Shown: one piece after another, positions 1-64,000 of the stretch
Position numbering within the stretch: position 1 is the stretch's first letter
How the letters are laid out: every line of letters starts with the position of its first letter
NCBI RefSeq assembly: GCF_007115095.1
Contig: NZ_SULH01000008.1
Location: 62,001 to 126,000, forward strand
DNA length: 64,000 nucleotides
DNA from: Levilactobacillus enshiensis
GTDB taxonomy: Bacteria; Bacillota; Bacilli; Lactobacillales; Lactobacillaceae
Reading direction: 5' to 3'
Position numbers and translations under genes: made by a program
The notes under the pieces: generated by a model
Databases searched by the model: none
What the model saw: only the letters and a program-made list of their open reading frames with translations
What the model was told of the DNA's origin: nothing

Positions 1-19
1 CTTAATATTGTTCACGAAC

Positions 20-48
20 ACCAGTCGATAAATTCGATTGGTATTTTT
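20..48 (+). terminator. Rho-independent terminator of an upstream gene
   Basis: The arms ACCAGTCGA and TCGATTGGT pair with one G-T wobble around a short loop and are followed by a T run. The gene it ends lies before the window. Confidence 0.65.
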
Positions 49-59
49 TAATAATTTAA

Positions 60-88
60 TTGACGTTAGAAACCGTTTAATCTACAAT
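60..88 (+). promoter_or_regulatory. ndk promoter
   Basis: A TTGACG -35 box at 60-65 and a TACAAT -10 box at 83-88 are separated by exactly 17 bases. This is a near-consensus SigA promoter about 80 bases before the ndk start codon. Confidence 0.7.
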
Positions 89-168
89 TTAAGGTAGCAA
101 CTTGTTATGCATTGAACAACAGGTCCTTGATTTACGATTTACCCAAAAATCACAAGGAGGTTTCACTC

Positions 169-636
169 ATGGCAAATTCAGAAAAGACTTTAGTATTGGT
201 AAAACCCGATGGGGTCGCAGAAGGTCACATTGGGGAGATTATTTCACGGTTTGAAAGTAAGCGCTATCAAATTACGGCTTTGAAGGTGCTCAACGCAACT
301 TCATCCCAATTAGATCAACATTACAGGTACCAAGCAGAGATGCCATACTACGAGGAAATCAAGACGTACATGATGGAAGGCCCAATGGTTGCCATCATCG
401 TCAGTGGCACGGACGTCGTCAAGGCCGTTCACAACCTCGCTGGCAAGACCCATCCCAACGATGCCCAGCCCGGTACCATCCGTGGTGACTTCGCCCACGA
501 CTACCCAGATGGCATTCTCCGCAATATCGTGCACACCTCAGATAGCAGGGAAAATGCGCACCACGAAATTGCAATTTGGTTCCCAGAATTAGCAGTTGCC
601 GCTCACCAAAAGGTTGCCACCACTGCTAAGAAGTAA
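169..636 (+). CDS. ndk: Nucleoside diphosphate kinase
   Basis: This enzyme moves the gamma phosphate of a nucleoside triphosphate to a nucleoside diphosphate through a phosphohistidine, balancing cytosolic NTP and dNTP pools. The 155-aa product has the family's usual length, begins with the typical EKTLVLVKPDGV strand and carries the active-site His122 in NIVHTSDS, where most relatives have HGSDS. A longer frame reaches back to a TTG at 112, but the ATG at 169 has a strong AAGGAGG site seven bases upstream, so I use it. The gene stands alone, between its own promoter and a terminator. Confidence 0.95.
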   Translation: MANSEKTLVLVKPDGVAEGHIGEIISRFESKRYQITALKVLNATSSQLDQHYRYQAEMPYYEEIKTYMMEGPMVAIIVSGTDVVKAVHNLAGKTHPNDAQPGTIRGDFAHDYPDGILRNIVHTSDSRENAHHEIAIWFPELAVAAHQKVATTAKK

Positions 637-654
637 ATAACTGGTAAATAGTGA

Positions 655-685
655 ACCACCAATCGAATTCGGTTGGTGGTTTTTT
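655..685 (+). terminator. ndk terminator
   Basis: The arms ACCACCAA and TTGGTGGT flank a loop of about ten bases and lead into six Ts, 19 bases after the ndk stop codon. Confidence 0.85.
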
Positions 686-694
686 GCTGGAATT

Positions 695-703
695 TGCTAT
701 AAT
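695..703 (+). promoter_or_regulatory. Extended -10 promoter of the 53-aa gene
   Basis: TGCTATAAT is a perfect extended -10 element (TGnTATAAT), 23 bases before the next start codon. It needs no good -35 box, and none is obvious. Confidence 0.55.
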
Positions 704-726
704 CAAAATAAAGGTGGTGACGGTAA

Positions 727-888
727 ATGAGTTTTCCAGATGATATTTATGAAGCATCTGCTTACGAATGGCTCAAACAACAGGATCTGACAGCCAAGAC
801 CCCCGCTGAAGTTTCTAAGGCGTTAGCTGAGGCAATTAAGCAAGCTAAAGGTATTTCGAAGTCTAGCGAGAGTCCTTGGGGAAAGTAA
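727..888 (+). CDS. Small uncharacterised protein, 53 aa
   Basis: I do not recognise the product. It begins MSFPDDIYEASAYEWLKQQ and ends SSESPWGK; the middle is rich in Ala and Lys and probably helical, with no signal peptide or membrane segment. Support comes from the extended -10 box at 695-703, the AAGGTGGTGA ribosome site at 711-720 and an uninterrupted frame. It follows the ndk terminator and is therefore its own transcript. The acidic start and W-G-K end look like a small cytosolic protein, but the function is unknown. Confidence 0.6.
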   Translation: MSFPDDIYEASAYEWLKQQDLTAKTPAEVSKALAEAIKQAKGISKSSESPWGK

Positions 889-1151
889 GTGTTCGTTTAC
901 GTGACTTTAGCGGCTACACTTTGTGTGTCGCCTAATTGACAGTAGTTTCCGTACCAGTAATTAAGTTTCTCTAGCGAACCCATCAAGTCGCTAATACCCA
1001 TCTCCCCTACTGCTTAACAAGATGTGGCAGGGAGCGTATAAATGTAAGCGAATTCGTTGATATATTTATCAGTTTGTCCACTTTGAAAAGATATACCGCG
1101 AAGAACTAATTAAAAGTACTCTAATCTAAACAAAGGACAGGTTTTTAATAA
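889..1151. other. Intergenic region, no gene seen
   Basis: This 263-base AT-rich stretch separates the ndk unit from the SAP-MuF gene. I see no convincing open frame, hairpin terminator or copy of the prophage 1 attachment core. A weak ribosome site (AAAGGACAG) lies close to the following start at 1152. Confidence 0.5.
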
Positions 1152-2138
1152 ATGGGATTTTTTTCTTGGATTCAAAAACAACTATCCAATCAAAATAAGG
1201 AAACTACTAATTCCGATGAAAAAACTGTTGAACCCTACATTTCTCCTGACAGAGATATGAAAGAGTTCGAGGCACAAGCCCAGAATTTCCCCTCAATGCA
1301 GATAGACAAACGACTAATGCAACCCCTTGAAGAAGATTTGCTTCCTGGAGAAATCATTCTTCTGGAATGGTCCAACCATAAAAGCAAACACGCTAGCATA
1401 CCCGCCTATTTCGAATACGATTATGGCCTCAATGCGGCTATAGACAGGCAGAAACTTATCAGACTAGGTTACCTAACAACTGCATCACCTTCCGAATCAT
1501 TAAAATCCTTACGAGTACCTGAACTAAAAGATATTCTAAGGAACAACGGTCAAAAACTATCAGGAAAAAAGCTTGAGTTAATTCACCGTATCACTGATAA
1601 TATCGACGAGGATCTGTACTCAGCCGCTATTCCAAGTAGATCTCTCGTATGTACGTCTGCTGGTGACAAACTTTTAAAGAAGTACAGTCACTTAGTGTGG
1701 GCTCACAAAAGTAATTCTAAAGACGGCATAATCAGCGTAGCTAATGCCCTGAACCAATCCGTTGAAGAAATGCAGTCGAAACTAGATCATTCCAGAAACC
1801 AGGTAGGACTTACCCAGCACTTTCTGGCGGAACTTACAGATTATGGTGCCAATACTTATGAAATTCTTGGTTCACTTGATATAACAACTTGTGCAAAATG
1901 TGGTGAGATGGATGGAAAGGTATTCCAGACATCTCATGCCAAACCTGGGGTTAACCTCCCGCCTTTTCATGATGGATGTCGATGTGAAATTGTTCCCCAC
2001 ATTTCTGGGTTGCCAGTATCAGACGAAAGAGTAGTACGGAATCCTAAAACTGGGAAAAATGAATATGTTACTTACAAGAACTACACCCAGTGGCGTAAAG
2101 AGATGGTACAAAAGTATGGTGCTGAAGTATTCAAATAA
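1152..2138 (+). CDS. SAP domain plus MuF-type C-terminal domain protein
   Basis: The 328-aa product joins two recognisable parts. Residues about 117-150 read as a SAP motif (LRVPELKDILRNNGQKLSG), a small helical DNA-binding module. The C-terminal third resembles the end of phage MuF (SPP1 gp7-like) head morphogenesis proteins: Cys247-x2-Cys250, DGKVF, then His273 and Cys276-x-Cys278 in a G-x-N-x-P-P-x-H pattern, followed by RNPKTGKNEY. The same Cys/His pattern occurs in the MuF gene of prophage 1. Here the protein is free-standing, on the other strand, outside the attachment repeat, and beside a lipoprotein gene. It may be a relic of another phage or a protein using the MuF fold for another task. 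Function unknown; the domain calls are by eye. Confidence 0.75.
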   Translation: MGFFSWIQKQLSNQNKETTNSDEKTVEPYISPDRDMKEFEAQAQNFPSMQIDKRLMQPLEEDLLPGEIILLEWSNHKSKHASIPAYFEYDYGLNAAIDRQKLIRLGYLTTASPSESLKSLRVPELKDILRNNGQKLSGKKLELIHRITDNIDEDLYSAAIPSRSLVCTSAGDKLLKKYSHLVWAHKSNSKDGIISVANALNQSVEEMQSKLDHSRNQVGLTQHFLAELTDYGANTYEILGSLDITTCAKCGEMDGKVFQTSHAKPGVNLPPFHDGCRCEIVPHISGLPVSDERVVRNPKTGKNEYVTYKNYTQWRKEMVQKYGAEVFK

Positions 2139-2205
2139 CCTCCGCCCAACCTGCTGATGGCTTTAAAAGCTGCAAATACATACCCCCATTCTAGGAGAAA
2201 TAAAA

Positions 2206-2970
2206 ATGAAACGTATATTTACACTTATCGCAGTGACCCTTGCTGGATTTTCACTCGTCGCTTGTAGTGACCAGAAAGCTAGGACAAAATATTATGATAG
2301 TGACTTTATCTCCGCATTAGAAAATGGTCTCCAAAAGCGCTGGGCGATCACTGATAATGTAAAGAGCACCGACAAAACTTCCGAGGATACTTTAACTAAG
2401 TCTCTCAATGCAGAACTTAAAGTTGTGAAACCTTACGAAAATAAGAAGTTCAAAGACAACAAACTACACGAGCAAGCCCTGACCTATATTAATGCCTTGG
2501 ATGATCAGAAAACTGCATTGAACAGCTACGACAAATTCTCTTTCTTCAACAAGTGGAATAAGGCGTACAACACGCGTACTAAGATGATTGTACAGATTAA
2601 TCAGAAGCATAAACTGAAAGTTGCCGACAAATATAAAAATGACTTAACTGAATTAACCCGAAACGGTGATGCTGTTACCACAGAAAATAAGAAAACCGAA
2701 GCCGTTAATACCCTGCTCAAGTCCATTAAGTTCAAACAGACAAAAGACGATGGATACACCTACACATATGATGCTAAAGTTAAGAACTCATCTGGCTATT
2801 CGTTCAAGAACTTCAGTATTAAGGTGAAATTGATGGACTCTAAGAAAACTACAATTGATACGCAGTATGTCTCTGCTAATGACTGGGGTAAGGAACAAAC
2901 TAATCAATTTGAATTTATGACTAACAAAAAGTTCTCTTCATACAAAGTCATTCTCGATTACACAGACTAA
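2206..2970 (+). CDS. FxLYD-type lipoprotein
   Basis: The 254-aa product starts with a lipoprotein signal: a Lys-Arg start, a hydrophobic stretch and the lipobox LVAC with Cys20, so it should be lipidated and held on the outer face of the membrane. The middle is charged and helical. The last 90 residues form beta strands with the spacing of FxLYD domains (NFSIKVKLMDSKKTTIDTQ, then a W-G-K turn). An AGGAGA site lies just before the ATG. It follows the SAP-MuF gene by 67 bases and may share its transcript. No partner is evident. The FxLYD assignment is moderately secure, the role unknown. Confidence 0.75.
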   Translation: MKRIFTLIAVTLAGFSLVACSDQKARTKYYDSDFISALENGLQKRWAITDNVKSTDKTSEDTLTKSLNAELKVVKPYENKKFKDNKLHEQALTYINALDDQKTALNSYDKFSFFNKWNKAYNTRTKMIVQINQKHKLKVADKYKNDLTELTRNGDAVTTENKKTEAVNTLLKSIKFKQTKDDGYTYTYDAKVKNSSGYSFKNFSIKVKLMDSKKTTIDTQYVSANDWGKEQTNQFEFMTNKKFSSYKVILDYTD

Positions 2971-3031
2971 GTTAATTCAAAATAAAAAGCGCATCCCCTC
3001 CCGCCAAGAAGTAAGATACGCAAATATAATC

Positions 3032-3047
3032 TAAGGAGAGTACAGGA
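3032..3047. repeat. Prophage 1 left attachment core (attL)
   Basis: This 16-base sequence exactly matches 15261-15276, which includes the last bases of tRNA-Ser. Direct repetition of a tRNA 3' end on the far side of a phage region is the usual footprint of tyrosine recombinase integration. Confidence 0.8.
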
Positions 3048-3318
3048 ATTCAAGTCGATTTGGAATCACTTGATACCACAGCATTCCAACCAACATAAAT
3101 TCAAAAGTGCACCATTTGTGCACCACCTAGGCGGGTGAATTACATAATACAAGGATAACCATACCTTTTTCATGTTTCTTCTCTTATAGTGTCACCCAGC
3201 CCCTGTTAAAATTTAGTTTTTCTTCTAACATTGCTTTTTAAATTTACCACATAGTCTGCAACTATTATTTGGCGAACCTTAAGTGTATACTTTAGATATC
3301 ATGAATGGAGGAATACAG
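3048..3318. promoter_or_regulatory. attL phage arm with two GTGCACC repeats
   Basis: No gene is seen between the attachment core and the secreted protein gene. GTGCACC occurs at 3107-3113 and 3118-3124, 11 bases or about one helical turn apart. The same heptamer recurs in the opposite phage arm at 15033-15161. This arrangement fits integrase arm-type binding sites. A TATACT box at 3286-3291 could be the -10 of the next gene. Confidence 0.5.
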
Positions 3319-3714
3319 ATGAAAATGAATAAGTTTCTACTCATTTTAAGCCTACCAATCTTAGGAGTCGGATTAACTAATCCACTTACAATCGCTTCTG
3401 CTTCAAGTTGGAAAAAAGGAACACCTAAAGTTTTAAGAGGTGGCTATTGGACGTCATCAACCCATGTAGAACATCCGGTAGAATTTTCAGCCAAAAAAAA
3501 ATCTTTCTTCGTTGGAGAAAGTGGCATGCCAACAACTATGGTCTCTCATTCGCATTATAAGTATTCAAAAGGTGCTTACTTTCTAAAGGGGTATGCAAAA
3601 CCAGCTGGAACCTTTAAGGGTGGGAATGTCATATACAAAATTGTTAAAAAAGGTCATTATCTGAATCTAAAATGTGTTAAAGGCTCCTATGAAAAAGGAA
3701 CATTATACAGGTAA
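3319..3714 (+). CDS. Secreted small protein of prophage 1
   Basis: The 131-aa product has a Lys start, a hydrophobic core and a likely signal peptidase I site after IASASA, so it is probably exported. The mature part of about 100 residues is Lys, Gly and Tyr rich (GGYWTSSTHVEHPVEF, VKKGHYLNLKCVKGSYEKGT) and looks like a small beta-strand protein of a kind common in lactobacilli. The ATG at 3319 has a GGAGG site; a GTG at 3283 would add 12 residues and spoil the signal. It is the only plus-strand gene in the prophage, placed between attL and the endolysin, a usual spot for lysogenic conversion genes. Function unknown. Confidence 0.65.
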   Translation: MKMNKFLLILSLPILGVGLTNPLTIASASSWKKGTPKVLRGGYWTSSTHVEHPVEFSAKKKSFFVGESGMPTTMVSHSHYKYSKGAYFLKGYAKPAGTFKGGNVIYKIVKKGHYLNLKCVKGSYEKGTLYR

Positions 3715-3767
3715 AAATGAAACTAACTCATTAAAGTTTACTAGTTACATATATTTTATATTCGATA

Positions 3768-3800
3768 GAAAAAACCACCCTACCCAATCGGATAGAGTGG
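3768..3800 (-). terminator. Terminator of the prophage 1 lysis operon
   Basis: CCACCCTA at 3775-3782 and TAGAGTGG at 3793-3800 pair with one wobble, and the minus strand continues into six Ts. Prophage 2 has a similar hairpin after its endolysin. Confidence 0.7.
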
Positions 3801-3808
3801 CTTCACTG

Positions 3809-4570
3809 CTACTTAAGTTTCTTCACGTAATCGGTGTTACTCGTGATATATAGCCCATTCCCTAGCTTCAGCCGTGTAATCTTCCCATAGCTGACTACGC
3901 TAGCAATGTCAAAGACAGTCCCCGAATTAAAAGTCAGTTCTTTTTTCTTGAACTCTTTGTCGTGGTACCGTGTCACATTAGTCTTAGCCTTAACTTGCTT
4001 GGCTGCCTTCAAATAGGTGGCCTTTTTTGCTGGCGTGGATGAACTCCCACCGACACCAGTCTTTAGGTCCTTAGCAAATTGAGACTTGCTGATACCCCAC
4101 TTAGCTAAATACCCATAAGGATCCTGATGATTTCCCCACAAGTTATCAGACACCCATTTGTGAGTCTTAATTCCATTGCCGGAACCATCTAAAGTCAGTG
4201 GAATACTGTACTTGCTTGCGTAATATCGAATCACCCAGATGTATCGTTTGTAGCTTTCATTAAACCGTTTCTGGCTATCTACATGAGCTAACTCCACTTG
4301 GAATGGACTGCGTTCGTTAGCGGGTGAACCAGCACCGTAAGCGATGTACCCTGGTGTCCCCACAATATAAATACCTTGGTCGTCCACAATCGCATGAGTG
4401 TACGCATTCTGCCAGTGGCCACACATGTAACTGGCTTCACGCTTCCCTGAGTCTACACCTTTATTACTATCATTCCCTGTGTCGTGAGCAGTAATATATT
4501 GGGGCGATGTCTTTCGATTGTCACCCGCATTGGCTGCCAATTCATAACTATGATTCAAACTATATCCCAT
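3809..4570 (-). CDS. Phage endolysin, N-acetylmuramoyl-L-alanine amidase
   Basis: This lysin should cut the amide bond between MurNAc and L-Ala at the end of the phage cycle. Residues about 20-165 form an Amidase_2-like domain with the strand YITAHDTGNDS (His29), AYTHAIVDDQG (His59) and NHQDPYGY (His148, Asp150); the first and last groups are likely zinc or catalytic positions. Residues 185-253 form an SH3-like DUF5776-type wall-binding end finishing in TSNTDYVKKLK. The start overlaps the holin stop as TAATG, a coupled pair. The prophage 2 enzyme has the same length and about 80% of the same residues by eye. Confidence 0.9.
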   Translation of the reverse strand: MGYSLNHSYELAANAGDNRKTSPQYITAHDTGNDSNKGVDSGKREASYMCGHWQNAYTHAIVDDQGIYIVGTPGYIAYGAGSPANERSPFQVELAHVDSQKRFNESYKRYIWVIRYYASKYSIPLTLDGSGNGIKTHKWVSDNLWGNHQDPYGYLAKWGISKSQFAKDLKTGVGGSSSTPAKKATYLKAAKQVKAKTNVTRYHDKEFKKKELTFNSGTVFDIASVVSYGKITRLKLGNGLYITSNTDYVKKLK

Positions 4571-4863
4571 TATTTGCCATCCCCTTTAACCTGAAATCCC
4601 TTGAATCCATCAAACAGACCGGACGTAAAGCCACCTACTAGAAGCCCCATAACGGCTCCCGACAGATAGTTATGGTCAGCCGTCACAAGTACCGACAGCA
4701 GGCCAACTACTACTCCAATCGCCATCGATAGCCATGGCATCCATTGGTTAGGCACCTTTGTCTGCTTCACTGCTTGTGTCAAAACAAAAACGACTAAAGT
4801 GGTCAATGCCAGTTCAGTCGCCGTTCCTAAATTGAGTTGCTGGATATAATCCATGCTACTCAC
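4570..4863 (-). CDS. Phage holin
   Basis: The 97-aa protein has three hydrophobic segments (near residues 15-32, 42-60 and 66-85) and a charged C-terminal tail ending KGFQVKGDGK, typical of holins that hold the membrane and then open it to release or activate the endolysin. It directly precedes the endolysin with overlapping stop and start. Its start overlaps the end of the next upstream gene by eight bases. It differs from the holin of prophage 2, so only the endolysin, not the holin, is shared. Confidence 0.8.
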   Translation of the reverse strand: MSSMDYIQQLNLGTATELALTTLVVFVLTQAVKQTKVPNQWMPWLSMAIGVVVGLLSVLVTADHNYLSGAVMGLLVGGFTSGLFDGFKGFQVKGDGK

Positions 4864-5044
4864 CTCGCTTCTTCAATTTTTCGTTCTCTCGCTTTAATCG
4901 GTCATTCTCACGTTTCAATCGCTTAATCTCATCATTTTTAGTTGGCGGCTTTCCGGCGTTAATCCGAGCCACCCACACTGGCACATAGCCGACCGCAATA
5001 GCAGAGATTGCAGAGAGAATGGCCGTAAATACCTTGTCGCTCAA
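4856..5044 (-). CDS. Small membrane protein with coiled coil, lysis module
   Basis: The 62-aa product has one transmembrane segment (about residues 7-28) and then a highly charged heptad-like tail (EIKRLKRENDRLKRENEKL) that should form a coiled coil in the cytoplasm. Such proteins often sit before holins in Lactobacillus phages, but their role is not settled; holin partner or antiholin are possible. It overlaps the holin start by eight bases, so translation is probably coupled. Confidence 0.7.
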   Translation of the reverse strand: MSDKVFTAILSAISAIAVGYVPVWVARINAGKPPTKNDEIKRLKRENDRLKRENEKLKKRGE

Positions 5045-5046
5045 CT

Positions 5047-5442
5047 TTAATCATCCCCTGTAAAAGCGTAACTGATAATCCGACAAATCACCCCACCAGT
5101 CAAAACAGCACCCGGACTAATCAGAGTTCCCATTTCCATGTCGTGAACCAAGAATCCCAAAAAGAAACTCATCCACACAAAGACTAGGCACCCAATCATA
5201 ATTGGCCGGGCGTAGAACCAGTGGAAGTCCCAGATTGAATAAACCATCGCAAACGTCCCGATAACTGCAATTAGAAAAATCGATACCGGATCATCTAGAA
5301 CGCCCAGCATGGTATGTGCTGGCGGTTTCAAGTCAAAAAAGTTAACTTGAATGATGAAAACAATCGCAATGGCGTACGTCTCAACGGCGGACCAGAACCA
5401 GAACTGATTCTTTTTGTAATGATCGTACAGTTTGCTATCCAT
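5047..5442 (-). CDS. Phage membrane protein of unknown function
   Basis: From the ATG at 5442, which has an AGAGGTG site, the product is 131 aa. A longer frame upstream overlaps XkdX and is not needed. It starts MDSKLYDHYKKNQFWFW and has four hydrophobic segments, ending in a short acidic tail (FTGDD). It lies between XkdX and the lysis genes, all on one strand with spacings of a few bases. I do not recognise a family; a membrane role during lysis is only inferred from position. Confidence 0.65.
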   Translation of the reverse strand: MDSKLYDHYKKNQFWFWSAVETYAIAIVFIIQVNFFDLKPPAHTMLGVLDDPVSIFLIAVIGTFAMVYSIWDFHWFYARPIMIGCLVFVWMSFFLGFLVHDMEMGTLISPGAVLTGGVICRIISYAFTGDD

Positions 5443-5455
5443 ATTAAAAGCACCT

Positions 5456-5611
5456 CTACTTCCCTGTCTCGTCAGTAGCCGGTGCTTTGTATGCAGTGCC
5501 TGTAATTGTTTTGTATTGCTTGTCGTCAATAAAATCATTCTCCCGGTACCAGTCAATTGTCGGTGTTAGTTTACCCCAACTGTAGAACATCTTGATTAAT
5601 GTGTAATTCAT
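5456..5611 (-). CDS. XkdX-family small phage protein
   Basis: The 51-aa product begins MNYTLIKMFYSWGKLTP and continues with W21-Y-R and a K-x-Y-K-T-I-T-G segment. It fits the XkdX pattern: a short helical protein encoded just after tail fibre genes in many Gram-positive phages. A GGAGAAAG site precedes the ATG at 5611. Prophage 2 carries a counterpart at 46825-47022. Its biochemical role is not known. Confidence 0.75.
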   Translation of the reverse strand: MNYTLIKMFYSWGKLTPTIDWYRENDFIDDKQYKTITGTAYKAPATDETGK

Positions 5612-5623
5612 GATTACTTTCTC

Positions 5624-6013
5624 CTATTCTGTTGATGTGGTATTGGCCACCATAAACTGTGAAAACTGTCCGCCAAGCTCACTCGTAGCTGTCTTAACAC
5701 TATCTAAATCAACGGCGGCTACTGCTTGGGCACCGCCTAGCTGGGCCGCGATATCCTTTAAGCTTTCAATGGTCTCAGCCTGCTTATCAACTAGTCCAGT
5801 CAGATAATCGATATCCAAACTGGGAAGATTGCCAGGCGCTTCAACACGGCCATTGTCCATTAATCGGTACATCCACCAGTAACGGGTGAAATACTGCACC
5901 GAAGTAGCCGAAATATCAACAGCTACCAATCCTTCAGCAGATTCTAGTGCTGGTAAAGTGTCTTTATAAGGAAATTCAGTTTTTGAATCTGGCTTTACAT
6001 AGTAAGTTGCCAT
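5624..6013 (-). CDS. Phage tail accessory protein
   Basis: The 129-aa product has a beta-rich N-terminus (MATYYVKPDSKTEFPYKDT), a WWMYRLMDNG stretch and a C-terminal half of helices with many Ala, Asp and Gln. Small proteins of this form are encoded between fibre genes and xkdX in lactic acid bacteria phages and are thought to be fibre partners. An AAGGAG site precedes the ATG. It is 12 bases before the XkdX start. Family not identified with certainty. Confidence 0.6.
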   Translation of the reverse strand: MATYYVKPDSKTEFPYKDTLPALESAEGLVAVDISATSVQYFTRYWWMYRLMDNGRVEAPGNLPSLDIDYLTGLVDKQAETIESLKDIAAQLGGAQAVAAVDLDSVKTATSELGGQFSQFMVANTTSTE

Positions 6014-6025
6014 TATTTTTTCTCC

Positions 6026-6370
6026 TTAACCTTGTGTGTACGTGCAATTAAAAATAACAATTCCCTCTGTTGTCCACCCGTTAGGTGCAGACCCACGTAC
6101 GATAATTTGTGAATTACTTAAATCAAGACTAGCCGACAATGCATAGTCACCACTGGTAAGTCCTTTTATCATGTTAGATTTTACAATCCAGTTTTTACCC
6201 TGCAGTTCTGCTGGTAAATCTGCAACTTTAAGAGCGCTATCTACATTGCCATAGTTTCCACCAATATCAGCATATCCACTAAGATACAAAATTCCGTTGA
6301 CCAAACGATAAAAAGTTGTTGCATTGCTATTTACTACTAGCTTCCAAGACGCAGCTTCAAGGCTTTTCAA
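6026..6370 (-). pseudogene. C-terminal remnant of a tail or receptor-binding protein
   Basis: The frame starts at a TTG with no ribosome site of its own, and just upstream reads F-T-D-D-D-L-K after a stop codon, so this is the tail end of a longer gene. The surviving 114 residues are beta-rich (RLVNGILYLSGYADIGG, SQIIVRGSAPNGW) and end at VIFNCTYTQG, as in jelly-roll C-terminal domains of phage adhesins. The 5' part was removed by the deletion that also truncated the baseplate J fragment; the two frames overlap by 14 bases around the junction. Confidence 0.65.
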
Positions 6371-7412
6371 ATCGTCGTCGGTAAACCGTCAAAGAATAGC
6401 CCCGCCCAGTCTTCTGATTCACATCGTCCCAAGCTTTTCGGCGTAGGTCGAAATAGGACTCAATTCCAGCTAAAATTTGTGGCTTAACTGCCGCCAACGT
6501 TGTAATCGTTGCCGTTGACACAGTCGTTTCAATTGCAATCTTTACCTCTGTGGGAGCAACCACCGTAACTGCATGACCGATTGTCACTAGGCCGTAACCC
6601 TGTTCTTCAGCGTCTACCGGGTCGATAGCCTCTTTGACCTGACTCAACAATTCCGGGCTCGCAGCACGCAAATCATTATCCACAATGACTAGCTTGACCG
6701 TGCTACCACCACGCCAAGTTGGGTAAATCTGACCGGCACCCACAGACTCAATCTTACTAAGCATGTCGAGATAGTCCGCAATGTTCCCGCCATACGCGTT
6801 GTAGGCGTCCGGAGAGAGAATCCGGTCCCGTAAGTGATCATCAGTCTCATCATCCTTAGCTGGCACAGCCACCGAAGTAATCTCAGCCCAACTCAACGCG
6901 TCATTCGGCGTAACTGGGAGAATCTGGCCTTGGTAGCCATTTGGCCGGGTGCCGGTCTCATCAGCTACCAACAGTGCAGTCAGGTCCGTGTTAACTTCTT
7001 TGACGTGATAGAAGATTGGTTCTTCCCCGACACTCGCAAACTGGTCACCAACAGCTTTCGGCATCTTTTCGTCAAGGTTGAATTGCTTGGTGATATTGGC
7101 GATAGAGATAACCATATTGGATTCATCAACATCAGATGGGTCAACCAACGTACTCCAGTACCGTTCGTTCTTCAATTCATAAGATTGCCAGGCGTTAGAG
7201 TAATTTGCATTAGGTTGAGTAATCGTCCGTCGTGCACGGTCCCGACGCCCTTCATCAATACTTAAAACTGGTACCTTGATATGCTTAGCGCCATCGAATT
7301 TGACAACACTGTTAGATGGAGAGTTCCACAGATTGGCTGAGAATAAATGCCCATCGTAAAATGCTTGCTGAACCGCTTGTTGATAAGCGTCAGCGTAGTT
7401 AACTGTTGCCAT
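6357..7412 (-). pseudogene. In-frame fusion: major capsid N-terminus to baseplate J-like protein
   Basis: Residues 1 to about 117 (MATVNYADAYQQAVQQAFYD, IKVPVLSIDEGRRDRARRT, ITKQFNLDEKMP) read like the N-terminal arm of a phage major capsid protein. From about residue 120 the sequence changes to a baseplate J-like protein (VADETGTRPNGYQGQILPV, DDETDDHLRDR, GRGYSLTVYR). The scaffold gene lies directly upstream, as expected for a capsid gene, and tail genes lie downstream. A large deletion of capsid, connector and tail genes therefore kept the frame. The C-terminus is also cut off (RRRFEKP then stop). A 351-aa hybrid could be made, but no function is expected. Confidence 0.85.
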
Positions 7413-7431
7413 AAATTATTCCTTCTTCCTT

Positions 7432-7983
7432 TTATTTAAATGCATCAACTAAAGTTTGAACTTGGTTATTATCGTCAGAACCATTGCCACCCTTAGGTTC
7501 ATAGCCACCTTTAGACCCTTCATCAAACAAATATCCGTCAGACTTACGAAGTGTACCGAGCTGGTCGTCTAACCCTTCCAGCTTGCCTTCATCAGTGAGT
7601 TTGACCTTATCCATATCAAGTAATCCTTCCACAGCCTTAGGGTTACGAACCTTGGCACCAGTCAGCGCTGTGGTCAGCGCGCCATTCAACTTGGTTTGGC
7701 TTAGCTGATTGGTTAGAGTCTCGGTGTCAGTCTTGTATTTATCCTGAAGGTCGGTTAACTGCTTAGATAAGCCTTCATTGTCACCAGCGTCCTTCTTGAG
7801 TGACTTGATGTCCTTATCACGGTCGGCAATCTGGGCCTTCAATGATTCTGTCTCTTGCTTAAGTGAATCAATATCACTACTTGACTGTGCTTTAGCATTA
7901 TTGATATCAGCCCCGTTCAACGACAATACTGACTTAATCTGGTCCTCGTTCAACCCAATTCCTTCTAGTGCTTCTCGTTTCAT
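7432..7983 (-). CDS. Phage scaffold (GP20-like minor structural protein)
   Basis: The 183-aa product is mainly coiled coil (repeated SLKQETESLKAQIADRD type heptads up to residue 100) with a Gly/Asn/Asp-rich end, the usual form of GP20-type scaffold proteins that guide capsid assembly. The ATG at 7983 has GAGAGG at good spacing; another ATG nine bases earlier sits right on that site. It lies immediately before the capsid fragment, matching the standard scaffold-capsid order. With the capsid gene deleted it has lost its partner. Confidence 0.8.
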   Translation of the reverse strand: MKREALEGIGLNEDQIKSVLSLNGADINNAKAQSSSDIDSLKQETESLKAQIADRDKDIKSLKKDAGDNEGLSKQLTDLQDKYKTDTETLTNQLSQTKLNGALTTALTGAKVRNPKAVEGLLDMDKVKLTDEGKLEGLDDQLGTLRKSDGYLFDEGSKGGYEPKGGNGSDDNNQVQTLVDAFK

Positions 7984-8077
7984 TTCAAACATCCTCTCTC
8001 GCTAGATTTACGTGGTGCGACCACAAATCAAGGTAAAACAAAAAGCAGTTTTACGTCATGCTGGGGACAAAATGGGT

Positions 8078-8110
8078 ATAAAAATAGCACTCAACATTTT
8101 GTCGGGTGCT
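8078..8110 (-). terminator. Terminator after the MuF/candidate immunity pair
   Basis: On the minus strand AGCACCC and GAGTGCT pair with one wobble and are followed by ATTTTTAT. It starts four bases after the stop of the 69-aa gene, which is unusual inside a phage head operon. Confidence 0.65.
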
Positions 8111-8113
8111 AGG

Positions 8114-8323
8114 CTACTTAGCTAAACTATTTATATATTCTGCTTCAGTCATTGAATCAACATAATCTGAATACCAATCTAATTCCTCAGCACTCAACTC
8201 ATCAATCCACTTAGGATATTTGCCACTGTCATCTTCAAATTCAAAGCTAGGAAAATCAGTTAATTTAGTTTTATGATGCATATCTAGTATCCATCGTTTT
8301 CTATCCTCACTAATCATGTTCAA
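8114..8323 (-). CDS. Small acidic protein, candidate immunity protein
   Basis: The 69-aa product is very acidic (EFEDDSG, DELSAEELDWYSDYVDS) with several Trp, Tyr and Asp, a composition common among immunity proteins that cover a toxin's active site. Its start overlaps the stop of the MuF-JAB gene by four bases (ATGA), so the two are translated together, and a terminator follows directly. Homology to a named immunity family is not visible to me. The alternative is a plain head accessory protein. Confidence 0.55.
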   Translation of the reverse strand: MNMISEDRKRWILDMHHKTKLTDFPSFEFEDDSGKYPKWIDELSAEELDWYSDYVDSMTEAEYINSLAK

Positions 8324-9939
8324 TCCCCTACCTTTCCAAATTTGAATTTATATTTATCAGAGAATTCAGTTAAAGCTATCTCTTGACTCTTGGTTTCATT
8401 ATACCCTAATTTGATATTCTTTTTAACCAAATTGTTGTACCTAGTATTAGCATTAACAGGCATCTTTATTCCTGGTTTCGTATACCAATAAACGCTCCCA
8501 TCGTATCCAATCGTTAATCCTAAACCAACTGTGCCTTCCTTTGATTTCAACGATAAAGTGGCAATATCACTTAGCGATGGCGGAAAACCCGATGGATGGT
8601 TGTGAATGGAAACATATTGTCCATTTCGTCCATCCTTGAAAGCCTGTTTGACTTGGCCGTTGTACACAACACCTTTAGTTTTTCTTGCTTGGTTAGACAC
8701 AGCAATTGTTCTTCCAGTCTCACCATCTAGCAAGTAGTAATCTTCAAACGGTGTCCCATTACGATGTTGAAGCATATGTCTAGCAACTGTTGCCACTGAA
8801 TCGCTTATGGCTGCCGTTCTAGGGCTTCGCTTTAGTTTATCTGCAAAGGCTTGACTGCGAACATAATTCAGGTTAGCCCCATATTCACCAGAGCTGGAAG
8901 CCATTTCACGTTCACGAATGACCATCCGCTTCCATTCGTTGAACTTAATGTCCTTGATCATCTTGTCTTTGCCAGTCTCAGGGTCCCGTGACCAACGTTC
9001 AGTAACACCGGGTAAGTCTTTAATATAAGGAACCGTCGTACAGCGACACCGCGCATGAATCAGTGGGTAGTTGATACCAACAATTCGCTTATCCGTTCTG
9101 AATATCTGACCATCTAAGCGCCCACAAGTGTCACAGGTATGGCTTTCGAGCGTAGCCATATACTCATATTGTTCAATTTCGTTTTCTTCGTAACTCTGAA
9201 AAGCTGCTTCTTCAGCAACATGTCCCATTTCAGAAACCACTAATCGATGAATATCATTTCGCTTAACATCCTGAAAACGAGCATGAAACATTTGAGTGAC
9301 CTTCTGTGGGCTCCAGCCAAACACCGTACCACGAAGAACAGTGTCCATTAGGTAACTCGGAAGTTCTTGTTGGTAGTCCTTCCAGATTCGCTTAGAGAAG
9401 TCCTTGCCATCTTCCCCCCATGGTTGAGAAGTAGCTATCAATAACTGTGCCTCGTTAAAGTGAGCGAAATTCGCGGTAAAGGCACCCTTTTGAGCTTGAA
9501 TGTTGTAGGTGGTCCGCATGTATGTGTCGTCATACTGGTCAGCTAACGCCTCACGCATAACCTCGGTACGATGATTGGCAAACGACTGCGTTAGTTGTCG
9601 CAATTGTTGTTCCAAGTCTTGTAATCGAGCAACTCGGCTGCGGAAATACTCGGCATCCAGCTGGTCTTGGTATCCACCAGACTTGGCTCGTTCCTCAAAT
9701 TGCTTGAGAGTGAGTTGCCAATGCTTGGTGTTAATACCAGCCATAGCTTTCTTGGCTTCTTCTTTGTCGATACCCTTGGTGTTGGCATACCGGACGTACC
9801 ACTTTTCCATCTCAGCATGTAGCTCACGGTATAAGCCATTAAGCTCTGGTTGAAGCGCCTTTTCATAGGCCTCAGCATTCTTAATTTCTTTGGCTTTAGT
9901 TTGAAGGTGGCGCCGTTCCCAGTAACTAAGCTTCGTCAT
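8320..9939 (-). CDS. MuF-type minor head protein with JAB/RadC-like C-terminal domain
   Basis: The 539-aa product has a helical N-terminus, then a MuF head morphogenesis core ending in the Cys/His cluster Cys269-x2-Cys272, His295, Cys298-x-Cys300. After residue about 365 comes an extra domain with SIHNHPSGFPPSLSD (His446, His448, Asp458), the metal-binding pattern of JAB/RadC-type proteins. MuF proteins with variable C-terminal toxin domains are known in temperate phages; this fits that design. The ATG at 9939 overlaps the portal gene end. The downstream 69-aa gene may protect the host. The toxin role is inferred; a capsid-linked enzyme is another possibility. Confidence 0.8.
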   Translation of the reverse strand: MTKLSYWERRHLQTKAKEIKNAEAYEKALQPELNGLYRELHAEMEKWYVRYANTKGIDKEEAKKAMAGINTKHWQLTLKQFEERAKSGGYQDQLDAEYFRSRVARLQDLEQQLRQLTQSFANHRTEVMREALADQYDDTYMRTTYNIQAQKGAFTANFAHFNEAQLLIATSQPWGEDGKDFSKRIWKDYQQELPSYLMDTVLRGTVFGWSPQKVTQMFHARFQDVKRNDIHRLVVSEMGHVAEEAAFQSYEENEIEQYEYMATLESHTCDTCGRLDGQIFRTDKRIVGINYPLIHARCRCTTVPYIKDLPGVTERWSRDPETGKDKMIKDIKFNEWKRMVIREREMASSSGEYGANLNYVRSQAFADKLKRSPRTAAISDSVATVARHMLQHRNGTPFEDYYLLDGETGRTIAVSNQARKTKGVVYNGQVKQAFKDGRNGQYVSIHNHPSGFPPSLSDIATLSLKSKEGTVGLGLTIGYDGSVYWYTKPGIKMPVNANTRYNNLVKKNIKLGYNETKSQEIALTEFSDKYKFKFGKVGD

Positions 9940-11332
9940 CGTCCTCACCGCCTACATTATCGAGAGCGTCGGGATTATCGTAGCCATCATGCTTAACGAT
10001 ATCGTCTTGCCGGTCTTGGAGTTCCTGCTGTGGATCATCCACAATCGGATTAGCCTTGGCAATGGCTTCGTCACTAGTGTATTGAGCAAGCTGTGCCACA
10101 ATCTGTGCTTGTTCCAAGTCGTTCTGGATAGCCGTTCGTGTCCAAGTCTGATTAATCTTCCGACTATCAGCATCAGATACTTTAAGCCACGTTAGAATGG
10201 CCCGGACTAACTCCGTGAGAGCGTCTCTAAAGTATGATTCAGTAATAGACGCCTTCAACTCTAAATGACCATAGAGCGCTCGAATCGCCGTCCCTGAAGC
10301 ATTGCCAATCTCTTTGAAGTCCACGGGGTCAATCCCTTGTGCTTCAACAAATAGGTCTGACTTGGTGACTTCCAGCAGCGCATTGCGGGCTTCCACAGGA
10401 ATATCAATGGTCAGCTTATCAACGCCTGACTTATCACCGGTACCTACACTGTCCATCTTAATAGCATGGTCTTCTTTGAGTGCTTTCATGAAGTCAGAGA
10501 GTGACTCACCACCGTAGTTAGTAAGCACTAGGATAACTTGTTGGATGTCATCAACATCGTTCACAAAGCCGTTGTACACATTGTCGTAAACGTCAATCAG
10601 ACCTTTATACTTCAGCAATTCTGGACGTTGATACTTGTTTTTAGGGAAAGCGATAAAGGGAATCCGACCCATGCTATGAGTCAATACAGCACCGGTGCCA
10701 GTCTCATCCCCACTCGTCACATCATAGAGAGTGAAGCGATCATCATACAGAGACAGGTCGCTGTAGTCATTGGCTTCGGACTTAAACACGGTCACGTCCT
10801 TGTCGGTCCAATATTCATGAACCTTAAAGTACTTACCTGTCTTGGGGTCAAGTTGCTTGTAACTGCGTCGTAGGGCCAATAGCTTGCGGTCTAAATCGCT
10901 GGAGTAGATTGGCACTACTTGATCAGGCGGCACGATACCATAACGGAACTGGTCACTTTCATCAATCCAGTAGTGCAACCAAGCTACTCCGGCGTTGGAG
11001 GCATCCACTACCATTTGGTTAAGACGGAGATTGAAGTTGTCTCCTAGTGTGTCTTTAATCTCATCGTTGAGCGTGTCATTCTCCACATCAATAGTTGGTG
11101 GCACAGTAGCCACATAACCAGCCTCCTGGTCCACTAATAGTTGGTGAAAGTTGCTCGATACGCGATTATCGGCCCGTCGTAACGGCTCGTCTTTGCCAGC
11201 TTCATTCAACTTAGACTCGCCGTTGTTACGATTAGTGATGTCGTTCTTATTAAAGTAATAGTGAAGGGACTTGTCGAACTGATTGGCAAACTTAACTCGC
11301 CGGCCGTCGGTGTTCTTTAGTAGCTTCTTCAT
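9926..11332 (-). CDS. Phage portal protein, SPP1 gp6-like
   Basis: The 468-aa product should form the ring at the capsid vertex through which DNA enters and leaves. Matching the SPP1/gp6 family are RRADNRVSSNFHQLLVDQE near the N-terminus, the ALRRSYKQLD and VHEYWTDKDV strands, the VYDNVYNGFVNDVDDIQQ clip/stem region and a long acidic C-terminal helix. The ATG at 11332 is chosen over a TTG at 11347 inside the terminase gene end. It is between terminase and MuF, the standard order. It appears intact. Confidence 0.9.
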   Translation of the reverse strand: MKKLLKNTDGRRVKFANQFDKSLHYYFNKNDITNRNNGESKLNEAGKDEPLRRADNRVSSNFHQLLVDQEAGYVATVPPTIDVENDTLNDEIKDTLGDNFNLRLNQMVVDASNAGVAWLHYWIDESDQFRYGIVPPDQVVPIYSSDLDRKLLALRRSYKQLDPKTGKYFKVHEYWTDKDVTVFKSEANDYSDLSLYDDRFTLYDVTSGDETGTGAVLTHSMGRIPFIAFPKNKYQRPELLKYKGLIDVYDNVYNGFVNDVDDIQQVILVLTNYGGESLSDFMKALKEDHAIKMDSVGTGDKSGVDKLTIDIPVEARNALLEVTKSDLFVEAQGIDPVDFKEIGNASGTAIRALYGHLELKASITESYFRDALTELVRAILTWLKVSDADSRKINQTWTRTAIQNDLEQAQIVAQLAQYTSDEAIAKANPIVDDPQQELQDRQDDIVKHDGYDNPDALDNVGGEDDDEA

Positions 11333-11337
11333 TGTCT

Positions 11338-12591
11338 CTACTTCCAAGGTCTGAAACCTCCCTTCTTCATAAGTGATTCGAGTTCATATCTAGTCTTATC
11401 AATTGAGTGATCGTTGCCATCAGGGTAGCCAGCTTTGAAGTTGCCGTTAGGGTCACGGGCCAACTCATAGCTGGTAAACTCGCGAGCTGTGTTTGGACAC
11501 CGCACAGGGTCAATCACAATCTCTCGTAAGTCTTGCAGCCACTTGAAGCCATGTTCACGGCTACCAGGTCCCTTGCGAGCACCAACAACGTTCAATCCAT
11601 AGTCCCGGAACTCAGCGATAGTCCGTGGTTCAGCAGAGTCAGCGGTGATAACCTCATTCATCGGATTAAGCTTCTTGATAGCTTCCACTGCCTCTCGGTT
11701 AGTCATACCGACTTGATAAATTTCATTAAACAGAAAAATACGGCGACGTGCTGAATCCCAGTACACATCCCCGTAGGCTAATGGATCATGGGCAAACCCA
11801 AAGTCCATGCCGTGATAGATTTTATCAAAATGTGAAATCTCTTCGTCTGTAATTTCTCGGATAGTTAAGTTGTTGAAGACCTCGGCACCCGTCCCAGTAA
11901 CCTCACCCAGATATTCGTGAGCGTAGGCCTTCGGATTGTCCTTTTTGAGCTGTTCAGCATCGGCTAAAAATTCCTTGCTAAGCCAGCTTCTTGGTACTGA
12001 CAAGTAATCACTTTCGTGTACCAAAGTGTCCTCACGGTGTCCCTCTTCTTCTCTAGCCTGGTTGACCCATGAATTGACTGAAGCTGGCGGGTTGTAGCTG
12101 TAAAAAGTCACGATATCGGAGCCACCCCGGTTAAGTGACTGGTTAATATTCCGGATTTCTTTGAATCCCTTGAAGTCGGCCACTTCTTCAAAGTGCTTAA
12201 ACTTCGTGTAACCGTGCCGGAACTTCTGTGACTTAATTTTCTCCGGCTTATCGGCCCCCTTGAACCGTATCTGCTGCCCGGTGGGGATGTAAGTTAGCTG
12301 CATAGGGCTCACTGAGTCTGACCACAGATGAGAGACGCCCAGAGTATCAATTGCCCAAAGGTATTGGTCGTAGACTGACTCACGTAGGTTAGAAGCGTAC
12401 CGTCGCATGACTACTGCATTGGCGTCCGGGTCCTTCATGACACCCAACACAATTTCGAGCGAAATAAAGGAGGACTTGGTTGACCCACGTCCTCCTGATA
12501 ACCAATAATTCGAATGTTGACGGTGCTTGATGTCTTGGTGCAGCTGGTAGAAGCTCGGTGCCATCGAATTAGCAAGGCTGATTCTAGCCAT
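11338..12591 (-). CDS. Phage terminase large subunit
   Basis: This ATPase-nuclease packages DNA into the prohead. The Walker A loop GGRGSTKSS begins at residue 33, an acidic Walker B-like stretch (FKHFEEVADF) lies near residue 135, and the nuclease domain starts at HGMDFGFAHDPLA with further Asp at ITADSAEP and DGNDHSID. This is the PBSX/Terminase_3 arrangement. Several close start codons exist; the ATG at 12591 has the best site (GGGAG). It seems intact although its small partner is interrupted. Confidence 0.9.
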   Translation of the reverse strand: MARISLANSMAPSFYQLHQDIKHRQHSNYWLSGGRGSTKSSFISLEIVLGVMKDPDANAVVMRRYASNLRESVYDQYLWAIDTLGVSHLWSDSVSPMQLTYIPTGQQIRFKGADKPEKIKSQKFRHGYTKFKHFEEVADFKGFKEIRNINQSLNRGGSDIVTFYSYNPPASVNSWVNQAREEEGHREDTLVHESDYLSVPRSWLSKEFLADAEQLKKDNPKAYAHEYLGEVTGTGAEVFNNLTIREITDEEISHFDKIYHGMDFGFAHDPLAYGDVYWDSARRRIFLFNEIYQVGMTNREAVEAIKKLNPMNEVITADSAEPRTIAEFRDYGLNVVGARKGPGSREHGFKWLQDLREIVIDPVRCPNTAREFTSYELARDPNGNFKAGYPDGNDHSIDKTRYELESLMKKGGFRPWK

Positions 12592-13018
12592 CTTCATCAC
12601 TCCCAGCGGGGATGTCGTCGGTGATTTGCATGGGACCGACTGTTGCGGTTACGTCGCGTTTCTCCGTCCACATAGCTAGACGCTTACCGAGAAGTTCAGC
12701 CGCTTTAACCCGATCCTTAGCACCAACTTCCACATCAATGTAGATTCCCTTGGCCGTAACAACCGATTCCGTCTCTTCGCCACGCATTGTAGCAGTAAGA
12801 TACTCCAGAATCTCCTACCGGTCGGCAATCTTGCCATCGGATATCTCTTTACGACGCGATTCGATATAAGTAGCAATTGCAGGTTTTTGCAGGTTCTCAG
12901 CTCCTATTGAATGGGCGCTTCGTTTCGCATAACCTGCTAGTTCAGCGGCCTGCGTTGCATTACCGCTAATAATATATTCGTCAGCAAACTTCTGCTGTTT
13001 TACTGTTAGTTTCTGCAT
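12584..13018 (-). pseudogene. Terminase small subunit interrupted by an in-frame TAG
   Basis: The first 67 residues (MQKLTVKQQKFADEYI, GNATQAAELAGYAKRSAHS) are the helix-turn-helix DNA-binding end of a Terminase_2 small subunit. At 12815-12817 the frame meets TAG, after which the same frame goes on with EILEYLTATMRGEE and KAAELLGKRLAMW, the family's usual C-terminal part. Only one codon breaks the gene, so the change is a nonsense mutation (or a base-call error). An AAGGAGG site precedes the ATG at 13018. Without read-through, DNA recognition for packaging should fail. Confidence 0.85.
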
Positions 13019-13043
13019 TTTGCAGGCCTCCTTCAATGAAAAA

Positions 13044-13472
13044 TTAATTGGTAACGAAAATAATTTTGAAAATATATATACTCTCACTAATTGCTGCTGA
13101 CAAGCAGCCAAACATAAGTGCAACGCTCATTATACTTATGTACGACTTTGCCATATCTGGGAAAACGCTAATTATAATGATTGCCAGTACAGATGTAATA
13201 AAGTATAGAAAAGTTGCAATAATTATTCTCTCCAAAAACTTCCTATCAGTACCCAGCTTACGTAACCAACCCGCACTCAATTTTGGGACAAATGCTAGTG
13301 CTGCCATGAATATGGCCGTAGCCAAACTAGAGAAGGAAACTACATTTGAAATAGAATCCTGATAGTTTGGCATCTTACTTGGTGACACTTTTAAAATCAG
13401 TATTGCGCAAAATGTTACTACGAAAATTAAAATAGAAAATTTATTTCTACGAATCCGTGCCTTTATCATCAT
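13044..13472 (-). CDS. Four-helix membrane protein, RexB-like partner candidate
   Basis: The 142-aa product has a basic start (MMIKARIRRNKF) and four hydrophobic segments (about residues 13-27, 44-62, 85-104, 113-136). It overlaps the preceding cytosolic gene by 26 bases, showing tight coupling. Size, topology and order match lambda RexB, a 144-aa four-span membrane protein that acts with cytosolic RexA in phage exclusion. I cannot show sequence homology to RexB, so this is an analogy in architecture. It is inside a prophage, where such exclusion genes are common. Confidence 0.6.
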   Translation of the reverse strand: MMIKARIRRNKFSILIFVVTFCAILILKVSPSKMPNYQDSISNVVSFSSLATAIFMAALAFVPKLSAGWLRKLGTDRKFLERIIIATFLYFITSVLAIIIISVFPDMAKSYISIMSVALMFGCLSAAISESIYIFKIIFVTN

Positions 13473-14445
13473 CCTCGTACACCTTCAATGCTATTGTTTT
13501 CTGGATGAATTCAACTTCACTTGCAAAAGCCTTAGCTAAGTAATTAAAGTTATCACGAATCGTCATTCCCACAGCTGCATCAAACTCAATGTAACCTCTA
13601 TAGTTCAATTTATTCGTAATCAAATCAAAAAGTACTTCTTGGCCGTTTTTGATTCCTTCGACTTTAATTGACTTCACGTCATCAAACTCATCCACCCCAA
13701 GTTTAGAGTCCACAAAACGCTTAATTCTGCTTTTTGTCTTCTCTTTATTTAGACTAACAGACTTCATTCTAACTTCAAACTCATCTGCTTCCAGCTCATT
13801 CGCAAGAGCTATATCTCCCATTTCTGACCTAGCATCGTCTTTCTGATCATTCGCATCCTCAGTCTTAGATACTTTGTAGTCAACAGCTGTAATAATTGTC
13901 ATATCGTCTAAATCCTTTATCCCCTTTTTATCAGGAATAAATGCTAACCTTAATCCTTGTGTATCAAATATCTGTTGTGAGAACTTCTTTAACGCCCACA
14001 AATTGACCCCTCCAGAGGTTCTCCCGGCCGCTACCACAGAATAGAATGGGTCAACTATAAACTGTGAATCAACTAGTGGACCAACTTGATTCATATCCAC
14101 ATCATCATCCGACAAATCCACGACTTCTTCTCTATCGCTAACCACTTTTGATAAGTCTCCGTATTTAATCTGCTGGGCGGAGTCAACCTTTGCAATATTA
14201 ATTGCGAAGCAATAATAATCTACTGTATCTTCTCCATAATTAATAAGCTTATTCATGGGGATTTTTTGGATTGCTGAAATATAATACCGCACATCTTCAA
14301 TCGTCAATTCATCAATGTCGTCATAACTTTTCTTAACGAATAGCTGAAAAATATGGTCTATTTTACTTTTCAAATCAAACTTGTGCTTTCCTTGTTGAAG
14401 TTCATAAAATGCAATTTGCTTTTGACGCTGAACTAAATTTGACAT
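13447..14445 (-). CDS. Cytosolic protein of a putative two-gene exclusion module (RexA-like)
   Basis: The 332-aa product has no signal or membrane segment. Features seen are an acidic patch (DLSDDDVDMNQVG), then FIVDPFYSVVAAGRTSGGVN, and a charged basic run (KEKTKSRIKRFVDSKLG), ending in acidic residues. The order of a strand-rich middle and a basic C-terminal part recalls lambda RexA; KwaB of Kiwa is another cytosolic partner of a four-span protein. The ATG at 14445 follows GGAGGAG and a TATAAT box, and a terminator isolates it from upstream transcription, so it looks like an independently expressed moron. The family is not certain. Confidence 0.6.
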   Translation of the reverse strand: MSNLVQRQKQIAFYELQQGKHKFDLKSKIDHIFQLFVKKSYDDIDELTIEDVRYYISAIQKIPMNKLINYGEDTVDYYCFAINIAKVDSAQQIKYGDLSKVVSDREEVVDLSDDDVDMNQVGPLVDSQFIVDPFYSVVAAGRTSGGVNLWALKKFSQQIFDTQGLRLAFIPDKKGIKDLDDMTIITAVDYKVSKTEDANDQKDDARSEMGDIALANELEADEFEVRMKSVSLNKEKTKSRIKRFVDSKLGVDEFDDVKSIKVEGIKNGQEVLFDLITNKLNYRGYIEFDAAVGMTIRDNFNYLAKAFASEVEFIQKTIALKVYEDDDKGTDS

Positions 14446-14470
14446 ACTATCTCCTCCAATTATCAAACAT

Positions 14471-14476
14471 ATTATA
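14471..14476 (-). promoter_or_regulatory. -10 box of the two-gene exclusion module
   Basis: On the minus strand TATAAT lies 25 bases before the start codon, just after the upstream terminator. The -35 region overlaps the hairpin and is weak. This suggests expression in the lysogen, separate from late phage genes. Confidence 0.45.
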
Positions 14477-14486
14477 TTTTAAGCAT

Positions 14487-14515
14487 AACAAAACCCCAGC
14501 ATTACTGCTAGGGTC
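14487..14515 (-). terminator. Terminator after the tRNA-like region
   Basis: On the minus strand CCCTAGCA and TGCTGGGG (14494-14513) form a tight hairpin followed by TTTTGTT. It closes whatever is transcribed from the 14560-14830 region. Confidence 0.6.
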
Positions 14516-14559
14516 AGTCTGAAGGAGATATATATTAATTATTGTAACGTCCAGTCTCA

Positions 14560-14832
14560 AAGACTAAACATAATATGACTGAAAGGATTCGAACCTTCCG
14601 CATACCGACTACAGCCATACAGATAGTGCCAAGACTTAATTCTCACCGTCGTGGTATTTCTAGCCTGTTTTGGGCCTTCTCAACTTGACATTACTCTTTA
14701 CCGTGATTTAATCACAGCAACATCGCGGGTAAGGATTTGCACCTTACAGTTTTCAGACCGAACATAGGAACCATCAAAGCCTCTTATCCCTAAATCCAGT
14801 TGCGTCTACCTATTCCGCCACCGCAATACGCA
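14560..14832 (-). other. tRNA-like sequences, probably degenerate phage tRNAs
   Basis: On the minus strand, ATTGCGG near 14827 can pair with CCGCGAT near 14723 as an acceptor stem, followed by TG and a Leu-type D arm (GCGGAATAGGTAGACGC). The T loop is TGCAAAT rather than TTCAAAT, and about 20 extra bases sit where the anticodon and variable arms should be. A second T arm (GAAGGTTCGAATCCTTT) lies near 14581-14598 without a clear 5' half. I cannot fold a normal tRNA from either. They may be decayed or unusual phage tRNAs. Confidence 0.4.
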
Positions 14833-14880
14833 ATCAAATTTAATTTATCTCAATGTTACTATAGTAATCCTTTTATTCGG

Positions 14881-15039
14881 CTATTTGTGGACACTCATTC
14901 GGCGCGTTTTGGATATGTCATTTAAAGCATCAATGCCAAACATCATGATTGAGAGATCATCAATCTCCTTCCGTTCGTCACGCCGAATTGTTTTCTCATC
15001 AACTCGATAAAAATCGGCTAAAATGTGCTTTTGGTGCAC
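14881..15039 (-). pseudogene. Short fragment with helix-turn-helix-like sequence
   Basis: A frame of about 52 codons reads LADFYRVDEKTIRRDERKEI, similar to the recognition-helix pattern of DeoR-like regulators, and ends after TRRMSVHK. It has no good ribosome site, and its 5' end overlaps a GGTGCAC arm-type repeat. It is best seen as the leftover end of a deleted phage regulatory or replication gene. Confidence 0.3.
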
Positions 15040-15161
15040 TCTGGTAATCCCTTGGTATCAAAGGGATTGACACCACTTTTCACACCCAAATGGTGCACTT
15101 TATTTTCTCCAAATAAGTAATTTTAGCGTTATTTTCGTAAAAGTGCACCAAAAAGTGCACC
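15033..15161. promoter_or_regulatory. attR phage arm with four GTGCACC repeats
   Basis: GTGCACC occurs inverted at 15033-15039 and 15092-15098, then direct at 15143-15149 and 15155-15161, each next to A/T runs. The same heptamer is found in the other arm (3107-3124). The array lies 100-230 bases from the attachment core, as integrase arm sites do. No intact gene is present between 14446 and the tRNA. Confidence 0.5.
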
Positions 15162-15260
15162 GAATTATCGTTTTACACCAATTTAAAGCGTCCTCAGCAA
15201 AACAAAAACGCCGCCAACTCAACGGTTGACGACGTTTTGGAAAGATAAAGTTCTTCAATT

Positions 15261-15276
15261 TAAGGAGAGTACAGGA
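15261..15276. repeat. Prophage 1 right attachment core (attR) in tRNA-Ser
   Basis: TAAGGAGAGTACAGGA is identical to 3032-3047 and covers the acceptor and part of the T arm of the tRNA-Ser gene, so integration leaves the tRNA whole. Confidence 0.8.
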
Positions 15277-15350
15277 TTTGAACCTGCGCGCCGGTATTAG
15301 CCGGTTCGACGGATTTCGAGTCCGTTGCATTACCACTCTGCCAACTCTCC
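15264..15350 (-). tRNA. tRNA-Ser(CGA)
   Basis: All arms pair: acceptor GGAGAGT/ACTCTCC, D stem GCA/TGC, anticodon stem ACGGA/TCCGT with loop CTCGAAA (anticodon CGA), a long class II variable arm (ACCGGCTAATACCGGC) and T stem GCAGG/CCTGT with loop TTCAAAT. CCA is not encoded. The gene decodes UCG. Its 3' end is the integration site of prophage 1. Confidence 0.95.
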
Positions 15351-15408
15351 AAGTCATTACTCTATATATTTTACCAATAATGACTATAAATGCAAGTGGT
15401 TGAATAAA

Positions 15409-15807
15409 TTAAATAATCCGTTGCACCAAATCTTCCGGTCGAAAGGGGTCAATCCAAATGGGCTGACTGTCCATCAACGCCAGTGGCATCATGTTTGTAC
15501 TATCCAACTTGGCCGCTAAAACTTGTTTGTCCTCTTTTCTGGCCATTAAAATTTCCCAATCCGTCCATTCTGATTGCCATGTTCCCCGACTAATGATGAT
15601 TAACAGTTGGTGCGACTGTTTGATTTCCCGATGGACTTCTCGGCGGAGTCGTCCCGACTGTCGACCGTTAAACTTAACTGGTGGCTGCTGTTCATGAAAA
15701 CTGATCGTTGGAAACTCCCATTCTTGCTGCGCCCATTTCTGGAGTTGAACCTGAAACGAACGAGCTAGCGGGTCGTTAGACTGGTAACTGATAAAAAGAT
15801 CGCTCAT
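15409..15807 (-). CDS. Stand-alone TIR-like (DUF1863/ThsB-like) protein
   Basis: The 132-aa product is a single domain. It begins MSDLFISYQSNDPLARSF, like the first strand of TIR-like DUF1863 proteins, and has the strongly matching LLIIISRGTWQSEWTDWEIL segment, then a VLAAKLD strand. In Thoeris, ThsB proteins of this family sense phage and make a cyclic ADP-ribose signal for ThsA. No ThsA-like gene is nearby, so either the effector is elsewhere or this protein has another role. It is placed beside tRNA-Ser, just outside the prophage, a common spot for defence genes. Confidence 0.7.
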   Translation of the reverse strand: MSDLFISYQSNDPLARSFQVQLQKWAQQEWEFPTISFHEQQPPVKFNGRQSGRLRREVHREIKQSHQLLIIISRGTWQSEWTDWEILMARKEDKQVLAAKLDSTNMMPLALMDSQPIWIDPFRPEDLVQRII

Positions 15808-16113
15808 GTGTAAAACTCCTTTCTGTTTTAACTTAGCCCCAGTGTAAACTCTTAATAAGACAAAGCCATTACAAAAATGTTTATTTCTTATGAATACTAT
15901 AATAATTAGGCAGTTTCAAAATTTTATGCGTCGTTGCTATTTGGCATCTATTGTCGGTTTAATTGTTCCTTCGATTCTCTATTCGACCTACGAAATCACC
16001 GTTTGTTAGTTTCAAATTCAGTGATTTGGCTGAGAGTCACTAAGATAGTTGCAAGCTTATTCTGTAATCGGTTACACTAATCTTAGTATAATCCTAAAGA
16101 AGGTCAGATACAC
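15808..16113. other. Intergenic region between divergent small genes
   Basis: This 306-base AT-rich stretch separates the TIR-like gene from the divergent 127-aa gene. TATAAT at 16087-16092 is a likely -10 for the latter. A 39-codon plus-strand frame (15890-16009) lacks a ribosome site and is not called. Nothing else stands out. Confidence 0.5.
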
Positions 16114-16497
16114 ATGGATTTTATTGATCTCACCCCAATTGCATTGCGGCATACCCCCCTAGGCACTCGCCAGCAGACACCCAAGCGCCATGACTGGCAG
16201 CTTGACTGGGAGACATTAGCCGCCCTTATCCACGACAATCAAGACGTCATTGCAGTCGTTCAAGCTGGCTTAGCTGAAGACTGGTTAAACACGCAAGGTA
16301 CCATTTGGGACGACCAACGAGGATACTATCGTTATCCCAATGACAATCGTGAGCCCGATGACACCGTCTTTTGGGCGGCTTCAACTTGGGCAACGCCAGC
16401 CATACTGGTCATCTTTCACAACGAGTTGGCTAAATCATTTGCCTGTTACAAGAATGGCCGGGACCCTGATTTTCACTACCTCGGTCGTCGCCCCTAA
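16114..16497 (+). CDS. Uncharacterised 127-aa protein
   Basis: I do not recognise this protein. It has no signal peptide or membrane helix. The N-terminal half contains the segment ETLAALIHDNQDVIAVVQAG; the second half is rich in Trp, Tyr, Asp and Arg (WDDQRGYYRYPNDN, DTVFWAASTW) and ends FHYLGRRP. A TATAAT box and an AGAAGG site lie upstream. It stands alone. The length and soluble composition suggest a small cytosolic protein of lactobacilli; no function is assigned. Confidence 0.65.
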   Translation: MDFIDLTPIALRHTPLGTRQQTPKRHDWQLDWETLAALIHDNQDVIAVVQAGLAEDWLNTQGTIWDDQRGYYRYPNDNREPDDTVFWAASTWATPAILVIFHNELAKSFACYKNGRDPDFHYLGRRP

Positions 16498-16546
16498 CTC
16501 TTTGCTAAGATCAACTTATTTTTTATCGTGAAGGAAGGTCGTTACT

Positions 16547-16630
16547 TTGCGCATCATTTTGCTGGTCATCATTACGGTCGCCCTAGTTATTGCACTCTAC
16601 AGCTATTATCTCTCACGTAAGAATCAATAA
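16547..16630 (+). CDS. 27-aa single-span membrane microprotein
   Basis: From a TTG with AAGGAAGG eight bases upstream the frame gives MRIILLVIITVALVIALYSY plus YLSRKNQ: one hydrophobic helix and a short positively charged tail. A strong terminator follows 12 bases after the stop. It may be expressed with the upstream 127-aa gene. Very short frames can be chance, but start signal, helix and terminator agree. Confidence 0.45.
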   Translation: MRIILLVIITVALVIALYSYYLSRKNQ

Positions 16631-16641
16631 TGGCTCACCTG

Positions 16642-16673
16642 GCCGACAGCTCAGCAAGTTGTCGGCTTTTTTA
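16642..16673 (+). terminator. Rho-independent terminator
   Basis: GCCGACA at 16642-16648 and TTGTCGGC ending at 16666 form a perfect stem with six following Ts. It ends the 127-aa/microprotein transcript. Confidence 0.85.
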
Positions 16674-16722
16674 GTCATAGGCATATTCATTGCACATCCG
16701 TCTAAGTTCAGGCATAATTCAG

Positions 16723-16753
16723 TTATTAACTAATCAATATAATTAGTTAATAA
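16723..16753. promoter_or_regulatory. 12-bp perfect inverted repeat, candidate operator
   Basis: TTATTAACTAAT and ATTAGTTAATAA are exact inverse copies with seven bases between them. The half-site TTAACTAA resembles MarR-family operators. It lies just before a short putative transcript ending at the 16990-17019 terminator. Confidence 0.55.
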
Positions 16754-17019
16754 TTATGGAGATGTTGCCATGAACATGACTAATGTCACCGGTACCGCTC
16801 TCTTTTTTCAGATTCACACTGTCCGTCCCTGACGACCCCGTTCGCTGGGGCCGCCCGCCACCACTACGGATTATTCTATTGTCGGTCGACCATCCTCGGT
16901 GAGGGCCCTCATCCTCACCGCCTCGACCACATGCATCTCATTTAACTTGATTTATCCCCCCCGAAACCAGCTACAGCTTAATTGTCGGAAACAGAGTGAT
17001 CCCGGTCACTCTGTTTTTT
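16754..17019 (+). other. Possible leader RNA or frameshifted small gene
   Basis: After the palindrome, a GGAGATG site leads to an ATG at 16770 and a 20-codon frame (MNMTNVTGTALFFQIHTVRP, then TGA). The run CTTTTTTC is inside it; other frames stay open much longer, one up to a His-rich end (HPHRLDHMHLI). A strong terminator closes the unit. It could be a decayed or recoded small gene, or a leader RNA. No known RNA family is recognised. Confidence 0.35.
16990..17019 (+). terminator. Strong terminator before the MFS gene
   Basis: ACAGAGTGA at 16991-16999 and TCACTCTGT at 17006-17014 pair perfectly around a six-base loop, followed by Ts. Confidence 0.9.
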
Positions 17020-17032
17020 CGTGGACTGCTCT

Positions 17033-17061
17033 TTTCAAAGCCAGCCTAACCAGCTTATAAT
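17033..17061 (+). promoter_or_regulatory. Promoter of the MFS transporter gene
   Basis: TTTCAA at 17033-17038 and TATAAT at 17056-17061 have 17-base spacing. The start codon is 32 bases further on. Confidence 0.5.
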
Positions 17062-17092
17062 GGAGTATTGACTTTTTTAGGAGGACTTTCTT

Positions 17093-18280
17093 TTGAATGA
17101 TACACAGCCTCATCGTCAGTGGTTTCTCTTTAGTATGATGATGATTGCCGCAAACTTGCGGTTGCCCATCACCATCATCCCCCCACTACTGACCCACATT
17201 GAAAAGACGTTTGCGCTACCTAGCTCTATGGCCGGCCTGCTCACGTCGATTCCACTCATCACCTTTGCCGTCTTCTCACCAATCATCGTCCGGCTAGCCC
17301 AACGTTGGGGAAACGAATTAACGGTGTTTCTGCTCTTCTTCCTCCTAATTATTGGGAGTTACCTACGAATTATCCCCACCGTCCCCGCCTTATTCGTTGG
17401 GACCTTTCTCATCGGCATTGGGATTGACAGTGGAAACGTTCTCGTGCCCGCACTTATCAAGGACCACATGGCAACCAATCTACGGCTCGGTACCAGTCTA
17501 TACACGCTATCCATGTTACTCATTGGTGCGATTGGAACCGCCTTGTCCGGACTCCTGATCTCGCACATCAGTCTCGGCGCCACCATGAGCATTCTTTCCG
17601 TTTTGAGTGTTCTGGCTCTGCTGACGTGGCTTCCCAATTTAAAGGCCAAACGGCAAGCTGGTTTAACTGCCGCACAAAAGGCGCAGGTTCCCCACTACCA
17701 GAGTGTTTGGCATCAACCCCTAGGCTGGCTGATCACCCTTTTCTTTGGCCTACAATCACTCGTGTATTATGCCATCATTACTTGGCTACCTAGCATTTTA
17801 GCGACTCACGGTGTCTCAACGCTAAGCGCTAGTAACCTACTCACCTTACTCCAACTTAGCGGACTGCCACTATCCTTTATGGTGCCCTACCTCTTCAGTA
17901 AAAAACATGGTGTCAGCATTCTCTTAGCCATCATGACCCTCGGTTACGTTATTGCCCCACTGACCTTTATCCTGCCCACACACTCATTAGTCTTTCTAAC
18001 CATCATGTGTCTCATTACCGGGCTGGGATCCGGGGTCGCCTTCAATCTCGCCATCCTCTTCTTCACGGAAAAGACGACGAACCCGTACCAAACTGCCGCT
18101 ATTTCCGGCATGGCCCAATCAGCCGGCTACCTGCTAGCTGCGGTGGGGCCCATCCTCTTCGGCTATCTCCAACAATTTACCCACTCCTGGACGCCAGTCA
18201 TTTGGCTACTCGCTTTGTTTGCGGTCGCCCTGACCCTCTCTGGCCTAATAATTCAACGACGTGGACTAATTGCAGAATAG
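17093..18280 (+). CDS. MFS transporter, CynX/NimT-like
   Basis: The 395-aa product has about twelve hydrophobic segments of a major facilitator carrier in the membrane. Near the start, ANLRLPITIIPPLL followed by SSMAGLLTSIPLITFAVFSP resembles the CynX/NimT/YycB group, whose members move cyanate, nitroimidazoles or other small anions. A central cytoplasmic loop (NLKAKRQAGLTAAQKAQV) splits two six-helix halves. The start is TTG with AGGAGGA eight bases before it. It is a single-gene transcript bounded by a terminator on each side. Substrate cannot be told from sequence. Confidence 0.85.
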   Translation: MNDTQPHRQWFLFSMMMIAANLRLPITIIPPLLTHIEKTFALPSSMAGLLTSIPLITFAVFSPIIVRLAQRWGNELTVFLLFFLLIIGSYLRIIPTVPALFVGTFLIGIGIDSGNVLVPALIKDHMATNLRLGTSLYTLSMLLIGAIGTALSGLLISHISLGATMSILSVLSVLALLTWLPNLKAKRQAGLTAAQKAQVPHYQSVWHQPLGWLITLFFGLQSLVYYAIITWLPSILATHGVSTLSASNLLTLLQLSGLPLSFMVPYLFSKKHGVSILLAIMTLGYVIAPLTFILPTHSLVFLTIMCLITGLGSGVAFNLAILFFTEKTTNPYQTAAISGMAQSAGYLLAAVGPILFGYLQQFTHSWTPVIWLLALFAVALTLSGLIIQRRGLIAE

Positions 18281-18349
18281 CCAATTTCCCGGCAAAATCA
18301 GCCATCAAAACGATAATTTTTAATATTTTCCCTAACCACACCACTCAAA

Positions 18350-18404
18350 AAGCGACTGTCTCCCATCCGTTTACCGGAACAAAGAGAACAGTCGCTTATT
18401 TTTT
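18350..18404. terminator. Bidirectional terminator between MFS gene and apt
   Basis: AAGCGACTGT and ACAGTCGCTT are exact inverse arms with A/T runs outside each, fitting the convergent genes on both sides. The apt stop codon lies at its edge. Confidence 0.8.
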
Positions 18405-18922
18405 TAGTATTTCATCAAACTAAAGATGTCGTAACCCTTCAGCTTGTCGCGGCCGTGTAAGTCGCTCAATTCAATCAGAAAGGCTGTTCCGACAACGATA
18501 CCGCCCAAGTCTTCGACCAACTGAATCGTAGCACCAATGGTCCCACCAGTTGCCAGTAAGTCATCAGTGACCAAGACTTTTTGGCCTGGTTTGATGGCAT
18601 CCTTGTGCATGTACAGCGCGGACGTGCCGTACTCTAAGTCGTAGGTCGCCTTGACCGTTTCGCGAGGGAGCTTTCCCTGCTTCCGGGCTGGGGCGAACCC
18701 AATTCCCATGTCATAAGCAACTGGGCAGCCAACGATGAAGCCCCGTGCTTCTGGTCCCACAACCATTTCAACACCCATGCCCTTAGCATACTTGACGATT
18801 TCGTCGGTAGCAGCATGAAAGGCTTGGCCGTCAGCCATCAATGGGGAAATGTCTCTGAACATGATGCCCTTTTCGGGATAGTCAGGAACGCTTGCAATGT
18901 ATTTCGTAAAATCAGTTGCCAT
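18404..18922 (-). CDS. apt: Adenine phosphoribosyltransferase
   Basis: The enzyme joins adenine to PRPP to make AMP in purine salvage. The 172-aa product has the family's length, the adenine/flexible-loop strand [20 protein letters not shown], and the PRPP-binding loop [14 protein letters not shown]. It is encoded 22 bases after recJ on the same strand, an arrangement common in Firmicutes. ATG start with AGGAGC upstream. Confidence 0.95.
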
Positions 18923-18944
18923 AAGTTTAAGTAGCTCCTTTATA

Positions 18945-21269
18945 TTAGTTCAATGGGGCATGCAGACGCTGGATCAACTCTGCAGACGAGCAGAATAAGA
19001 GTTCCTGTTCCGTCCGCATCTGCTGTTGTCGTAATTGGTAACTCGGTGCTGCAGAAAGCTCCTTATGCGCCGGGTTCGCCACACCGTTCATCATCCCATG
19101 CGCGATGGTAATAAAACCACACTCGAAGAAGACCTGGATCATGAAGACTAATTGCGTCCGTGGAATTTGCAAAAAGGTTGCGAGTTGCGTCAGCTGGTGT
19201 CCCACATCGACTTGTTGATGTGTAGCAACGAACTTAAACAGTTTAGCATATTGCGCGCGAGTTGGCATCCCTAATTGCGAAAGACTTTCTTTCTTATAGA
19301 GATAAGCCGTTACTTTTTGCGGTTGCAACTGCTGTAAAACGGCGGTCAAATCGCCGGTCGTATCCGGGCAATCCACGATAAACAGTGGCGTCTCGGTGTC
19401 CAACGGTGCTAAGGCTGACCCATCGTAAACGACCGTCTTTGCCGTTACCGGTAGTTGCCGAACTAACTGCTGATAGATTTTTTGATGGAAAAAGACGTAC
19501 GTTCCGGGTTGCTTGAACATCGCTTGATGCAGTTGCATCGTTCTGGCATCCGTGACGGGCTCTTCCGTCAGCCGTAGGTCCTTGACCATCAGCTGTAACG
19601 AATGCCGTCCCTGCCAAACATTATCTTCAATGGCACCCAATATGGCCGCTTGTTCTGGCGCTGCCATCAATTGCGGCGCAAACTTGCCGGCGCCAAACTG
19701 AATGGCGTTTAAACTGGCACCATCCTCTTGCAACTGGAATTTCAAGTGACTGTGATCCTGACCGATGGTTTTCACCTGAGCCAACGTGGCAGTTTCAAAA
19801 GCAAACAGCGGTTGCACGTTATCCGTCCCAAACGGTGCCAACTTAGCCAATTCCTGATAAAGCTTCGGCGTGACCGCCCCCACCTTAAGTGAAGCTGCCA
19901 CTGGCAACTCACTGGGACCACTCTCCGTCAATTTCTGGGCGGCTGCTTCCTGATCCAGAGCCGTTGCTAAGGCCTCTAATTGGTCCGCTGGCGCCGTTAG
20001 CCCCACAGCCATGTGATGGCCGCCAAAAGCCGTCATCAGGTCTCTGTGGCCATCTAAAGCCGTAAAGAGGTTAAACGCATCCACACTTCGACCGGACCCC
20101 TTGGCTCGACCATCTGCATTCACATTCAAGACCAAGGTTGGCTTTCCAGTTGCTTCCACGAGCTTGCTGGCTACGATTCCCAACACGCCTTCGTGCCAAT
20201 TCTGACCACTAATAATCAAGGTCGGCCGATTCTTATGCTGGTCATCCGTTGCCTGAGCCAACGCGGCCGTACTGATCTGTTGCACCAGCTCTTGACGTTG
20301 GCGATTCTTTTGCTCCGTCTGTTGGGCCAGCTCAGACGCCCGACTGTCATCCACGGTCGTCAGCAACTCAACGGCCGGACTCGCATCATCTAGTCGACCC
20401 AGTGCATTTAACCGTGGCGCAATTCCAAACCCAATCGACTGTTCGGTAAGTTCCTCCGGTTTGATGCCAGCGCCCGCCATCAGCGAACGTAACCCTGGCC
20501 GTTCGTCTTGCTTCAACAGTTGCAAGCCAAAGTAGACCAATACCCGATTCTCATCGACCAGCGGTACCAGATCGGCAACCGTTCCAATGGCGGCAAGATC
20601 CAAAACATCTTGGGGAATTTCCTCACGTAAAGCCTGGGCAACTTTAAATGCCACTCCTGCGCCCGACAAGCCCCCAAAGGGATATTCGGCTCCTGGATAT
20701 CGGGGATGGATAATGGCGTACGCAGCGGGCAATTCTTGCGGTAATTCGTGGTGATCCGTAACGACGACGTCCACGCCCGCTTCATTCGCAGCGGCAATGG
20801 CCGCATTTCCCGACACCCCATTGTCTACGGTCACAAATAGTTGGGTACCAGCCGCAATCAACTTCTGAAAAGCAGCCACGTTTGGCCCGTACCCGTCACT
20901 AAACCGATTCGGGATGTAGTAATTGACCTTAGCCCCCATCTCATTCAGCGTTTCATATAAAATGGACGTGCTGGTCACACCATCAGCATCATAGTCGCCA
21001 TAGATTGTTATCTGCTGGTCAGCCCCGATGGCTTCCTCGATTCGTGCCACCCCCTTGGCCATATCATGTAACAGACTGGGGTCGTGTAACTGTTCGGGCC
21101 CGGGATTCAAGAAGGCCGTCACATCTGCTTCCGTCCGAATGCCCCGATTCCACAAGATTTGCGCCACAATCGGAGAAATTCCGACCGCCTGGGCCACCTG
21201 TTGGGCATCCGCTGACGGCTGGTCAACGTTTTTAATGTTCCATTGATATTGTGCAGCAATCACCAGCAA
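18945..21269 (-). CDS. recJ: Single-stranded-DNA-specific exonuclease RecJ
   Basis: RecJ digests 5' single strands in recombination and mismatch repair. The DHH phosphoesterase core is clear: [18 protein letters not shown] (metal Asp residues), [13 protein letters not shown], then the DHHA1 part with [14 protein letters not shown] and [14 protein letters not shown]-terminal extension of about 200 residues is typical of Lactobacillales. Start is uncertain: TTG at 21269 or GTG at 21263 follow GAGAGGA, while a GTG at 21314 has no site. It lies between lapA and apt on one strand, probably one operon. Confidence 0.92.
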
Positions 21270-21330
21270 ACCATCCTCTCTAAAATGATTGAAGAGCGGT
21301 ACGTCACGCGCCACTCTTCTAGTTCTACTT

Positions 21331-21720
21331 CTATTTAGCTGTTAACTTACTTTGGAGCTCAGTGACCTGTGCTTCCAGTTCTTGAATCCGTTTTGCCTGC
21401 TGACCGACTTCTTGTTTCGTATTCGAATTCTGTAGTCGTTTCGTTAACCGCTCGATTTCTGCATTGCGTTTCCGCAATTGCTCATCGCTGGTTTTTTCCA
21501 ATTCCTTATAGGCCTGATTGTGCCGAAAGGTCGTGATCGTTGAAAATAAGATCATGAGCACGGCCCCAATTAAGATGGAGACCAGTAACAGTAAGATCAA
21601 CGGCCAGCGGACCGTCGTAAAGCCAAACGAAACTGGCACGCTTTCCACGTTTAGGATGGCAAAGACTGCCACCACGATGACTAATAACAGGGTAACCACA
21701 ATACGCCATTGATTTTTCAT
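21331..21720 (-). CDS. LapA-domain membrane protein
   Basis: The 129-aa product has two transmembrane helices (about residues 6-25 and 38-62) joined by NVESVPVSFGFTTVRWP, the signature of LapA/DUF1049 proteins, then a cytosolic coiled coil (ELEKTSDEQLRKRNAEIERL and more). In E. coli LapA relatives act in lipopolysaccharide control; in Gram-positives the role is unclear. The ATG at 21720 overlaps the rnz stop. It is part of the rnz-lapA-recJ-apt gene row. Confidence 0.85.
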   Translation of the reverse strand: MKNQWRIVVTLLLVIVVAVFAILNVESVPVSFGFTTVRWPLILLLLVSILIGAVLMILFSTITTFRHNQAYKELEKTSDEQLRKRNAEIERLTKRLQNSNTKQEVGQQAKRIQELEAQVTELQSKLTAK

Positions 21721-21721
21721 G

Positions 21722-22672
21722 CTACTTCGCATCCTCTGGAATCATTTTTTGAAACGGAATCGTGACGAGATCAAAGTCCTTCACCACGCGGGTATTCTTG
21801 AAGACCTCACGTGCTTGTTGCTGCAGTTCAACAGCCATCTTACCCGTATACCGTGCTGAAATATGGTTCAGCAACAGCATCTTAACGTGTGTGCGCTTTG
21901 CCAGTTCGGCTGCCTGAATGTTAGTGGAGTGATAGTACGACCGGGCTAACTTACTTTCACCCTTCGCAAACGTACTTTCGTGAACCAAGACATCGGCGTC
22001 TTGCGTCAACCGCGACGCATTTGGCGTCTGCCGGGTATCACCTAAGATAGCAACCACGCGGCCTTTTTGTGCAGGGCCCAAGAAGTCCTGACCATTAATG
22101 ACCCGGCCATCCGGTAAGGTCACGGTCTGACCAGCCTTCAGCTGACCATAGACTGGGCCGGATGGAATCTGGGCGGCCCGTAACTTTTCAACCTGCAATT
22201 CGCCGGGGTGATCCTTCTCCACGATACGATAGCCAAAACACGTGATGCGGTGATCCAGATGCTGGGCGTAGACCCGAAACTTAGGGTCCTCAAAGATCAA
22301 CCCATCGTTTGTCAGTTCTTGGTAATGAATCTTGTAGGACAACTTAGTTTCGGAGACGCGTAAACTCACTTCAACGAAATCCCGAATTCCCTTAGGTCCA
22401 TAAATGGTCAGTGGCGCGTTGCCCCCTTGAAATGACCGACTGCTCAATAACCCAGGTAAGCCAAAAATATGGTCACCGTGCAAGTGTGTAATGAAGATTT
22501 TGTCGATCTTACGGGGCTTCAAAGTTGTCCGCAAGATTTGATGCTGCGTGGCCTCACCAACATCGAATAACCAAACCGAGTTACGTTCATCTAGCAAGCG
22601 TAACGCAGTACTGGTCACATTTCGAAACTTTCCTGGTGAACCGGCGCCCGTTCCTAAAAATTCAATTTCCAT
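21722..22672 (-). CDS. rnz: Ribonuclease Z
   Basis: RNase Z cuts the 3' trailer from tRNA precursors that lack an encoded CCA, such as the tRNA-Ser in this window. The 316-aa product starts [19 protein letters not shown], carries the zinc motif [15 protein letters not shown], and has further ligands at ILGDTRQT and LNHISARY. Length and exosite features fit the short bacterial form. First gene of the row that continues to lapA, recJ and apt. Confidence 0.95.
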
Positions 22673-22797
22673 ATTTTTTCGTTCCTATTCTATAATTAGA
22701 GTCCGTCCACTATTTTAGGGGATTTTCGTGCAAACCGCAACTAGCATCTTCGCCAACCCCCGTGTGAATATCATTAGGGTTCCGCGACAAAGTTCGG

Positions 22798-22803
22798 TAT
22801 AAT
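22798..22803 (+). promoter_or_regulatory. -10 box for the 93-aa gene and lipoprotein
   Basis: TATAAT lies 25 bases before the ATG at 22828. The -35 region is weak. rnz starts divergently from the same 155-base gap. Confidence 0.45.
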
Positions 22804-22827
22804 CGAGGTGACGAGGGAGGCTTCAAC

Positions 22828-23109
22828 ATGCGACTTATTGATTTTAACCTTTCGACGATTGATCTACATCCCGCACTAAAACTCTACTGGGAGAGCACCA
22901 CGACCATCCCCATTACGGATCTGCAGGTCGTGGCTAGCACCAACCAATTACGCTTACTGTCAGGTACTGGGCCGGCGCTCACGTTGGATCAATTTCGCAC
23001 GCGCTGCCAGCAGGTAGATCCTCAAACTAATCTGTTTATGGCTACTGACCCCGAACCCTTACGGTTATATGGTTACCGACTAGTTCCTCACAAAATTTTA
23101 CTCGGTTAA
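22828..23109 (+). CDS. Uncharacterised 93-aa protein
   Basis: I do not recognise a family. The protein is soluble, begins MRLIDFNLSTIDLHPALKLYWE and contains LDQFRTRCQQVDPQTNLFM, suggesting one compact alpha/beta domain. GAGGGAGG lies before the ATG and TATAAT at 22798. The lipoprotein gene follows 14 bases after its stop, so the two form an operon. No function is assigned. Confidence 0.65.
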   Translation: MRLIDFNLSTIDLHPALKLYWESTTTIPITDLQVVASTNQLRLLSGTGPALTLDQFRTRCQQVDPQTNLFMATDPEPLRLYGYRLVPHKILLG

Positions 23110-23123
23110 AAGGAGTGTTTTTC

Positions 23124-23870
23124 ATGCGATTATTTAAAATTTCATTAGTCCTAGGATTAAGTTTACTCGCCTTCGGCCTCACTGGCTGTCAATCCGGTGC
23201 ACAGAAGAGTACGGCTAGTTTTAAGGATAGTAGTAGTCAGTCCAGCCACTACCAAGCAGCCGACCCAGATGCTGCGGTTACGGCCGCCTCTTCCTCCAAG
23301 GAAGCCCAGACGTATCACCCAGATACCGCGCAGACCAAAAGTGCCAGTTACGTCAAATCCGGCAATCTGACCCGTAGCGGCCAATACACCTATGACAAAG
23401 TCGGCACTAAGCTCACCTTAAACCAAGTCACCCATCCGCAGACCACTATTCGCAGTGGCCAACTAACCTATAAGGTCACTACGGTGCGCGTGATTAAAAA
23501 TACGGCCGAAACCGCCGCCGCTAAACGCATGGCAGCACAGGCACTAAACTTAGCCCAGCTCGACAGCCCTTATTACACAATTCAAGTTAAGTTTACCATT
23601 TATAACCGTGGAAAACAGAGTTTAACCACCGACGGTATCAAAGCCATCCGTTTATCAGCCAGTCAGCAGCTGAACGCCTCTAACCAGTTGAGTGATGCCA
23701 GCGCCGGGAAGACGATCCCCGCTAAGGGCAAGTTGGCCACCTTCGCTACCGGCCTAGCCAGTGAAAAGACCAAGCCTAGCTTCAGCAGCGTTAAGATTGC
23801 GTTTGCCGGTGCTTACGCTAAGCAGAAGCAAGTCGTAAAGCCTACTGGGTGGCTCAATTTGGATCTCTAG
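23124..23870 (+). CDS. Lipoprotein with DUF4352-like domain
   Basis: The 248-aa product has a lipoprotein signal with lipobox GLTGC (Cys23 region), then a Ser/Ala-rich linker and a C-terminal beta-sandwich. The strand YYTIQVKFTIYNRGKQSL resembles DUF4352/telokin-like domains of surface lipoproteins. ATG at 23124 has AAGGAG; an upstream in-frame TTG is unlikely. It is the second gene after the 93-aa frame and ends at a bidirectional terminator shared with obgE. Role unknown. Confidence 0.75.
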   Translation: MRLFKISLVLGLSLLAFGLTGCQSGAQKSTASFKDSSSQSSHYQAADPDAAVTAASSSKEAQTYHPDTAQTKSASYVKSGNLTRSGQYTYDKVGTKLTLNQVTHPQTTIRSGQLTYKVTTVRVIKNTAETAAAKRMAAQALNLAQLDSPYYTIQVKFTIYNRGKQSLTTDGIKAIRLSASQQLNASNQLSDASAGKTIPAKGKLATFATGLASEKTKPSFSSVKIAFAGAYAKQKQVVKPTGWLNLDL

Positions 23871-23910
23871 GGATTGCCCAAATACAACCATCATGATTCC
23901 GTAGGCGTAT

Positions 23911-23953
23911 AAAAAGACGTTTCCAAGTTTACCAACTGGAAACGTCTTTTTTA
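23911..23953. terminator. Bidirectional terminator between lipoprotein gene and obgE
   Basis: AAAAGACGTTTCCA and TGGAAACGTCTTTT form a long perfect stem with A and T runs outside, serving both converging genes. Confidence 0.9.
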
Positions 23954-23970
23954 ATACCCTAAACGGCACA

Positions 23971-25266
23971 TTAAGCCATGTACTCGAAGGTGAAATCATC
24001 GATTTGAACCAGGTCACCGTTCTTGGCGCCATGGTCCCGTAGGCTATTGTCAATGCCCATGCCACGCATCTGGCGTGTGAACCGTAGTAGACTTTCATCG
24101 TGGTTGATGTCAGTCATCTTAAACAGCTTCAAGAGCTTTTCACCACCCAAGACCCAAGTACCATTCGCATCCTGCGTAATGGTAAATTCAGGTTCTGGCG
24201 TAAAGTCATACTCAGCCTTCGTTGCCACCTCTGGTTGCTTGACTGGGAACTGTGGCGTTTCAGCCAACATGTCAGCTGTCCGTTGCAGTAAGGGCGTCAA
24301 GCCTTCATGTGTCAACGCGGACACCGCATAAATCTCTGGTGCCTGAGCCAATAACTCATCTTGTTTCAAGTCTTCCCTGAATTTAGCTAGGTTATCCGCT
24401 GAATCCGGCATGTCCATCTTGTTTGCCACCACAATTTGGGGCCGTTTGAGAATATCTGGATCGTACGTCATCAATTCTTGATTGATTTTTTCAAAATCTT
24501 CGTACGGATCACGGCCTTCCAGCCCACTCATATCGATCAAATGGAGGATGACCCGGGTCCGTTCAACGTGCCGTAAGAATTGGAAACCCAATCCGACACC
24601 AGTAGCGGCCCCCTCGATCAATCCAGGTAAGTCAGCCATCACAAAGTCACGACCATCTGGTAACCGCACCATCCCTAAGTTAGGGACTAACGTGGTAAAG
24701 TGGTATTCCGCAATTTTTGGCTTGGCACTAGTAACCGTCGCCAGTAACGTTGACTTACCAACAGATGGGAAGCCCACTAGACCAACATCGGCCAACACTT
24801 TTAATTCCAGACGAATTTCAAATTCTTGTCCTGGCTCCCCGTTTTCCGCAATTTCTGGAGCGGGGTTCTTTGGTGATGCAAAGTGAATATTACCACGACC
24901 ACCACGGCCACCATGCGCAATGATGACGGAATCATCGGGTGCTACGAGGTCGCCCATGACTTGTTCTGTCTCGGCATTGATAATCGTCGTTCCTTGGGGC
25001 ACGTGAATAATCGTGTCCTCAGCACCACGGCCGGTCATCTGCTTGATGCCCCCATTGCCACCGTGCTTGGCCTTAAACTTCCGTTGATACCGGAAGTCCA
25101 TCAACGTCCGTAAGCCTTCATCAACGGCAAAAACGATGTTCCCACCGCGGCCACCGTCACCACCAGCTGGGCCACCATTGGGCACGAATTTTTCACGCCG
25201 GAAGGCAACCATTCCGTCACCACCGTTACCGGCCTTAACGCTAATTTTAACTTGATCTACAAACAT
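23971..25266 (-). CDS. obgE: GTPase ObgE/CgtA
   Basis: Obg proteins bind the 50S ribosome and couple GTP state to ribosome assembly and stress. The 431-aa product has the glycine-rich Obg domain ([19 protein letters not shown] onward), the GTPase motifs GFPSVGKST (G1), DLPGLIEGA (G3) and NKMD (G4), and a C-terminal OCT domain ending FEYMA. It appears complete and monocistronic, with the terminator at 23911-23953 downstream. Confidence 0.97.
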
Positions 25267-25349
25267 ATTTTTATTCCTCGTTTTCTAAACCAGCCTACGC
25301 TGCTTTCTCAATTCGACTCCTGCTAGTATACCGACAAATCGGTGCTACG

Positions 25350-27167
25350 TCAAAGTTGTGATGGGGTGCGCGGACTTTTGATCTCCGCCGTCTCCGCTGC
25401 TAACGTAATGTGAATGGTCTGGGCAACCTCTTTGCTAATGCCTAGGCCGCGTAAATCATCAATACTTGCCGCACTGATCTTTTTAGTGGACCCAAACTTA
25501 CGCAACAACTTATTCCGCGTCTTTGGCCCAACACCAGGAATCAAATCTAGGCGTGAACTTAACGAATGCTTCGAGTGCACTTGACGATGGAAGGTAATCG
25601 CAAATCGGTGAACCTCATCTTGAATTCGCTGGACCAGGTAGAAACCTTGGCTTTTGGGATCCAGCTGAATATGATGGTCGTCCGGACCAAACAGTAAGTC
25701 AGCTGTCTTATGATGATCGTTTTTGACCATCCCTGCGACCGGAATGTGTAGGTCTAACTCGTCTTCGAGCACTTCCTTAACCGCGTTCATCTGAATGTCG
25801 CCACCATCCATCAAGATCAGATCCGGCATCTGACCGTGTTCCTTCAGCAAACGTGTATACCGGCGCCGAATAACTTCCAATGTGCTAGCCGTTTCATCGG
25901 CATGGTCGACCGTTCGCAATTTATACTTTCGGTACAACTTCTTATTGGGTTGACCATCTACGAAGACCACCATTGCCGAAACCAAATCAGCCCCTTGAAT
26001 GTGTGAGTGGTCAAACGCTTCAATTTTATGCCCTGGTGCAATGCCCAAGGCATCGGTGATTTCTTTCATGGCCCCCGTGGTCTTGCTTTCATCTAGCTCC
26101 AGCAAACGGAATTTCTCTTCCAAAACCAGGCGCGAATTTTTCCCGGCCATTTCAAGCAAGTCCCGCTTGGTGCCCCGTTGTGGCGTTCGCACGGGGACGT
26201 GCAGAATCTCTTCAATGACCTCCCCATCAATGCTACTAGGCACTAAAATCTCCCGTGGCAAGACCGTGTTCTTACGTTGATAAAATTGCACGATAAAACT
26301 AGCCAATTCCTCTTCGGCAGTGTTCACGATTGGGAACAAGCGCTTCTCTCGTTTCATCAACCGCGCTTGACGAATGAAGAAAACTTGGATCGACAACCAG
26401 CCCTTGTCCAAATAAAAGTTGAAGATATCCCGTGGCGTGCTGTCGTTGGAAATAATCTTCTGCTTTTCGACCGTAGCCTCAATATAGCGGATCTGGTCTC
26501 GCAAGTCCGCGGCCCGTTCGTAGGCCATATCGGCCGCGGCCTTGTTCATTCGGGTCGTCAATTCTTTCTCAGCCCGGCCCACATTACCATTTAGGAAGGA
26601 CTTGATCTTACGAATCTGCTTGGCGTACGCCTCTTCTGGAACTTCCTTAAAACAGGCGCCCAAGCACTGCCCCATGTGATAGTACAGACACGGTCGGCCT
26701 TGATAACCGGTGCATCGCCGCAAGGGATAGACCTTTTGGAGAAAATGAATCGTCTCTTCGGCCGCATATACGTTGGGATAAGGCCCAAAGTAGTACGCCC
26801 CATCCTTCTTGATATTGCTGACCAAAATGAGTTGTGGATCGCGTTCGTTGGTAATTTTAATGTAGGGATACCCAGTTCCTCGTTTAAGCTTGATGTTAAA
26901 GTACGGTTGGTGCTTTTGAATCAGCGTAATTTCAAGTAAAAAGGCTTCCTTATCAGTCGAGGTGATAATCGTTTCAAAGTCCACGATTTCACTGACCAAC
27001 TGCGCCGTCTTTCCGGTATGACTGCTCTTGAAATATGAGCGGACCCGGTTTTTTAAATTCTTAGCCTTCCCCACGTAAATAATCTGACTGTTGATGTTTT
27101 TCATGAGGTAGCAGCCGGGAAGTCCCGGCAATAATGCCAGCTTGTGTTCTAAATACTCTGATGCCAA
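25350..27167 (-). CDS. uvrC: UvrABC system protein C
   Basis: UvrC makes both cuts around damaged bases in nucleotide excision repair. The 605-aa product shows the GIY-YIG nuclease at the start (PGCYLMKNINSQIIYVGKAK), a UVR motif (DMAYERAADLRDQIRYIE), the RNase H-like endonuclease part (KIEAFDHSHIQGADLVSAMV) and a tandem helix-hairpin-helix (LDLIPGVGPKTRNKLL). The start is TTG with GGAGGGA six bases before it; no ATG fits. Complete gene. Confidence 0.95.
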   Translation of the reverse strand: MASEYLEHKLALLPGLPGCYLMKNINSQIIYVGKAKNLKNRVRSYFKSSHTGKTAQLVSEIVDFETIITSTDKEAFLLEITLIQKHQPYFNIKLKRGTGYPYIKITNERDPQLILVSNIKKDGAYYFGPYPNVYAAEETIHFLQKVYPLRRCTGYQGRPCLYYHMGQCLGACFKEVPEEAYAKQIRKIKSFLNGNVGRAEKELTTRMNKAAADMAYERAADLRDQIRYIEATVEKQKIISNDSTPRDIFNFYLDKGWLSIQVFFIRQARLMKREKRLFPIVNTAEEELASFIVQFYQRKNTVLPREILVPSSIDGEVIEEILHVPVRTPQRGTKRDLLEMAGKNSRLVLEEKFRLLELDESKTTGAMKEITDALGIAPGHKIEAFDHSHIQGADLVSAMVVFVDGQPNKKLYRKYKLRTVDHADETASTLEVIRRRYTRLLKEHGQMPDLILMDGGDIQMNAVKEVLEDELDLHIPVAGMVKNDHHKTADLLFGPDDHHIQLDPKSQGFYLVQRIQDEVHRFAITFHRQVHSKHSLSSRLDLIPGVGPKTRNKLLRKFGSTKKISAASIDDLRGLGISKEVAQTIHITLAAETAEIKSPRTPSQL

Positions 27168-27311
27168 GGCGCATCCCTCCCGTTTCGTCCATTAAATAGC
27201 TTATAAAGTATAAGCCGAATGCGTGTTTGGTGCAAGCAATTCACTCCCTAACCTACCTACCCAAGCAACACTGCAAATTTAACCGGCCACCTTTCAAAAT
27301 TAAACTGAAAA

Positions 27312-27340
27312 ATGACAAACGACCGTAATTCTGCTATGAT
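27312..27340 (+). promoter_or_regulatory. Promoter of the 62-aa gene
   Basis: ATGACA (27312-27317), 17 bases, then TATGAT (27335-27340) preceded by TGC, an extended -10. One mismatch to consensus in each box. Confidence 0.6.
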
Positions 27341-27369
27341 AACTGCAAACAAGCAAGGAGGTGGCTGAA

Positions 27370-27558
27370 TTGGCACTTAAAGTTAAACGACAAGATGATC
27401 TGGACTCCATGTTCGGCAAATTTGCGCAAATGGATCCTACCGACGTCAAACGCGACAAGTTTCTCAAGCGTCAAGACGCCCACAAGGACGACAAGCGGCC
27501 CAAAGGTCTGACTAAGGAAGACCAGACCAAACTCAACAAAGACCACGCGACAGATTAA
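27370..27558 (+). CDS. Small charged protein, 62 aa
   Basis: The product begins MALKVKRQDDLDSMFGKFAQ and continues as a lysine and aspartate rich, probably disordered or helical tail (KRDKFLKRQD, KEDQTKLNKD). The TTG at 27370 is chosen because AAGGAGG ends eight bases before it; a GTG at 27361 overlaps that site. It has its own promoter and terminator. I do not know its function; it is small and highly charged, so a nucleic-acid or ribosome association is possible but unproven. Confidence 0.6.
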   Translation: MALKVKRQDDLDSMFGKFAQMDPTDVKRDKFLKRQDAHKDDKRPKGLTKEDQTKLNKDHATD

Positions 27559-27560
27559 AT

Positions 27561-27600
27561 AAAGGGGACTCACGACAACATTGCCGTGGGTCCCTTTTTA
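27561..27600. terminator. Terminator after the 62-aa gene
   Basis: AGGGGACTCACG and CGTGGGTCCCTT pair (27563-27596) and are followed by Ts. It may also end the converging MazG-like gene, whose stop is two bases away. Confidence 0.75.
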
Positions 27601-27601
27601 A

Positions 27602-27901
27602 TTAGCGCGTTGGTTGAAAACCGTGTGGGTAACGTTCATTCAGTCGCTTAATGTTATCTTGAGCCACTTCATCAAAATCGATGTCTGCCCACTGGGCGAT
27701 CTGACTCAGATACCACAACACATCGCCCATTTCCTTGACGAGCGCGTCGTGATCAAGATCCTTCCCATGAAAGGTATAGCGTTTGACCAACTCAACGACT
27801 TGGCCGGATTCACCCGCTAAACCTAATGCACAATTCGTTAGCACCTGCTCATTACCATACAGTGTCCGGTTAGCAGCTTTTTGATAATCATTAAATTCCA
27901 A
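27602..27901 (-). CDS. MazG-like nucleotide pyrophosphohydrolase
   Basis: The 99-aa product fits the short all-alpha NTP pyrophosphohydrolases that hydrolyse unwanted (d)NTPs to monophosphates. The metal-binding pattern is visible as ALGLAGESGQVVELVKRY (E-x-x-x-x-E) and VKEMGDVLWYLSQIAQW (E-x-x-D). The TTG start at 27901 has GGAGGAA six bases upstream and lies just past the ysxC stop, so it is the second gene of that operon. The preferred substrate cannot be told. Confidence 0.85.
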   Translation of the reverse strand: MEFNDYQKAANRTLYGNEQVLTNCALGLAGESGQVVELVKRYTFHGKDLDHDALVKEMGDVLWYLSQIAQWADIDFDEVAQDNIKRLNERYPHGFQPTR

Positions 27902-27903
27902 AT

Positions 27904-28497
27904 TTATTCCTCCCCAAAGGCTTGTTCTTCGATCCAATTCCAGACGGCATCCTTACCAATCTTTTTGGGTGCGGAGAACATGATGATGTTGTTAGTGTTC
28001 TGTAGGCCCATAGATTTCTTAATCTGGCTCACAGCTTGATTCCATTTACCACGCGCGATTTTATCGCTCTTAGTGGCAACAATCAAGGTTGGCAAGTCGT
28101 AGTAGGCTAACCATTGATACATCTGAACGTCATCTGCAGTCGGTGCGTGACGAGCATCAACTAACGAGATTACCCCGCGCAATTGGTCGCGCTGCGTCAG
28201 GTACGTTTCAATCATTTGCCCCCATTTTTCCCGTTCCGACTTGGAAACCTTCGCGTAACCGTAGCCGGGAACATCGACAAAGTAGAGTTGATCCTCCACG
28301 TTATAAAAGTTGAGGGTCTGCGTCTTCCCCGGTTGACTTGAGGTCCGCGCATACGAACGCCGGTTGATGAGGACGTTGGTCAATGACGATTTTCCCACAT
28401 TCGACCGCCCAACAAAGGCGATTTCTGGGTACCCCGTTGTTGGATATTGCGCGGGATCAACCGCACTCATGACTAATTCCACGTGATTTACTTCCAT
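27904..28497 (-). CDS. ysxC: Ribosome biogenesis GTPase YsxC/EngB
   Basis: This essential GTPase helps late 50S assembly. From the ATG at 28497 the product is 197 aa, the family norm. Motifs: G1 [11 protein letters not shown]2 region [15 protein letters not shown]3 [11 protein letters not shown]4 TKSDK, G5 FSAPKKIG. A start at 28509 (MAQLMEVN) is also possible since GGAGAGG lies beside it. clpX and tig lie upstream on the same strand, an order widely kept in Firmicutes. Confidence 0.95.
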
Positions 28498-28673
28498 TAG
28501 TTGTGCCATCCTCTCCAAAATATCTTTCACCATTCTAACACAGAATTTCCGGTCACAGCAGGCCGTTCTTCGTCCCAGCTGCTTCGGAAAACGGTTCAAA
28601 AGCAGTGTATCCGGTATTTGGCTTGCTTTTAAATTAATTCTAAAAGGGAAAACTCATTTGGTCATTATTATTT

Positions 28674-28705
28674 AAAAAAAAGACCAGCCGCAGCTGATCT
28701 TTTTC
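28674..28705 (-). terminator. clpX terminator
   Basis: On the minus strand AGATCAGC and GCTGGTCT pair around a four-base loop and are followed by a run of Ts. Confidence 0.85.
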
Positions 28706-28715
28706 GACACAAAAA

Positions 28716-29978
28716 TTATGACGCCTTTTGATCCTTTAAAACCAATTCTGGTTCCGCATGATCTGTGACCGTTTGCGCGGTAATAATAACCTTTTCCACG
28801 TCGTTACGGCTTGGCAGATCAAACATGATGTCACGCATAACGTCTTCGATGATCGACCGTAATCCACGAGCACCCGTGTTCCGTGAGATTGCCAACTTGG
28901 CCATTTCACGCAATGCAGCGGGCTGGAATTGGAGTTCCACCCCATCCAAGGATAACAGCTTTTCGTACTGCTTGACCAATGCGTTCTTGGGTTCCGTTAA
29001 GATTCGAACTAAATCGTTTTCGTCTAACTTCTCCAAGGCTGTTAAAATTGGTAACCGCCCGATAAATTCGGGAATCAACCCAAATTGTAGGAGGTCTTCT
29101 GGAATGATGTGCTGCATCATGCTGTCGCCTGAAGCCAGCACATTCTGTTCCTTGGTGTCGGCACCAAACCCGATTGTCTGGTCACCCAAGCGACGCTTAA
29201 CGATGCCATCAATCCCATCAAACGCCCCACCCACGATAAAGAGGATGTTGGTCGTATCAATTTGGATGAATTCTTGTTGGGGATGCTTCCGACCGCCCTG
29301 AGGTGGCACGTTAGCAATCGTACCTTCCAAGATCTTCAGCAGTGCTTGTTGCACCCCTTCACCAGAAACATCTCGCGTAATCGAGACATTTTCGGACTTT
29401 TTAGCGATCTTATCGATTTCGTCAATGTAGATAATACCCTTTTCAGCCCGGTCAACGTCGTAATCGGCATTTTGCAGGAGCTTCAAAAGAATGTTTTCAA
29501 CGTCTTCACCGACATAGCCGGCTTCAGTTAATGTCGTCGCATCCGCAATGGCAAATGGGACATTGAGAATCTTTGCCAGGCTTTGCGCCAGGTAAGTCTT
29601 CCCAGAACCAGTTGGTCCAATAACGGCGATGTTACTCTTCTGTAATTCAGGACCATCATCGTCAGCCTGCGCCATTTCGTTGACCCGCTTATAGTGATTA
29701 TAAACCGCAACGGAAAGGGTCCGCTTGGCTTCGGTTTGGCCAATTACGTATTGATTAAGTGTCTTGACGATATCTGCCGGCTTCGGTACCTCTAAAGTTT
29801 CTTGCGCGGTATCTTGGCTGAACTCTTCATCGATAATTTCCTTACACAGGTCAATACATTCATTACAGATGTAAACACCCGGTCCGGCAACGATCTTTTG
29901 CACTTGATCCTGCGATTTCCCACAGAATGAACAAGTTACTGGGCCATTCGTTTCGGTGTTTTCAAACAATAAACTCAC
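28716..29978 (-). CDS. clpX: ATP-dependent Clp protease ATP-binding subunit ClpX
   Basis: ClpX unfolds substrates and feeds them to ClpP. The 420-aa product has the N-terminal zinc-binding domain ([10 protein letters not shown], then [10 protein letters not shown]), the AAA+ Walker [13 protein letters not shown], Walker [15 protein letters not shown], and the IGF-like loop region TIGFGAD that docks on ClpP. C-terminal sensor 2 GARGLRS is present. Complete. Situated between tig and ysxC. Confidence 0.97.
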
Positions 29979-30138
29979 CCTTTCTCTCCAGGCTTAAGCC
30001 TAATTAATGACACATTACTTTGGTCAGTAAACCCATCGAACTAACTAGATTACCTATCAATCGTGTACTATACCACAGTTGACGCCGCGAGAAAATTATT
30101 TCGCCTCGGCCCGGATAATCTGGACTTATTTATACGAA

Positions 30139-30173
30139 AACCGGGACAACAGCCGTCTGTCATCCCGGTCAAG
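30139..30173 (-). terminator. tig terminator
   Basis: ACCGGGA (30140-30146) and TCCCGGT (30163-30169), with inner ACAG/CTGT pairs, precede TTTTCG on the minus strand. Confidence 0.8.
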
Positions 30174-30190
30174 TTGTCGTAAGTTAACGA

Positions 30191-31501
30191 TTACTCGTTG
30201 TCTTCGGCATCCTTCTTCTTGTCTTGCTTAGCGGAATCAGCAATCAAGTCAACAGCGCTCTTGATAGCGATATCGTGCTTCAACATGTCATCAGAAAGGG
30301 CACTCCGTACGGCACTTTCTTCCATACCGTACTGGCTAGCCAAGTCCTTGACTTCGGCACTAACTTCGTCTTCCGTTGGTTCGATCTTTTCGGCTTCAAC
30401 AACGGCTTCCAGAACCAGGTTAGTCTTAACCCGCTTTTCGGCACCGTCAGTGAATTGCTTACGCAAGTCGTCTTGAGTCGTTCCAGTCAATTGGAAGTAC
30501 ATCTTAGGTTCGATACCTTGTTGTTGCATGTTAGCCAAATATTGATCCATTTGACGGTCGATATCTTCCTTGATCATGGCTTCTGGTACTTCAGCAATTT
30601 CAGCGTTGTCAACAGCTTCACTGATGGCTTCGTCTTCGATTGCGTCATGTGCAGCAGTCGTCTTTTGTTCCTTCAAGCTATCCTTCGTCTTGGCTTGTAA
30701 TTCTTCTAAGCTGTCAACTTCTTCGTCAACGTCCTTAGCGAATTCATCGTCCAATTCAGGTAATTGCTTTTCTTTGACTTCGTGGATGGTAACCTTAAAG
30801 GTTGCTTCCTTGTCACGTAAGTCTTCAGCTTGGTAATCCTTAGGGAAGGTTACCTTAACGTCAACATTCTCGCCAGCTTTGTGACCAACTAATTGGTCTT
30901 CAAAGCCAGGAATGAAGGAGTTAGAACCTAATTCCAAGGAGTAGTTGTCAGCCTTACCACCGTCGAATTGTTTGCCATCAACGTAGCCATCAAAGTCGAT
31001 CACAACAGTATCGCCCTTAGCAGCAGCTTCGTCTTCCTTCAGAACTAATTCAGCTTGTTGTTGACGTTGCTTTTCTAATTCAGCATCAATGTCCTTTTGG
31101 TAAACCCGAGTGTTTTGCTTAGTCACGCTCAAGCCCTTGTAATCGCCTAACTTAACTTCTGGCTTAACCGTTACAACGGCCTTCAGAACCCAAGCCTTAC
31201 CCTTGTCCATGGATTCAACATCCACTTGGGGTTGGTCAACGGGTTCGATGCCAGCTTCTTTAATAGCAGCATCGTAAGCTTCTGGTAAAACAATGTTTAA
31301 AGCATCTTGGTAGAGTGCTTCTTCACCGTACATTTGGTTGAAAATTTGACGCGGTACACGGCCCTTACGGAATCCTGGAACAGCCAGGTTCTTCTTGGTC
31401 TGTTGGAAAGCTTTGTCCAAGCCTTCTTTGATCTTATCAGGAGCAATTTCAAAGGTCAGTTCGCCTTGATTAGTGCCCTTTTTTTCCCACTTTGCAGCCA
31501 T
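30191..31501 (-). CDS. tig: Trigger factor
   Basis: Trigger factor is the ribosome-bound chaperone and peptidyl-prolyl isomerase that meets nascent chains. The 436-aa product contains the ribosome-binding signature [17 protein letters not shown], the FKBP-like domain ([36 protein letters not shown]) and the long helical C-terminal arms. It ends in a charged tail ([10 protein letters not shown]). It has its own promoter at 31563-31591 and its own terminator. Confidence 0.97.
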
Positions 31502-31562
31502 TATTTTCCCTCCGAAATGAAAGATATTACTATTTACAATTCTATCAATTGCATACTGTATT

Positions 31563-31591
31563 AGTGTACCTTATGCTATCCAAATTGTAAA
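31563..31591 (-). promoter_or_regulatory. tig promoter
   Basis: Minus strand TTTACA (31586-31591), 17 bases, TACACT (31563-31568). It is about 60 bases before the tig start codon. Confidence 0.5.
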
Positions 31592-31718
31592 ATGGTTTTT
31601 GCCGAAAGTCCGTGAATGACGGGGGATTGTTTCCAATTTCCAGTTAAAATCGGCTGAAAATGAAAGCGGCCCCGATTTCAGGAATTTTAGCCAGTCCACC
31701 ACGACTGAATCATGGTAA

Positions 31719-31756
31719 ACAAAAAGGCCCGAAAAGATAAGCTTTTCGGGCCTCGC
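31719..31756 (-). terminator. tuf terminator
   Basis: GGCCCGAAAAG and CTTTTCGGGCC (31726-31752) form an 11-bp perfect stem; the minus strand then has TTTTTG. Confidence 0.9.
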
Positions 31757-31780
31757 GGTACAATTAATTAATTAGATTAA

Positions 31781-32971
31781 TTAGTCGTCAATTTCCGTAA
31801 CGGTACCGGCACCAACAGTGTGGCCACCTTCACGGACAGTGAACTTCGTACCCTTTTCAATGGCAGCTGGTTGGATCAGTTCAACAGTGAACGTCACGTT
31901 GTCACCAGGCATAACCATTTCAACGCCATCAGGCAATTCAATAACACCAGTGATATCAGTGGTGTGGAAGTAGAATTGTGGACGGTAGTTTGAGAAGAAT
32001 GGCGTATGACGGCCACCTTCTTCTTTACTCAAGATGTAGACTTCACCCTTGAACTTTTCGTGCGTTTGGATCGAGCCTGGTTGTGCCAGAACTTGTCCAC
32101 GAACAACTTGTTCACGGTTAATCCCACGGAGTAAAGCACCAACGTTATCCCCGGCTTCACCAAGGTCCAACGTCTTACGGAACATTTCAAGACCAGTAAC
32201 AGTCGTCTTCAAAACGTCGTCATGTAAACCAACGATTTCAACTTCGTCACCGACTTTAACAGTCCCACGGTCGATACGACCAGAAGCAACAGTCCCACGA
32301 CCAGTGATCGTGAAGACGTCTTCAACTGGCATCAAGAAAGGCTTGTCGTTTTCACGAACTGGCGTTGGGATGTAATCATCAACAACGTCCATCAAGTGAA
32401 GGATAACCTTTTCTTGTTCTTCGTCGCCTTCAAGAGCCTTCAAAGCTGAACCGCGAATAACTGGAATATCATCACCAGGGTAATCGTATTCAGACAACAG
32501 CTCACGAACTTCCATTTCAACTAAGTCAACCAATTCGTCATCGTCAACAAGGTCAGTCTTGTTTAAGAAGACAACGATGTATTCAACACCAACTTGGCGA
32601 GCAAGCAAAATGTGTTCACGCGTTTGTGGCATAGGGCCATCAGTAGCGGCAACAACCAAGATAGCACCGTCCATTTGGGCAGCACCAGTAATCATGTTCT
32701 TGATGTAGTCAGCATGTCCTGGGGCATCGATATGCGCATAGTGACGCTTTTCAGTTTCGTATTCAACGTGGGCAGTGTTGATCGTGATACCACGTTCACG
32801 TTCTTCTGGAGCAGCATCAATGTCAGCGTAATCTTCGGCTTTTGCTAAACCTTTGCTAGCAAGTACCTTAGTGATTGCAGCAGTCAACGTCGTTTTCCCA
32901 TGGTCAATATGGCCAATAGTACCAATATTTACATGGGGTTTAGTTCTTTCATAATGTTCTTTTTCAGCCAT
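31781..32971 (-). CDS. tuf: Elongation factor Tu
   Basis: EF-Tu brings aminoacyl-tRNA to the ribosomal A site. The 396-aa product has all GTPase motifs ([21 protein letters not shown]), the switch region [14 protein letters not shown] and the tRNA-binding domains 2 and 3 through TEIDD. It is a single-gene unit here, between a promoter in 33045 and a strong terminator, not next to fusA. Confidence 0.98.
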
Positions 32972-33044
32972 TAATGAAACCCTCCTGTATTTTATCGCAA
33001 GCGTAATTAACCTTCTAACGAAAATTAATCACCCTTTGCGTAAA

Positions 33045-33050
33045 ATTATA
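33045..33050 (-). promoter_or_regulatory. -10 box of tuf
   Basis: Minus strand TATAAT follows AGAAGTAG; a weak TTTCCC could serve as -35 at 17 bases. About 75 bases lie between it and the start codon. Confidence 0.5.
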
Positions 33051-33151
33051 CTACTTCTTTTCGGAAAGGGAAAGCTGGAACCCTCCCAAAAAAGAATCCT
33101 TGACCAGTATATATGCTGCAGAATTATTTGTAAACTAAAAAATCGCTGAAT

Positions 33152-34108
33152 TTACGGTTTTTCGTGTTTTTCGTCCCCAATTGCCCCAAAAAGTTCCGCC
33201 GAATAGTGATTTAATCGTTTCTGCCAGTCAGAAATTCGATTTAAATCATCCGCCGACACCTCATCAGGCAAGGGCAACCCTGCTAAAGTTCGCACCCATA
33301 AGACCGGTTTGGTGATAACACGATCAATAAACGGATAAAGCATCATTAATTGAAGTGTCACCACCTGTTGAACGTTGGCAGCCAACACCGGGTCGCTTTG
33401 TCCTAACTGATCCTGTAGGAAATGTTGAATCTCAGCAGCAGCCTGACTCGCATTTACTGGTCGCAGATCCTTCGTCTGTATAGTGTAAACCTGTTCATCC
33501 AACCAATGCAACTGAACCGGTTGGGTTGTTCGTAATCGTAATAATTCTTCAAGCAAGGTCGCCCGCATTAGTGGATGTAAAAACGGATCAACCAGCAGAT
33601 ACTGTACGCCCTGCATGAACTGCAATAGCGGCAATTGACGCGCCCGTTCCAACCGTTGTCGTTGTTCGGCAAATGAGACGTCCCCTAAGTGATAAAATTG
33701 TTTCGCAATCACGCGTTGTGTGCGGCCTAACGTTGCCTGACTAGCCACCTCAGCTGCTTCAATTTGGGCCAAGCCACCGGCACGCCAGTCCTGTGCTGCC
33801 GGGAGTTCACAAAATTCCCTAGCAAAAATAAACTGTTGATTTTGCAAAGCCACATCTAAGCGGAGCTGAAAAGTCTTAGCCGATTGCAAATAAATGCCGT
33901 CCTGTTCAGCGGCCACCTGTTCAGCAGCAGCATACTGTTGGTCATGATACAAGCTGGCAACTAAATAGCGATTCACCGTAGCTGTCTGTTGATCTTCATA
34001 CAGGCGTTCAAAGCCTGCAGCGGCTGACGACCAATTTTTGGCGGCAAAGTCCGTCTGTGCGGCTGCAAACGCTTTTTCACGGGCAGCTGGACTCGTAAAT
34101 TCTGACAT
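33152..34108 (-). CDS. TPR-like repeat protein
   Basis: The 318-aa product from the ATG at 34108 (GAGGAG upstream) is all-helical with repeated Ala-rich units near the N-terminus (AAQTDFAAKNWSSAAAGFER, VASLYHDQQYAAAEQVAAEQ) that fit tetratricopeptide repeats. The second half (HPLMRATLLEELLRLR, LQLMMLYPFIDRV) resembles a conserved domain of Lactobacillales proteins placed near RNase J. It likely serves as a scaffold for protein contacts. Function unknown. Confidence 0.75.
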   Translation of the reverse strand: MSEFTSPAAREKAFAAAQTDFAAKNWSSAAAGFERLYEDQQTATVNRYLVASLYHDQQYAAAEQVAAEQDGIYLQSAKTFQLRLDVALQNQQFIFAREFCELPAAQDWRAGGLAQIEAAEVASQATLGRTQRVIAKQFYHLGDVSFAEQRQRLERARQLPLLQFMQGVQYLLVDPFLHPLMRATLLEELLRLRTTQPVQLHWLDEQVYTIQTKDLRPVNASQAAAEIQHFLQDQLGQSDPVLAANVQQVVTLQLMMLYPFIDRVITKPVLWVRTLAGLPLPDEVSADDLNRISDWQKRLNHYSAELFGAIGDEKHEKP

Positions 34109-34177
34109 GACCGTCTCCTCTTTTCTTTGACTCAAAACGGACCGAGGCCTAGATGGCTTTCGGTCCGTCAGATTTAA

Positions 34178-36031
34178 TTATGCTTTATCCGTTGTCGTTG
34201 GTTTTGGTGTCCGACGACGTTTCCGATTACGACGTGGCTTATGTGCGGCCTTATCTGTCGTATCTTTCTTATCTTTCTTAGGCGTTGACTTGTCTTTAGA
34301 CTTTGATGTCTTCACGGGTGTCTCTTGATTAGTGACCGGCTTTTCCTTGCCACTCGTTCGCCGATGATGCTGGTTAACTTCCATGATAACTGGCAAGATT
34401 ACTGGCCGTCTGTGCGTTTGCTCAAACAGATAGTGACTCAAGTGTTCCCGCACATCCTGCTTTAAGTGGCCCCAATCAAATTCCTTATTGTCTAAGTTAT
34501 TTTGAACGGCCTTGCGAATGATCTGGGCGCTTTCCTGCATCAAATCCTTATTGGCCTTAACGTAGACGAAGCCACGGGACGTGATCTTAGGATCAGCGAC
34601 AATCTGTTTCTTTTTCCGATCAATCGTGACAACGGCGATAAAGATTCCGTCGTCGGCCAAGACCTTCCGATCACGCAACACAATGTTACCGATATCACCG
34701 ACACCGATACCATCGATCATGGTATCACTCACATCGATACCTTCGCCAAGGCCCATTTCACCATTAGCATAGGTCAAGACATCGCCCTTAGCCAAAATGA
34801 AGATGTGGTCGGCTGGCATGCCTAACTCCATGGCCGCATTAGCGTGCGCATTTAACAACCGGTATTCCCCTTGAATAGGCACCAAATACTTTGGCTTCAA
34901 GAGGTTCAACATTAACTGAAGGTCGCGTTTGTAGGCATGACCTGATGAATTCAGTTCATCAGAAATGGCCTTAACTTCCCCACCAGCTCGGTAGATCATG
35001 TCCCGCGTTTGGGCAACCGTCGTGTCCATGGCATGTGAAGGCGTCGTGGTGATGTAGACCAAATCTCCCTCTTGGATATTCAGGTCCTTTTCTTGCTTGT
35101 TAGCCATCCGTTGAATTGCCTTGATTGGTTCACCCATCTTACCCGTCTGCAAAATCACGATTTCAGACGGTGATAACTGATCCAATTGTTCTGTAGTCAC
35201 CAACAGATCGTCGTCAAAGGACAACTTTCCCAGCTTCATTGCCGTATTCACAATAGCTTCGAGATCCTGTCCGGTCAAGCAAACCTTGCGTCCAGTCTTG
35301 GCGGCTGCGTCAAAGACCTGTTGAATCCGCAAGATATTGGATGCCACACAGGCGACAACGACCCGACCGTCCCGGTAATGGAACGTTTCTTCGATAGACT
35401 CCGCAATCGTCTGTTCTGAGGCATTCATCGCTGGATTTTCGGCATTAGCAGAATCACTTAATACCGCCAAGACCCCAGCCTGACCGATGGCACCCAAACG
35501 GGCATAGTCGGTTTGGTACCCTGGCTTAGCTGTCTGATCGAATTTAAAGTCCCCAGTATAAATGATCTGGCCTTCGTCGGTCTTTAAGTCGATCCCCAAT
35601 GATTCTGGAATCGAATGGGTCGTAGAGAAGAAGGAAACGACCACGTCACCAAAGTCAATTTCCGTCTTTTCATCGATGACGTGGAAGTCATCGTAGTCCT
35701 TCACCTTAGGCTCAGCTGCAACGTCGATTTTCGCCAAAGCAATCGTCATTTCTGAACCGAATACGGGCACGTTGAACTCACTTAAAAAGTAAGGGAGTGC
35801 CCCAATTGCATCAGCATGGCCATGAGTTAGAAAGACCGCAACAATTCGGTCCTTGTTTTCACGTAAATAGGCCCAGTCTGGGATAACAACGTCAATTCCC
35901 AACAACTCATTTTCCGGGTACTTCAACCCACAATCTAAAATATAAATTCCACCGTTAACATCAACGGCATACATGTTCTTACCGTTTTCGCGAACACCGC
36001 CAAACGGGATAATCTTGATCTTTGCACTCAT
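34178..36031 (-). CDS. rnjB: Ribonuclease J (J2-like)
   Basis: This metallo-beta-lactamase RNase matures and degrades RNA. In the 617-aa product the HxHxDH metal motif reads THGHADAIGAL, with the last His replaced by Ala; this replacement is usual in RNase J2, the less active partner of J1. The beta-CASP part and the C-terminal domain follow. The last 45 residues are an unusually basic tail (KTSKSKDKSTPKKDKKD, RRNRKRRRTPKPT). rpsO lies upstream, as in related genomes. The J2 naming is my inference. Confidence 0.88.
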   Translation of the reverse strand: MSAKIKIIPFGGVRENGKNMYAVDVNGGIYILDCGLKYPENELLGIDVVIPDWAYLRENKDRIVAVFLTHGHADAIGALPYFLSEFNVPVFGSEMTIALAKIDVAAEPKVKDYDDFHVIDEKTEIDFGDVVVSFFSTTHSIPESLGIDLKTDEGQIIYTGDFKFDQTAKPGYQTDYARLGAIGQAGVLAVLSDSANAENPAMNASEQTIAESIEETFHYRDGRVVVACVASNILRIQQVFDAAAKTGRKVCLTGQDLEAIVNTAMKLGKLSFDDDLLVTTEQLDQLSPSEIVILQTGKMGEPIKAIQRMANKQEKDLNIQEGDLVYITTTPSHAMDTTVAQTRDMIYRAGGEVKAISDELNSSGHAYKRDLQLMLNLLKPKYLVPIQGEYRLLNAHANAAMELGMPADHIFILAKGDVLTYANGEMGLGEGIDVSDTMIDGIGVGDIGNIVLRDRKVLADDGIFIAVVTIDRKKKQIVADPKITSRGFVYVKANKDLMQESAQIIRKAVQNNLDNKEFDWGHLKQDVREHLSHYLFEQTHRRPVILPVIMEVNQHHRRTSGKEKPVTNQETPVKTSKSKDKSTPKKDKKDTTDKAAHKPRRNRKRRRTPKPTTTDKA

Positions 36032-36200
36032 AAGTTCACCTCAAGTATCTTTGATAGTTTCAATTCAATCTCTGACCAGTAACTGATCAGCGTTTTCTTG
36101 TAGGCCAAATAGCCTAAATTCGTCCATGATTAAACTTCTTACATTCTACCATACTTTGCCATTTTAAAGAACCAAGACGGCAAGCTTGCTTGAAGGCAAA

Positions 36201-36235
36201 CAAAAAAGTCCATTTCCAATAAAGGAAATGGACCG
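36201..36235 (-). terminator. rpsO terminator
   Basis: GTCCATTTCC and GGAAATGGAC (36208-36233) form a perfect stem; the minus strand continues with six Ts. Confidence 0.9.
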
Positions 36236-36249
36236 AGTGGCGCGGCAAA

Positions 36250-36519
36250 TTAACGACGCAGACCCAAGCTCTTGATTAATTCACGGTAACGTTGGATGTC
36301 AGTCTTCCGTAAGTAAGCTAATAAGTTACGACGGTGACCGATCTTCTTCATCAAACCACGTTGGGAATGGAAGTCCTTACGGTGTTGTTGCATATGAACG
36401 TTGATTTCGTTGATATCAGCGGTCAAAACAGCAACTTGGACCTCAGTAGAACCCGTGTCGCCTTCGTGACGTGCGTATTGCTTGATGATTTCGTTTTTCT
36501 TTGCTTGACTAATAGCCAT
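36250..36519 (-). CDS. rpsO: 30S ribosomal protein S15
   Basis: The 89-aa product ([20 protein letters not shown]) is standard S15, a primary 16S rRNA binder. Conserved [11 protein letters not shown] and the [16 protein letters not shown] helix are present. The ATG at 36519 is the usual start; a frame seven codons longer is not used. S15 commonly represses its own mRNA; a leader of about 60 bases may allow that, but I did not find a clear fold. Confidence 0.96.
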
Positions 36520-36707
36520 GGTAAATATACCACCCTTCAATATAAGTGCCCGAAACTGAGTAAGTCGGCGGTGGCCGCCAGATAAACTAAGTTAAGGGTT
36601 TGTGCTTAGCACAGTTATCTATCATACGGGAGTCACGATTAAATAGCAAGTGTTTTCGCTACATTGCCTATCAAGTAAAATTACTTTACATTTATCGTGC
36701 TAACCTA

Positions 36708-36736
36708 TTGCATTCCCCCCGTGGCTTCTGTATAAT
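36708..36736 (+). promoter_or_regulatory. rpsT promoter
   Basis: TTGCAT at 36708-36713, exactly 17 bases, then a perfect TATAAT at 36731-36736. The start codon follows after 60 bases. Confidence 0.8.
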
Positions 36737-36796
36737 AACATACGTTGAAATTAAGATTTCCGGTACTAGGATTTCTCATTCGGAGGTGAAATTTTC

Positions 36797-37051
36797 ATGC
36801 CAATTATCAAATCAGCAATCGAACGTGCAAAGACGAACGTCAAGGCAAACGAACGTAACTCAGCTCAACTGAGTACGATGCGTACTGCCGTTAAGCGTTT
36901 CGAACAAGCCAAGACGGCTGGCGCCGACAACGCAGAAGACTTATTCCGCGCTGCTAGTGCTGCAGTTGACAAGGCCGCTTCAAAGGGCTTAATCAAGCGC
37001 AATAAGGCTGCCCGTGACAAGTCACGGATGGCTGCACGTTTAGCTAAGTAA
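36797..37051 (+). CDS. rpsT: 30S ribosomal protein S20
   Basis: The 84-aa, very basic helical product begins [20 protein letters not shown], typical of bacterial S20, which binds the lower part of 16S rRNA. GGAGGTG lies ahead of the ATG. It is transcribed alone from a near-consensus promoter and ends at a strong hairpin, and diverges from rpsO. Confidence 0.97.
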
Positions 37052-37082
37052 TCAATTAATCAACGCGATTAGATGATGCAAT

Positions 37083-37121
37083 CAGGGGGTCGACCATGAA
37101 TTTGGTCGACCCCCTTTTTTG
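37083..37121 (+). terminator. rpsT terminator
   Basis: GGGGGTCGACCA and TGGTCGACCCCC are perfect inverse arms (37085-37114), followed by six Ts. Confidence 0.92.
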
Positions 37122-37135
37122 TCTAATTTTAAAAA

Positions 37136-38170
37136 TCAAGCCGGTACACGATAGCCAGCAAATTGCGTCATGAACAATGAGAAGAGCATCTCGGGCGCCA
37201 TCGCCGTCGATTTCATCTGTCGTTCCACCTGAAATAAACCTAAGTACGCGCGGTTCAAGTCGGTCAATTTAAAGCGCCGATGCATCTGTAAGGCCAGCTT
37301 GATCCGATATGGATGAACCTTCAGTTCACTCGCCAAACGTCCCTGACTGAAGCCTTGCTTAGCCAACACCTTGGTTTGAATCAATAGCCGGAATTGGCCT
37401 TGTAAGATGGCATTGATCTTCAACGGCTCCTCCTTAGCCTGCAAGAGTTCCCGATAGAGGGTCACTGCCCCAGCTGTGTCCTTGGCCAACACCTTGTTCA
37501 CCAGATCAAAAACGTTCTGGGTCAACGTCTGCGTCACTAGACCAGTAACCGCCGCCATGTCGATTGTCTTCTCAGGGTGGGTGAAAAGTTCTAACTTAGG
37601 AAGTTCACTCATCATCAGGGTCAGATCCGCATCCGTTCGCTGAATCAATTCATTTAAGGCCGCTGGTGCCATGCTATAACCGTCCTGTTTCAGTTGGTCA
37701 TTAATAAATTGACGGACATCACGCTCTGAAAAATTGCCAATTTCAATGGTCGTCGCCACTTTTTTTAACTGCTTGACGACTTTTTTACGACCATCCAGTT
37801 TTTCATACGGTGCAAAGAAAACTAGTGCCGTGCTGTCCATTGGCGCACCCAAGTATGTCTGCAAGCTATCAATATCGTGCTCTACTTTTTGTTTTTTCGT
37901 CTCCCCGGTCAAAAACTGCGGGTTGTCCACGCAAACCACCCGCCGCTCGCCAAAGAACGGCGCTGCCATGGCATCATCCAAGGCTACCGCCAGTGGCACA
38001 GTATCCATGTCATAACTTGCAAAATTCATTGTCTGTTCATCGACCGGTACACTGGCCTTGAAGCCCGCCTTGAGCCGACGTTGTAAGTAATCTGCCTGAC
38101 CTAAAATCAGGTAAACGTTAGCCAAATGTCCGCCCGTTGCTAACGTTTTTAAGAGTTCATTAATTGTCAC
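37136..38170 (-). CDS. holA: DNA polymerase III subunit delta
   Basis: Delta opens the beta clamp within the clamp loader. The 344-aa product shows the family's pattern: NVYLILGQADYLQRRL near the start, TTIEIGNFSERDVRQFINDQ, DLTLMMSELPKLELF, and the C-terminal collar helices (MHRRFKLTDLNRAYLGLFQV). It is last in the comEA-comEB-comEC-holA row and overlaps comEC by 11 bases, an order found in many Firmicutes. Confidence 0.93.
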   Translation of the reverse strand: MTINELLKTLATGGHLANVYLILGQADYLQRRLKAGFKASVPVDEQTMNFASYDMDTVPLAVALDDAMAAPFFGERRVVCVDNPQFLTGETKKQKVEHDIDSLQTYLGAPMDSTALVFFAPYEKLDGRKKVVKQLKKVATTIEIGNFSERDVRQFINDQLKQDGYSMAPAALNELIQRTDADLTLMMSELPKLELFTHPEKTIDMAAVTGLVTQTLTQNVFDLVNKVLAKDTAGAVTLYRELLQAKEEPLKINAILQGQFRLLIQTKVLAKQGFSQGRLASELKVHPYRIKLALQMHRRFKLTDLNRAYLGLFQVERQMKSTAMAPEMLFSLFMTQFAGYRVPA

Positions 38171-40442
38171 GAGTATGCCCCTTCGAAATCAATTTTGTTT
38201 GCCAAATTCCTGGTCGACCACTGGTATAGACGTAGCGAATCATGCCACTCGTCTGGGTACTCACTGTCGGCACAGCTGCTTGCTGAAGTATTGCCAAGGT
38301 CTCTGGATTGGGATGACCATACCGATTCTGGCGGCCAGCCGAAATTATCGCTAGACGCGGCTGTAACTGCGAAATAAATGCCGGCGCCGTAGCAGTCTTA
38401 CTCCCATGATGTCCTAATTTTAACACGTCCGTTCGCAGCTGCGGAGACGCCATCAGAATTTTCTGTTCACCCGCACGGTCTAAGTCGCCCATGAACGTAA
38501 AGTTCAAGTGGCCAAAGGTTCCCTGTAAAGCTAGTGAGCCAGCATTATCTGCCGGTTTCATTTCAAATGGATGTAAAACACGCAACCCAACTAAGCTACC
38601 AACTTGAATCGGTTGAACCTGCACTGGTGTTGCACTATTTGCTAAAAGCTGTGTCCACCCCGGTTCCTCGGCCATTCCTGTCGGAACCAGTAGCCGTTTC
38701 ACTCGCATGTTCTTCAAAAAGGCCGGCAAGTCACCAATGTGATCCGCGTCATGGTGTGTCAGATACAAGTCATCCACGTGATCAATACCACGACTCTTTA
38801 AATAGTTAATACTCGTCCGTTCTGCGTTATAGGTTACTGGTGGTGTGACAGCCCACCTGGGTTGCGGCAAAGTTAGCCTGCCACCGGTATCAATCAAAGA
38901 AATGTGGCGGTTGAACGGCTCCCGAATCAGAATACTGTCGCCCTGACCAACGTCAAAGTAGGCCACTTCTCCCGTCAACGGATAATGAATCACACCGAAC
39001 ATCACCACATAACTAACCGCCAGCAGCTGTAACCAGTGATGTCTTGCTCTCGCTGGTCGGCTAAATAGCCACCACGTTCCACCGACCCAGAGCCACGCAA
39101 CCCACCAAAGCGGCCGTCCAAACAACACGTTTCCCGGTAACTGCGCAATCCATTGTAAGCCACTATCAACCCCGCTCAGTACCTGCGCACAGCCACGGCT
39201 GATTTTCGGGAACCAAGCGTTACTGATCGTACCAAGCAACGTAACTGGCAAGATAGCCACTGGAAATAGTGGCACCACGACCCAATTTGCCAATAATGTC
39301 AGGCTGTGCCACTGAAAAACACCCGTTAACAGGCTCGGTAATCCTAGCAGCGTCAATCCTGCCTGACGCCACCACCAGGTCTCTGTACGGAGCAAAATAA
39401 GCGCCAGAGACAGGCCGTAGCTCAACTGACCACCTAGTTCAAACAGAAGTCCTGGATTTAGCCACAGGCCGACCACGAGTGCCACTGCCCACGTATCCAA
39501 CGTACTTAGATGAAATGCACACCGCTTACCAGCTAATTGTAGACCGCGCATCAAACAAGCGCGCAAGACGCCACTACTCCCACCGGCTAAAATCCAATAT
39601 CCTGGTAGACTGAGTAGGAGCAGCCATTCCCAATGTTCTCGTTGCAAACGTAAGTGAACTAATAGCCACTCTGCGGCCGTCAACAATAACGCTACGTGGA
39701 GTCCTGAGATGGCGAACAAATGCAGCAACCCCAGTCGTTGCATCCCCTGTAATTCCGCCATAGACTCCGCCGCCTTAGCTCCCGGTAGCAGGCCTAACGC
39801 ATAGACCTTCAGAGCCCCTGGTAGCTCCTCACAGTAGCGAATTAGCCGTGACCGACGCGCATGCCACCAGTCATTAAACCACTGCCACCAATGACTCACT
39901 GCTGGCGTGCGCCTTGCCAAACTAGTCACTTTAATTTCCGTCACTACTTGACGATGCCGCCAGTAGGCTGCCGAATCAAACTGATTGAAGTTGGTGGCCG
40001 GTAGCAAACGCTGTTGTTGGCCCGTAATCTGCCAAATTTCGGCATGGTGCACCCGCTGTAGCTGGTGAAGTTGCTCGCCCGATGTCAACCGACCACGTAG
40101 TAACACCCGTTCTCCATTGCTCACCTTAGTGGCGACCACGTTATACAGCGCTCCTCGAATCACGATTGCATCCGGCTGGACTCGTACGGCCAGCTCAGTC
40201 GTCTGTGCCGGTGCCAATAAGGGTAACTGCCGTCGATTAAGTCGTTGGTTGCTTCCCCATAAATGCCCACTAAAGATTAGCAGGCTTACGAGCGCAACCA
40301 CCAAGGTCACCCGATTACCCAACCTTGCAGTCCGGACTAACAGTACGACTAATAACACTAGGCCGCCCCAAAGATGACCACCGGCGCTGATGCTGACAGC
40401 AGCAATACTAAGACTAATAAAGAAAAAGTGATTCGGCGTCAC
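38160..40442 (-). CDS. comEC: ComEC/Rec2 competence channel protein
   Basis: ComEC forms the membrane channel for single-stranded DNA during transformation. The 760-aa product has an N-terminal DUF4131 region with membrane helices, the competence domain (GLLPGAKAAESMAELQGMQR, LHLFAISGLHVALLL), and a C-terminal metallo-beta-lactamase domain (YFDVGQGDSILIRE, LTHHDADHIGDLPAFL). It seems complete, including the active-site motifs. The start overlaps the comEB stop. Confidence 0.95.
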   Translation of the reverse strand: MTPNHFFFISLSIAAVSISAGGHLWGGLVLLVVLLVRTARLGNRVTLVVALVSLLIFSGHLWGSNQRLNRRQLPLLAPAQTTELAVRVQPDAIVIRGALYNVVATKVSNGERVLLRGRLTSGEQLHQLQRVHHAEIWQITGQQQRLLPATNFNQFDSAAYWRHRQVVTEIKVTSLARRTPAVSHWWQWFNDWWHARRSRLIRYCEELPGALKVYALGLLPGAKAAESMAELQGMQRLGLLHLFAISGLHVALLLTAAEWLLVHLRLQREHWEWLLLLSLPGYWILAGGSSGVLRACLMRGLQLAGKRCAFHLSTLDTWAVALVVGLWLNPGLLFELGGQLSYGLSLALILLRTETWWWRQAGLTLLGLPSLLTGVFQWHSLTLLANWVVVPLFPVAILPVTLLGTISNAWFPKISRGCAQVLSGVDSGLQWIAQLPGNVLFGRPLWWVAWLWVGGTWWLFSRPARARHHWLQLLAVSYVVMFGVIHYPLTGEVAYFDVGQGDSILIREPFNRHISLIDTGGRLTLPQPRWAVTPPVTYNAERTSINYLKSRGIDHVDDLYLTHHDADHIGDLPAFLKNMRVKRLLVPTGMAEEPGWTQLLANSATPVQVQPIQVGSLVGLRVLHPFEMKPADNAGSLALQGTFGHLNFTFMGDLDRAGEQKILMASPQLRTDVLKLGHHGSKTATAPAFISQLQPRLAIISAGRQNRYGHPNPETLAILQQAAVPTVSTQTSGMIRYVYTSGRPGIWQTKLISKGHTRDN

Positions 40443-40921
40443 TAATCGTGTTGTGGTTGATCAAATGACAAGGTCGTGAGTAGCTTCGGATCAACTTCAA
40501 CCTGGTTTAATTCCACGTGTTTCAACGCAATCAGCTTCTGAGCATACGGATCATTGTGATAATTACGTAAGTAAGTGATTTTTCGGATACCGGCTTGTAA
40601 CAGCATCTTCGTGCACTGCAAGCAAGGGAAATCCGTGACATAAATCTCAGCACCATCCGTTGCCTCACCAAATTTAGCACACTGTAGGACGGCATTCATC
40701 TCAGCATGAATAGTCCGAACACAATGACCATCTACCAGGTAACACCCTTCGTCCAGGCAGTGGTCATCACCCGAAACAGAGCCATTGTACCCGGCTGCAA
40801 TGATCCGTTTGTCCCGTACAATGGTTGCTCCGACCGATAACCGATTACAGGTGCTACGTGTTGAAATCACCAGTGCTTGTAACATAAAGTATTGATCCCA
40901 AGGAATTCTCTCTCGTTTCAT
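40442..40921 (-). CDS. comEB: ComE operon protein 2, dCMP deaminase family
   Basis: The 159-aa zinc protein fits deoxycytidylate deaminase: the ligand/catalytic motif TIHAEMNAVLQ and the second zinc site DFPCLQCTKML are intact, so conversion of dCMP to dUMP is likely. In competence operons its role in DNA uptake is doubtful. It lies between comEA and comEC, and its stop overlaps the comEC start. Confidence 0.93.
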   Translation of the reverse strand: MKRERIPWDQYFMLQALVISTRSTCNRLSVGATIVRDKRIIAAGYNGSVSGDDHCLDEGCYLVDGHCVRTIHAEMNAVLQCAKFGEATDGAEIYVTDFPCLQCTKMLLQAGIRKITYLRNYHNDPYAQKLIALKHVELNQVEVDPKLLTTLSFDQPQHD

Positions 40922-40966
40922 GCTAACGCCCTCATTTCTAAATTTATTTTCAAGTATACCACGGCT

Positions 40967-41659
40967 TTATGTCGTCAGCTGGTCCTGTAAGTTAGCAACC
41001 GTTTTCTCACCAAATCCTGGAACTTGCGTTAGATCATTGACCGTCTTAAATGCCCCGTGTGCGGTTCGAAAGTCGACAATTTTCTGTGCTTTTTTCTCAC
41101 CAATGCCGGTCAGTTGCTGCAGATCTGCCACCGTCGCCGTATTCAAATTCACGACTGCCGTGGTCTGACTTGCCGACTGGCTGCCAGCGGCTTGGGCCGA
41201 ACTTGTCGCCGTTGTTGCTCTCGCTTCCGTCACCTTCTCCCCCTTAGCCGGGATATAAAGTTGCTGCTGATCCGTCAGTCTGGTCGCCAAATTAATCTGT
41301 TGGCGGTCAGCATGTCCGTTAAGCCCACCAGCGGTCTTAATGGCATCCGCCACCCGCATCTCCGGCCCAAATTGGTAGAGTCCAGGGTGCTTCACGGCAC
41401 CCTGGACGTCGACAAAGACCTGCGTATCGTGTGAACTGACCTGACTACCAGAACTAGCCGTTGCGCGGACTGAGTGACGCTCGCTCTTGTCAGATACGCT
41501 ATTAGTCGTCGCGGGGGGAATTGCTACTGACACTGGTTCTGGACTTGCCCGTGCCACCGTTAGCCACCATCCCACGCTCAAAATCGCCAGTCCCATCGCT
41601 ACCACCAAAATACGTTGCTTCCATGAAAATTCCTGCCACCAGTCAATCAATCGTGCCAT
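40967..41659 (-). CDS. comEA: ComEA DNA-binding receptor
   Basis: The 230-aa product has a short cytosolic start, one membrane helix (about residues 16-33), a Ser/Thr linker, an SLBB domain (VFVDVQGAVKHPGLYQF) and a C-terminal double helix-hairpin-helix (LQQLTGIGEKKAQKIVDFRT, LTQVPGFGEKTVANL), which binds incoming double-stranded DNA outside the membrane. It heads the competence row. Complete. Confidence 0.95.
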   Translation of the reverse strand: MARLIDWWQEFSWKQRILVVAMGLAILSVGWWLTVARASPEPVSVAIPPATTNSVSDKSERHSVRATASSGSQVSSHDTQVFVDVQGAVKHPGLYQFGPEMRVADAIKTAGGLNGHADRQQINLATRLTDQQQLYIPAKGEKVTEARATTATSSAQAAGSQSASQTTAVVNLNTATVADLQQLTGIGEKKAQKIVDFRTAHGAFKTVNDLTQVPGFGEKTVANLQDQLTT

Positions 41660-41740
41660 CCGAATTTGCCCCCTTTACGTTTAACTCCGTAAAAGGTAGT
41701 CAAATATTTTTTTAATTACGATTTTTTTCAATAATCATAG

Positions 41741-41772
41741 CAAAAGAGCCGTGACCAAAATCACAGCTCTAA
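41741..41772 (-). terminator. Terminator of the ftsW-to-protease gene row
   Basis: AGAGCTGTGA and TCACGGCTCT on the minus strand pair with one wobble and are followed by TTTTG. Confidence 0.8.
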
Positions 41773-41791
41773 CTTTTGATAACCTATTCAA

Positions 41792-42841
41792 CTACTGATG
41801 GGCTTCCAGATATTTAACGGCATCGTTAAACGTCTCCACCGGAACAACCTTCATATTCGGCGCATACTTCTTCGCTGTCGCCTTAGCCAACTGGTAGTTG
41901 GTCATGTGGTGTTCCTCATACTTGAGTAACAACTTCGATGGTTTCACGTACGGTGCGAAGAAAACGGTCGCACCAGCCCGCTTGGCAGCAATAATTTTCT
42001 TATCAATACCACCAATTTCACCAACGTTACCGTCACCATCAACGGTCCCCGTTCCAGCAATCTTTTGCCCGTGACGTAAGTTCTTGCCCGTCACCTGATT
42101 ATAAATTTGAAGGCTAAACATTAGTCCACCAGAAGGTCCCCCAATTTCACCAGGGTCAACCTTGACCTTCGGCTTAGCAGTCACCTTGACGTTATCAGTC
42201 AAGATAATGCCAATTCCAGCCTTCTTTGTTGGCAACTTCATCAGCTTAGCAGTCTCCTCATGGTCGTGACCATTACGCTGATAGGTAATCGTCGTCCGTT
42301 TGCCAACTCGCTGCTTTTGAATGTAGTGTTGATAACCAGTCATCGAATTGAAATGGTGACCATCGACTTTAGTGACCGTATCGCCGACCTTCAATTTCTT
42401 CGCAAACGGTGACTTAGCATCAACACTCAACACGTAAATACCCAAGTATTGCCGCTTAACCGGCTTGTTGGCTGCACGATATGCCGTGTAGATAGCTTCA
42501 TTAATCGCACTCTGCATGTAAAAATTCTGAACACGATCATAAGTGGCGTTGCTTTCGCCGCCAGTCACACTATCTACACTTTCCACACTGTAGTAAGAAT
42601 TAAATTTAGCGTACAAATACGTCGCCGGTCGCGCCTGAGATAGCGCTACGGACGTAATCATAAACTTCCCCTTATCTTTATCGGGATGATTTTTAATCGT
42701 TACAAATGTTTTTAAATCATTAGCTTCTCCCGGTCCCTCAATGTACTTCGGTAAGGGCAGAAAGAAAAAGGCTAAAATTGCCACCACGATAGCGGCCGTC
42801 AAGATGATCTCCCGCCAAGCCCACCGGTTCCATCTGCGCAT
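41792..42841 (-). CDS. SepM-like PDZ/Lon-type membrane serine protease
   Basis: The 349-aa product has one N-terminal membrane helix, a PDZ domain (DAKSPFAKKLKVGDTVTKVD) and a Lon-type peptidase domain with the catalytic Ser in GEIGGPSGGLMFSL and Lys in IGGIDKKIIAAKRAG. Relatives include streptococcal SepM, which trims competence pheromone outside the cell, and Bacillus YlbL. It starts three bases before the coaD end. The substrate here is unknown. Confidence 0.9.
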   Translation of the reverse strand: MRRWNRWAWREIILTAAIVVAILAFFFLPLPKYIEGPGEANDLKTFVTIKNHPDKDKGKFMITSVALSQARPATYLYAKFNSYYSVESVDSVTGGESNATYDRVQNFYMQSAINEAIYTAYRAANKPVKRQYLGIYVLSVDAKSPFAKKLKVGDTVTKVDGHHFNSMTGYQHYIQKQRVGKRTTITYQRNGHDHEETAKLMKLPTKKAGIGIILTDNVKVTAKPKVKVDPGEIGGPSGGLMFSLQIYNQVTGKNLRHGQKIAGTGTVDGDGNVGEIGGIDKKIIAAKRAGATVFFAPYVKPSKLLLKYEEHHMTNYQLAKATAKKYAPNMKVVPVETFNDAVKYLEAHQ

Positions 42842-42843
42842 GG

Positions 42844-43329
42844 CTACCCCTCTCTTTCTAGACGAGCATTTAGCGCCTGGGCAACCACTGGTGGGACGAG
42901 CTTTGTCAAATCACCGCCAAAGCGGGCCACTTCCCTTAACAGGCTAGAGGAAACAAATTGATACTGGGGATCTGCCATCAAGCAAACCGTATCAATATTG
43001 GCATCCAGCGTGCGATTCATCCCCGCAATGCCCTGTTCATATTCGAAGTCAACGCTATTACGGAGGCCACGAACCAGCACTGTCGCATGAATCTCTTGCA
43101 TAAAGGCTACGGTCAGTCCGTGCTCAATCTGAACACTCACATTTGGCAGTGTTGCCACACTAGCTTCAATAAAGGCCACACGTTCAGCCGGTGAAAAGAC
43201 GCCCTGCTTAGACGTATTCTGACCGACTGCGATGACCAACTGGTCAAACATGCGACTTGCGCGCGCAATTAGGTCTAAATGTCCGTTGGTTAGTGGATCA
43301 AAGCTTCCTGGAAACACTGCAATTGTCAT
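42844..43329 (-). CDS. coaD: Phosphopantetheine adenylyltransferase
   Basis: CoaD makes dephospho-CoA from ATP and 4'-phosphopantetheine. The 161-aa product begins with the nucleotidyltransferase motif GSFDPLTNGHLDLI and has the second conserved stretch QYQFVSSSLLREVARFGGDL. Usual length. It overlaps rsmD by four bases, and this pair is conserved in Firmicutes. Confidence 0.96.
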   Translation of the reverse strand: MTIAVFPGSFDPLTNGHLDLIARASRMFDQLVIAVGQNTSKQGVFSPAERVAFIEASVATLPNVSVQIEHGLTVAFMQEIHATVLVRGLRNSVDFEYEQGIAGMNRTLDANIDTVCLMADPQYQFVSSSLLREVARFGGDLTKLVPPVVAQALNARLEREG

Positions 43330-43889
43330 ACCGTTTCACTTCCTAATGCATAAATAGTTAATTCGGTAATACCATAGTCCCGGCGTTCAATAAACGTAAA
43401 ACCAGGCACATCGTCAGGTAATTGTGCCTTCTGATCCGTCTCACAAACGACCCGAGCGTCCGTAGCCAAGAGATTCAGCTCGCGTAGTTTGGTCATCTGG
43501 TCGACGATTTTCTGCTGCGCGTAAGGCGGGTCAAAGAAGACCAGGTTAAACTGATCCCCCCGCTGTGCTAATTCATCCAGTGCCCGATTGGCATCGCGTT
43601 TTAAAATGTCAAACCGTTCCGGCGCCTTCGTCACGGCTACGTTATCTTTAATCGTTTGAATGGCGGCATACTGTCGATCAATTAAAACGGCTTGGTCGAT
43701 TCCTCGTGAAACCGCCTCGATACTAAGACCACCGGAACCCGCAAATAAGTCCAGACTCCGGCCACCATCAAAATACGGTCCAATAATATTAAACAGTGCT
43801 TCTTTGACTTTATCCGTCGTTGGCCGCGTTGCCATTCCAGGAACCGCCTTTAACCGACGGCCACCAAAATCTCCCGCTACAATTCTCAT
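43326..43889 (-). CDS. rsmD: 16S rRNA guanine-966 N2-methyltransferase RsmD
   Basis: The 187-aa product starts MRIVAGDFGGRRLKAVPG, with SAM-binding SLDLFAGSGGLSIEAVSRG and the catalytic VFFDPPYAQQ motif of N2-guanine methyltransferases. It modifies G966 in 30S subunits. It overlaps both neighbours, ylbG upstream and coaD downstream, by four bases. Confidence 0.95.
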   Translation of the reverse strand: MRIVAGDFGGRRLKAVPGMATRPTTDKVKEALFNIIGPYFDGGRSLDLFAGSGGLSIEAVSRGIDQAVLIDRQYAAIQTIKDNVAVTKAPERFDILKRDANRALDELAQRGDQFNLVFFDPPYAQQKIVDQMTKLRELNLLATDARVVCETDQKAQLPDDVPGFTFIERRDYGITELTIYALGSETV

Positions 43890-44173
43890 TCGTCATCATC
43901 CTCTGCTGCCGTTGTTGGGGCGACCTCTTCAGCGACCCCGTTGAACGTTTCACTAATTTCTGGGCGTTTTGATGCCACCACCCGTTTTACAAAACGTAGG
44001 TGATTCAATTGCTCTGTTAGGTCTGGAACAGCGTCACGGTTGACATACAAGACCACATAACGCATTTTTTTGGAGACGTACATCACTGTGCCATAACGTT
44101 TCAACTGCCGTGTCTGTTTCAAACTATAGGTATACACGATCAAACTCTGCCGTGGTTGAATTTCAAATGCCAT
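43886..44173 (-). CDS. ylbG: YlbG (DUF2129) family protein
   Basis: The 95-aa product matches DUF2129: IQPRQSLIVYTYSLKQTRQL, GTVMYVSKKMRYVVLYV and a region around FVKRVVAS. Its acidic tail (TTAAEDDDE) is variable. In Bacillus the ylbG-rsmD(ylbH)-coaD-ylbL row is the same, which supports the call. Cytosolic; function not established. Confidence 0.92.
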   Translation of the reverse strand: MAFEIQPRQSLIVYTYSLKQTRQLKRYGTVMYVSKKMRYVVLYVNRDAVPDLTEQLNHLRFVKRVVASKRPEISETFNGVAEEVAPTTAAEDDDE

Positions 44174-44207
44174 TCGCTGACCTCCTAATTAAATTCTGTT
44201 TAGTCAC

Positions 44208-45362
44208 CTAACGTGTCGCTCGATAGTGTTTTTGTCGGGCACTGATATTTAAGATAACGCCCATCACCAGCGCCAGTGTCCAGGTACTGGACCCTCCGTA
44301 ACTGATAAAGGGAAATGTCACCCCAGTAATTGGCAACATGCCCAAAACCCCACCCAGGTTAAATAGGGTCTGAACTGTTAAATAAGTCGCCGCCCCATAA
44401 CAAATCAAGGACTCGTAAGCTGAACTGCTGCGGATACCAACAAGTACTGTCCGCACGATGATTAAAAAGAGCAGTGTAATTACACCGAGTGCCGTAATCA
44501 ATCCTAACTCTTCAGCTAGGATCGCCATGATGAAGTCCGTATTAGGCTCCGGCAAGTACCCAGTCTTTTGAATACTGTTGCCCCAGCCAACCCCAAAAAC
44601 ACCCCCATTACTGAGCGCATAATAGGAATTGACTAACTGCTGACCAACCGTTTGTGAGTGTTTAAATGGATTTATAAACGCCACAATTCGTTGTAGCTGA
44701 TAAACGTTTTTAGCAAAACCCAGCTCAGACACTTTAACCACTAAGGGAAAGATCACCGCGACAACCAGCAAAAATGCACCGCCGAAAAAGGCGACCGCCC
44801 GATGCCAGTTAAAGCCACTCGCCAAGAGCATCACAAAGATAATGGCCCCATTAATCGTCGCCCCACCTAAGTCGGGTTGCAAAAAGATCAAGCCAACGAT
44901 TCCCGCACAAATAATTACCGGTCGGAGCATCGTTACCCACCAGCCATTTTCCATAAGTTCATCCTGCCGTTGGTCAATCGCATTGGCGAGCCAGACAATG
45001 AGATAAAACTTAACAAATTCAGCGGGTTGAATCCCGATTGGTCCTAAACGAAACCAGCCAGCTGCCCCATTAATCGTCTGCCCGCGTACCAGTAGGAGCA
45101 GTAACGCTGCCAAGGCCAGATACCCAGCATATTTTAAGATTGTTTTGTCTCGTAACTTACGCAAGTTCATCTTAAACATGAAGGTCACGATGACCATCCC
45201 CAGCAGCACATAAATGGCTTGCTTCACCAAATAGCTTCCGGGACTTCCCCCATTTTGACTACCGATGTCGGCACTAGCCGAATACACCATTACAATTCCA
45301 AAGAGGCTGAGTACCAAGTATGGTACCAATAGCCAATAATCTAAATATTTTAACTTTTGCAT
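44208..45362 (-). CDS. ftsW: Cell division peptidoglycan polymerase FtsW
   Basis: This SEDS glycosyltransferase polymerises septal peptidoglycan with a partner PBP. From the ATG at 45362 the product is 384 aa (a TTG six codons earlier is possible). It has about ten membrane helices and the family signatures GIQPAEFVKFYLI, YQLQRIVAFINPF, GWGNSIQKTGYLPEPNTDFI and TGVTFPFISYGGSS. It is the first gene of the row, next to the left end of prophage 2. It could also be called RodA-type; position favours FtsW. Confidence 0.92.
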   Translation of the reverse strand: MQKLKYLDYWLLVPYLVLSLFGIVMVYSASADIGSQNGGSPGSYLVKQAIYVLLGMVIVTFMFKMNLRKLRDKTILKYAGYLALAALLLLLVRGQTINGAAGWFRLGPIGIQPAEFVKFYLIVWLANAIDQRQDELMENGWWVTMLRPVIICAGIVGLIFLQPDLGGATINGAIIFVMLLASGFNWHRAVAFFGGAFLLVVAVIFPLVVKVSELGFAKNVYQLQRIVAFINPFKHSQTVGQQLVNSYYALSNGGVFGVGWGNSIQKTGYLPEPNTDFIMAILAEELGLITALGVITLLFLIIVRTVLVGIRSSSAYESLICYGAATYLTVQTLFNLGGVLGMLPITGVTFPFISYGGSSTWTLALVMGVILNISARQKHYRATR

Positions 45363-45415
45363 ACGTTTCAGTCGCCCCAAGCCTACCGCGTTAACGGCGA
45401 TAATCGAATGTTTAT

Positions 45416-45421
45416 ATTATA
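45416..45421 (-). promoter_or_regulatory. -10 box of ftsW
   Basis: Minus strand TATAAT, with a weak TTTTAA 17 bases upstream. Another TATAAT on the minus strand lies near 45466. Both are close to the prophage 2 end. Confidence 0.4.
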
Positions 45422-45499
45422 CTGATTTTGGGGTAACTTTAAAAGTATTAATACGTTTAAAACCTATTATACGGGCATTCTTAAATTTTCATATTCCTT

Positions 45500-45545
45500 G
45501 TTTATCATTGTTTATCACGTCTCTGTGGGAGATTCTGTGGGAGAT
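45500..45545. repeat. Tandem repeats at the prophage 2 left end
   Basis: GTTTATCA occurs at 45500-45507 and 45510-45517, ten bases apart, followed by two adjoining copies of TCTGTGGGAGAT (45522-45533, 45534-45545). Such paired short repeats at a phage end could be integrase arm sites. The core cannot be identified without the other end. Confidence 0.5.
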
Positions 45546-45583
45546 TTTAAAAACTAAATGGGCAGCGTCAATACATGATACTA

Positions 45584-45625
45584 GAAAAAGCCACCCCATC
45601 CAATGCGGACAGAGTGGATTTTTCT
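45584..45625 (-). terminator. Terminator of the prophage 2 late operon
   Basis: CCACCCCATCC and GGACAGAGTGG (45591-45617) pair imperfectly, with A and T runs on both sides. It resembles the hairpin at 3768-3800. Confidence 0.65.
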
Positions 45626-45626
45626 G

Positions 45627-46388
45627 CTACTTAGTTTTCTTTACGTAGTCTGTGTTACTCGTGATGTACAGCCCATTAGCTAGTCTCAATCGTGTGATTT
45701 TTCCATACTTAGCCACACTAGCAACATCAAAAGTGGTCCCCGCCTTAAAGGTCGATTCTTTATTCTTAAAGGCTTTATCGCGGTACCGCGTGATACTCGT
45801 CTTAGCTTTTACCTGCTTGGCTGCTTTTAAATAGGTAGCCTTTTTTGCTGGTGTGAAAATAGAACCGCCAATACCGATCTTCAAATCCTTAGAAAATTGA
45901 GCCTTACTGATCCCCCACTTAGCTAAATAGCCATATGGATCCTGGTGGTCTCCCCAGATATTATCTGACACCCACTTGTGGGACTTAATTCCAGCTCCAG
46001 ACTTATCTAGTGTCAGAGGAACACCATACTTCTTAGCATAGAACCGTAGAACCCATACATACCGTTTGTAAGACTCGTTAAAGCGTTTCTGACTATCAAC
46101 GTGTGCCAACTCAACTTGGAACGGCGAATTATTATTAGCCACGGTCCCAGCACCGTAAGCGACATAACCTGGCGTCCCAACAATATAAATGCCTTGGTCA
46201 TCAACAATAGCATGCGTATAAGCATTTTGCCAATGACCTTTCATATAAGAAGCTTCTCGCTTGCCCGAACCGAGTCCTTTGTTACTGTCATTCCCCGTGT
46301 CATGGGCGATGATATATTTGTGTAGTGCCTTGGCACCGGAACCTTGACTGGTACCTAACAAATACGTGTAATCAAATTTATAACTCAT
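45627..46388 (-). CDS. Phage endolysin, N-acetylmuramoyl-L-alanine amidase
   Basis: The 253-aa protein has the same plan as the prophage 1 lysin: an amidase domain with YIIAHDTGNDSNKG, AYTHAIVDDQG and DHQDPYGYLAKW, then a DUF5776-type binding end (TSNTDYVKKTK). The two differ mainly in the first 25 residues; most of the rest is identical by eye, showing recent sharing of this module. It overlaps the holin by four bases. Confidence 0.92.
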   Translation of the reverse strand: MSYKFDYTYLLGTSQGSGAKALHKYIIAHDTGNDSNKGLGSGKREASYMKGHWQNAYTHAIVDDQGIYIVGTPGYVAYGAGTVANNNSPFQVELAHVDSQKRFNESYKRYVWVLRFYAKKYGVPLTLDKSGAGIKSHKWVSDNIWGDHQDPYGYLAKWGISKAQFSKDLKIGIGGSIFTPAKKATYLKAAKQVKAKTSITRYRDKAFKNKESTFKAGTTFDVASVAKYGKITRLRLANGLYITSNTDYVKKTK

Positions 46389-46789
46389 TTATCATCGCGT
46401 TCCTTTCCTGCATTTTCTGCCATCTTTTCAAACCGAGTCTTAAGAAATTCTGGAATTGGAAATCCCATGACTTCAAGGTTTTCAATAATGCTGATTGCAT
46501 ATTCGGCGATATAGAAAAGGACGACCGCATTTGAAATAGAATCAAATTGCAGAACGTCCAAAATTGGATATATCGTTAAAACTAGCAGCATAATCAGTAG
46601 ATGTTTGGCTATGCCATATAGCCCCACCGAACTATCGGCCTTAACCTTAGATCGATGTGAAAATGATTTTACGATTCCTGTCAGCAAGTCGGCCATCACA
46701 GCCCATAAAAATACTTCAACTACCGGATTATTGACCATTTTTGCTGATGATTGTAAGACAAGTCCCCACCCAAAAGGTACTGGCGGCAT
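46385..46789 (-). CDS. Phage holin, phi LC3/holin_4-like
   Basis: The 134-aa protein has three hydrophobic segments and the family's conserved stretches IVKSFSHRSKVKADSSVGLY and YIAEYAISIIENLEVMGFPI, ending in a charged tail. It opens the membrane at the end of infection. The ATG at 46789 (AAAGGGG upstream) is preferred to one nine bases earlier. It is unrelated to the holin of prophage 1. Confidence 0.88.
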   Translation of the reverse strand: MPPVPFGWGLVLQSSAKMVNNPVVEVFLWAVMADLLTGIVKSFSHRSKVKADSSVGLYGIAKHLLIMLLVLTIYPILDVLQFDSISNAVVLFYIAEYAISIIENLEVMGFPIPEFLKTRFEKMAENAGKERDDK

Positions 46790-46824
46790 TGCTATCATCC
46801 CCTTTTACTGTAAATTGAAAGCAC

Positions 46825-47022
46825 CTAAGCTTCAGCTGTCGACGTATCACGCTTCGTGTCAGTCGTAGCTTCGGTTGGCGCCGTATCTGCCACATAATCT
46901 TCATTCGTAATCGTTTTATAGTCAGCAGCCGTAATGCCACCAATCATGCCAACTAACTTCTTTAGACCGTCCTTATCGATTGTTTTCCAATCGTTATACG
47001 CCCATGTATAAAGTTGAACCAT
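46825..47022 (-). CDS. XkdX-family small phage protein
   Basis: The 65-aa product begins MVQLYTWAYNDWKTIDKDGL and has ITAADYKTITNEDY, the XkdX pattern, followed by a Thr-rich disordered tail. It lies 14 bases after the next small gene and before the holin, the usual place. Role unknown; the prophage 1 counterpart is at 5456-5611. Confidence 0.75.
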   Translation of the reverse strand: MVQLYTWAYNDWKTIDKDGLKKLVGMIGGITAADYKTITNEDYVADTAPTEATTDTKRDTSTAEA

Positions 47023-47036
47023 AATTTCATCTCCTC

Positions 47037-47405
47037 CTAAACTTGCTTTTCAGTTGCGTTAGTAGCTTGCTGAATAGCTAAATCAGTCACCGCTTGCTGT
47101 ACTTGAGCTAATCCTGTTTTCAAATCTGTCTGTCCCACAGCTAGTGTGGTTGCCGACGCCGTCATTTGCTTGCTAGTGGTCTGCAAAGATGTAATATCCT
47201 TTTGCATATCAATAGTATTCGATTCTGGTCGATTCTTTGGGTCCAGCAATTCTTTACTCTGAGAATCATACCGATACTTAGTCGCAAACCTTGCAAAATC
47301 CTTTACCCAACTATCCAGAATGAATACTTGCGTATAACCGTCTGTCTCTTTTAATTTATAGTCCGTTACATAGCCGTCAGCATCATATGTGATATAAATA
47401 AACAT
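47037..47405 (-). CDS. Small tail fibre-associated protein
   Basis: The 122-aa product has an N-terminal beta unit (MFIYITYDADGYVTDYKLKE) and a C-terminal coiled coil (DITSLQTTSKQMTASATTLA and on). This pattern recurs downstream of fibre genes in lactic acid bacteria phages. AGGAGGGA lies before the ATG. It is 11 bases after the fibre gene stop. Function not established. Confidence 0.65.
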   Translation of the reverse strand: MFIYITYDADGYVTDYKLKETDGYTQVFILDSWVKDFARFATKYRYDSQSKELLDPKNRPESNTIDMQKDITSLQTTSKQMTASATTLAVGQTDLKTGLAQVQQAVTDLAIQQATNATEKQV

Positions 47406-47415
47406 CTAGTCCCTC

Positions 47416-49830
47416 CTAACTCTTAATTTTTCTATCTACATATGCCTTCATTGTCGCAATCGCACTTGTTAAATCATTGGATGATACTGGCGTGATATAT
47501 TTTCCATTCACTGGAATTGTGCCGTTGTGCGGATCAATCATGACATCCTTTCCGAAAGTATTTGGAACAAACCAAGGGTTCCAATTTCCAGAATTAATCA
47601 TGATTCGATGATTTGCATAATCATCCCAATATTCAACTTGTTTATATCCTGCCGTGAACTTAACTGTAATCGTCGCATACATTTTTCCAGAACTATCAAT
47701 TAATGCTGGAGCATGTAATGGTGCCGAACCGTTGATTGAATATGTTCCCGGTGAAAGATTATAAATGTCATCAGTTGCGGTTAAAATCTTTCCTTGATAG
47801 CTACTGGAATCAACCGTAGTGACAATTGGAGTGCTGGTTGCTCCCCATTTCACCATGTGATATGTGTAGCCACTCCAAGTAGTAAAATCTGCAATCCAAA
47901 TATTTCCATTATTATCAGCCAACGTTGTGCCACGCATTGAGGTACCAGAAGGATTGTTGACTGCACTAGCATTAACATAGACTGTCCTAAATCCATTACC
48001 AGCAGACGATAACTTCGTAAAAAGGTCTTCACCAGCGTTTACCGCAAAGTACGGATTACCATCATCAGCAGTTGCCTTTCCACCCTTTTGCCAATTAGAA
48101 GTATCTGTAACATGTACGACTTTACTATCATCATTAGGTTCTAGTGTCCATGGCATACTAATTGTCTGCTTAGCTGAACCATCAGTAGAAATAATTGCGT
48201 GCCATTCTTCTCCATTTAATACTTTAAGGCTCAGTGAAAAAATCTTCCACGCACCAATAGAGTTGCCTGGACTAATCGTTCGTATCGTTAAGACAAAAGC
48301 TGATGCTGTCGGACAGTTGATCATAGTAGCAGCTAAAGTCTTCTGGTTAACATAGTAGCTTCTATCTCCTTCCAGCAATGTGTACAAATCTGTGCCACTG
48401 GGAAGCGGTATAGTCTGCGAGCTGGCAATTAAGTTTTCAAGTGCTGGCACATAGTCATGCTCTACATTGCCTTTCTCCAACATCATATTAGAAATGGTTA
48501 GTGTGCCAATAAAGCCGCTCCGTACATACATCCGCATAAACTGGTAACTGCTACTATTAATTGGTGCTTTCAATTTAACAGTAATTGAGGCATGCCCACT
48601 TTTCATACTAGAATTAGGTGTTACAGCCTCTGTATGGCTCATTCCTGTCGATTTAATCACGTCATAGCTTTGACCGACGATATAAGGGCCAAAATCGCCA
48701 TAGGCTGTAGCATTCGTTGACCAGTCGAAATGCCAAGTTACAACGTCACCGGTGGTTAACCCCGAATTTGTTTCAGAAACAAAGCTGTACTTGTACAAAT
48801 CAGGGAACGAATCGCCGCTACCTGCAAAGGAACCTACATACGATGTTTCGGTGCCAAGTAGGAGGTTCCGTCCTCCCACTTGGTCACCCCATTTAACACT
48901 ATCAGAAGTAGCGGTACTAACTGCTTTAGTAACATCACTTTCAGTTGCATACTCGGTCATATCCGGCATCGGGCCTACTTTACCAGTCGGACCAATATCA
49001 CCTTTATCGCCTTTATCACCCTTGAAGTCCCCAAGGTTAATCCATTGACCATTTGTATAGGAATAGAGCGTCGTCCCAACGAAATATAACTCGCCTTCGT
49101 TTGCCAACGCAGGCAATGACGAAACTTTACCTTTCATTCGAACGCTTAATCCCGGGTCACCCTTAACGCCTTGAACACCCTGCGGACCAATAATATTGGC
49201 AAAGAACGTAAAATTACTACCATTATAAAAGTAGACCTTGCCTCGGTCGGCGTCAGTGCCATTGACCAAAACAAAGTCTCCTTGAATTAAACTATCATCT
49301 GAATCATCATAGCTGTTCATAGCCGCAACGCTGCTGAACGTCTTAACGAACATCGGCCGATATCCCATTGAATCACCTCCTATCTCTTCGCCACCACTCG
49401 ATTCGTCACTAGCTGACTTATGGAATTTAGGAACCACGGTCGGCGAAATGCTGATGGTATAAGCAAGTGGTGTATTAATATCCAATCCTTGAACAGTAAC
49501 CTGAAATGGACCAGAGAAGGTAATATACATACCATCAGGGTAAACTAATTTCCAATTATAAATGACACGATTCCCGCTATTAGCATAAATCTTATTCCAT
49601 GTTGGGCCCTTATAAACGACAGAGAATGCTAATGCAGTGGAATTGTTCATCCCTAAGTCATACTGTTGCGTTTCGTCACCAAGGTTTGTAACTTCCAACT
49701 GTTGCGGCTGTACACCAACCTCTGGCGTTGTTTTGACGTCAGCGACCTCAGTTGGGGCAACATCATCAGTTTTAGAATAAAACAATTTGGTTCCAGCAGA
49801 GGCCATTCCAGAAGAAGAATCAATTGCCAA
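47416..49830 (-). CDS. Tail fibre/baseplate protein with N-terminal tail-tube-like domain
   Basis: From the TTG at 49830 (AGGAGGTGA upstream) the product is 804 aa. Residues about 1-140 resemble the tail tube protein of the same phage (STALAFSVVYKGPTWNKIY, YNWKLVYPDGMYITFSGPF). At 49367 an ATG with a perfect GGAGGTGATT site begins a second possible start, MGYRPMFVKTFSS. After it come collagen-like Gly-X-Y runs (IGPQGVQGVKGDPG, FKGDKGDKGDIGPTG), a carbohydrate-binding-like beta region and a C-terminal adhesin part. It may yield two products, full-length and about 650 aa. Likely host recognition. Confidence 0.8.
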   Translation of the reverse strand: MAIDSSSGMASAGTKLFYSKTDDVAPTEVADVKTTPEVGVQPQQLEVTNLGDETQQYDLGMNNSTALAFSVVYKGPTWNKIYANSGNRVIYNWKLVYPDGMYITFSGPFQVTVQGLDINTPLAYTISISPTVVPKFHKSASDESSGGEEIGGDSMGYRPMFVKTFSSVAAMNSYDDSDDSLIQGDFVLVNGTDADRGKVYFYNGSNFTFFANIIGPQGVQGVKGDPGLSVRMKGKVSSLPALANEGELYFVGTTLYSYTNGQWINLGDFKGDKGDKGDIGPTGKVGPMPDMTEYATESDVTKAVSTATSDSVKWGDQVGGRNLLLGTETSYVGSFAGSGDSFPDLYKYSFVSETNSGLTTGDVVTWHFDWSTNATAYGDFGPYIVGQSYDVIKSTGMSHTEAVTPNSSMKSGHASITVKLKAPINSSSYQFMRMYVRSGFIGTLTISNMMLEKGNVEHDYVPALENLIASSQTIPLPSGTDLYTLLEGDRSYYVNQKTLAATMINCPTASAFVLTIRTISPGNSIGAWKIFSLSLKVLNGEEWHAIISTDGSAKQTISMPWTLEPNDDSKVVHVTDTSNWQKGGKATADDGNPYFAVNAGEDLFTKLSSAGNGFRTVYVNASAVNNPSGTSMRGTTLADNNGNIWIADFTTWSGYTYHMVKWGATSTPIVTTVDSSSYQGKILTATDDIYNLSPGTYSINGSAPLHAPALIDSSGKMYATITVKFTAGYKQVEYWDDYANHRIMINSGNWNPWFVPNTFGKDVMIDPHNGTIPVNGKYITPVSSNDLTSAIATMKAYVDRKIKS
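49367..49380 (-). promoter_or_regulatory. Internal ribosome binding site and start in the fibre gene
   Basis: Minus strand GGAGGTGATTCAATG: a near-perfect Shine-Dalgarno and ATG inside an open frame. This is stronger than at most genuine starts in the operon and probably marks the original gene start before fusion. Confidence 0.65.
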
Positions 49831-49842
49831 TACGGTCACCTC

Positions 49843-50067
49843 CTAAGCTGTCGTATATTTTGAAGTGAAGTCATCAATGAATGTATTTAAGTCAGCTTTA
49901 ACGGTATCCATATTCTGCGTAAACAGATCTCGGTCAACTACCGTCATTTGTAAACTATTATTAGCGCCTTGAGGGCTGACATTGGCATAAAAGTTGGCAA
50001 TCACCTTGCCATCTTCATTCTTAGTCGTCGCAGAAATGGTAAGAGCTTGTGTAATTGACAGTGCCAT
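49843..50067 (-). CDS. Small tail protein
   Basis: The 74-aa product begins MALSITQALTISATTKNEDG, looks like a small beta unit followed by a helix (DTVKADLNTFIDDFTSKY). GGAGG lies before the ATG. It is placed between the tail-associated protein and the fibre gene. I do not recognise a named family; a baseplate accessory role is guessed from position. Confidence 0.6.
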   Translation of the reverse strand: MALSITQALTISATTKNEDGKVIANFYANVSPQGANNSLQMTVVDRDLFTQNMDTVKADLNTFIDDFTSKYTTA

Positions 50068-50069
50068 GG

Positions 50070-50297
50070 CTAAGCCTCCTTCTCTTCATCTGGAGAGACA
50101 ACCTTATCTGCCGGTTTTGACTTTAACGTAGAATTTTCGTCCTTCAAGTTCTTATTTTCCTGTTGTAATTGAGCGGCAAGAACAGTTAGTTGCGCATTTT
50201 GTTTCAGCAGAGAAGCTACCTCATTCCCTGCATTAATACTAATTTGATTCATAATTAAATCTTTCTGGTCTACTTTTTGGTTCTGTTGTTCATTCAT
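50070..50297 (-). CDS. Small coiled-coil phage protein
   Basis: The 75-aa product from the ATG at 50297 has a coiled-coil body (VASLLKQNAQLTVLAAQLQQ and ENKNLKDEN) and an acidic end. It overlaps the tail-associated gene stop by eight bases and the next gene follows within two bases. Such short helical proteins are frequent here; function unknown. Confidence 0.6.
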   Translation of the reverse strand: MNEQQNQKVDQKDLIMNQISINAGNEVASLLKQNAQLTVLAAQLQQENKNLKDENSTLKSKPADKVVSPDEEKEA

Positions 50298-53010
50298 CCT
50301 TATAACCCTCCGCTTTTGCAATTTCTTTGACATCAACAGCCGATTTAACCAGCCGATCCTTTTCATATCCGCGACGCTTAGCTTTTATTTCCCAAACAAA
50401 TGGTGCATTTGGTTGATCACTTTGAACAGTAAAAAAGGTCTCATCACGTGATGACACCCAAACATGATTGATACTATACGACTGAAGAAATACTTGATAC
50501 GCAATAGCTGTATTTACCGTATCCCCAAACAAAGCTTCGATTGGCACAATAGCTTTACCGGTGTCGTCAGTAGCAGCTTCTCCGATGTCACCTAGATAGC
50601 TTTCTGCAGTTTCATACGCTGGAGTGGCACGTACACCATCGCGAGTAACATGAATGGCGTTTTTAGCTCCCAGAGTACCAAGCTTGCCCATAAGAAGAGT
50701 ATCTCCATATACTTTTGTTGCACCAGTTATAGAAGCCTTTCCAACTATATCAACAATTGGCCCCGCTTGAGTCCCATTGCTAATCGTTATTCCCGCAAAA
50801 TCAGTAATACCATCTCCTTTATAAACAGTAAGGGAAATAGGAGCATTACCTTCAGAATCAATAACTGATGAATAATACGGATATGTCGCAACCGAGAACC
50901 CGGATTTTTCGAAGTGAATATTGGGATGGAACACACTTGCTTTACTGGTAGTAAAACCATATTCTAAATTACTTTCAAATGTATCCTTACTAATCGAAAG
51001 GCTTGATACTTCGTCAATATTCAGCGTTCCGCTTGTCACAATTGGATTTTCAACGGCTAAAACAATTTTACCCACGGATTGGAAAACTAAATTAGGTATA
51101 TCTGTATTCAAAGTATGCCAACCCAACCCAACTTGTCCTGCCATTTCTGTATCTGTGGAATTTTTAAAGTAATTCAGCCCACCATTCGTAAGAGTTACAA
51201 CACTTCCGGACTCACCTACAGACGTAACTGTACCTTTATCAATATCAATATTAAACTTATTGGAAGCATTCTTAATATTTCCACTTTGAAATTCTACTTC
51301 TCCAGTTTCAAGATTGAGACTCAAATTTTTACCTGACAATATTCCAGCAGTAATGTTATTTGCGTTCATGTTAATTACATTAACTACATTGGCATCCAAT
51401 ATACCGGCCGATAGCTTACTTGCCGACAAATTTTTAATTGCTGCGTCTGGAATAAAGGCACTCCCAGAGAAAATGACACTTGGTGCGTCCAATAGAATCT
51501 TTCCAGACTGGATTAACGTTTGCCCTGCCTCAACATTCAACTGAGAAATAACGTTCCCTTTTGTAACACGCAAGTTAATATCATTCGTCAGCTGTGAGAT
51601 CTTACTATTGTATTCGTCAGTCCCAATTTTACTTTGAAGCGCATTTGCATTCGTACTTGCCAATTCATTGGCTTCATCAGCAATCTTTCGAGCAGAAATG
51701 ATGTCATTTTGTGCTGCATTAATTTTTTGTTCTATTTGAGCACCAGTCAAATCGGAAACTACTAACATCCATTGCCCATTACTGTAAATATAAAGTGACG
51801 TGCTGGTACTCCCTGTCTTATACCACAGATCACCTTCATGCGCAGTTGCTGGCGTTGTCGGCGTGTAGTAGGTATAAGTTCCTGTCGAGTTCAGACGTTC
51901 AGTAATATCCTTAATCGTTTGCGTTAAGGAACCGTGATAATCCCAATTAGTCGGTGAGGTAACCGTTTCTCCTGTACTCGATACGGCGCTTAATCCGCCC
52001 GAAAAAGTCAGCGTATAGCTATTATTAGGAATAATAAATTGGTTACCCTTGGTGTCAAATACAGTTAACCAGTCACCTGCTTCTACCGCAGGATTTCCAA
52101 ACCAATTCAACGTATAGGGAAAGTACTGAATCTCCTGTAAAGCACCCCAAATATTATTCAAGATACGATCATCAATAAAATCACTCTGTAAGACCAACTG
52201 AGAACCAGAAGTTTTTCCAACATGCAAAGTCGTATTGGATGTTGCTGTATCACTCCCTGTCACCTCCGTATTTGTGGCGGAATAATCTGTCGTCTCGGTT
52301 AGCGGATTGACTGTAATTCCTGAAATTGTATAGGCATTTTCATTTTTAGTGAGTCCCTGGAATTCATAGTTGCTCGGTTCCACTTGGTAATTATTCTGAT
52401 TAATATCTCTTAAGCAAAGCTGACCATTGCGGTCAAAAGAGGAAAAACCTGGAATTAACATTGCTAATAGCCCTAACGCTACCCGATAAGTTTTACCATT
52501 TGGCAGGGACTTAATAGTAATGTTAGGAAGCTTTGCAAAGTTACTTTGATTAATAGGTACGCCTGCTTGATTGGCAATATCCAGTGCCATAGCAGACAGT
52601 GTAGTTGGCACTATAACCTTAGGACTATACATCCCTTCAAGCCAACACATACCATCGACAGCGGTGATTGAAGTCAACTGATTATTACGATCCATCGTAA
52701 TCTCACCATCAACATAGAAGACACCCAATGGCGCATACTCAAAGCTCTTATCTGGTAACTGAATACCAATTGAGACCGTCACTTTATCCTGCGCTTTAAT
52801 TCCTTCCACTAGATTGGCAAACGAAATTTTGACAGAATTTTCAAAAGTTGACCCAATCCCCATTTGTTCGCCAGTCATTGCAGCAGAATTATATTCCACA
52901 GAAACCATGTCGTCCGCGGTAAATGACCTATCGCCAACTGTTGCCTTAACTGTTAGGACACGATCATCACTTGCAAATGCCCGATTAAAAGCATCAGATT
53001 GCTTTAACAC
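50290..53010 (-). CDS. Tail-associated protein (Tal/minor tail protein)
   Basis: The 906-aa product starts from GTG with GGGGGTGAT upstream. Residues 1-370 resemble the gp27-like hub domain of siphovirus Tal proteins (LGVFYVDGEITMDRNNQLTS, VEAGDWLTVFDTKGNQ). The middle has a Trp-Tyr unit (HEGDLWYKTGSTSTSLYIYS) and a coiled coil; the rest is repeated beta strands (ITAGILSGKNLSLNLETGEV) and a C-terminal region with DRLVKSAVDVKEIAKAEG. It caps the tail tube and may carry host contacts. No peptidoglycan-cutting domain is evident. Confidence 0.82.
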   Translation of the reverse strand: MLKQSDAFNRAFASDDRVLTVKATVGDRSFTADDMVSVEYNSAAMTGEQMGIGSTFENSVKISFANLVEGIKAQDKVTVSIGIQLPDKSFEYAPLGVFYVDGEITMDRNNQLTSITAVDGMCWLEGMYSPKVIVPTTLSAMALDIANQAGVPINQSNFAKLPNITIKSLPNGKTYRVALGLLAMLIPGFSSFDRNGQLCLRDINQNNYQVEPSNYEFQGLTKNENAYTISGITVNPLTETTDYSATNTEVTGSDTATSNTTLHVGKTSGSQLVLQSDFIDDRILNNIWGALQEIQYFPYTLNWFGNPAVEAGDWLTVFDTKGNQFIIPNNSYTLTFSGGLSAVSSTGETVTSPTNWDYHGSLTQTIKDITERLNSTGTYTYYTPTTPATAHEGDLWYKTGSTSTSLYIYSNGQWMLVVSDLTGAQIEQKINAAQNDIISARKIADEANELASTNANALQSKIGTDEYNSKISQLTNDINLRVTKGNVISQLNVEAGQTLIQSGKILLDAPSVIFSGSAFIPDAAIKNLSASKLSAGILDANVVNVINMNANNITAGILSGKNLSLNLETGEVEFQSGNIKNASNKFNIDIDKGTVTSVGESGSVVTLTNGGLNYFKNSTDTEMAGQVGLGWHTLNTDIPNLVFQSVGKIVLAVENPIVTSGTLNIDEVSSLSISKDTFESNLEYGFTTSKASVFHPNIHFEKSGFSVATYPYYSSVIDSEGNAPISLTVYKGDGITDFAGITISNGTQAGPIVDIVGKASITGATKVYGDTLLMGKLGTLGAKNAIHVTRDGVRATPAYETAESYLGDIGEAATDDTGKAIVPIEALFGDTVNTAIAYQVFLQSYSINHVWVSSRDETFFTVQSDQPNAPFVWEIKAKRRGYEKDRLVKSAVDVKEIAKAEGYKDE

Positions 53011-53023
53011 TACATATCACCCC

Positions 53024-53386
53024 CTACTGTTCAATAATGTCGAAACTTAACCCCGACCACGTATACTTTTTCAACTTATCATTCCAGCTATATGCCGGTG
53101 ATGTTCGATCACCTACGTAAAAGGTCTTAGTGACCATACCGCCAGCTTGTGCATCAAGATATGTTGCCTTGAAAAAAGGATCTTTAATCGCTTGTAGAAT
53201 CTTACTGCATTCCACATCTGACAGAGGCCCCCATTCAATTGTTAGCTTTATCTTCGATGTAATTCGATCACGACTCATTCTTCCTGCTGCATTACGAGTC
53301 GACTTACCATCAATATCATTAATCGTCCATGAGTAGCTTTTAGGAAGGGGCATGGTGGCCCCGTTAAATGCCAGATAATAACTCAC
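53024..53386 (-). CDS. Distal tail-like protein (DUF6711-like)
   Basis: The 120-aa product from the GTG at 53386 (AAGGAG upstream) begins MSYYLAFNGATMPLPKSYSW and has RITSKIKLTIEWGPLSDVEC and YTWSGLSFDIIEQ. Proteins with this pattern lie between tape measure and Tal in phages of lactobacilli and appear to take the place of a distal tail protein. All-beta and complete. Confidence 0.75.
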   Translation of the reverse strand: MSYYLAFNGATMPLPKSYSWTINDIDGKSTRNAAGRMSRDRITSKIKLTIEWGPLSDVECSKILQAIKDPFFKATYLDAQAGGMVTKTFYVGDRTSPAYSWNDKLKKYTWSGLSFDIIEQ

Positions 53387-53398
53387 CGCTTTCACTCC

Positions 53399-56300
53399 TT
53401 AGAGGTTCAACATATTCTTACCATTTCTTTGATTGACCTGATTGATACCACGAATTGCGTGTGTACCCAACGTCTCATCACCAATCTTGACAGTGATTTC
53501 AATTGGTTCACCATTTTTGTTCTGCATTGAAGAAGGTTTATTGTCCATGGCCATCATGACTGCATTTACAACAGCCTGCTGCATACCAGAGATGCCATCA
53601 CCTTGTACTGAATTCATTCCACTAGTTGCTGGTAAATTCATACTTGGTGCTGATAAAGCAGTTGGCATTGTCACCTTACCTGTAGGGTTCAAATGCATAT
53701 AACTTATGGCCTGCTGAATTAACTGAATTGCCCTTTGCGGTTGACCCAATGGCAACACAATCTCTGGTGAGCCGCCTTCAGCTAAGTTATAAAGTCCTTC
53801 TTTATCAACTAAGCCACCATTGCGGAAACCATCAAAGAGATGATTTAAGCTAGAAAAATCAAAGTCGCCAAATAAAGAACTGCTAGAACTAGGAGCTGCT
53901 TTCTTTTTCTTCTTAGCCGTCACTTTGTTAGCAAAATCTTCAAGCGCCTTTTTGATGGTGTCGACAGCCCCTTTTTCGGTCATGTCAACGCCACCTTTGG
54001 CGACTCCCAAACCGGCTCCTGTAAGATTTCCAAAGCCAATATAACGACTTGCTACAGTCTGAATTACCCTCAAGGGGTTCTTAACGTCATCCCAAACTGA
54101 ACCAATAATTCCAGCAACCGATTCAACCACGTCACTTACGGTATCAAAAATTCCAGAACCAAAATTGTTTAGACCAGAAAGGTCAAAATCAAATTTTGGC
54201 ATATTCAGCTTAGGAATTTTAAAATTAAATTTCCCAATACCAGATTTATAGTGCGGAATTGAACTTACTGTATCCCTAGCACTTTTAATCTTGGTTCCAG
54301 CTGGCAGGTTGACCATCAAGTTACGAACAGCAGGGAAGATTCCTTGCTTTCCATTGGGTAGCTGGTAGCTTTCACGATAGTTACCACTTACCTCATCGTT
54401 GACCATCGCTAACCCGCCATGGTGATAACCACCTTGAGCGAATCTAGGAACATTCCAATGACTTAGACCCCCAGTACCAGCGCCCACGTGACTAAGAATC
54501 CACTTCAAACCATCAATAACACCATTAACAGCCTTTCCAATCGTACCAACAATGGCATTAGCAATTGCTCTTCCAGCGCTGACAATACCATCAATTCCCT
54601 TACGCAATCCACTAGCAATGTTTCCAGTTAGCTTACCAGCACGTTTCTCCAAAGCTCCGAATGCTTTAATAGCTTTATCATGAACGGCTGTGTAAATGGT
54701 AGAACTGGCTTTTTGCATCTTACCCTTGCCAGCAGAGACCTTATCGTGAATATAGCCGCCAATCCCTTTCGCTTTATCACTAACGGTCTTGAAAGCATCT
54801 TTTGCTTTGCCTGACAGCCAACTATGAATATTGGAACTGGCTTTAGACATTTTGCTCTTACCAGCGGTTACCTTGTCACCAATAGACTTACCAAGTCCTT
54901 TAGCCTTATCACTGACAGTCTTGAAAGCGTCTTTTGCCTTAGTGGACAACCAGCTATGAATATTGGAACTAGCCTTTTGCAGTTTCTTTTGACCAGCACC
55001 AACTTTATCATGAACGTCAGCACCTAAAGTCTTTGCTTTAGACTTTACTGCATCGAAAGCCTTCTTGGCCTTTCCAGACAGCCAATCATGAATATCAGTG
55101 CTTGCCTTAGTGAGTTTCTTTTTCCCTGTCTGCACTTTGTCATGAATGCCCTGACCAATGTCTTTAGCCCAGTCAATAGTATCTTTTAAGCGAGCTTTGC
55201 CCCACTTAACGATATTCTTGCCAGTCTTTGTATCCTTCAGGAACCAAGTAGCAATGCTACCCACAGGATTTAGAATGAATGAGGCAATCTTACCCCAATT
55301 CTTTTTAATCCAAGTAAGTGCATCACCAAGCCACTTAGTTACAGCTTTATAGATGTTGTTGACGAATTTACGAAACTTCTTGTTGTGCTTGTACAATTCA
55401 ACAAATACAACAACAACTGCTGCGATTGCGGCTGCAAGTAAAACATATGGGTTAACAGCCATAACAGCATTCAATGCTGCTTGTGCTCCAGCCGCTAATT
55501 TTCCCCAAACAGACCAGTTTTTTATACCTTTAACCACGTCCACAATTACTGCACCGCCAGCTTTAAGCTTAGACCAGCTGATTTTTGCAAGTGCCCCAGC
55601 ATATTTAGCTCCGGTCTTCACTCCCGACCAACTTAAAAGAGCTAATTTCTTGGCATAACCTGCTCCTGTGCTTAACTTGGACCATGTAATTGCACCCAAT
55701 TTTTGAGTATCTTTTACAAAGTTTTTCCAATTATCCACCGCTAGAACCTTGACGACCTTGCCAATGTTCTTAATGGATTGGAATCCTTTTTTAAGATCGG
55801 AGATACCCGTCAACTTTCCAAAGAATTCACTCAATAGATGTTTGTTCTTTGAAAGCATTGTTGCTTTATCGACTAACTTTCCTACCAAACTTGTTCCTTT
55901 TTCAAAAGAAGAAGTTCCAACTTTAAACGCAAACAGCCCAAGTAAAACTTTTGCAAATGCTTGAACTGCTTTTTGATGCTTATTAATCCAAATGGCTAAT
56001 CCGTTTAAAGCTTTTGAAATGCCCTCAATGGCGCCAATCCCTGACCCACCCGTAAAACTAGCAATGGGCTTAAGAAAGGTATCAAAGAGAGCCTTGCCTA
56101 AGGGTGCCAAAGCTTTCAAGACGGAATTAACTACTTTAATTGCTGCTGATAACAAATCGAAGAAAGCTGGTAAAGCTTTGGTGATTGTGAAATTAGCTAA
56201 TGGCAACAGAACGTTTTTATAGCCCCAATCTAGTGCATCCCATACGGTCTTATTCAATCCACGAATCGAATTGAATAATCCTTTAATGGAATTTAACAGT

Positions 56301-59113
56301 GGCCGAAAATCCAACTTCTTAGACCAAGTAACTGTTGCATCAGCCATATCTTTAATATGAGCTAACACATCATTGATAATTCCGAGAATTACATGGAAAA
56401 TAGATTGTCCCGTTTTGCCAGACTTCCATGCCTTGTCTAATCCGCCCGCGAGATTGCCAATCACCTTTCCGACGTCTTTTAAGATGTTCAAAATATTATT
56501 GAAAATCTTAGTGCCTAAATTAGCTTGATTCCAAGCTTTACGGAAAGATACCACCATGTCGTCAGCAAACTTAATAATCTTATCAAATGCATTCAACCAA
56601 GCGCTGAACAGTTTAGTTCCCGTATTCCCTTCAGTCCACGCTTTACGGAAAGAATTAGCTAAACTAGCAATTAATTTATTTAGGTCTGTAAATAGCTTCA
56701 ACAAATGGGCAGCGATTCGTTCGCCAGTTCCATCGTTCCAAGCTTTTCTGAACGATTTACCAACTTCATTTAACACTTTGAGTACAGCATCTAATGCATT
56801 GAAGATTGACCGAATATACTTGGTCCCAGCACCATGATCTTCCCAAGCCTCAGCAAACGTCTTGGCAATATCACCGATGATTTTCAAGACTGTCTGCAAA
56901 AGCTTTAGAACATCTTTGATAGCACGGACACCAATACTGCTATCCCAGACAGTCATGAAGGAATGCCCAATATCGCCAATTAATCGTTCTACTTCTTTGA
57001 GAGCATACTTAAAGGCATCGATAACGCCTTTCCCTTCACTAGACCAGGCTTCTTTAATTGGTTTAAAGAGGTCTGCTAACACCTTTTTAAACTTTTCAGC
57101 CGCCGCCATCGCACCACCAAACGCCTGTGTTGGACCAGCTAAAGCGTTGTCCACTCCGTCTGGAACATAACCTAAATCAGACGCATTCTTGGTAGCCTCT
57201 GGCGTATACGTCTTAGTCTCCTCTGGTGTAAACGATGCATCCTTAGTTGGAGTAGCCGTATACTTCTTAAGAGTATGTTGCTTGGCAGTTTTTGGTGTGT
57301 AATCAGGAATATCTTTACTGAGGTCTAATGTGTTAATCTCATCGAATCCCATCAGAGAATTCTTGTAATCTTGGTATTTCTTCTTCAGTTCAGCAATTCG
57401 TTTCTTCTGAGCGTCATTCTGTTTCTTAACCGCTTCGGCTACAGCTTTATTGGAAGCTTTGATTTTCTCATTGGCGGCCTCAATAGAAGCCTTACGTTTC
57501 TCATTAGCCGACCGAATTTGAGAATTCTGATCTTGAATTTCTTTGCGTCGTGCTGCATTCCGCTTCTGAATCGCTTGGTTTTCCTTCTGAACAGCTTGCT
57601 GCATCGACCGGTTGTGCGCGGTAATCGCTGCGTTCTGCTTCTGAATAGCTTTTGTTGCCTGACTAGTTGCATTCGAAGCATCACCCATTGCTTTAGTTTG
57701 CTTATAAAGGCCTGCAGCACCACTCCGAGCGGCACTATTACTCATTCCGAATAGAGCCGCACTAAATTGAGCCAGCCAACCAGTTGCCTTAGCAAGGGTA
57801 CTCATGAAGCTATCCAGCCACGGAATAATCGTTTCGTACAACGGATAAAAGGCCGTCATCAGGTTAGCTTTAACTTGATTCAAACTATTACTAAATTGAC
57901 GGTCACTCTTAGCCGCGTTCAACAACCCTTGACTAAACTTCTGAATGGCTTCAAATCCAATTCCCCACACAATAAATTGTGCCGGCAATGACCGTAGTCC
58001 TTGCTTCAATTCAGAAAGTGAAGACTGAGCCTTCCGTGAACCACGACTCAACTTATTCATTGAGCTAGAACCGCGGCTGCCCACCTCACCTAATCTCGTG
58101 ATTAAGCTACGGGAGTCGCCATTCAATTGTCGGAAGGAACGAGACAGACGTGACAGACCAGTAATTCTACCCAATGCACTCATCATGCTACGAATACGAC
58201 TCGCCGTGCCACTGAGTTTGCTACTCAATTCAGTGAACGATTCTCGTAGTGTCCGCGTTCGCTTGGTTCCTTCACCCAATTCAGTATCTAAGCCGCCCAT
58301 TGCATGTTTTAACTCACCAGAACGGTCTTCCAATCGACCATATTGGTTGTTCAGAGCATCGCTAGTATCAATCAACTTTTGCATTGCAGAACGTTCTTTT
58401 TGAATTCGTTCCCCAATGGCGCGTGATTGATCTGTTTCAATGGAAGGTTCTGCATTAAACCCTTTGGCAGGGTCATACTTCATAGCATCTTGTTTGGCAA
58501 TCTCTAATCCCTTAATCTTACGGCGCAGAGATTCAATCTTACCTTCATTTTCGTCCATGCCATGAGCAATCCGTGTGAGTTCAGTTGGAATTCCAGCCAG
58601 TTCAGCTTTGAGTTCCTGTGCCAGAGCTTTCGCTTGGTTTTGATAGCGTGTCATTCGGGCTTCAGCACTAGCCGCCTGCTCATTGATTCGTGAGGCTTGC
58701 TTGCCATCACCAACATCGAGAGCATCACGTCGTAACCCTTTGAGGTTCATCATGCGTTCCTCAGCAGCACGAGCAGATTCCATTTTAGAATTAATGTCGC
58801 TGACCATCGCACTAACATCCTTCATCGTACTGGTCTTCATGCGGCTTACATTCGTTGACAGTGCTTTTACACCCTTACTAGAACCGCCACTCAAAATGTC
58901 GTCGAACTTGTCCATGAATGCTTTAGTCCGATCATTCATTTGCTGAATCTGGTCTAAGACTTTTTCTTGTCCCTTTGAAACGTCCATATCTTTCTCAGAA
59001 CTACCGTTAATCTTGCTGAAGAAGCCTGAAAACTTTCGTTGCATGGCGTCCAGCTTAGGCTGAATCTTCTCAGTATTGACATCGAAGATAACCTGCAAAG
59101 TTTCTAAATCCAT
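53399..59113 (-). CDS. Phage tail tape measure protein
   Basis: The 1904-aa protein sets tail length and enters the host membrane. The first 600 residues are helical and coiled coil, followed by a hydrophobic region (VNPYVLLAAAIAAVVVVFVE) and a C-terminal part with GGLAMVNDEVSGNYRESYQL. Two tandem repeat families are visible: SFRKAW units of about 35 residues (56400-56960) and 44-residue units around KASSNIHSWLS (54680-55150). It is the largest gene in the window and intact. The ATG is preceded by GGAGGTGAG. Confidence 0.95.
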   Translation of the reverse strand: MDLETLQVIFDVNTEKIQPKLDAMQRKFSGFFSKINGSSEKDMDVSKGQEKVLDQIQQMNDRTKAFMDKFDDILSGGSSKGVKALSTNVSRMKTSTMKDVSAMVSDINSKMESARAAEERMMNLKGLRRDALDVGDGKQASRINEQAASAEARMTRYQNQAKALAQELKAELAGIPTELTRIAHGMDENEGKIESLRRKIKGLEIAKQDAMKYDPAKGFNAEPSIETDQSRAIGERIQKERSAMQKLIDTSDALNNQYGRLEDRSGELKHAMGGLDTELGEGTKRTRTLRESFTELSSKLSGTASRIRSMMSALGRITGLSRLSRSFRQLNGDSRSLITRLGEVGSRGSSSMNKLSRGSRKAQSSLSELKQGLRSLPAQFIVWGIGFEAIQKFSQGLLNAAKSDRQFSNSLNQVKANLMTAFYPLYETIIPWLDSFMSTLAKATGWLAQFSAALFGMSNSAARSGAAGLYKQTKAMGDASNATSQATKAIQKQNAAITAHNRSMQQAVQKENQAIQKRNAARRKEIQDQNSQIRSANEKRKASIEAANEKIKASNKAVAEAVKKQNDAQKKRIAELKKKYQDYKNSLMGFDEINTLDLSKDIPDYTPKTAKQHTLKKYTATPTKDASFTPEETKTYTPEATKNASDLGYVPDGVDNALAGPTQAFGGAMAAAEKFKKVLADLFKPIKEAWSSEGKGVIDAFKYALKEVERLIGDIGHSFMTVWDSSIGVRAIKDVLKLLQTVLKIIGDIAKTFAEAWEDHGAGTKYIRSIFNALDAVLKVLNEVGKSFRKAWNDGTGERIAAHLLKLFTDLNKLIASLANSFRKAWTEGNTGTKLFSAWLNAFDKIIKFADDMVVSFRKAWNQANLGTKIFNNILNILKDVGKVIGNLAGGLDKAWKSGKTGQSIFHVILGIINDVLAHIKDMADATVTWSKKLDFRPLLNSIKGLFNSIRGLNKTVWDALDWGYKNVLLPLANFTITKALPAFFDLLSAAIKVVNSVLKALAPLGKALFDTFLKPIASFTGGSGIGAIEGISKALNGLAIWINKHQKAVQAFAKVLLGLFAFKVGTSSFEKGTSLVGKLVDKATMLSKNKHLLSEFFGKLTGISDLKKGFQSIKNIGKVVKVLAVDNWKNFVKDTQKLGAITWSKLSTGAGYAKKLALLSWSGVKTGAKYAGALAKISWSKLKAGGAVIVDVVKGIKNWSVWGKLAAGAQAALNAVMAVNPYVLLAAAIAAVVVVFVELYKHNKKFRKFVNNIYKAVTKWLGDALTWIKKNWGKIASFILNPVGSIATWFLKDTKTGKNIVKWGKARLKDTIDWAKDIGQGIHDKVQTGKKKLTKASTDIHDWLSGKAKKAFDAVKSKAKTLGADVHDKVGAGQKKLQKASSNIHSWLSTKAKDAFKTVSDKAKGLGKSIGDKVTAGKSKMSKASSNIHSWLSGKAKDAFKTVSDKAKGIGGYIHDKVSAGKGKMQKASSTIYTAVHDKAIKAFGALEKRAGKLTGNIASGLRKGIDGIVSAGRAIANAIVGTIGKAVNGVIDGLKWILSHVGAGTGGLSHWNVPRFAQGGYHHGGLAMVNDEVSGNYRESYQLPNGKQGIFPAVRNLMVNLPAGTKIKSARDTVSSIPHYKSGIGKFNFKIPKLNMPKFDFDLSGLNNFGSGIFDTVSDVVESVAGIIGSVWDDVKNPLRVIQTVASRYIGFGNLTGAGLGVAKGGVDMTEKGAVDTIKKALEDFANKVTAKKKKKAAPSSSSSLFGDFDFSSLNHLFDGFRNGGLVDKEGLYNLAEGGSPEIVLPLGQPQRAIQLIQQAISYMHLNPTGKVTMPTALSAPSMNLPATSGMNSVQGDGISGMQQAVVNAVMMAMDNKPSSMQNKNGEPIEITVKIGDETLGTHAIRGINQVNQRNGKNMLNL
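54680..55150. repeat. 132-bp tandem repeats in the tape measure gene
   Basis: The sequence CTATGAATA recurs at 54822 and 54954 and as TCATGAATA at 55086, exactly 132 bases apart, equal to 44 codons. Each unit encodes the pattern K-A-S-S-N-I-H-x-W-L-S. Confidence 0.8.
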
Positions 59114-59116
59114 CGA

Positions 59117-59583
59117 TTACTCACCTCCTTCTTTGGCATTTCGCGTATTCCGAATACGCTCAGCCTGTTTCATGAATTCCAGTTGGTCTTTCTTCCACTC
59201 TGGCAATTCTTCTTGTGGTTCAGCTGACTGTTGTTCATCAGTGAAGCCATACATCTTTTCAACGCTTGGCATCTTGTTCGGTTCATTCATCGCAAAAGCA
59301 ATCAGCTCAGACAGTTTATGATCCATCACTGCCCGTTCCTTTAATGCGTCCAGATGCCGTTGCCGGTTGGCTTCCGATTGAACGATAATCTCACGAATAG
59401 TTAAGTCCCAATATTCATCAGCTCCAATTCCAGCTCGTACCGCTGGTTGGTACATATCTGTTAACATTTCTGAGACCGTATCGTAGGATTTTACAGGCTC
59501 GTCTCGTCGTCCGTTTCTGCTGGTTTCGTGTCCAACGTTACTTCTTTCGCCGTAACCTTCTTGGTCGGCTTGTTCTTGCTGCC
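59117..59583 (-). CDS. Tail assembly chaperone, GT-type extension (expressed by -1 frameshift)
   Basis: The segment ends in WKKDQLEFMKQAERIRNTRN and contains GADEYWDLTIREIIVQSEAN. An ATG at 59467 exists without a good ribosome site, but the frame is open upstream as far as the T7 run at 59584-59590 in the chaperone G gene. So it is most likely made as the C-terminal part of a G-GT fusion by a -1 shift, as in lambda and many siphophages. It binds the tape measure protein, whose gene starts four bases after its stop. Confidence 0.78.
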
Positions 59584-59901
59584 AAAAAAACCTGATTCAT
59601 CAAATAGGGAAGACAGTTCGATAAAGAGGTCCATCGGTGAGTTGCCTTGATTCAAGTAATCTTGGAAGGCTTCCACCATATCCTTGTCAGTAATACCATG
59701 GTTCTGGTTAGCCCCTTGCAACACAATCAGAATTTCATTCGAAGGTGGTAACTTCATTCCGCCATCGGCATTCATAAACAGTGACATGACAGACTTGCCT
59801 AACCGCTTTTCAATATTTAAAACTGCCCGACCATTCAGCTTAAGATTTAAAGCCAAATTGCCCAGTTGAAACTTCTTACCCATACTCGTTACCTTTGCCA
59901 T
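59491..59901 (-). CDS. Tail assembly chaperone, G-type
   Basis: The 136-aa product starts MAKVTSMGKKFQLGNLALNL and has helices typical of tail chaperones (DMVEAFQDYLNQGNSPMDLF), ending in a Lys/Thr-rich tail. Near its end the codons GGT TTT TTT GGC form the slippery heptamer T TTT TTT; a -1 shift there goes on into the 59117 frame. Only a fraction of ribosomes would shift, giving two products needed in a set ratio for tail assembly. Confidence 0.82.
   Translation of the reverse strand: MAKVTSMGKKFQLGNLALNLKLNGRAVLNIEKRLGKSVMSLFMNADGGMKLPPSNEILIVLQGANQNHGITDKDMVEAFQDYLNQGNSPMDLFIELSSLFDESGFFGSKNKPTKKVTAKEVTLDTKPAETDDETSL
59584..59590 (-). promoter_or_regulatory. T TTT TTT slippery heptamer for -1 frameshift
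   Basis: In the G frame the codons read GGT TTT TTT GGC. After a -1 step the frame W-Q-Q-E-Q-A-D-Q-E-G-Y-G-E-R stays open through to the end at 59117. Confidence 0.75.
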
Positions 59902-59976
59902 AATTAAATTCCTCCATATTAAAGGGCCGCCCCGTTAAGTACTGTGAATTTCATAGGCGACCCATTTTCTATTCTT

Positions 59977-60237
59977 CTAAGCTGCTTCAGTGACTGTGAT
60001 ATCAGCCGTTGCTGTTTTATCACCAACAGTTGCTGTGATTGTAGCGTCACCAGCTTTAATTGCTGTCACAGTCCCGTCAGCAGTTACTGTGGCAATCGTA
60101 TCGTCACTAGACGTGAAATTAACCGACTTATTTGTCGCGTCAACTGGCAGCACCGTGGCTACCAATGCAGCGGTCTTGCCAATCTCAATTGAAATCTTAG
60201 ATTGATCAAGGGTTACGCCGGTCACCGCAACTTCACT
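59977..60237 (-). CDS. Ig-like (Big_2) domain, tail tube extension by +1 frameshift
   Basis: The frame encodes one bacterial Ig-like group 2 domain: VAVTGVTLDQSKISIEIGKT, then LVATVLPVDATNKSV, DDTIATVTADGTVTAIKAGD and ATITATVGDK. It has no ribosome site of its own and is in the +1 frame relative to the tail tube gene, overlapping its end. Fusion by programmed frameshift would add it to some tube subunits, as reported for tail extensions in lactococcal phages. The exact slip site is unclear; CCCC near 60270 and GCC TAG T at the stop are candidates. An ordinary frameshift mutation is the alternative. Confidence 0.7.
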   Translation of the reverse strand, partial: SEVAVTGVTLDQSKISIEIGKTAALVATVLPVDATNKSVNFTSSDDTIATVTADGTVTAIKAGDATITATVGDKTATADITVTEAA

Positions 60238-60724
60238 AGGCGTTACTCGCCGCCGCACCAGTGGTTGGGGAATCGCTCCAGTTTGGCCCATCAGAGATAG
60301 TAACCGTTAAGGTGTAAGTCAGTGCCCCATTGACAGCAACTTCACCAAATTGAACCGTGAAGGAGCCTGTAAACGTGCTACTCATTCCATCTGGATAAGT
60401 GACCCGCCAATTGTATTGCTTCCGGTCACCAGCTTTGGCATGCACTGCATTCCAAGACGGCCCTTTGTACTGCACAGAGAAGGCTGCGGTAGTCGCTGCT
60501 TCAATCCCTTCAATCTGCTTAGCACGAGTGTCAGACAGCGTTGTCACATCAACCTGTTGTGGTGCCCCACCTAAGGCTGGAATGGTCTTAACGTCAGCAA
60601 CCGCCTTAAAATCAGTTGCACCCGGTTCGGCATATTCCAACTTGGTCCCAGTGGCAACCAATCCTTGAGCTGAATCAACAGTAGTTGTTGTGTCAGCGAA
60701 TCGTTGTAAATTTAATGTTTCCAT
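60236..60724 (-). CDS. Major tail tube protein
   Basis: The 162-aa product from the ATG at 60724 (AAGGAGG upstream) begins METLNLQRFADTTTTVDSAQ and has the tube-fold pattern VKTIPALGGAPQQVDVTTLS, AFSVQYKGPSWNAVHAKAGD and YNWRVTYPDGMSSTFTGSF. It builds the tail tube around the tape measure. A +1 frame overlapping its end encodes an Ig-like domain. A related domain is at the N-terminus of the fibre protein at 47416-49830. Confidence 0.9.
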   Translation of the reverse strand: METLNLQRFADTTTTVDSAQGLVATGTKLEYAEPGATDFKAVADVKTIPALGGAPQQVDVTTLSDTRAKQIEGIEAATTAAFSVQYKGPSWNAVHAKAGDRKQYNWRVTYPDGMSSTFTGSFTVQFGEVAVNGALTYTLTVTISDGPNWSDSPTTGAAASNA

Positions 60725-60737
60725 GTACTTTTCCTCC

Positions 60738-61112
60738 TTATCGTGCCTGATAGACACGCTTAAATTGATTATCAACAATACCAGTTAACGTAATGATTGA
60801 GCGATTAAACCCAGCCTGATTAGCCTGCTGAACACTCCCAGCAAACCCAATCTGCGAAAACTTATCCGTAATCTCATCTGTGATTGCCGTCAAACTACCT
60901 TGCTGCTTAAAGACATCAATAGTCACCGTCCAAGACGTATCCGTTTCGACATTATTGGCGTCACGATTGAAGGGTGACCGTTTTGTTTGGTAAATAGCTG
61001 CCGGAAAAATCGTAATTTTATCAGGATACGCAGAATGGACTGCCTTTACCTCACTGATTTCTTGCAAAATTCGTGCGACATCTCGATTGACGTTATAAAT
61101 CGCCAAGCTCAT
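60738..61112 (-). CDS. Tail completion/terminator protein
   Basis: The 124-aa product (MSLAIYNVNRDVARILQEIS, TAITDEITDKFSQIGF) resembles small siphophage tail completion proteins that finish the head-proximal end of the tail. It overlaps the HK97 gp10-like gene by 20 bases and precedes the tail tube gene. Identification is by position and general pattern. Confidence 0.75.
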   Translation of the reverse strand: MSLAIYNVNRDVARILQEISEVKAVHSAYPDKITIFPAAIYQTKRSPFNRDANNVETDTSWTVTIDVFKQQGSLTAITDEITDKFSQIGFAGSVQQANQAGFNRSIITLTGIVDNQFKRVYQAR

Positions 61113-61644
61113 TCAGTCCCTTCTTAACGTGTGCTTTAAGAACATCGATACCATCTTCACCAGCCTTTTCGATAGCTGGTCCCATGAATTGCCGTGCCGG
61201 TTGCCCGTTTGTCCGGTAGAATTTCTTCCCACCAATCATAATCAGCGGCATGCCATAAACCGCGTTCAAATCGGTGTCTACTTTGTCGGCCGGAATGAAC
61301 CACGCGTGCTGTGTGTAGACGGGATTAACGCCCTCAGGAAGCTTCTTAGGCGATGCTTCACCAACTAGTCCAGTTCCTAATTCACGATAGACGGCGACTG
61401 GATCATCAGACCACAAGCGACCAACCACGTGCCCGTCGGTATCCTCCATAACTTCATATTTCAATGAACTCGCAAGCTCGCCAGAACTATGCTTCATGGA
61501 CGACTGCAACTCGCGAACGGCTGCCTCATCTGCCATTTGAACGATGTCAAAGTTGGCATCCCATAGAGCGTCATGTAACTTATCCGGCATGACTTCCAGC
61601 TTATGCATCAAGCTGTCAGCCCCTTTAATCACAACATCACTCAT
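61093..61644 (-). CDS. HK97 gp10-like head-tail protein
   Basis: The 183-aa product has the gp10-like pattern: ADSLMHKLEVMPDKLHDAL at the start, AVRELQSSMKHSSGELASS, and a C-terminal PARQFMGPAIEKAGEDGIDV stretch. It is longer than many relatives by an insert around residues 100-130 (GVNPVYTQHAWFIPADKV). It likely helps join head and tail. Confidence 0.82.
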   Translation of the reverse strand: MSDVVIKGADSLMHKLEVMPDKLHDALWDANFDIVQMADEAAVRELQSSMKHSSGELASSLKYEVMEDTDGHVVGRLWSDDPVAVYRELGTGLVGEASPKKLPEGVNPVYTQHAWFIPADKVDTDLNAVYGMPLIMIGGKKFYRTNGQPARQFMGPAIEKAGEDGIDVLKAHVKKGLNELGDL

Positions 61645-61978
61645 GGTTCACCTTCTTAGCGAGAATGATGAGATGGTCTGAATACGTCGTAATCGCGGTG
61701 ATTTTATAATCCGGCTCTTTATCTGCTGACACGTTTAAACAGAGGCCCGCGCTCTCGTCACGGCCCTCTTGAATTTCGTTGCCTTGATACATGATCGATT
61801 TCATATACGTCAGCTCTTCGCCATAAATCGCCGCATTAACAGATCCACCGGCTGGCTGAACGTTAACCTGAATGGAGATGGCTGGCCCCCAATCATGGGT
61901 CACATTAGCTTCATCATCTTCAACTTCAATACGGCGTTTTAAATAGACCGTCTTCAGGGAACGTCGCGCTAGTCTCAT
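61637..61978 (-). CDS. Head-tail joining (head closure) protein
   Basis: The 113-aa, mostly beta product (MRLARRSLKTVYLKRRIEVE, SIQVNVQPAGGSVNAAIYGE) matches the form of head closure proteins that plug the portal side after packaging. It overlaps its neighbours by four to eight bases, as in a tight structural operon. Confidence 0.75.
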   Translation of the reverse strand: MRLARRSLKTVYLKRRIEVEDDEANVTHDWGPAISIQVNVQPAGGSVNAAIYGEELTYMKSIMYQGNEIQEGRDESAGLCLNVSADKEPDYKITAITTYSDHLIILAKKVNHE

Positions 61979-62295
61979 GACATCCCCCTTAGAGTCGCTA
62001 ATCGGTAACGACGCAAGGGCTTCTGAATCTCCTCAGGGATATCAGTCACAAAGTATCGACTAATATTACCTTCGACACGTTCCGTCTCACCCTCAGTATC
62101 CAGTCGGTTATAAGCAACCACCGTCAGTTGCTTAGCATAAACGGCCATCCGACCAACTAATTCATCGCGATGGGTAAAGTCTAAAACATTTGCCACCGCA
62201 TCATCATATAGCTCATCAACCAGCTGAGACTCCGTCGTATTAGGCGTCACACCTAGCCGCCGAAGGAGTCCTTCGGGTGTCGTGTTATCCGCCAT
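61975..62295 (-). CDS. Head-tail connector protein, gp6/QLRG-like
   Basis: The 106-aa helical product has VDELYDDAVANVLDFTHRDE and VYAKQLTVVAYNRLDTEGET, typical for phage DNA packaging/connector proteins beneath the portal. It is directly downstream of the capsid gene. Complete. Confidence 0.82.
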   Translation of the reverse strand: MADNTTPEGLLRRLGVTPNTTESQLVDELYDDAVANVLDFTHRDELVGRMAVYAKQLTVVAYNRLDTEGETERVEGNISRYFVTDIPEEIQKPLRRYRLATLRGMS

Positions 62296-62305
62296 ATAAT
62301 CACTC

Positions 62306-63367
62306 CTAAGCTAACTTGATTGGCTTTGCTTGGAAGACTTCGGTAGCTCCTGGGAACGAAGGTAAGGCAACCGCAGTAGCCTTTTCCCAAGTACCAACAG
62401 GGTCTTTCGTTTCGTTGTAGATAGTTACGAAAACATTGCCAATGGATTGCTTTTGCACAGTGGAATCACTAGCTAATCCAATTTCTTCTGGTGTTGGGCC
62501 AAACAGCTTTTCACCAGGATTATCATCGGGCATCATGACAAATGCATCTTCAGGTAAGTAACGATGTGCCGTGTAAGTGCCATCAGCATTCTGTTCACGG
62601 TACTTGTTATCGTAAGTCCGAATAACTGGTAAGCCCTGTGCTTGCATGAAGGCGTCGAAGTCAGCTTGTCCCAGAGTGCGGGTAGAAGTCCCGTATACAT
62701 CCTTTAAAACATTGGCATTCTGAGTTAATAGACGGTAAATTTTCTTAGAAGTCAGCACCCGGGTAGCTTCAACATCCATCTTGTCGGCCCAGCCAATAAT
62801 GTCCTTGATTGGGTCCGCAGAGTCAGTATCCCAAGTTGTGCCACCCTTGCCGGTCAAGTCGGCTTGATGTTCTGTTGGCACTTGGTAATCAAAAGTTGCC
62901 TGTTGCTTAGTGTCTGGATCAACCACGGTAACTTTTCCTGTTGCCAGTGCGTCCATTGACATCTTTTCAACTTGAGTTAACACACCTTGAGTTAAAACAT
63001 CGATATCGTCATAAACGCGGTTCTTCAAGTAATCGGCTTCTGCGGCATCCCGTGGATTCATGAGTGCATATAAATCTTCTTCATCAATTTGCATCTTGCG
63101 CTTAATCAGAGCCAATTCGAGGGCTTTCTTGGAAGCCTCACGACTACCAATTTCAGCTTCACTGTTAAACGCACTGACGTGAGCGATAACAGGTGTCCGA
63201 TTACCTGCATACACTTGGTCCAGCTTTAAAGTCTGAACCCAACGTGGTGTAAATAAAGTGTCACCAACCATGGCTGGATATTGACGGTCTCGAACGTAAT
63301 CAAGTACAGATTTTTGTGGGAACAGTTCACTAATGGAAGCGAACCGTTGTAAATTTAATTCTGGCAT
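62306..63367 (-). CDS. Major capsid protein, E family
   Basis: The 353-aa product fits the lambda E-type capsid family: QYPAMVGDTLFTPRWVQTLK, DDIDVLTQGVLTQVEKMSMD, and a C-terminal VQKQSIGNVFVTIYNETKDP with PVGTWEKATAVALPSFP. It begins MPELNLQRFAS, the same LNLQRFA as in the tail tube protein. GGAGGAA lies before the ATG. A decoration protein gene is upstream. It is a different family from the capsid fragment in prophage 1. Confidence 0.9.
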   Translation of the reverse strand: MPELNLQRFASISELFPQKSVLDYVRDRQYPAMVGDTLFTPRWVQTLKLDQVYAGNRTPVIAHVSAFNSEAEIGSREASKKALELALIKRKMQIDEEDLYALMNPRDAAEADYLKNRVYDDIDVLTQGVLTQVEKMSMDALATGKVTVVDPDTKQQATFDYQVPTEHQADLTGKGGTTWDTDSADPIKDIIGWADKMDVEATRVLTSKKIYRLLTQNANVLKDVYGTSTRTLGQADFDAFMQAQGLPVIRTYDNKYREQNADGTYTAHRYLPEDAFVMMPDDNPGEKLFGPTPEEIGLASDSTVQKQSIGNVFVTIYNETKDPVGTWEKATAVALPSFPGATEVFQAKPIKLA

Positions 63368-63385
63368 TCTATTATTCCTCCTAAA

Positions 63386-63754
63386 TTAAGATGCTGATGA
63401 CGTACTGCCACTAGTAGGTGTTGCTAGTGAGTCGGCATCCTTAAAGTGAACAGCCGTCATTGCTGTCATAGCAGCGGCTGACGGAGCAACAGGCAAGCGT
63501 TGACCATACAGCCACCCTTCCACCAACATTCCTACCATTTGTGGGCCTTCGTTCACGTCTGCTTCATTCAGTAAGACACCCTTAGCCTTAGCGTCATTGG
63601 TTGGCAGAATAGTCCCTGCTGGAATTACCTTGTGGCCCAATTCATCGGTAACAACAGCTGTATTGGTATCATCGACCATCGTTGAGAAGCTCGTAAATTT
63701 TGAACTCGCCAAGAAATTAATCTCCTTGGCAGTTACTTTTTTTCCTACATACAT
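63386..63754 (-). CDS. Head decoration protein
   Basis: The 122-aa product has VVTDELGHKVIPAGTILPTN and GVLLNEADVNEGPQMVGMLV, patterns of capsid decoration proteins that bind the outside of E-type capsids. The Ser/Thr/Ala-rich end is probably flexible. GGAGGAA precedes the ATG. It lies between scaffold and capsid. Confidence 0.78.
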   Translation of the reverse strand: MYVGKKVTAKEINFLASSKFTSFSTMVDDTNTAVVTDELGHKVIPAGTILPTNDAKAKGVLLNEADVNEGPQMVGMLVEGWLYGQRLPVAPSAAAMTAMTAVHFKDADSLATPTSGSTSSAS

Positions 63755-63772
63755 TAATTATTCCTCCTTTGT

Positions 63773-64000
63773 CTAATCCCACATACTCTTACTTGGCTTG
63801 CTGTTCTGCTTGTTACGTTCTTCGGCAGCAGTCTTACCAGCAGAAGCTGATACGGAAGAACCAGCGGCACCAGGTACGTTAGCTGAATCTGCCAGCTTCT
63901 TATCGACGCCAGACTTAACACTTTCACGATAGACATCAGAAATAGCTTGGTAGGTGTCGTCTAAGTTCTTTGTATCTGATAATGCTGGTTCAAATACTTT
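63773..64000 (-). CDS. Phage scaffold protein, C-terminal part (cut by the window end)
   Basis: The open frame ends at 63773 and reads back past the window end; 75 residues are visible. It holds LDDTYQAISDVYRESVKSGV, then an Ala/Ser/Gly-rich linker and SKPSKSMWD at the end, typical of DUF4355-type phage scaffold proteins. It sits before the decoration and capsid genes, which supports the call. The start is not in the window. Confidence 0.7.
   Translation of the reverse strand, partial: KVFEPALSDTKNLDDTYQAISDVYRESVKSGVDKKLADSANVPGAAGSSVSASAGKTAAEERNKQNSKPSKSMWD

What the first reader, a model, noticed from the sequence alone, without database searches (positions are those of the whole stretch)
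13044..14476. RexA/RexB-like two-gene membrane exclusion module in a dead prophage
A 332-aa soluble protein and a 142-aa four-helix membrane protein overlap by 26 bases, carry their own -10 box and lie behind a terminator. Lambda RexAB has the same sizes, order and topology; Kiwa has a related plan in reverse order. The genes stay open while neighbouring phage genes have decayed, which suggests they are kept by selection. Seen: the layout and helices. Known: RexAB and Kiwa act against phages. Inferred: that this pair does so too.
Basis: partly seen in the sequence, partly recalled or inferred. Interest (0 to 1): 0.72.

Follow-up and report, generated by a model that had tools for sequence, protein, structure and literature searches.

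The report
Rex-like gene pair in prophage remnant
A broken virus remnant in what is probably a lactic acid bacterium carries two overlapping genes, one for a protein predicted to fold like the phage lambda exclusion protein RexA and one for a small four-helix membrane protein; relatives of the pair also sit inside restriction operons where known or suspected phage-defence genes can sit, so it is probably an undescribed kind of Rex-like defence, though no activity has been tested.

The parts
13447..14445 (-). gene A: 332-aa soluble protein, RexA-like predicted fold, phrog_11507
13044..13472 (-). gene B: 142-aa membrane protein, four long predicted helices
13447..13472 (-). 26-nt overlap of A and B
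14451..14457 (-). ribosome-binding site GGAGGAG of A
   Evidence: read
14471..14476 (-). TATAAT hexamer upstream of A; not reported with a -35
14492..14515 (-). terminator-like hairpin just upstream of A; 8 of 12 phage-borne copies tested, this one included, have one at -84 to -42
14574..14618 (-). degenerate tRNA-like remnant upstream of A (23.1 bits, below Rfam gathering score 29)
12584..13015 (-). terminase small subunit remnant downstream of B, interrupted by one in-frame stop (pieces 12815-13015 and 12584-12787)
3028..15282 (.). prophage remnant, bounds inferred from an att-like 26-nt repeat at the 3' end of tRNA-Ser

Best explanation
A and B form a divergent Rex-like exclusion module carried as a prophage passenger. 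Gene A makes a soluble protein with the RexA/RdgC-type two-domain fold that acts as the infection sensor, probably recognising phage DNA or a DNA-protein intermediate as a clamp-like dimer. When triggered it acts on B, a four-helix membrane protein that makes the membrane leaky and stops growth of the infected cell, so the infection aborts. Shown by computation: predicted RexA-like fold of A, four-helix topology of B, overlap, co-occurrence, relatives inside restriction operons. Inferred: dimerisation, trigger, A-B contact, membrane damage, protection.
Against: No match to RexA or RexB family models (A-family members) although lambda controls hit both libraries. Profile similarity to RexA is marginal: hhalign probability 1.6-1.7%, E 0.03 (2 of 100 and 0 of 100 shuffles as good), far below the HHpred 98% reported for P. 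putida RexA. B's similarity to RexB is no better than to KwaA in the same test. A is acidic (pI 4.73 versus 8.61 for lambda RexA). Model confidence is middling (pLDDT 75.6, pTM 0.72) and global TM-scores are 0.27-0.34. B's structural matches are below the level that means anything for helical bundles. In one close pair B has dN/dS near 0.55 on 12 changes. No phage test exists.
Confidence: 0.55

Rival explanations
1. Kiwa-like membrane complex: B senses infection at the membrane and A is the effector that blocks phage DNA replication or late expression, without killing the cell.
For: The same slot between hsdS and hsdR holds Kiwa in one relative (L094); 7 of 9 Kiwa loci read have the same soluble-then-membrane order. 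S. thermophilus kwaB-kwaA is active against phages (PMC11514479, passages).
Against: No sequence similarity of A to KwaB or of B to KwaA models; A's best structural match is RexA.
Confidence: 0.2
2. Back-up to restriction: A senses DNA ends or intermediates made while foreign DNA is cut or processed, and B arrests the cell if restriction fails.
For: Pair embedded in hsdM-hsdS-A-B-hsdR with tight spacing, no terminator found upstream in the copy tested; RexA and its tested homologues bind DNA (PMC11077077 abstract).
Against: The phage-record and viral-contig copies show no hsd operon among the annotated neighbours read.
Confidence: 0.1
3. Lysogeny-switch modulator, as proposed for lambda RexA; exclusion is secondary.
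For: Lambda RexA biases the CI-Cro switch (PMC11077077, abstract and Discussion); many copies are prophage-borne; a gene annotated 'immunity protein' lies two genes upstream of A in phage Javan617 and an HTH regulator lies upstream of A in G796.
Against: Terminase genes lie downstream of the pair in 10 of 17 loci scanned, no CI-type repressor is annotated directly beside it in three phages, and it also occurs in chromosomal restriction operons.
Confidence: 0.08
4. Ordinary late phage genes or hitchhikers of no defence role.
For: Neighbouring phage genes are also open in this remnant.
Against: Recurs in Levilactobacillus, Weissella, Enterococcus and Streptococcus sources and in restriction operons; terminator-like hairpin upstream in 8 of 12 phage copies tested.
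Confidence: 0.05

Closest known systems
Lambda RexA/RexB exclusion system (PF15969/PF15968; structure 8TWQ)
   Same: Order, adjacency, RexB size (144 vs 142 aa) and four-helix topology, RexA two-domain fold
   Different: No sequence-family match; A is larger (332 vs 279 aa) and acidic; the window pair lies beside terminase, not in an immunity region
RexABpp of P. putida prophage P1 (PMC12894663)
   Same: RexA-fold protein plus four-helix membrane protein without detectable RexB homology, in a cryptic prophage (abstract, two results sections and passages read)
   Different: Downstream of a CI-like repressor in P. putida, beside terminase here; RexA homology there was clear by HHpred, marginal here; activity tested there, not here. 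No sequence comparison made
Kiwa (KwaB PF16162 / KwaA)
   Same: Soluble plus membrane protein pair; relatives share one genomic slot
   Different: No sequence similarity
PDC-M67 (DUF6731), PADLOC candidate
   Same: Shares the slot; 2 of 13 members of the A family hit DUF6731, best E 2.4e-5
   Different: Hit is below the curated cut-off; profile comparison with one PDC-M67A protein not significant (E 0.17)
phrog_11507
   Same: A is a member (2.7e-32)
   Different: PHROG gives no function

Membership tests
RexAB | RexA two-domain RdgC-like fold in the soluble protein | tested here: met
RexAB | Sequence match to RexA models (Pfam PF15969, PADLOC RexA) | tested here: not met
   13 A-family members in Pfam; lambda RexA control positive
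RexAB | Sequence match to RexB models (Pfam PF15968, PADLOC RexB) | tested here: not met
   lambda RexB control positive
RexAB | Profile similarity of B to RexB | tested here: inconclusive
   E 0.08-0.19 in a similar register; 3 and 5 of 100 shuffles as good, but 5 of 100 also against KwaA
RexAB | Small membrane partner with four helices, encoded directly after A | tested here: met
RexAB | Location in the immunity region beside a CI-type repressor | tested here: not met
   window pair beside a terminase remnant; terminase downstream in 10 of 17 loci. Nuance: 'immunity protein' two genes upstream in Javan617, HTH gene upstream in G796
RexAB | Non-specific DNA binding by the A protein | not testable with these tools
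   A acidic, pI 4.73
RexAB | Exclusion or abortive phenotype | not testable with these tools
   needs plaque assays
Kiwa | KwaB (PF16162 or PADLOC KwaB) | tested here: not met
   control KwaB proteins positive; hhalign E 0.24
Kiwa | KwaA membrane protein | tested here: not met
   no PADLOC KwaA hit for B; control KwaA proteins positive
PDC-M67 / DUF6731 | A protein matches DUF6731 | tested here: inconclusive
   2 of 13 members, best 24.4 bits, cut-off 27; the window protein itself no hit
phrog_11507 | profile match over most of its length | tested here: met
   13-307 of 332, E 2.7e-32

The most novel reading that the evidence does not exclude
Rex-like pairs, Kiwa, PDC-M39 and PDC-M67 are interchangeable second-line cassettes of one general design, a soluble DNA-linked sensor plus a small membrane protein, traded between prophages and one slot inside type I restriction operons, where they fire when restriction fails or leaves DNA intermediates. 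The window pair is the prophage-borne branch of a Gram-positive Rex family that I did not find described in the papers and libraries searched here.
Probability: 0.3. Interest if true: 0.78.

Novelty: new variant of a known kind. Interest (0 to 1): 0.62.

Why it matters
How the lambda Rex system is activated is still unknown (PMC12894663, Discussion passage). A Gram-positive family with the RexA fold and a compact membrane partner, found both in prophages and inside restriction operons in a slot that also takes Kiwa, would give a second model for Rex-type exclusion, extend it to lactic acid bacteria and streptococci where the family libraries tried here miss it, and make testable whether Rex-like and Kiwa modules do the same job beside restriction.

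Full report
WHAT IS THERE. Two overlapping genes on the minus strand: A, 13447-14445, 332 aa, and B, 13044-13472, 142 aa, overlap 26 nt. They lie near one end of a 12-kb prophage remnant whose bounds I infer from an att-like 26-nt repeat (3028-3053 and 15257-15282, 88% identical; a third, weaker copy at 1123-1148, 73%) that overlaps the 3' end of tRNA-Ser at 15263-15350. The remnant is defective: the terminase small subunit has an in-frame stop (two pieces each match phrog_51), and one ORF joins a major-head N-terminus to tail/baseplate sequence. I noticed no integrase or replication gene among the ORFs listed, but only ten ORFs were run against PHROGs there. Terminase large, portal, minor head, scaffold, holin and endolysin frames are open, so an open A and B is not by itself a sign of selection.

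UPSTREAM. A terminator-like hairpin lies just upstream of A. Of 12 phage-borne upstream regions tested, 8 have a hairpin with a T-run at -84 to -42 from A; shuffles as good were 0 of 40 for four of these and 1 to 3 of 40 for the other four, and several are near-copies of one another. Of the remaining four, L011 gave none, L007 and L018 only hits in tRNA-like sequence further up, L022 a hairpin at -182. Two chromosomal copies gave none (shuffling was in blocks of two bases). A TATAAT lies upstream of A but the scan reports no -35 with it.

RELATIVES. Neither protein has a match above a curated cut-off in Pfam or NCBIfam, nor a significant one in PADLOC; A matches phrog_11507, of unknown function. 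The protein database gave 11 relatives each for A and B, the window's own included, and 37 for a wider A profile. Scans of viral contigs by A profiles gave 5 and 8 loci, by a B profile 13, and the two contig lists are the same 13, one of them this prophage. The B profile was built partly from neighbours of A, so the scans are not fully independent. In the 19 loci fetched through A before the restriction-operon work (L001-L011, L015-L022), a B-like ORF follows A in 18; the exception, L004, has A cut at a record end. Some of the 19 are the same phage from two collections. Annotated phage records with both genes: Enterococcus phage EG-TP1, Streptococcus phages Javan119 and Javan617. In whole genomes the pair is rare: A in 1 of 98 relatives, phrog_11507 in 1 of 398, a wider A profile in 4 of 395 (one a weak partial match) and a B profile in 2 of 395, the window's own genome counted each time.

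DEFENCE CONTEXT. The genomes here are unnamed; I take their genus for Streptococcus, which no call states. In G817 a diverged pair (A 283 aa, B 164 aa, overlapping) lies between hsdS and hsdR of a type I restriction operon (HsdM, HsdS and HsdR confirmed by Pfam). The B profile did not pick up this B. G937, found by A in a search of 196 genomes, has the same arrangement. I then searched hsdR in 197 genomes of that genus: 99 have some match; besides G817, 8 have an hsdR at least 76% identical, and I read all 8 slots: A+B in 4 (L096, L097, L098, L099), Kiwa in 1 (L094; KwaB 30.5 bits against Pfam cut-off 26.3, KwaA 1.2e-16), a PDC-M39A protein plus an unmatched 349-aa protein in 2 (L092 scanned; L093 assigned by near-identity of the part printed), and PDC-M67A/B in 1 (L095). 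The four A+B loci are not independent: L097, L098 and L099 are close relatives. Four more distant hsdR loci (39-46% identical) showed no A- or B-like ORF in the short stretches listed, by eye only. L099's hsdR is interrupted by stops while A and B there are open. A Fic-type gene sits in the slot in five loci (L095-L099; Pfam run on L096 only, the others by likeness of the printed start). PADLOC candidates are unvalidated systems (PMC12813430, passages), so the firm known defence in this slot is Kiwa. Kiwa of S. thermophilus, listed as kwaB then kwaA, protects against phages (PMC11514479, passages).

HOW IT WOULD WORK. The closest tested precedent I read is the P. putida RexAB-type pair (PMC12894663: abstract, sections on similarity and on overexpression, passages): the RexA homologue binds DNA, its overexpression triggers the four-helix membrane partner, membranes become leaky and growth stops. 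By analogy A senses and B executes. Steps inferred: trigger, A-B contact, membrane damage, protection. Points against: A is acidic (pI 4.73; twelve relatives 4.83-7.67; four RexA proteins 6.26-8.73); B is not shown to be a RexB homologue; terminase genes lie downstream in 10 of 17 loci scanned. Towards a Rex-like place: an 'immunity protein' is annotated two genes upstream of A in Javan617 and an HTH regulator gene lies upstream of A in G796.

SELECTION ELSEWHERE. dN/dS: A 0.092/0.635 between L055 and L098; A 0.013/0.117 and B 0.021/0.039 between L055 and L060; A 0.29/3.0 and B 0.16/1.59 between streptococcal phage copies; A 0.41/1.98 between L006 and L010; the large dS values are saturated. 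Five of six ratios are well below 1; the B ratio of L055/L060 is about 0.55 on 12 changes. None of these tests the window copy.

VERDICT. Not filed as a RexAB family member, because the sequence-family tests and the immunity-region location were not met; it most likely works like one. My odds: RexA-type fold about 0.9, defence role about 0.75, the stated mechanism about 0.55.

Noticed in passing
window 14574-14618; L006 5458-5533; L018 5690-5764: tRNA genes or tRNA-like remnants lie a few hundred bases upstream of gene A in several phages: a degenerate one here, tRNA-Met in L006, tRNA-Lys in L018, and T-arm-like sequence seen by eye in L007, L010, L016, L020.
   Followed up: partly
L092-L099, between hsdS and hsdR: One slot in type I restriction operons of an unnamed genus carries different two-gene soluble plus membrane modules (A+B, Kiwa, PDC-M39A with an unknown protein, PDC-M67), in five loci also a Fic-type gene.
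   Followed up: partly
window 6357-7412: One open frame joins a major-head N-terminus to tail/baseplate sequence, as if by a deletion.
   Followed up: no
window 15409-15807, minus: A 132-aa ORF upstream of the tRNA-Ser begins like a TIR or TIR-like domain (MSDLFISYQSND...); recalled likeness, not tested.
   Followed up: no
L060 12633-13184; L092-L094: A two-gene pair of about 97 and 84 aa upstream of hsdM looks like a YefM/YoeB-type toxin-antitoxin pair (recalled, not tested).
   Followed up: no
L056 5047-7513: A chromosomal A+B pair in a genome of the window's own family (G796) lies next to an HTH regulator gene; I recognised no phage structural gene in the 10 kb listed.
   Followed up: partly
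L099 25-3046: hsdR is interrupted by stop codons while the neighbouring A and B are open.
   Followed up: no
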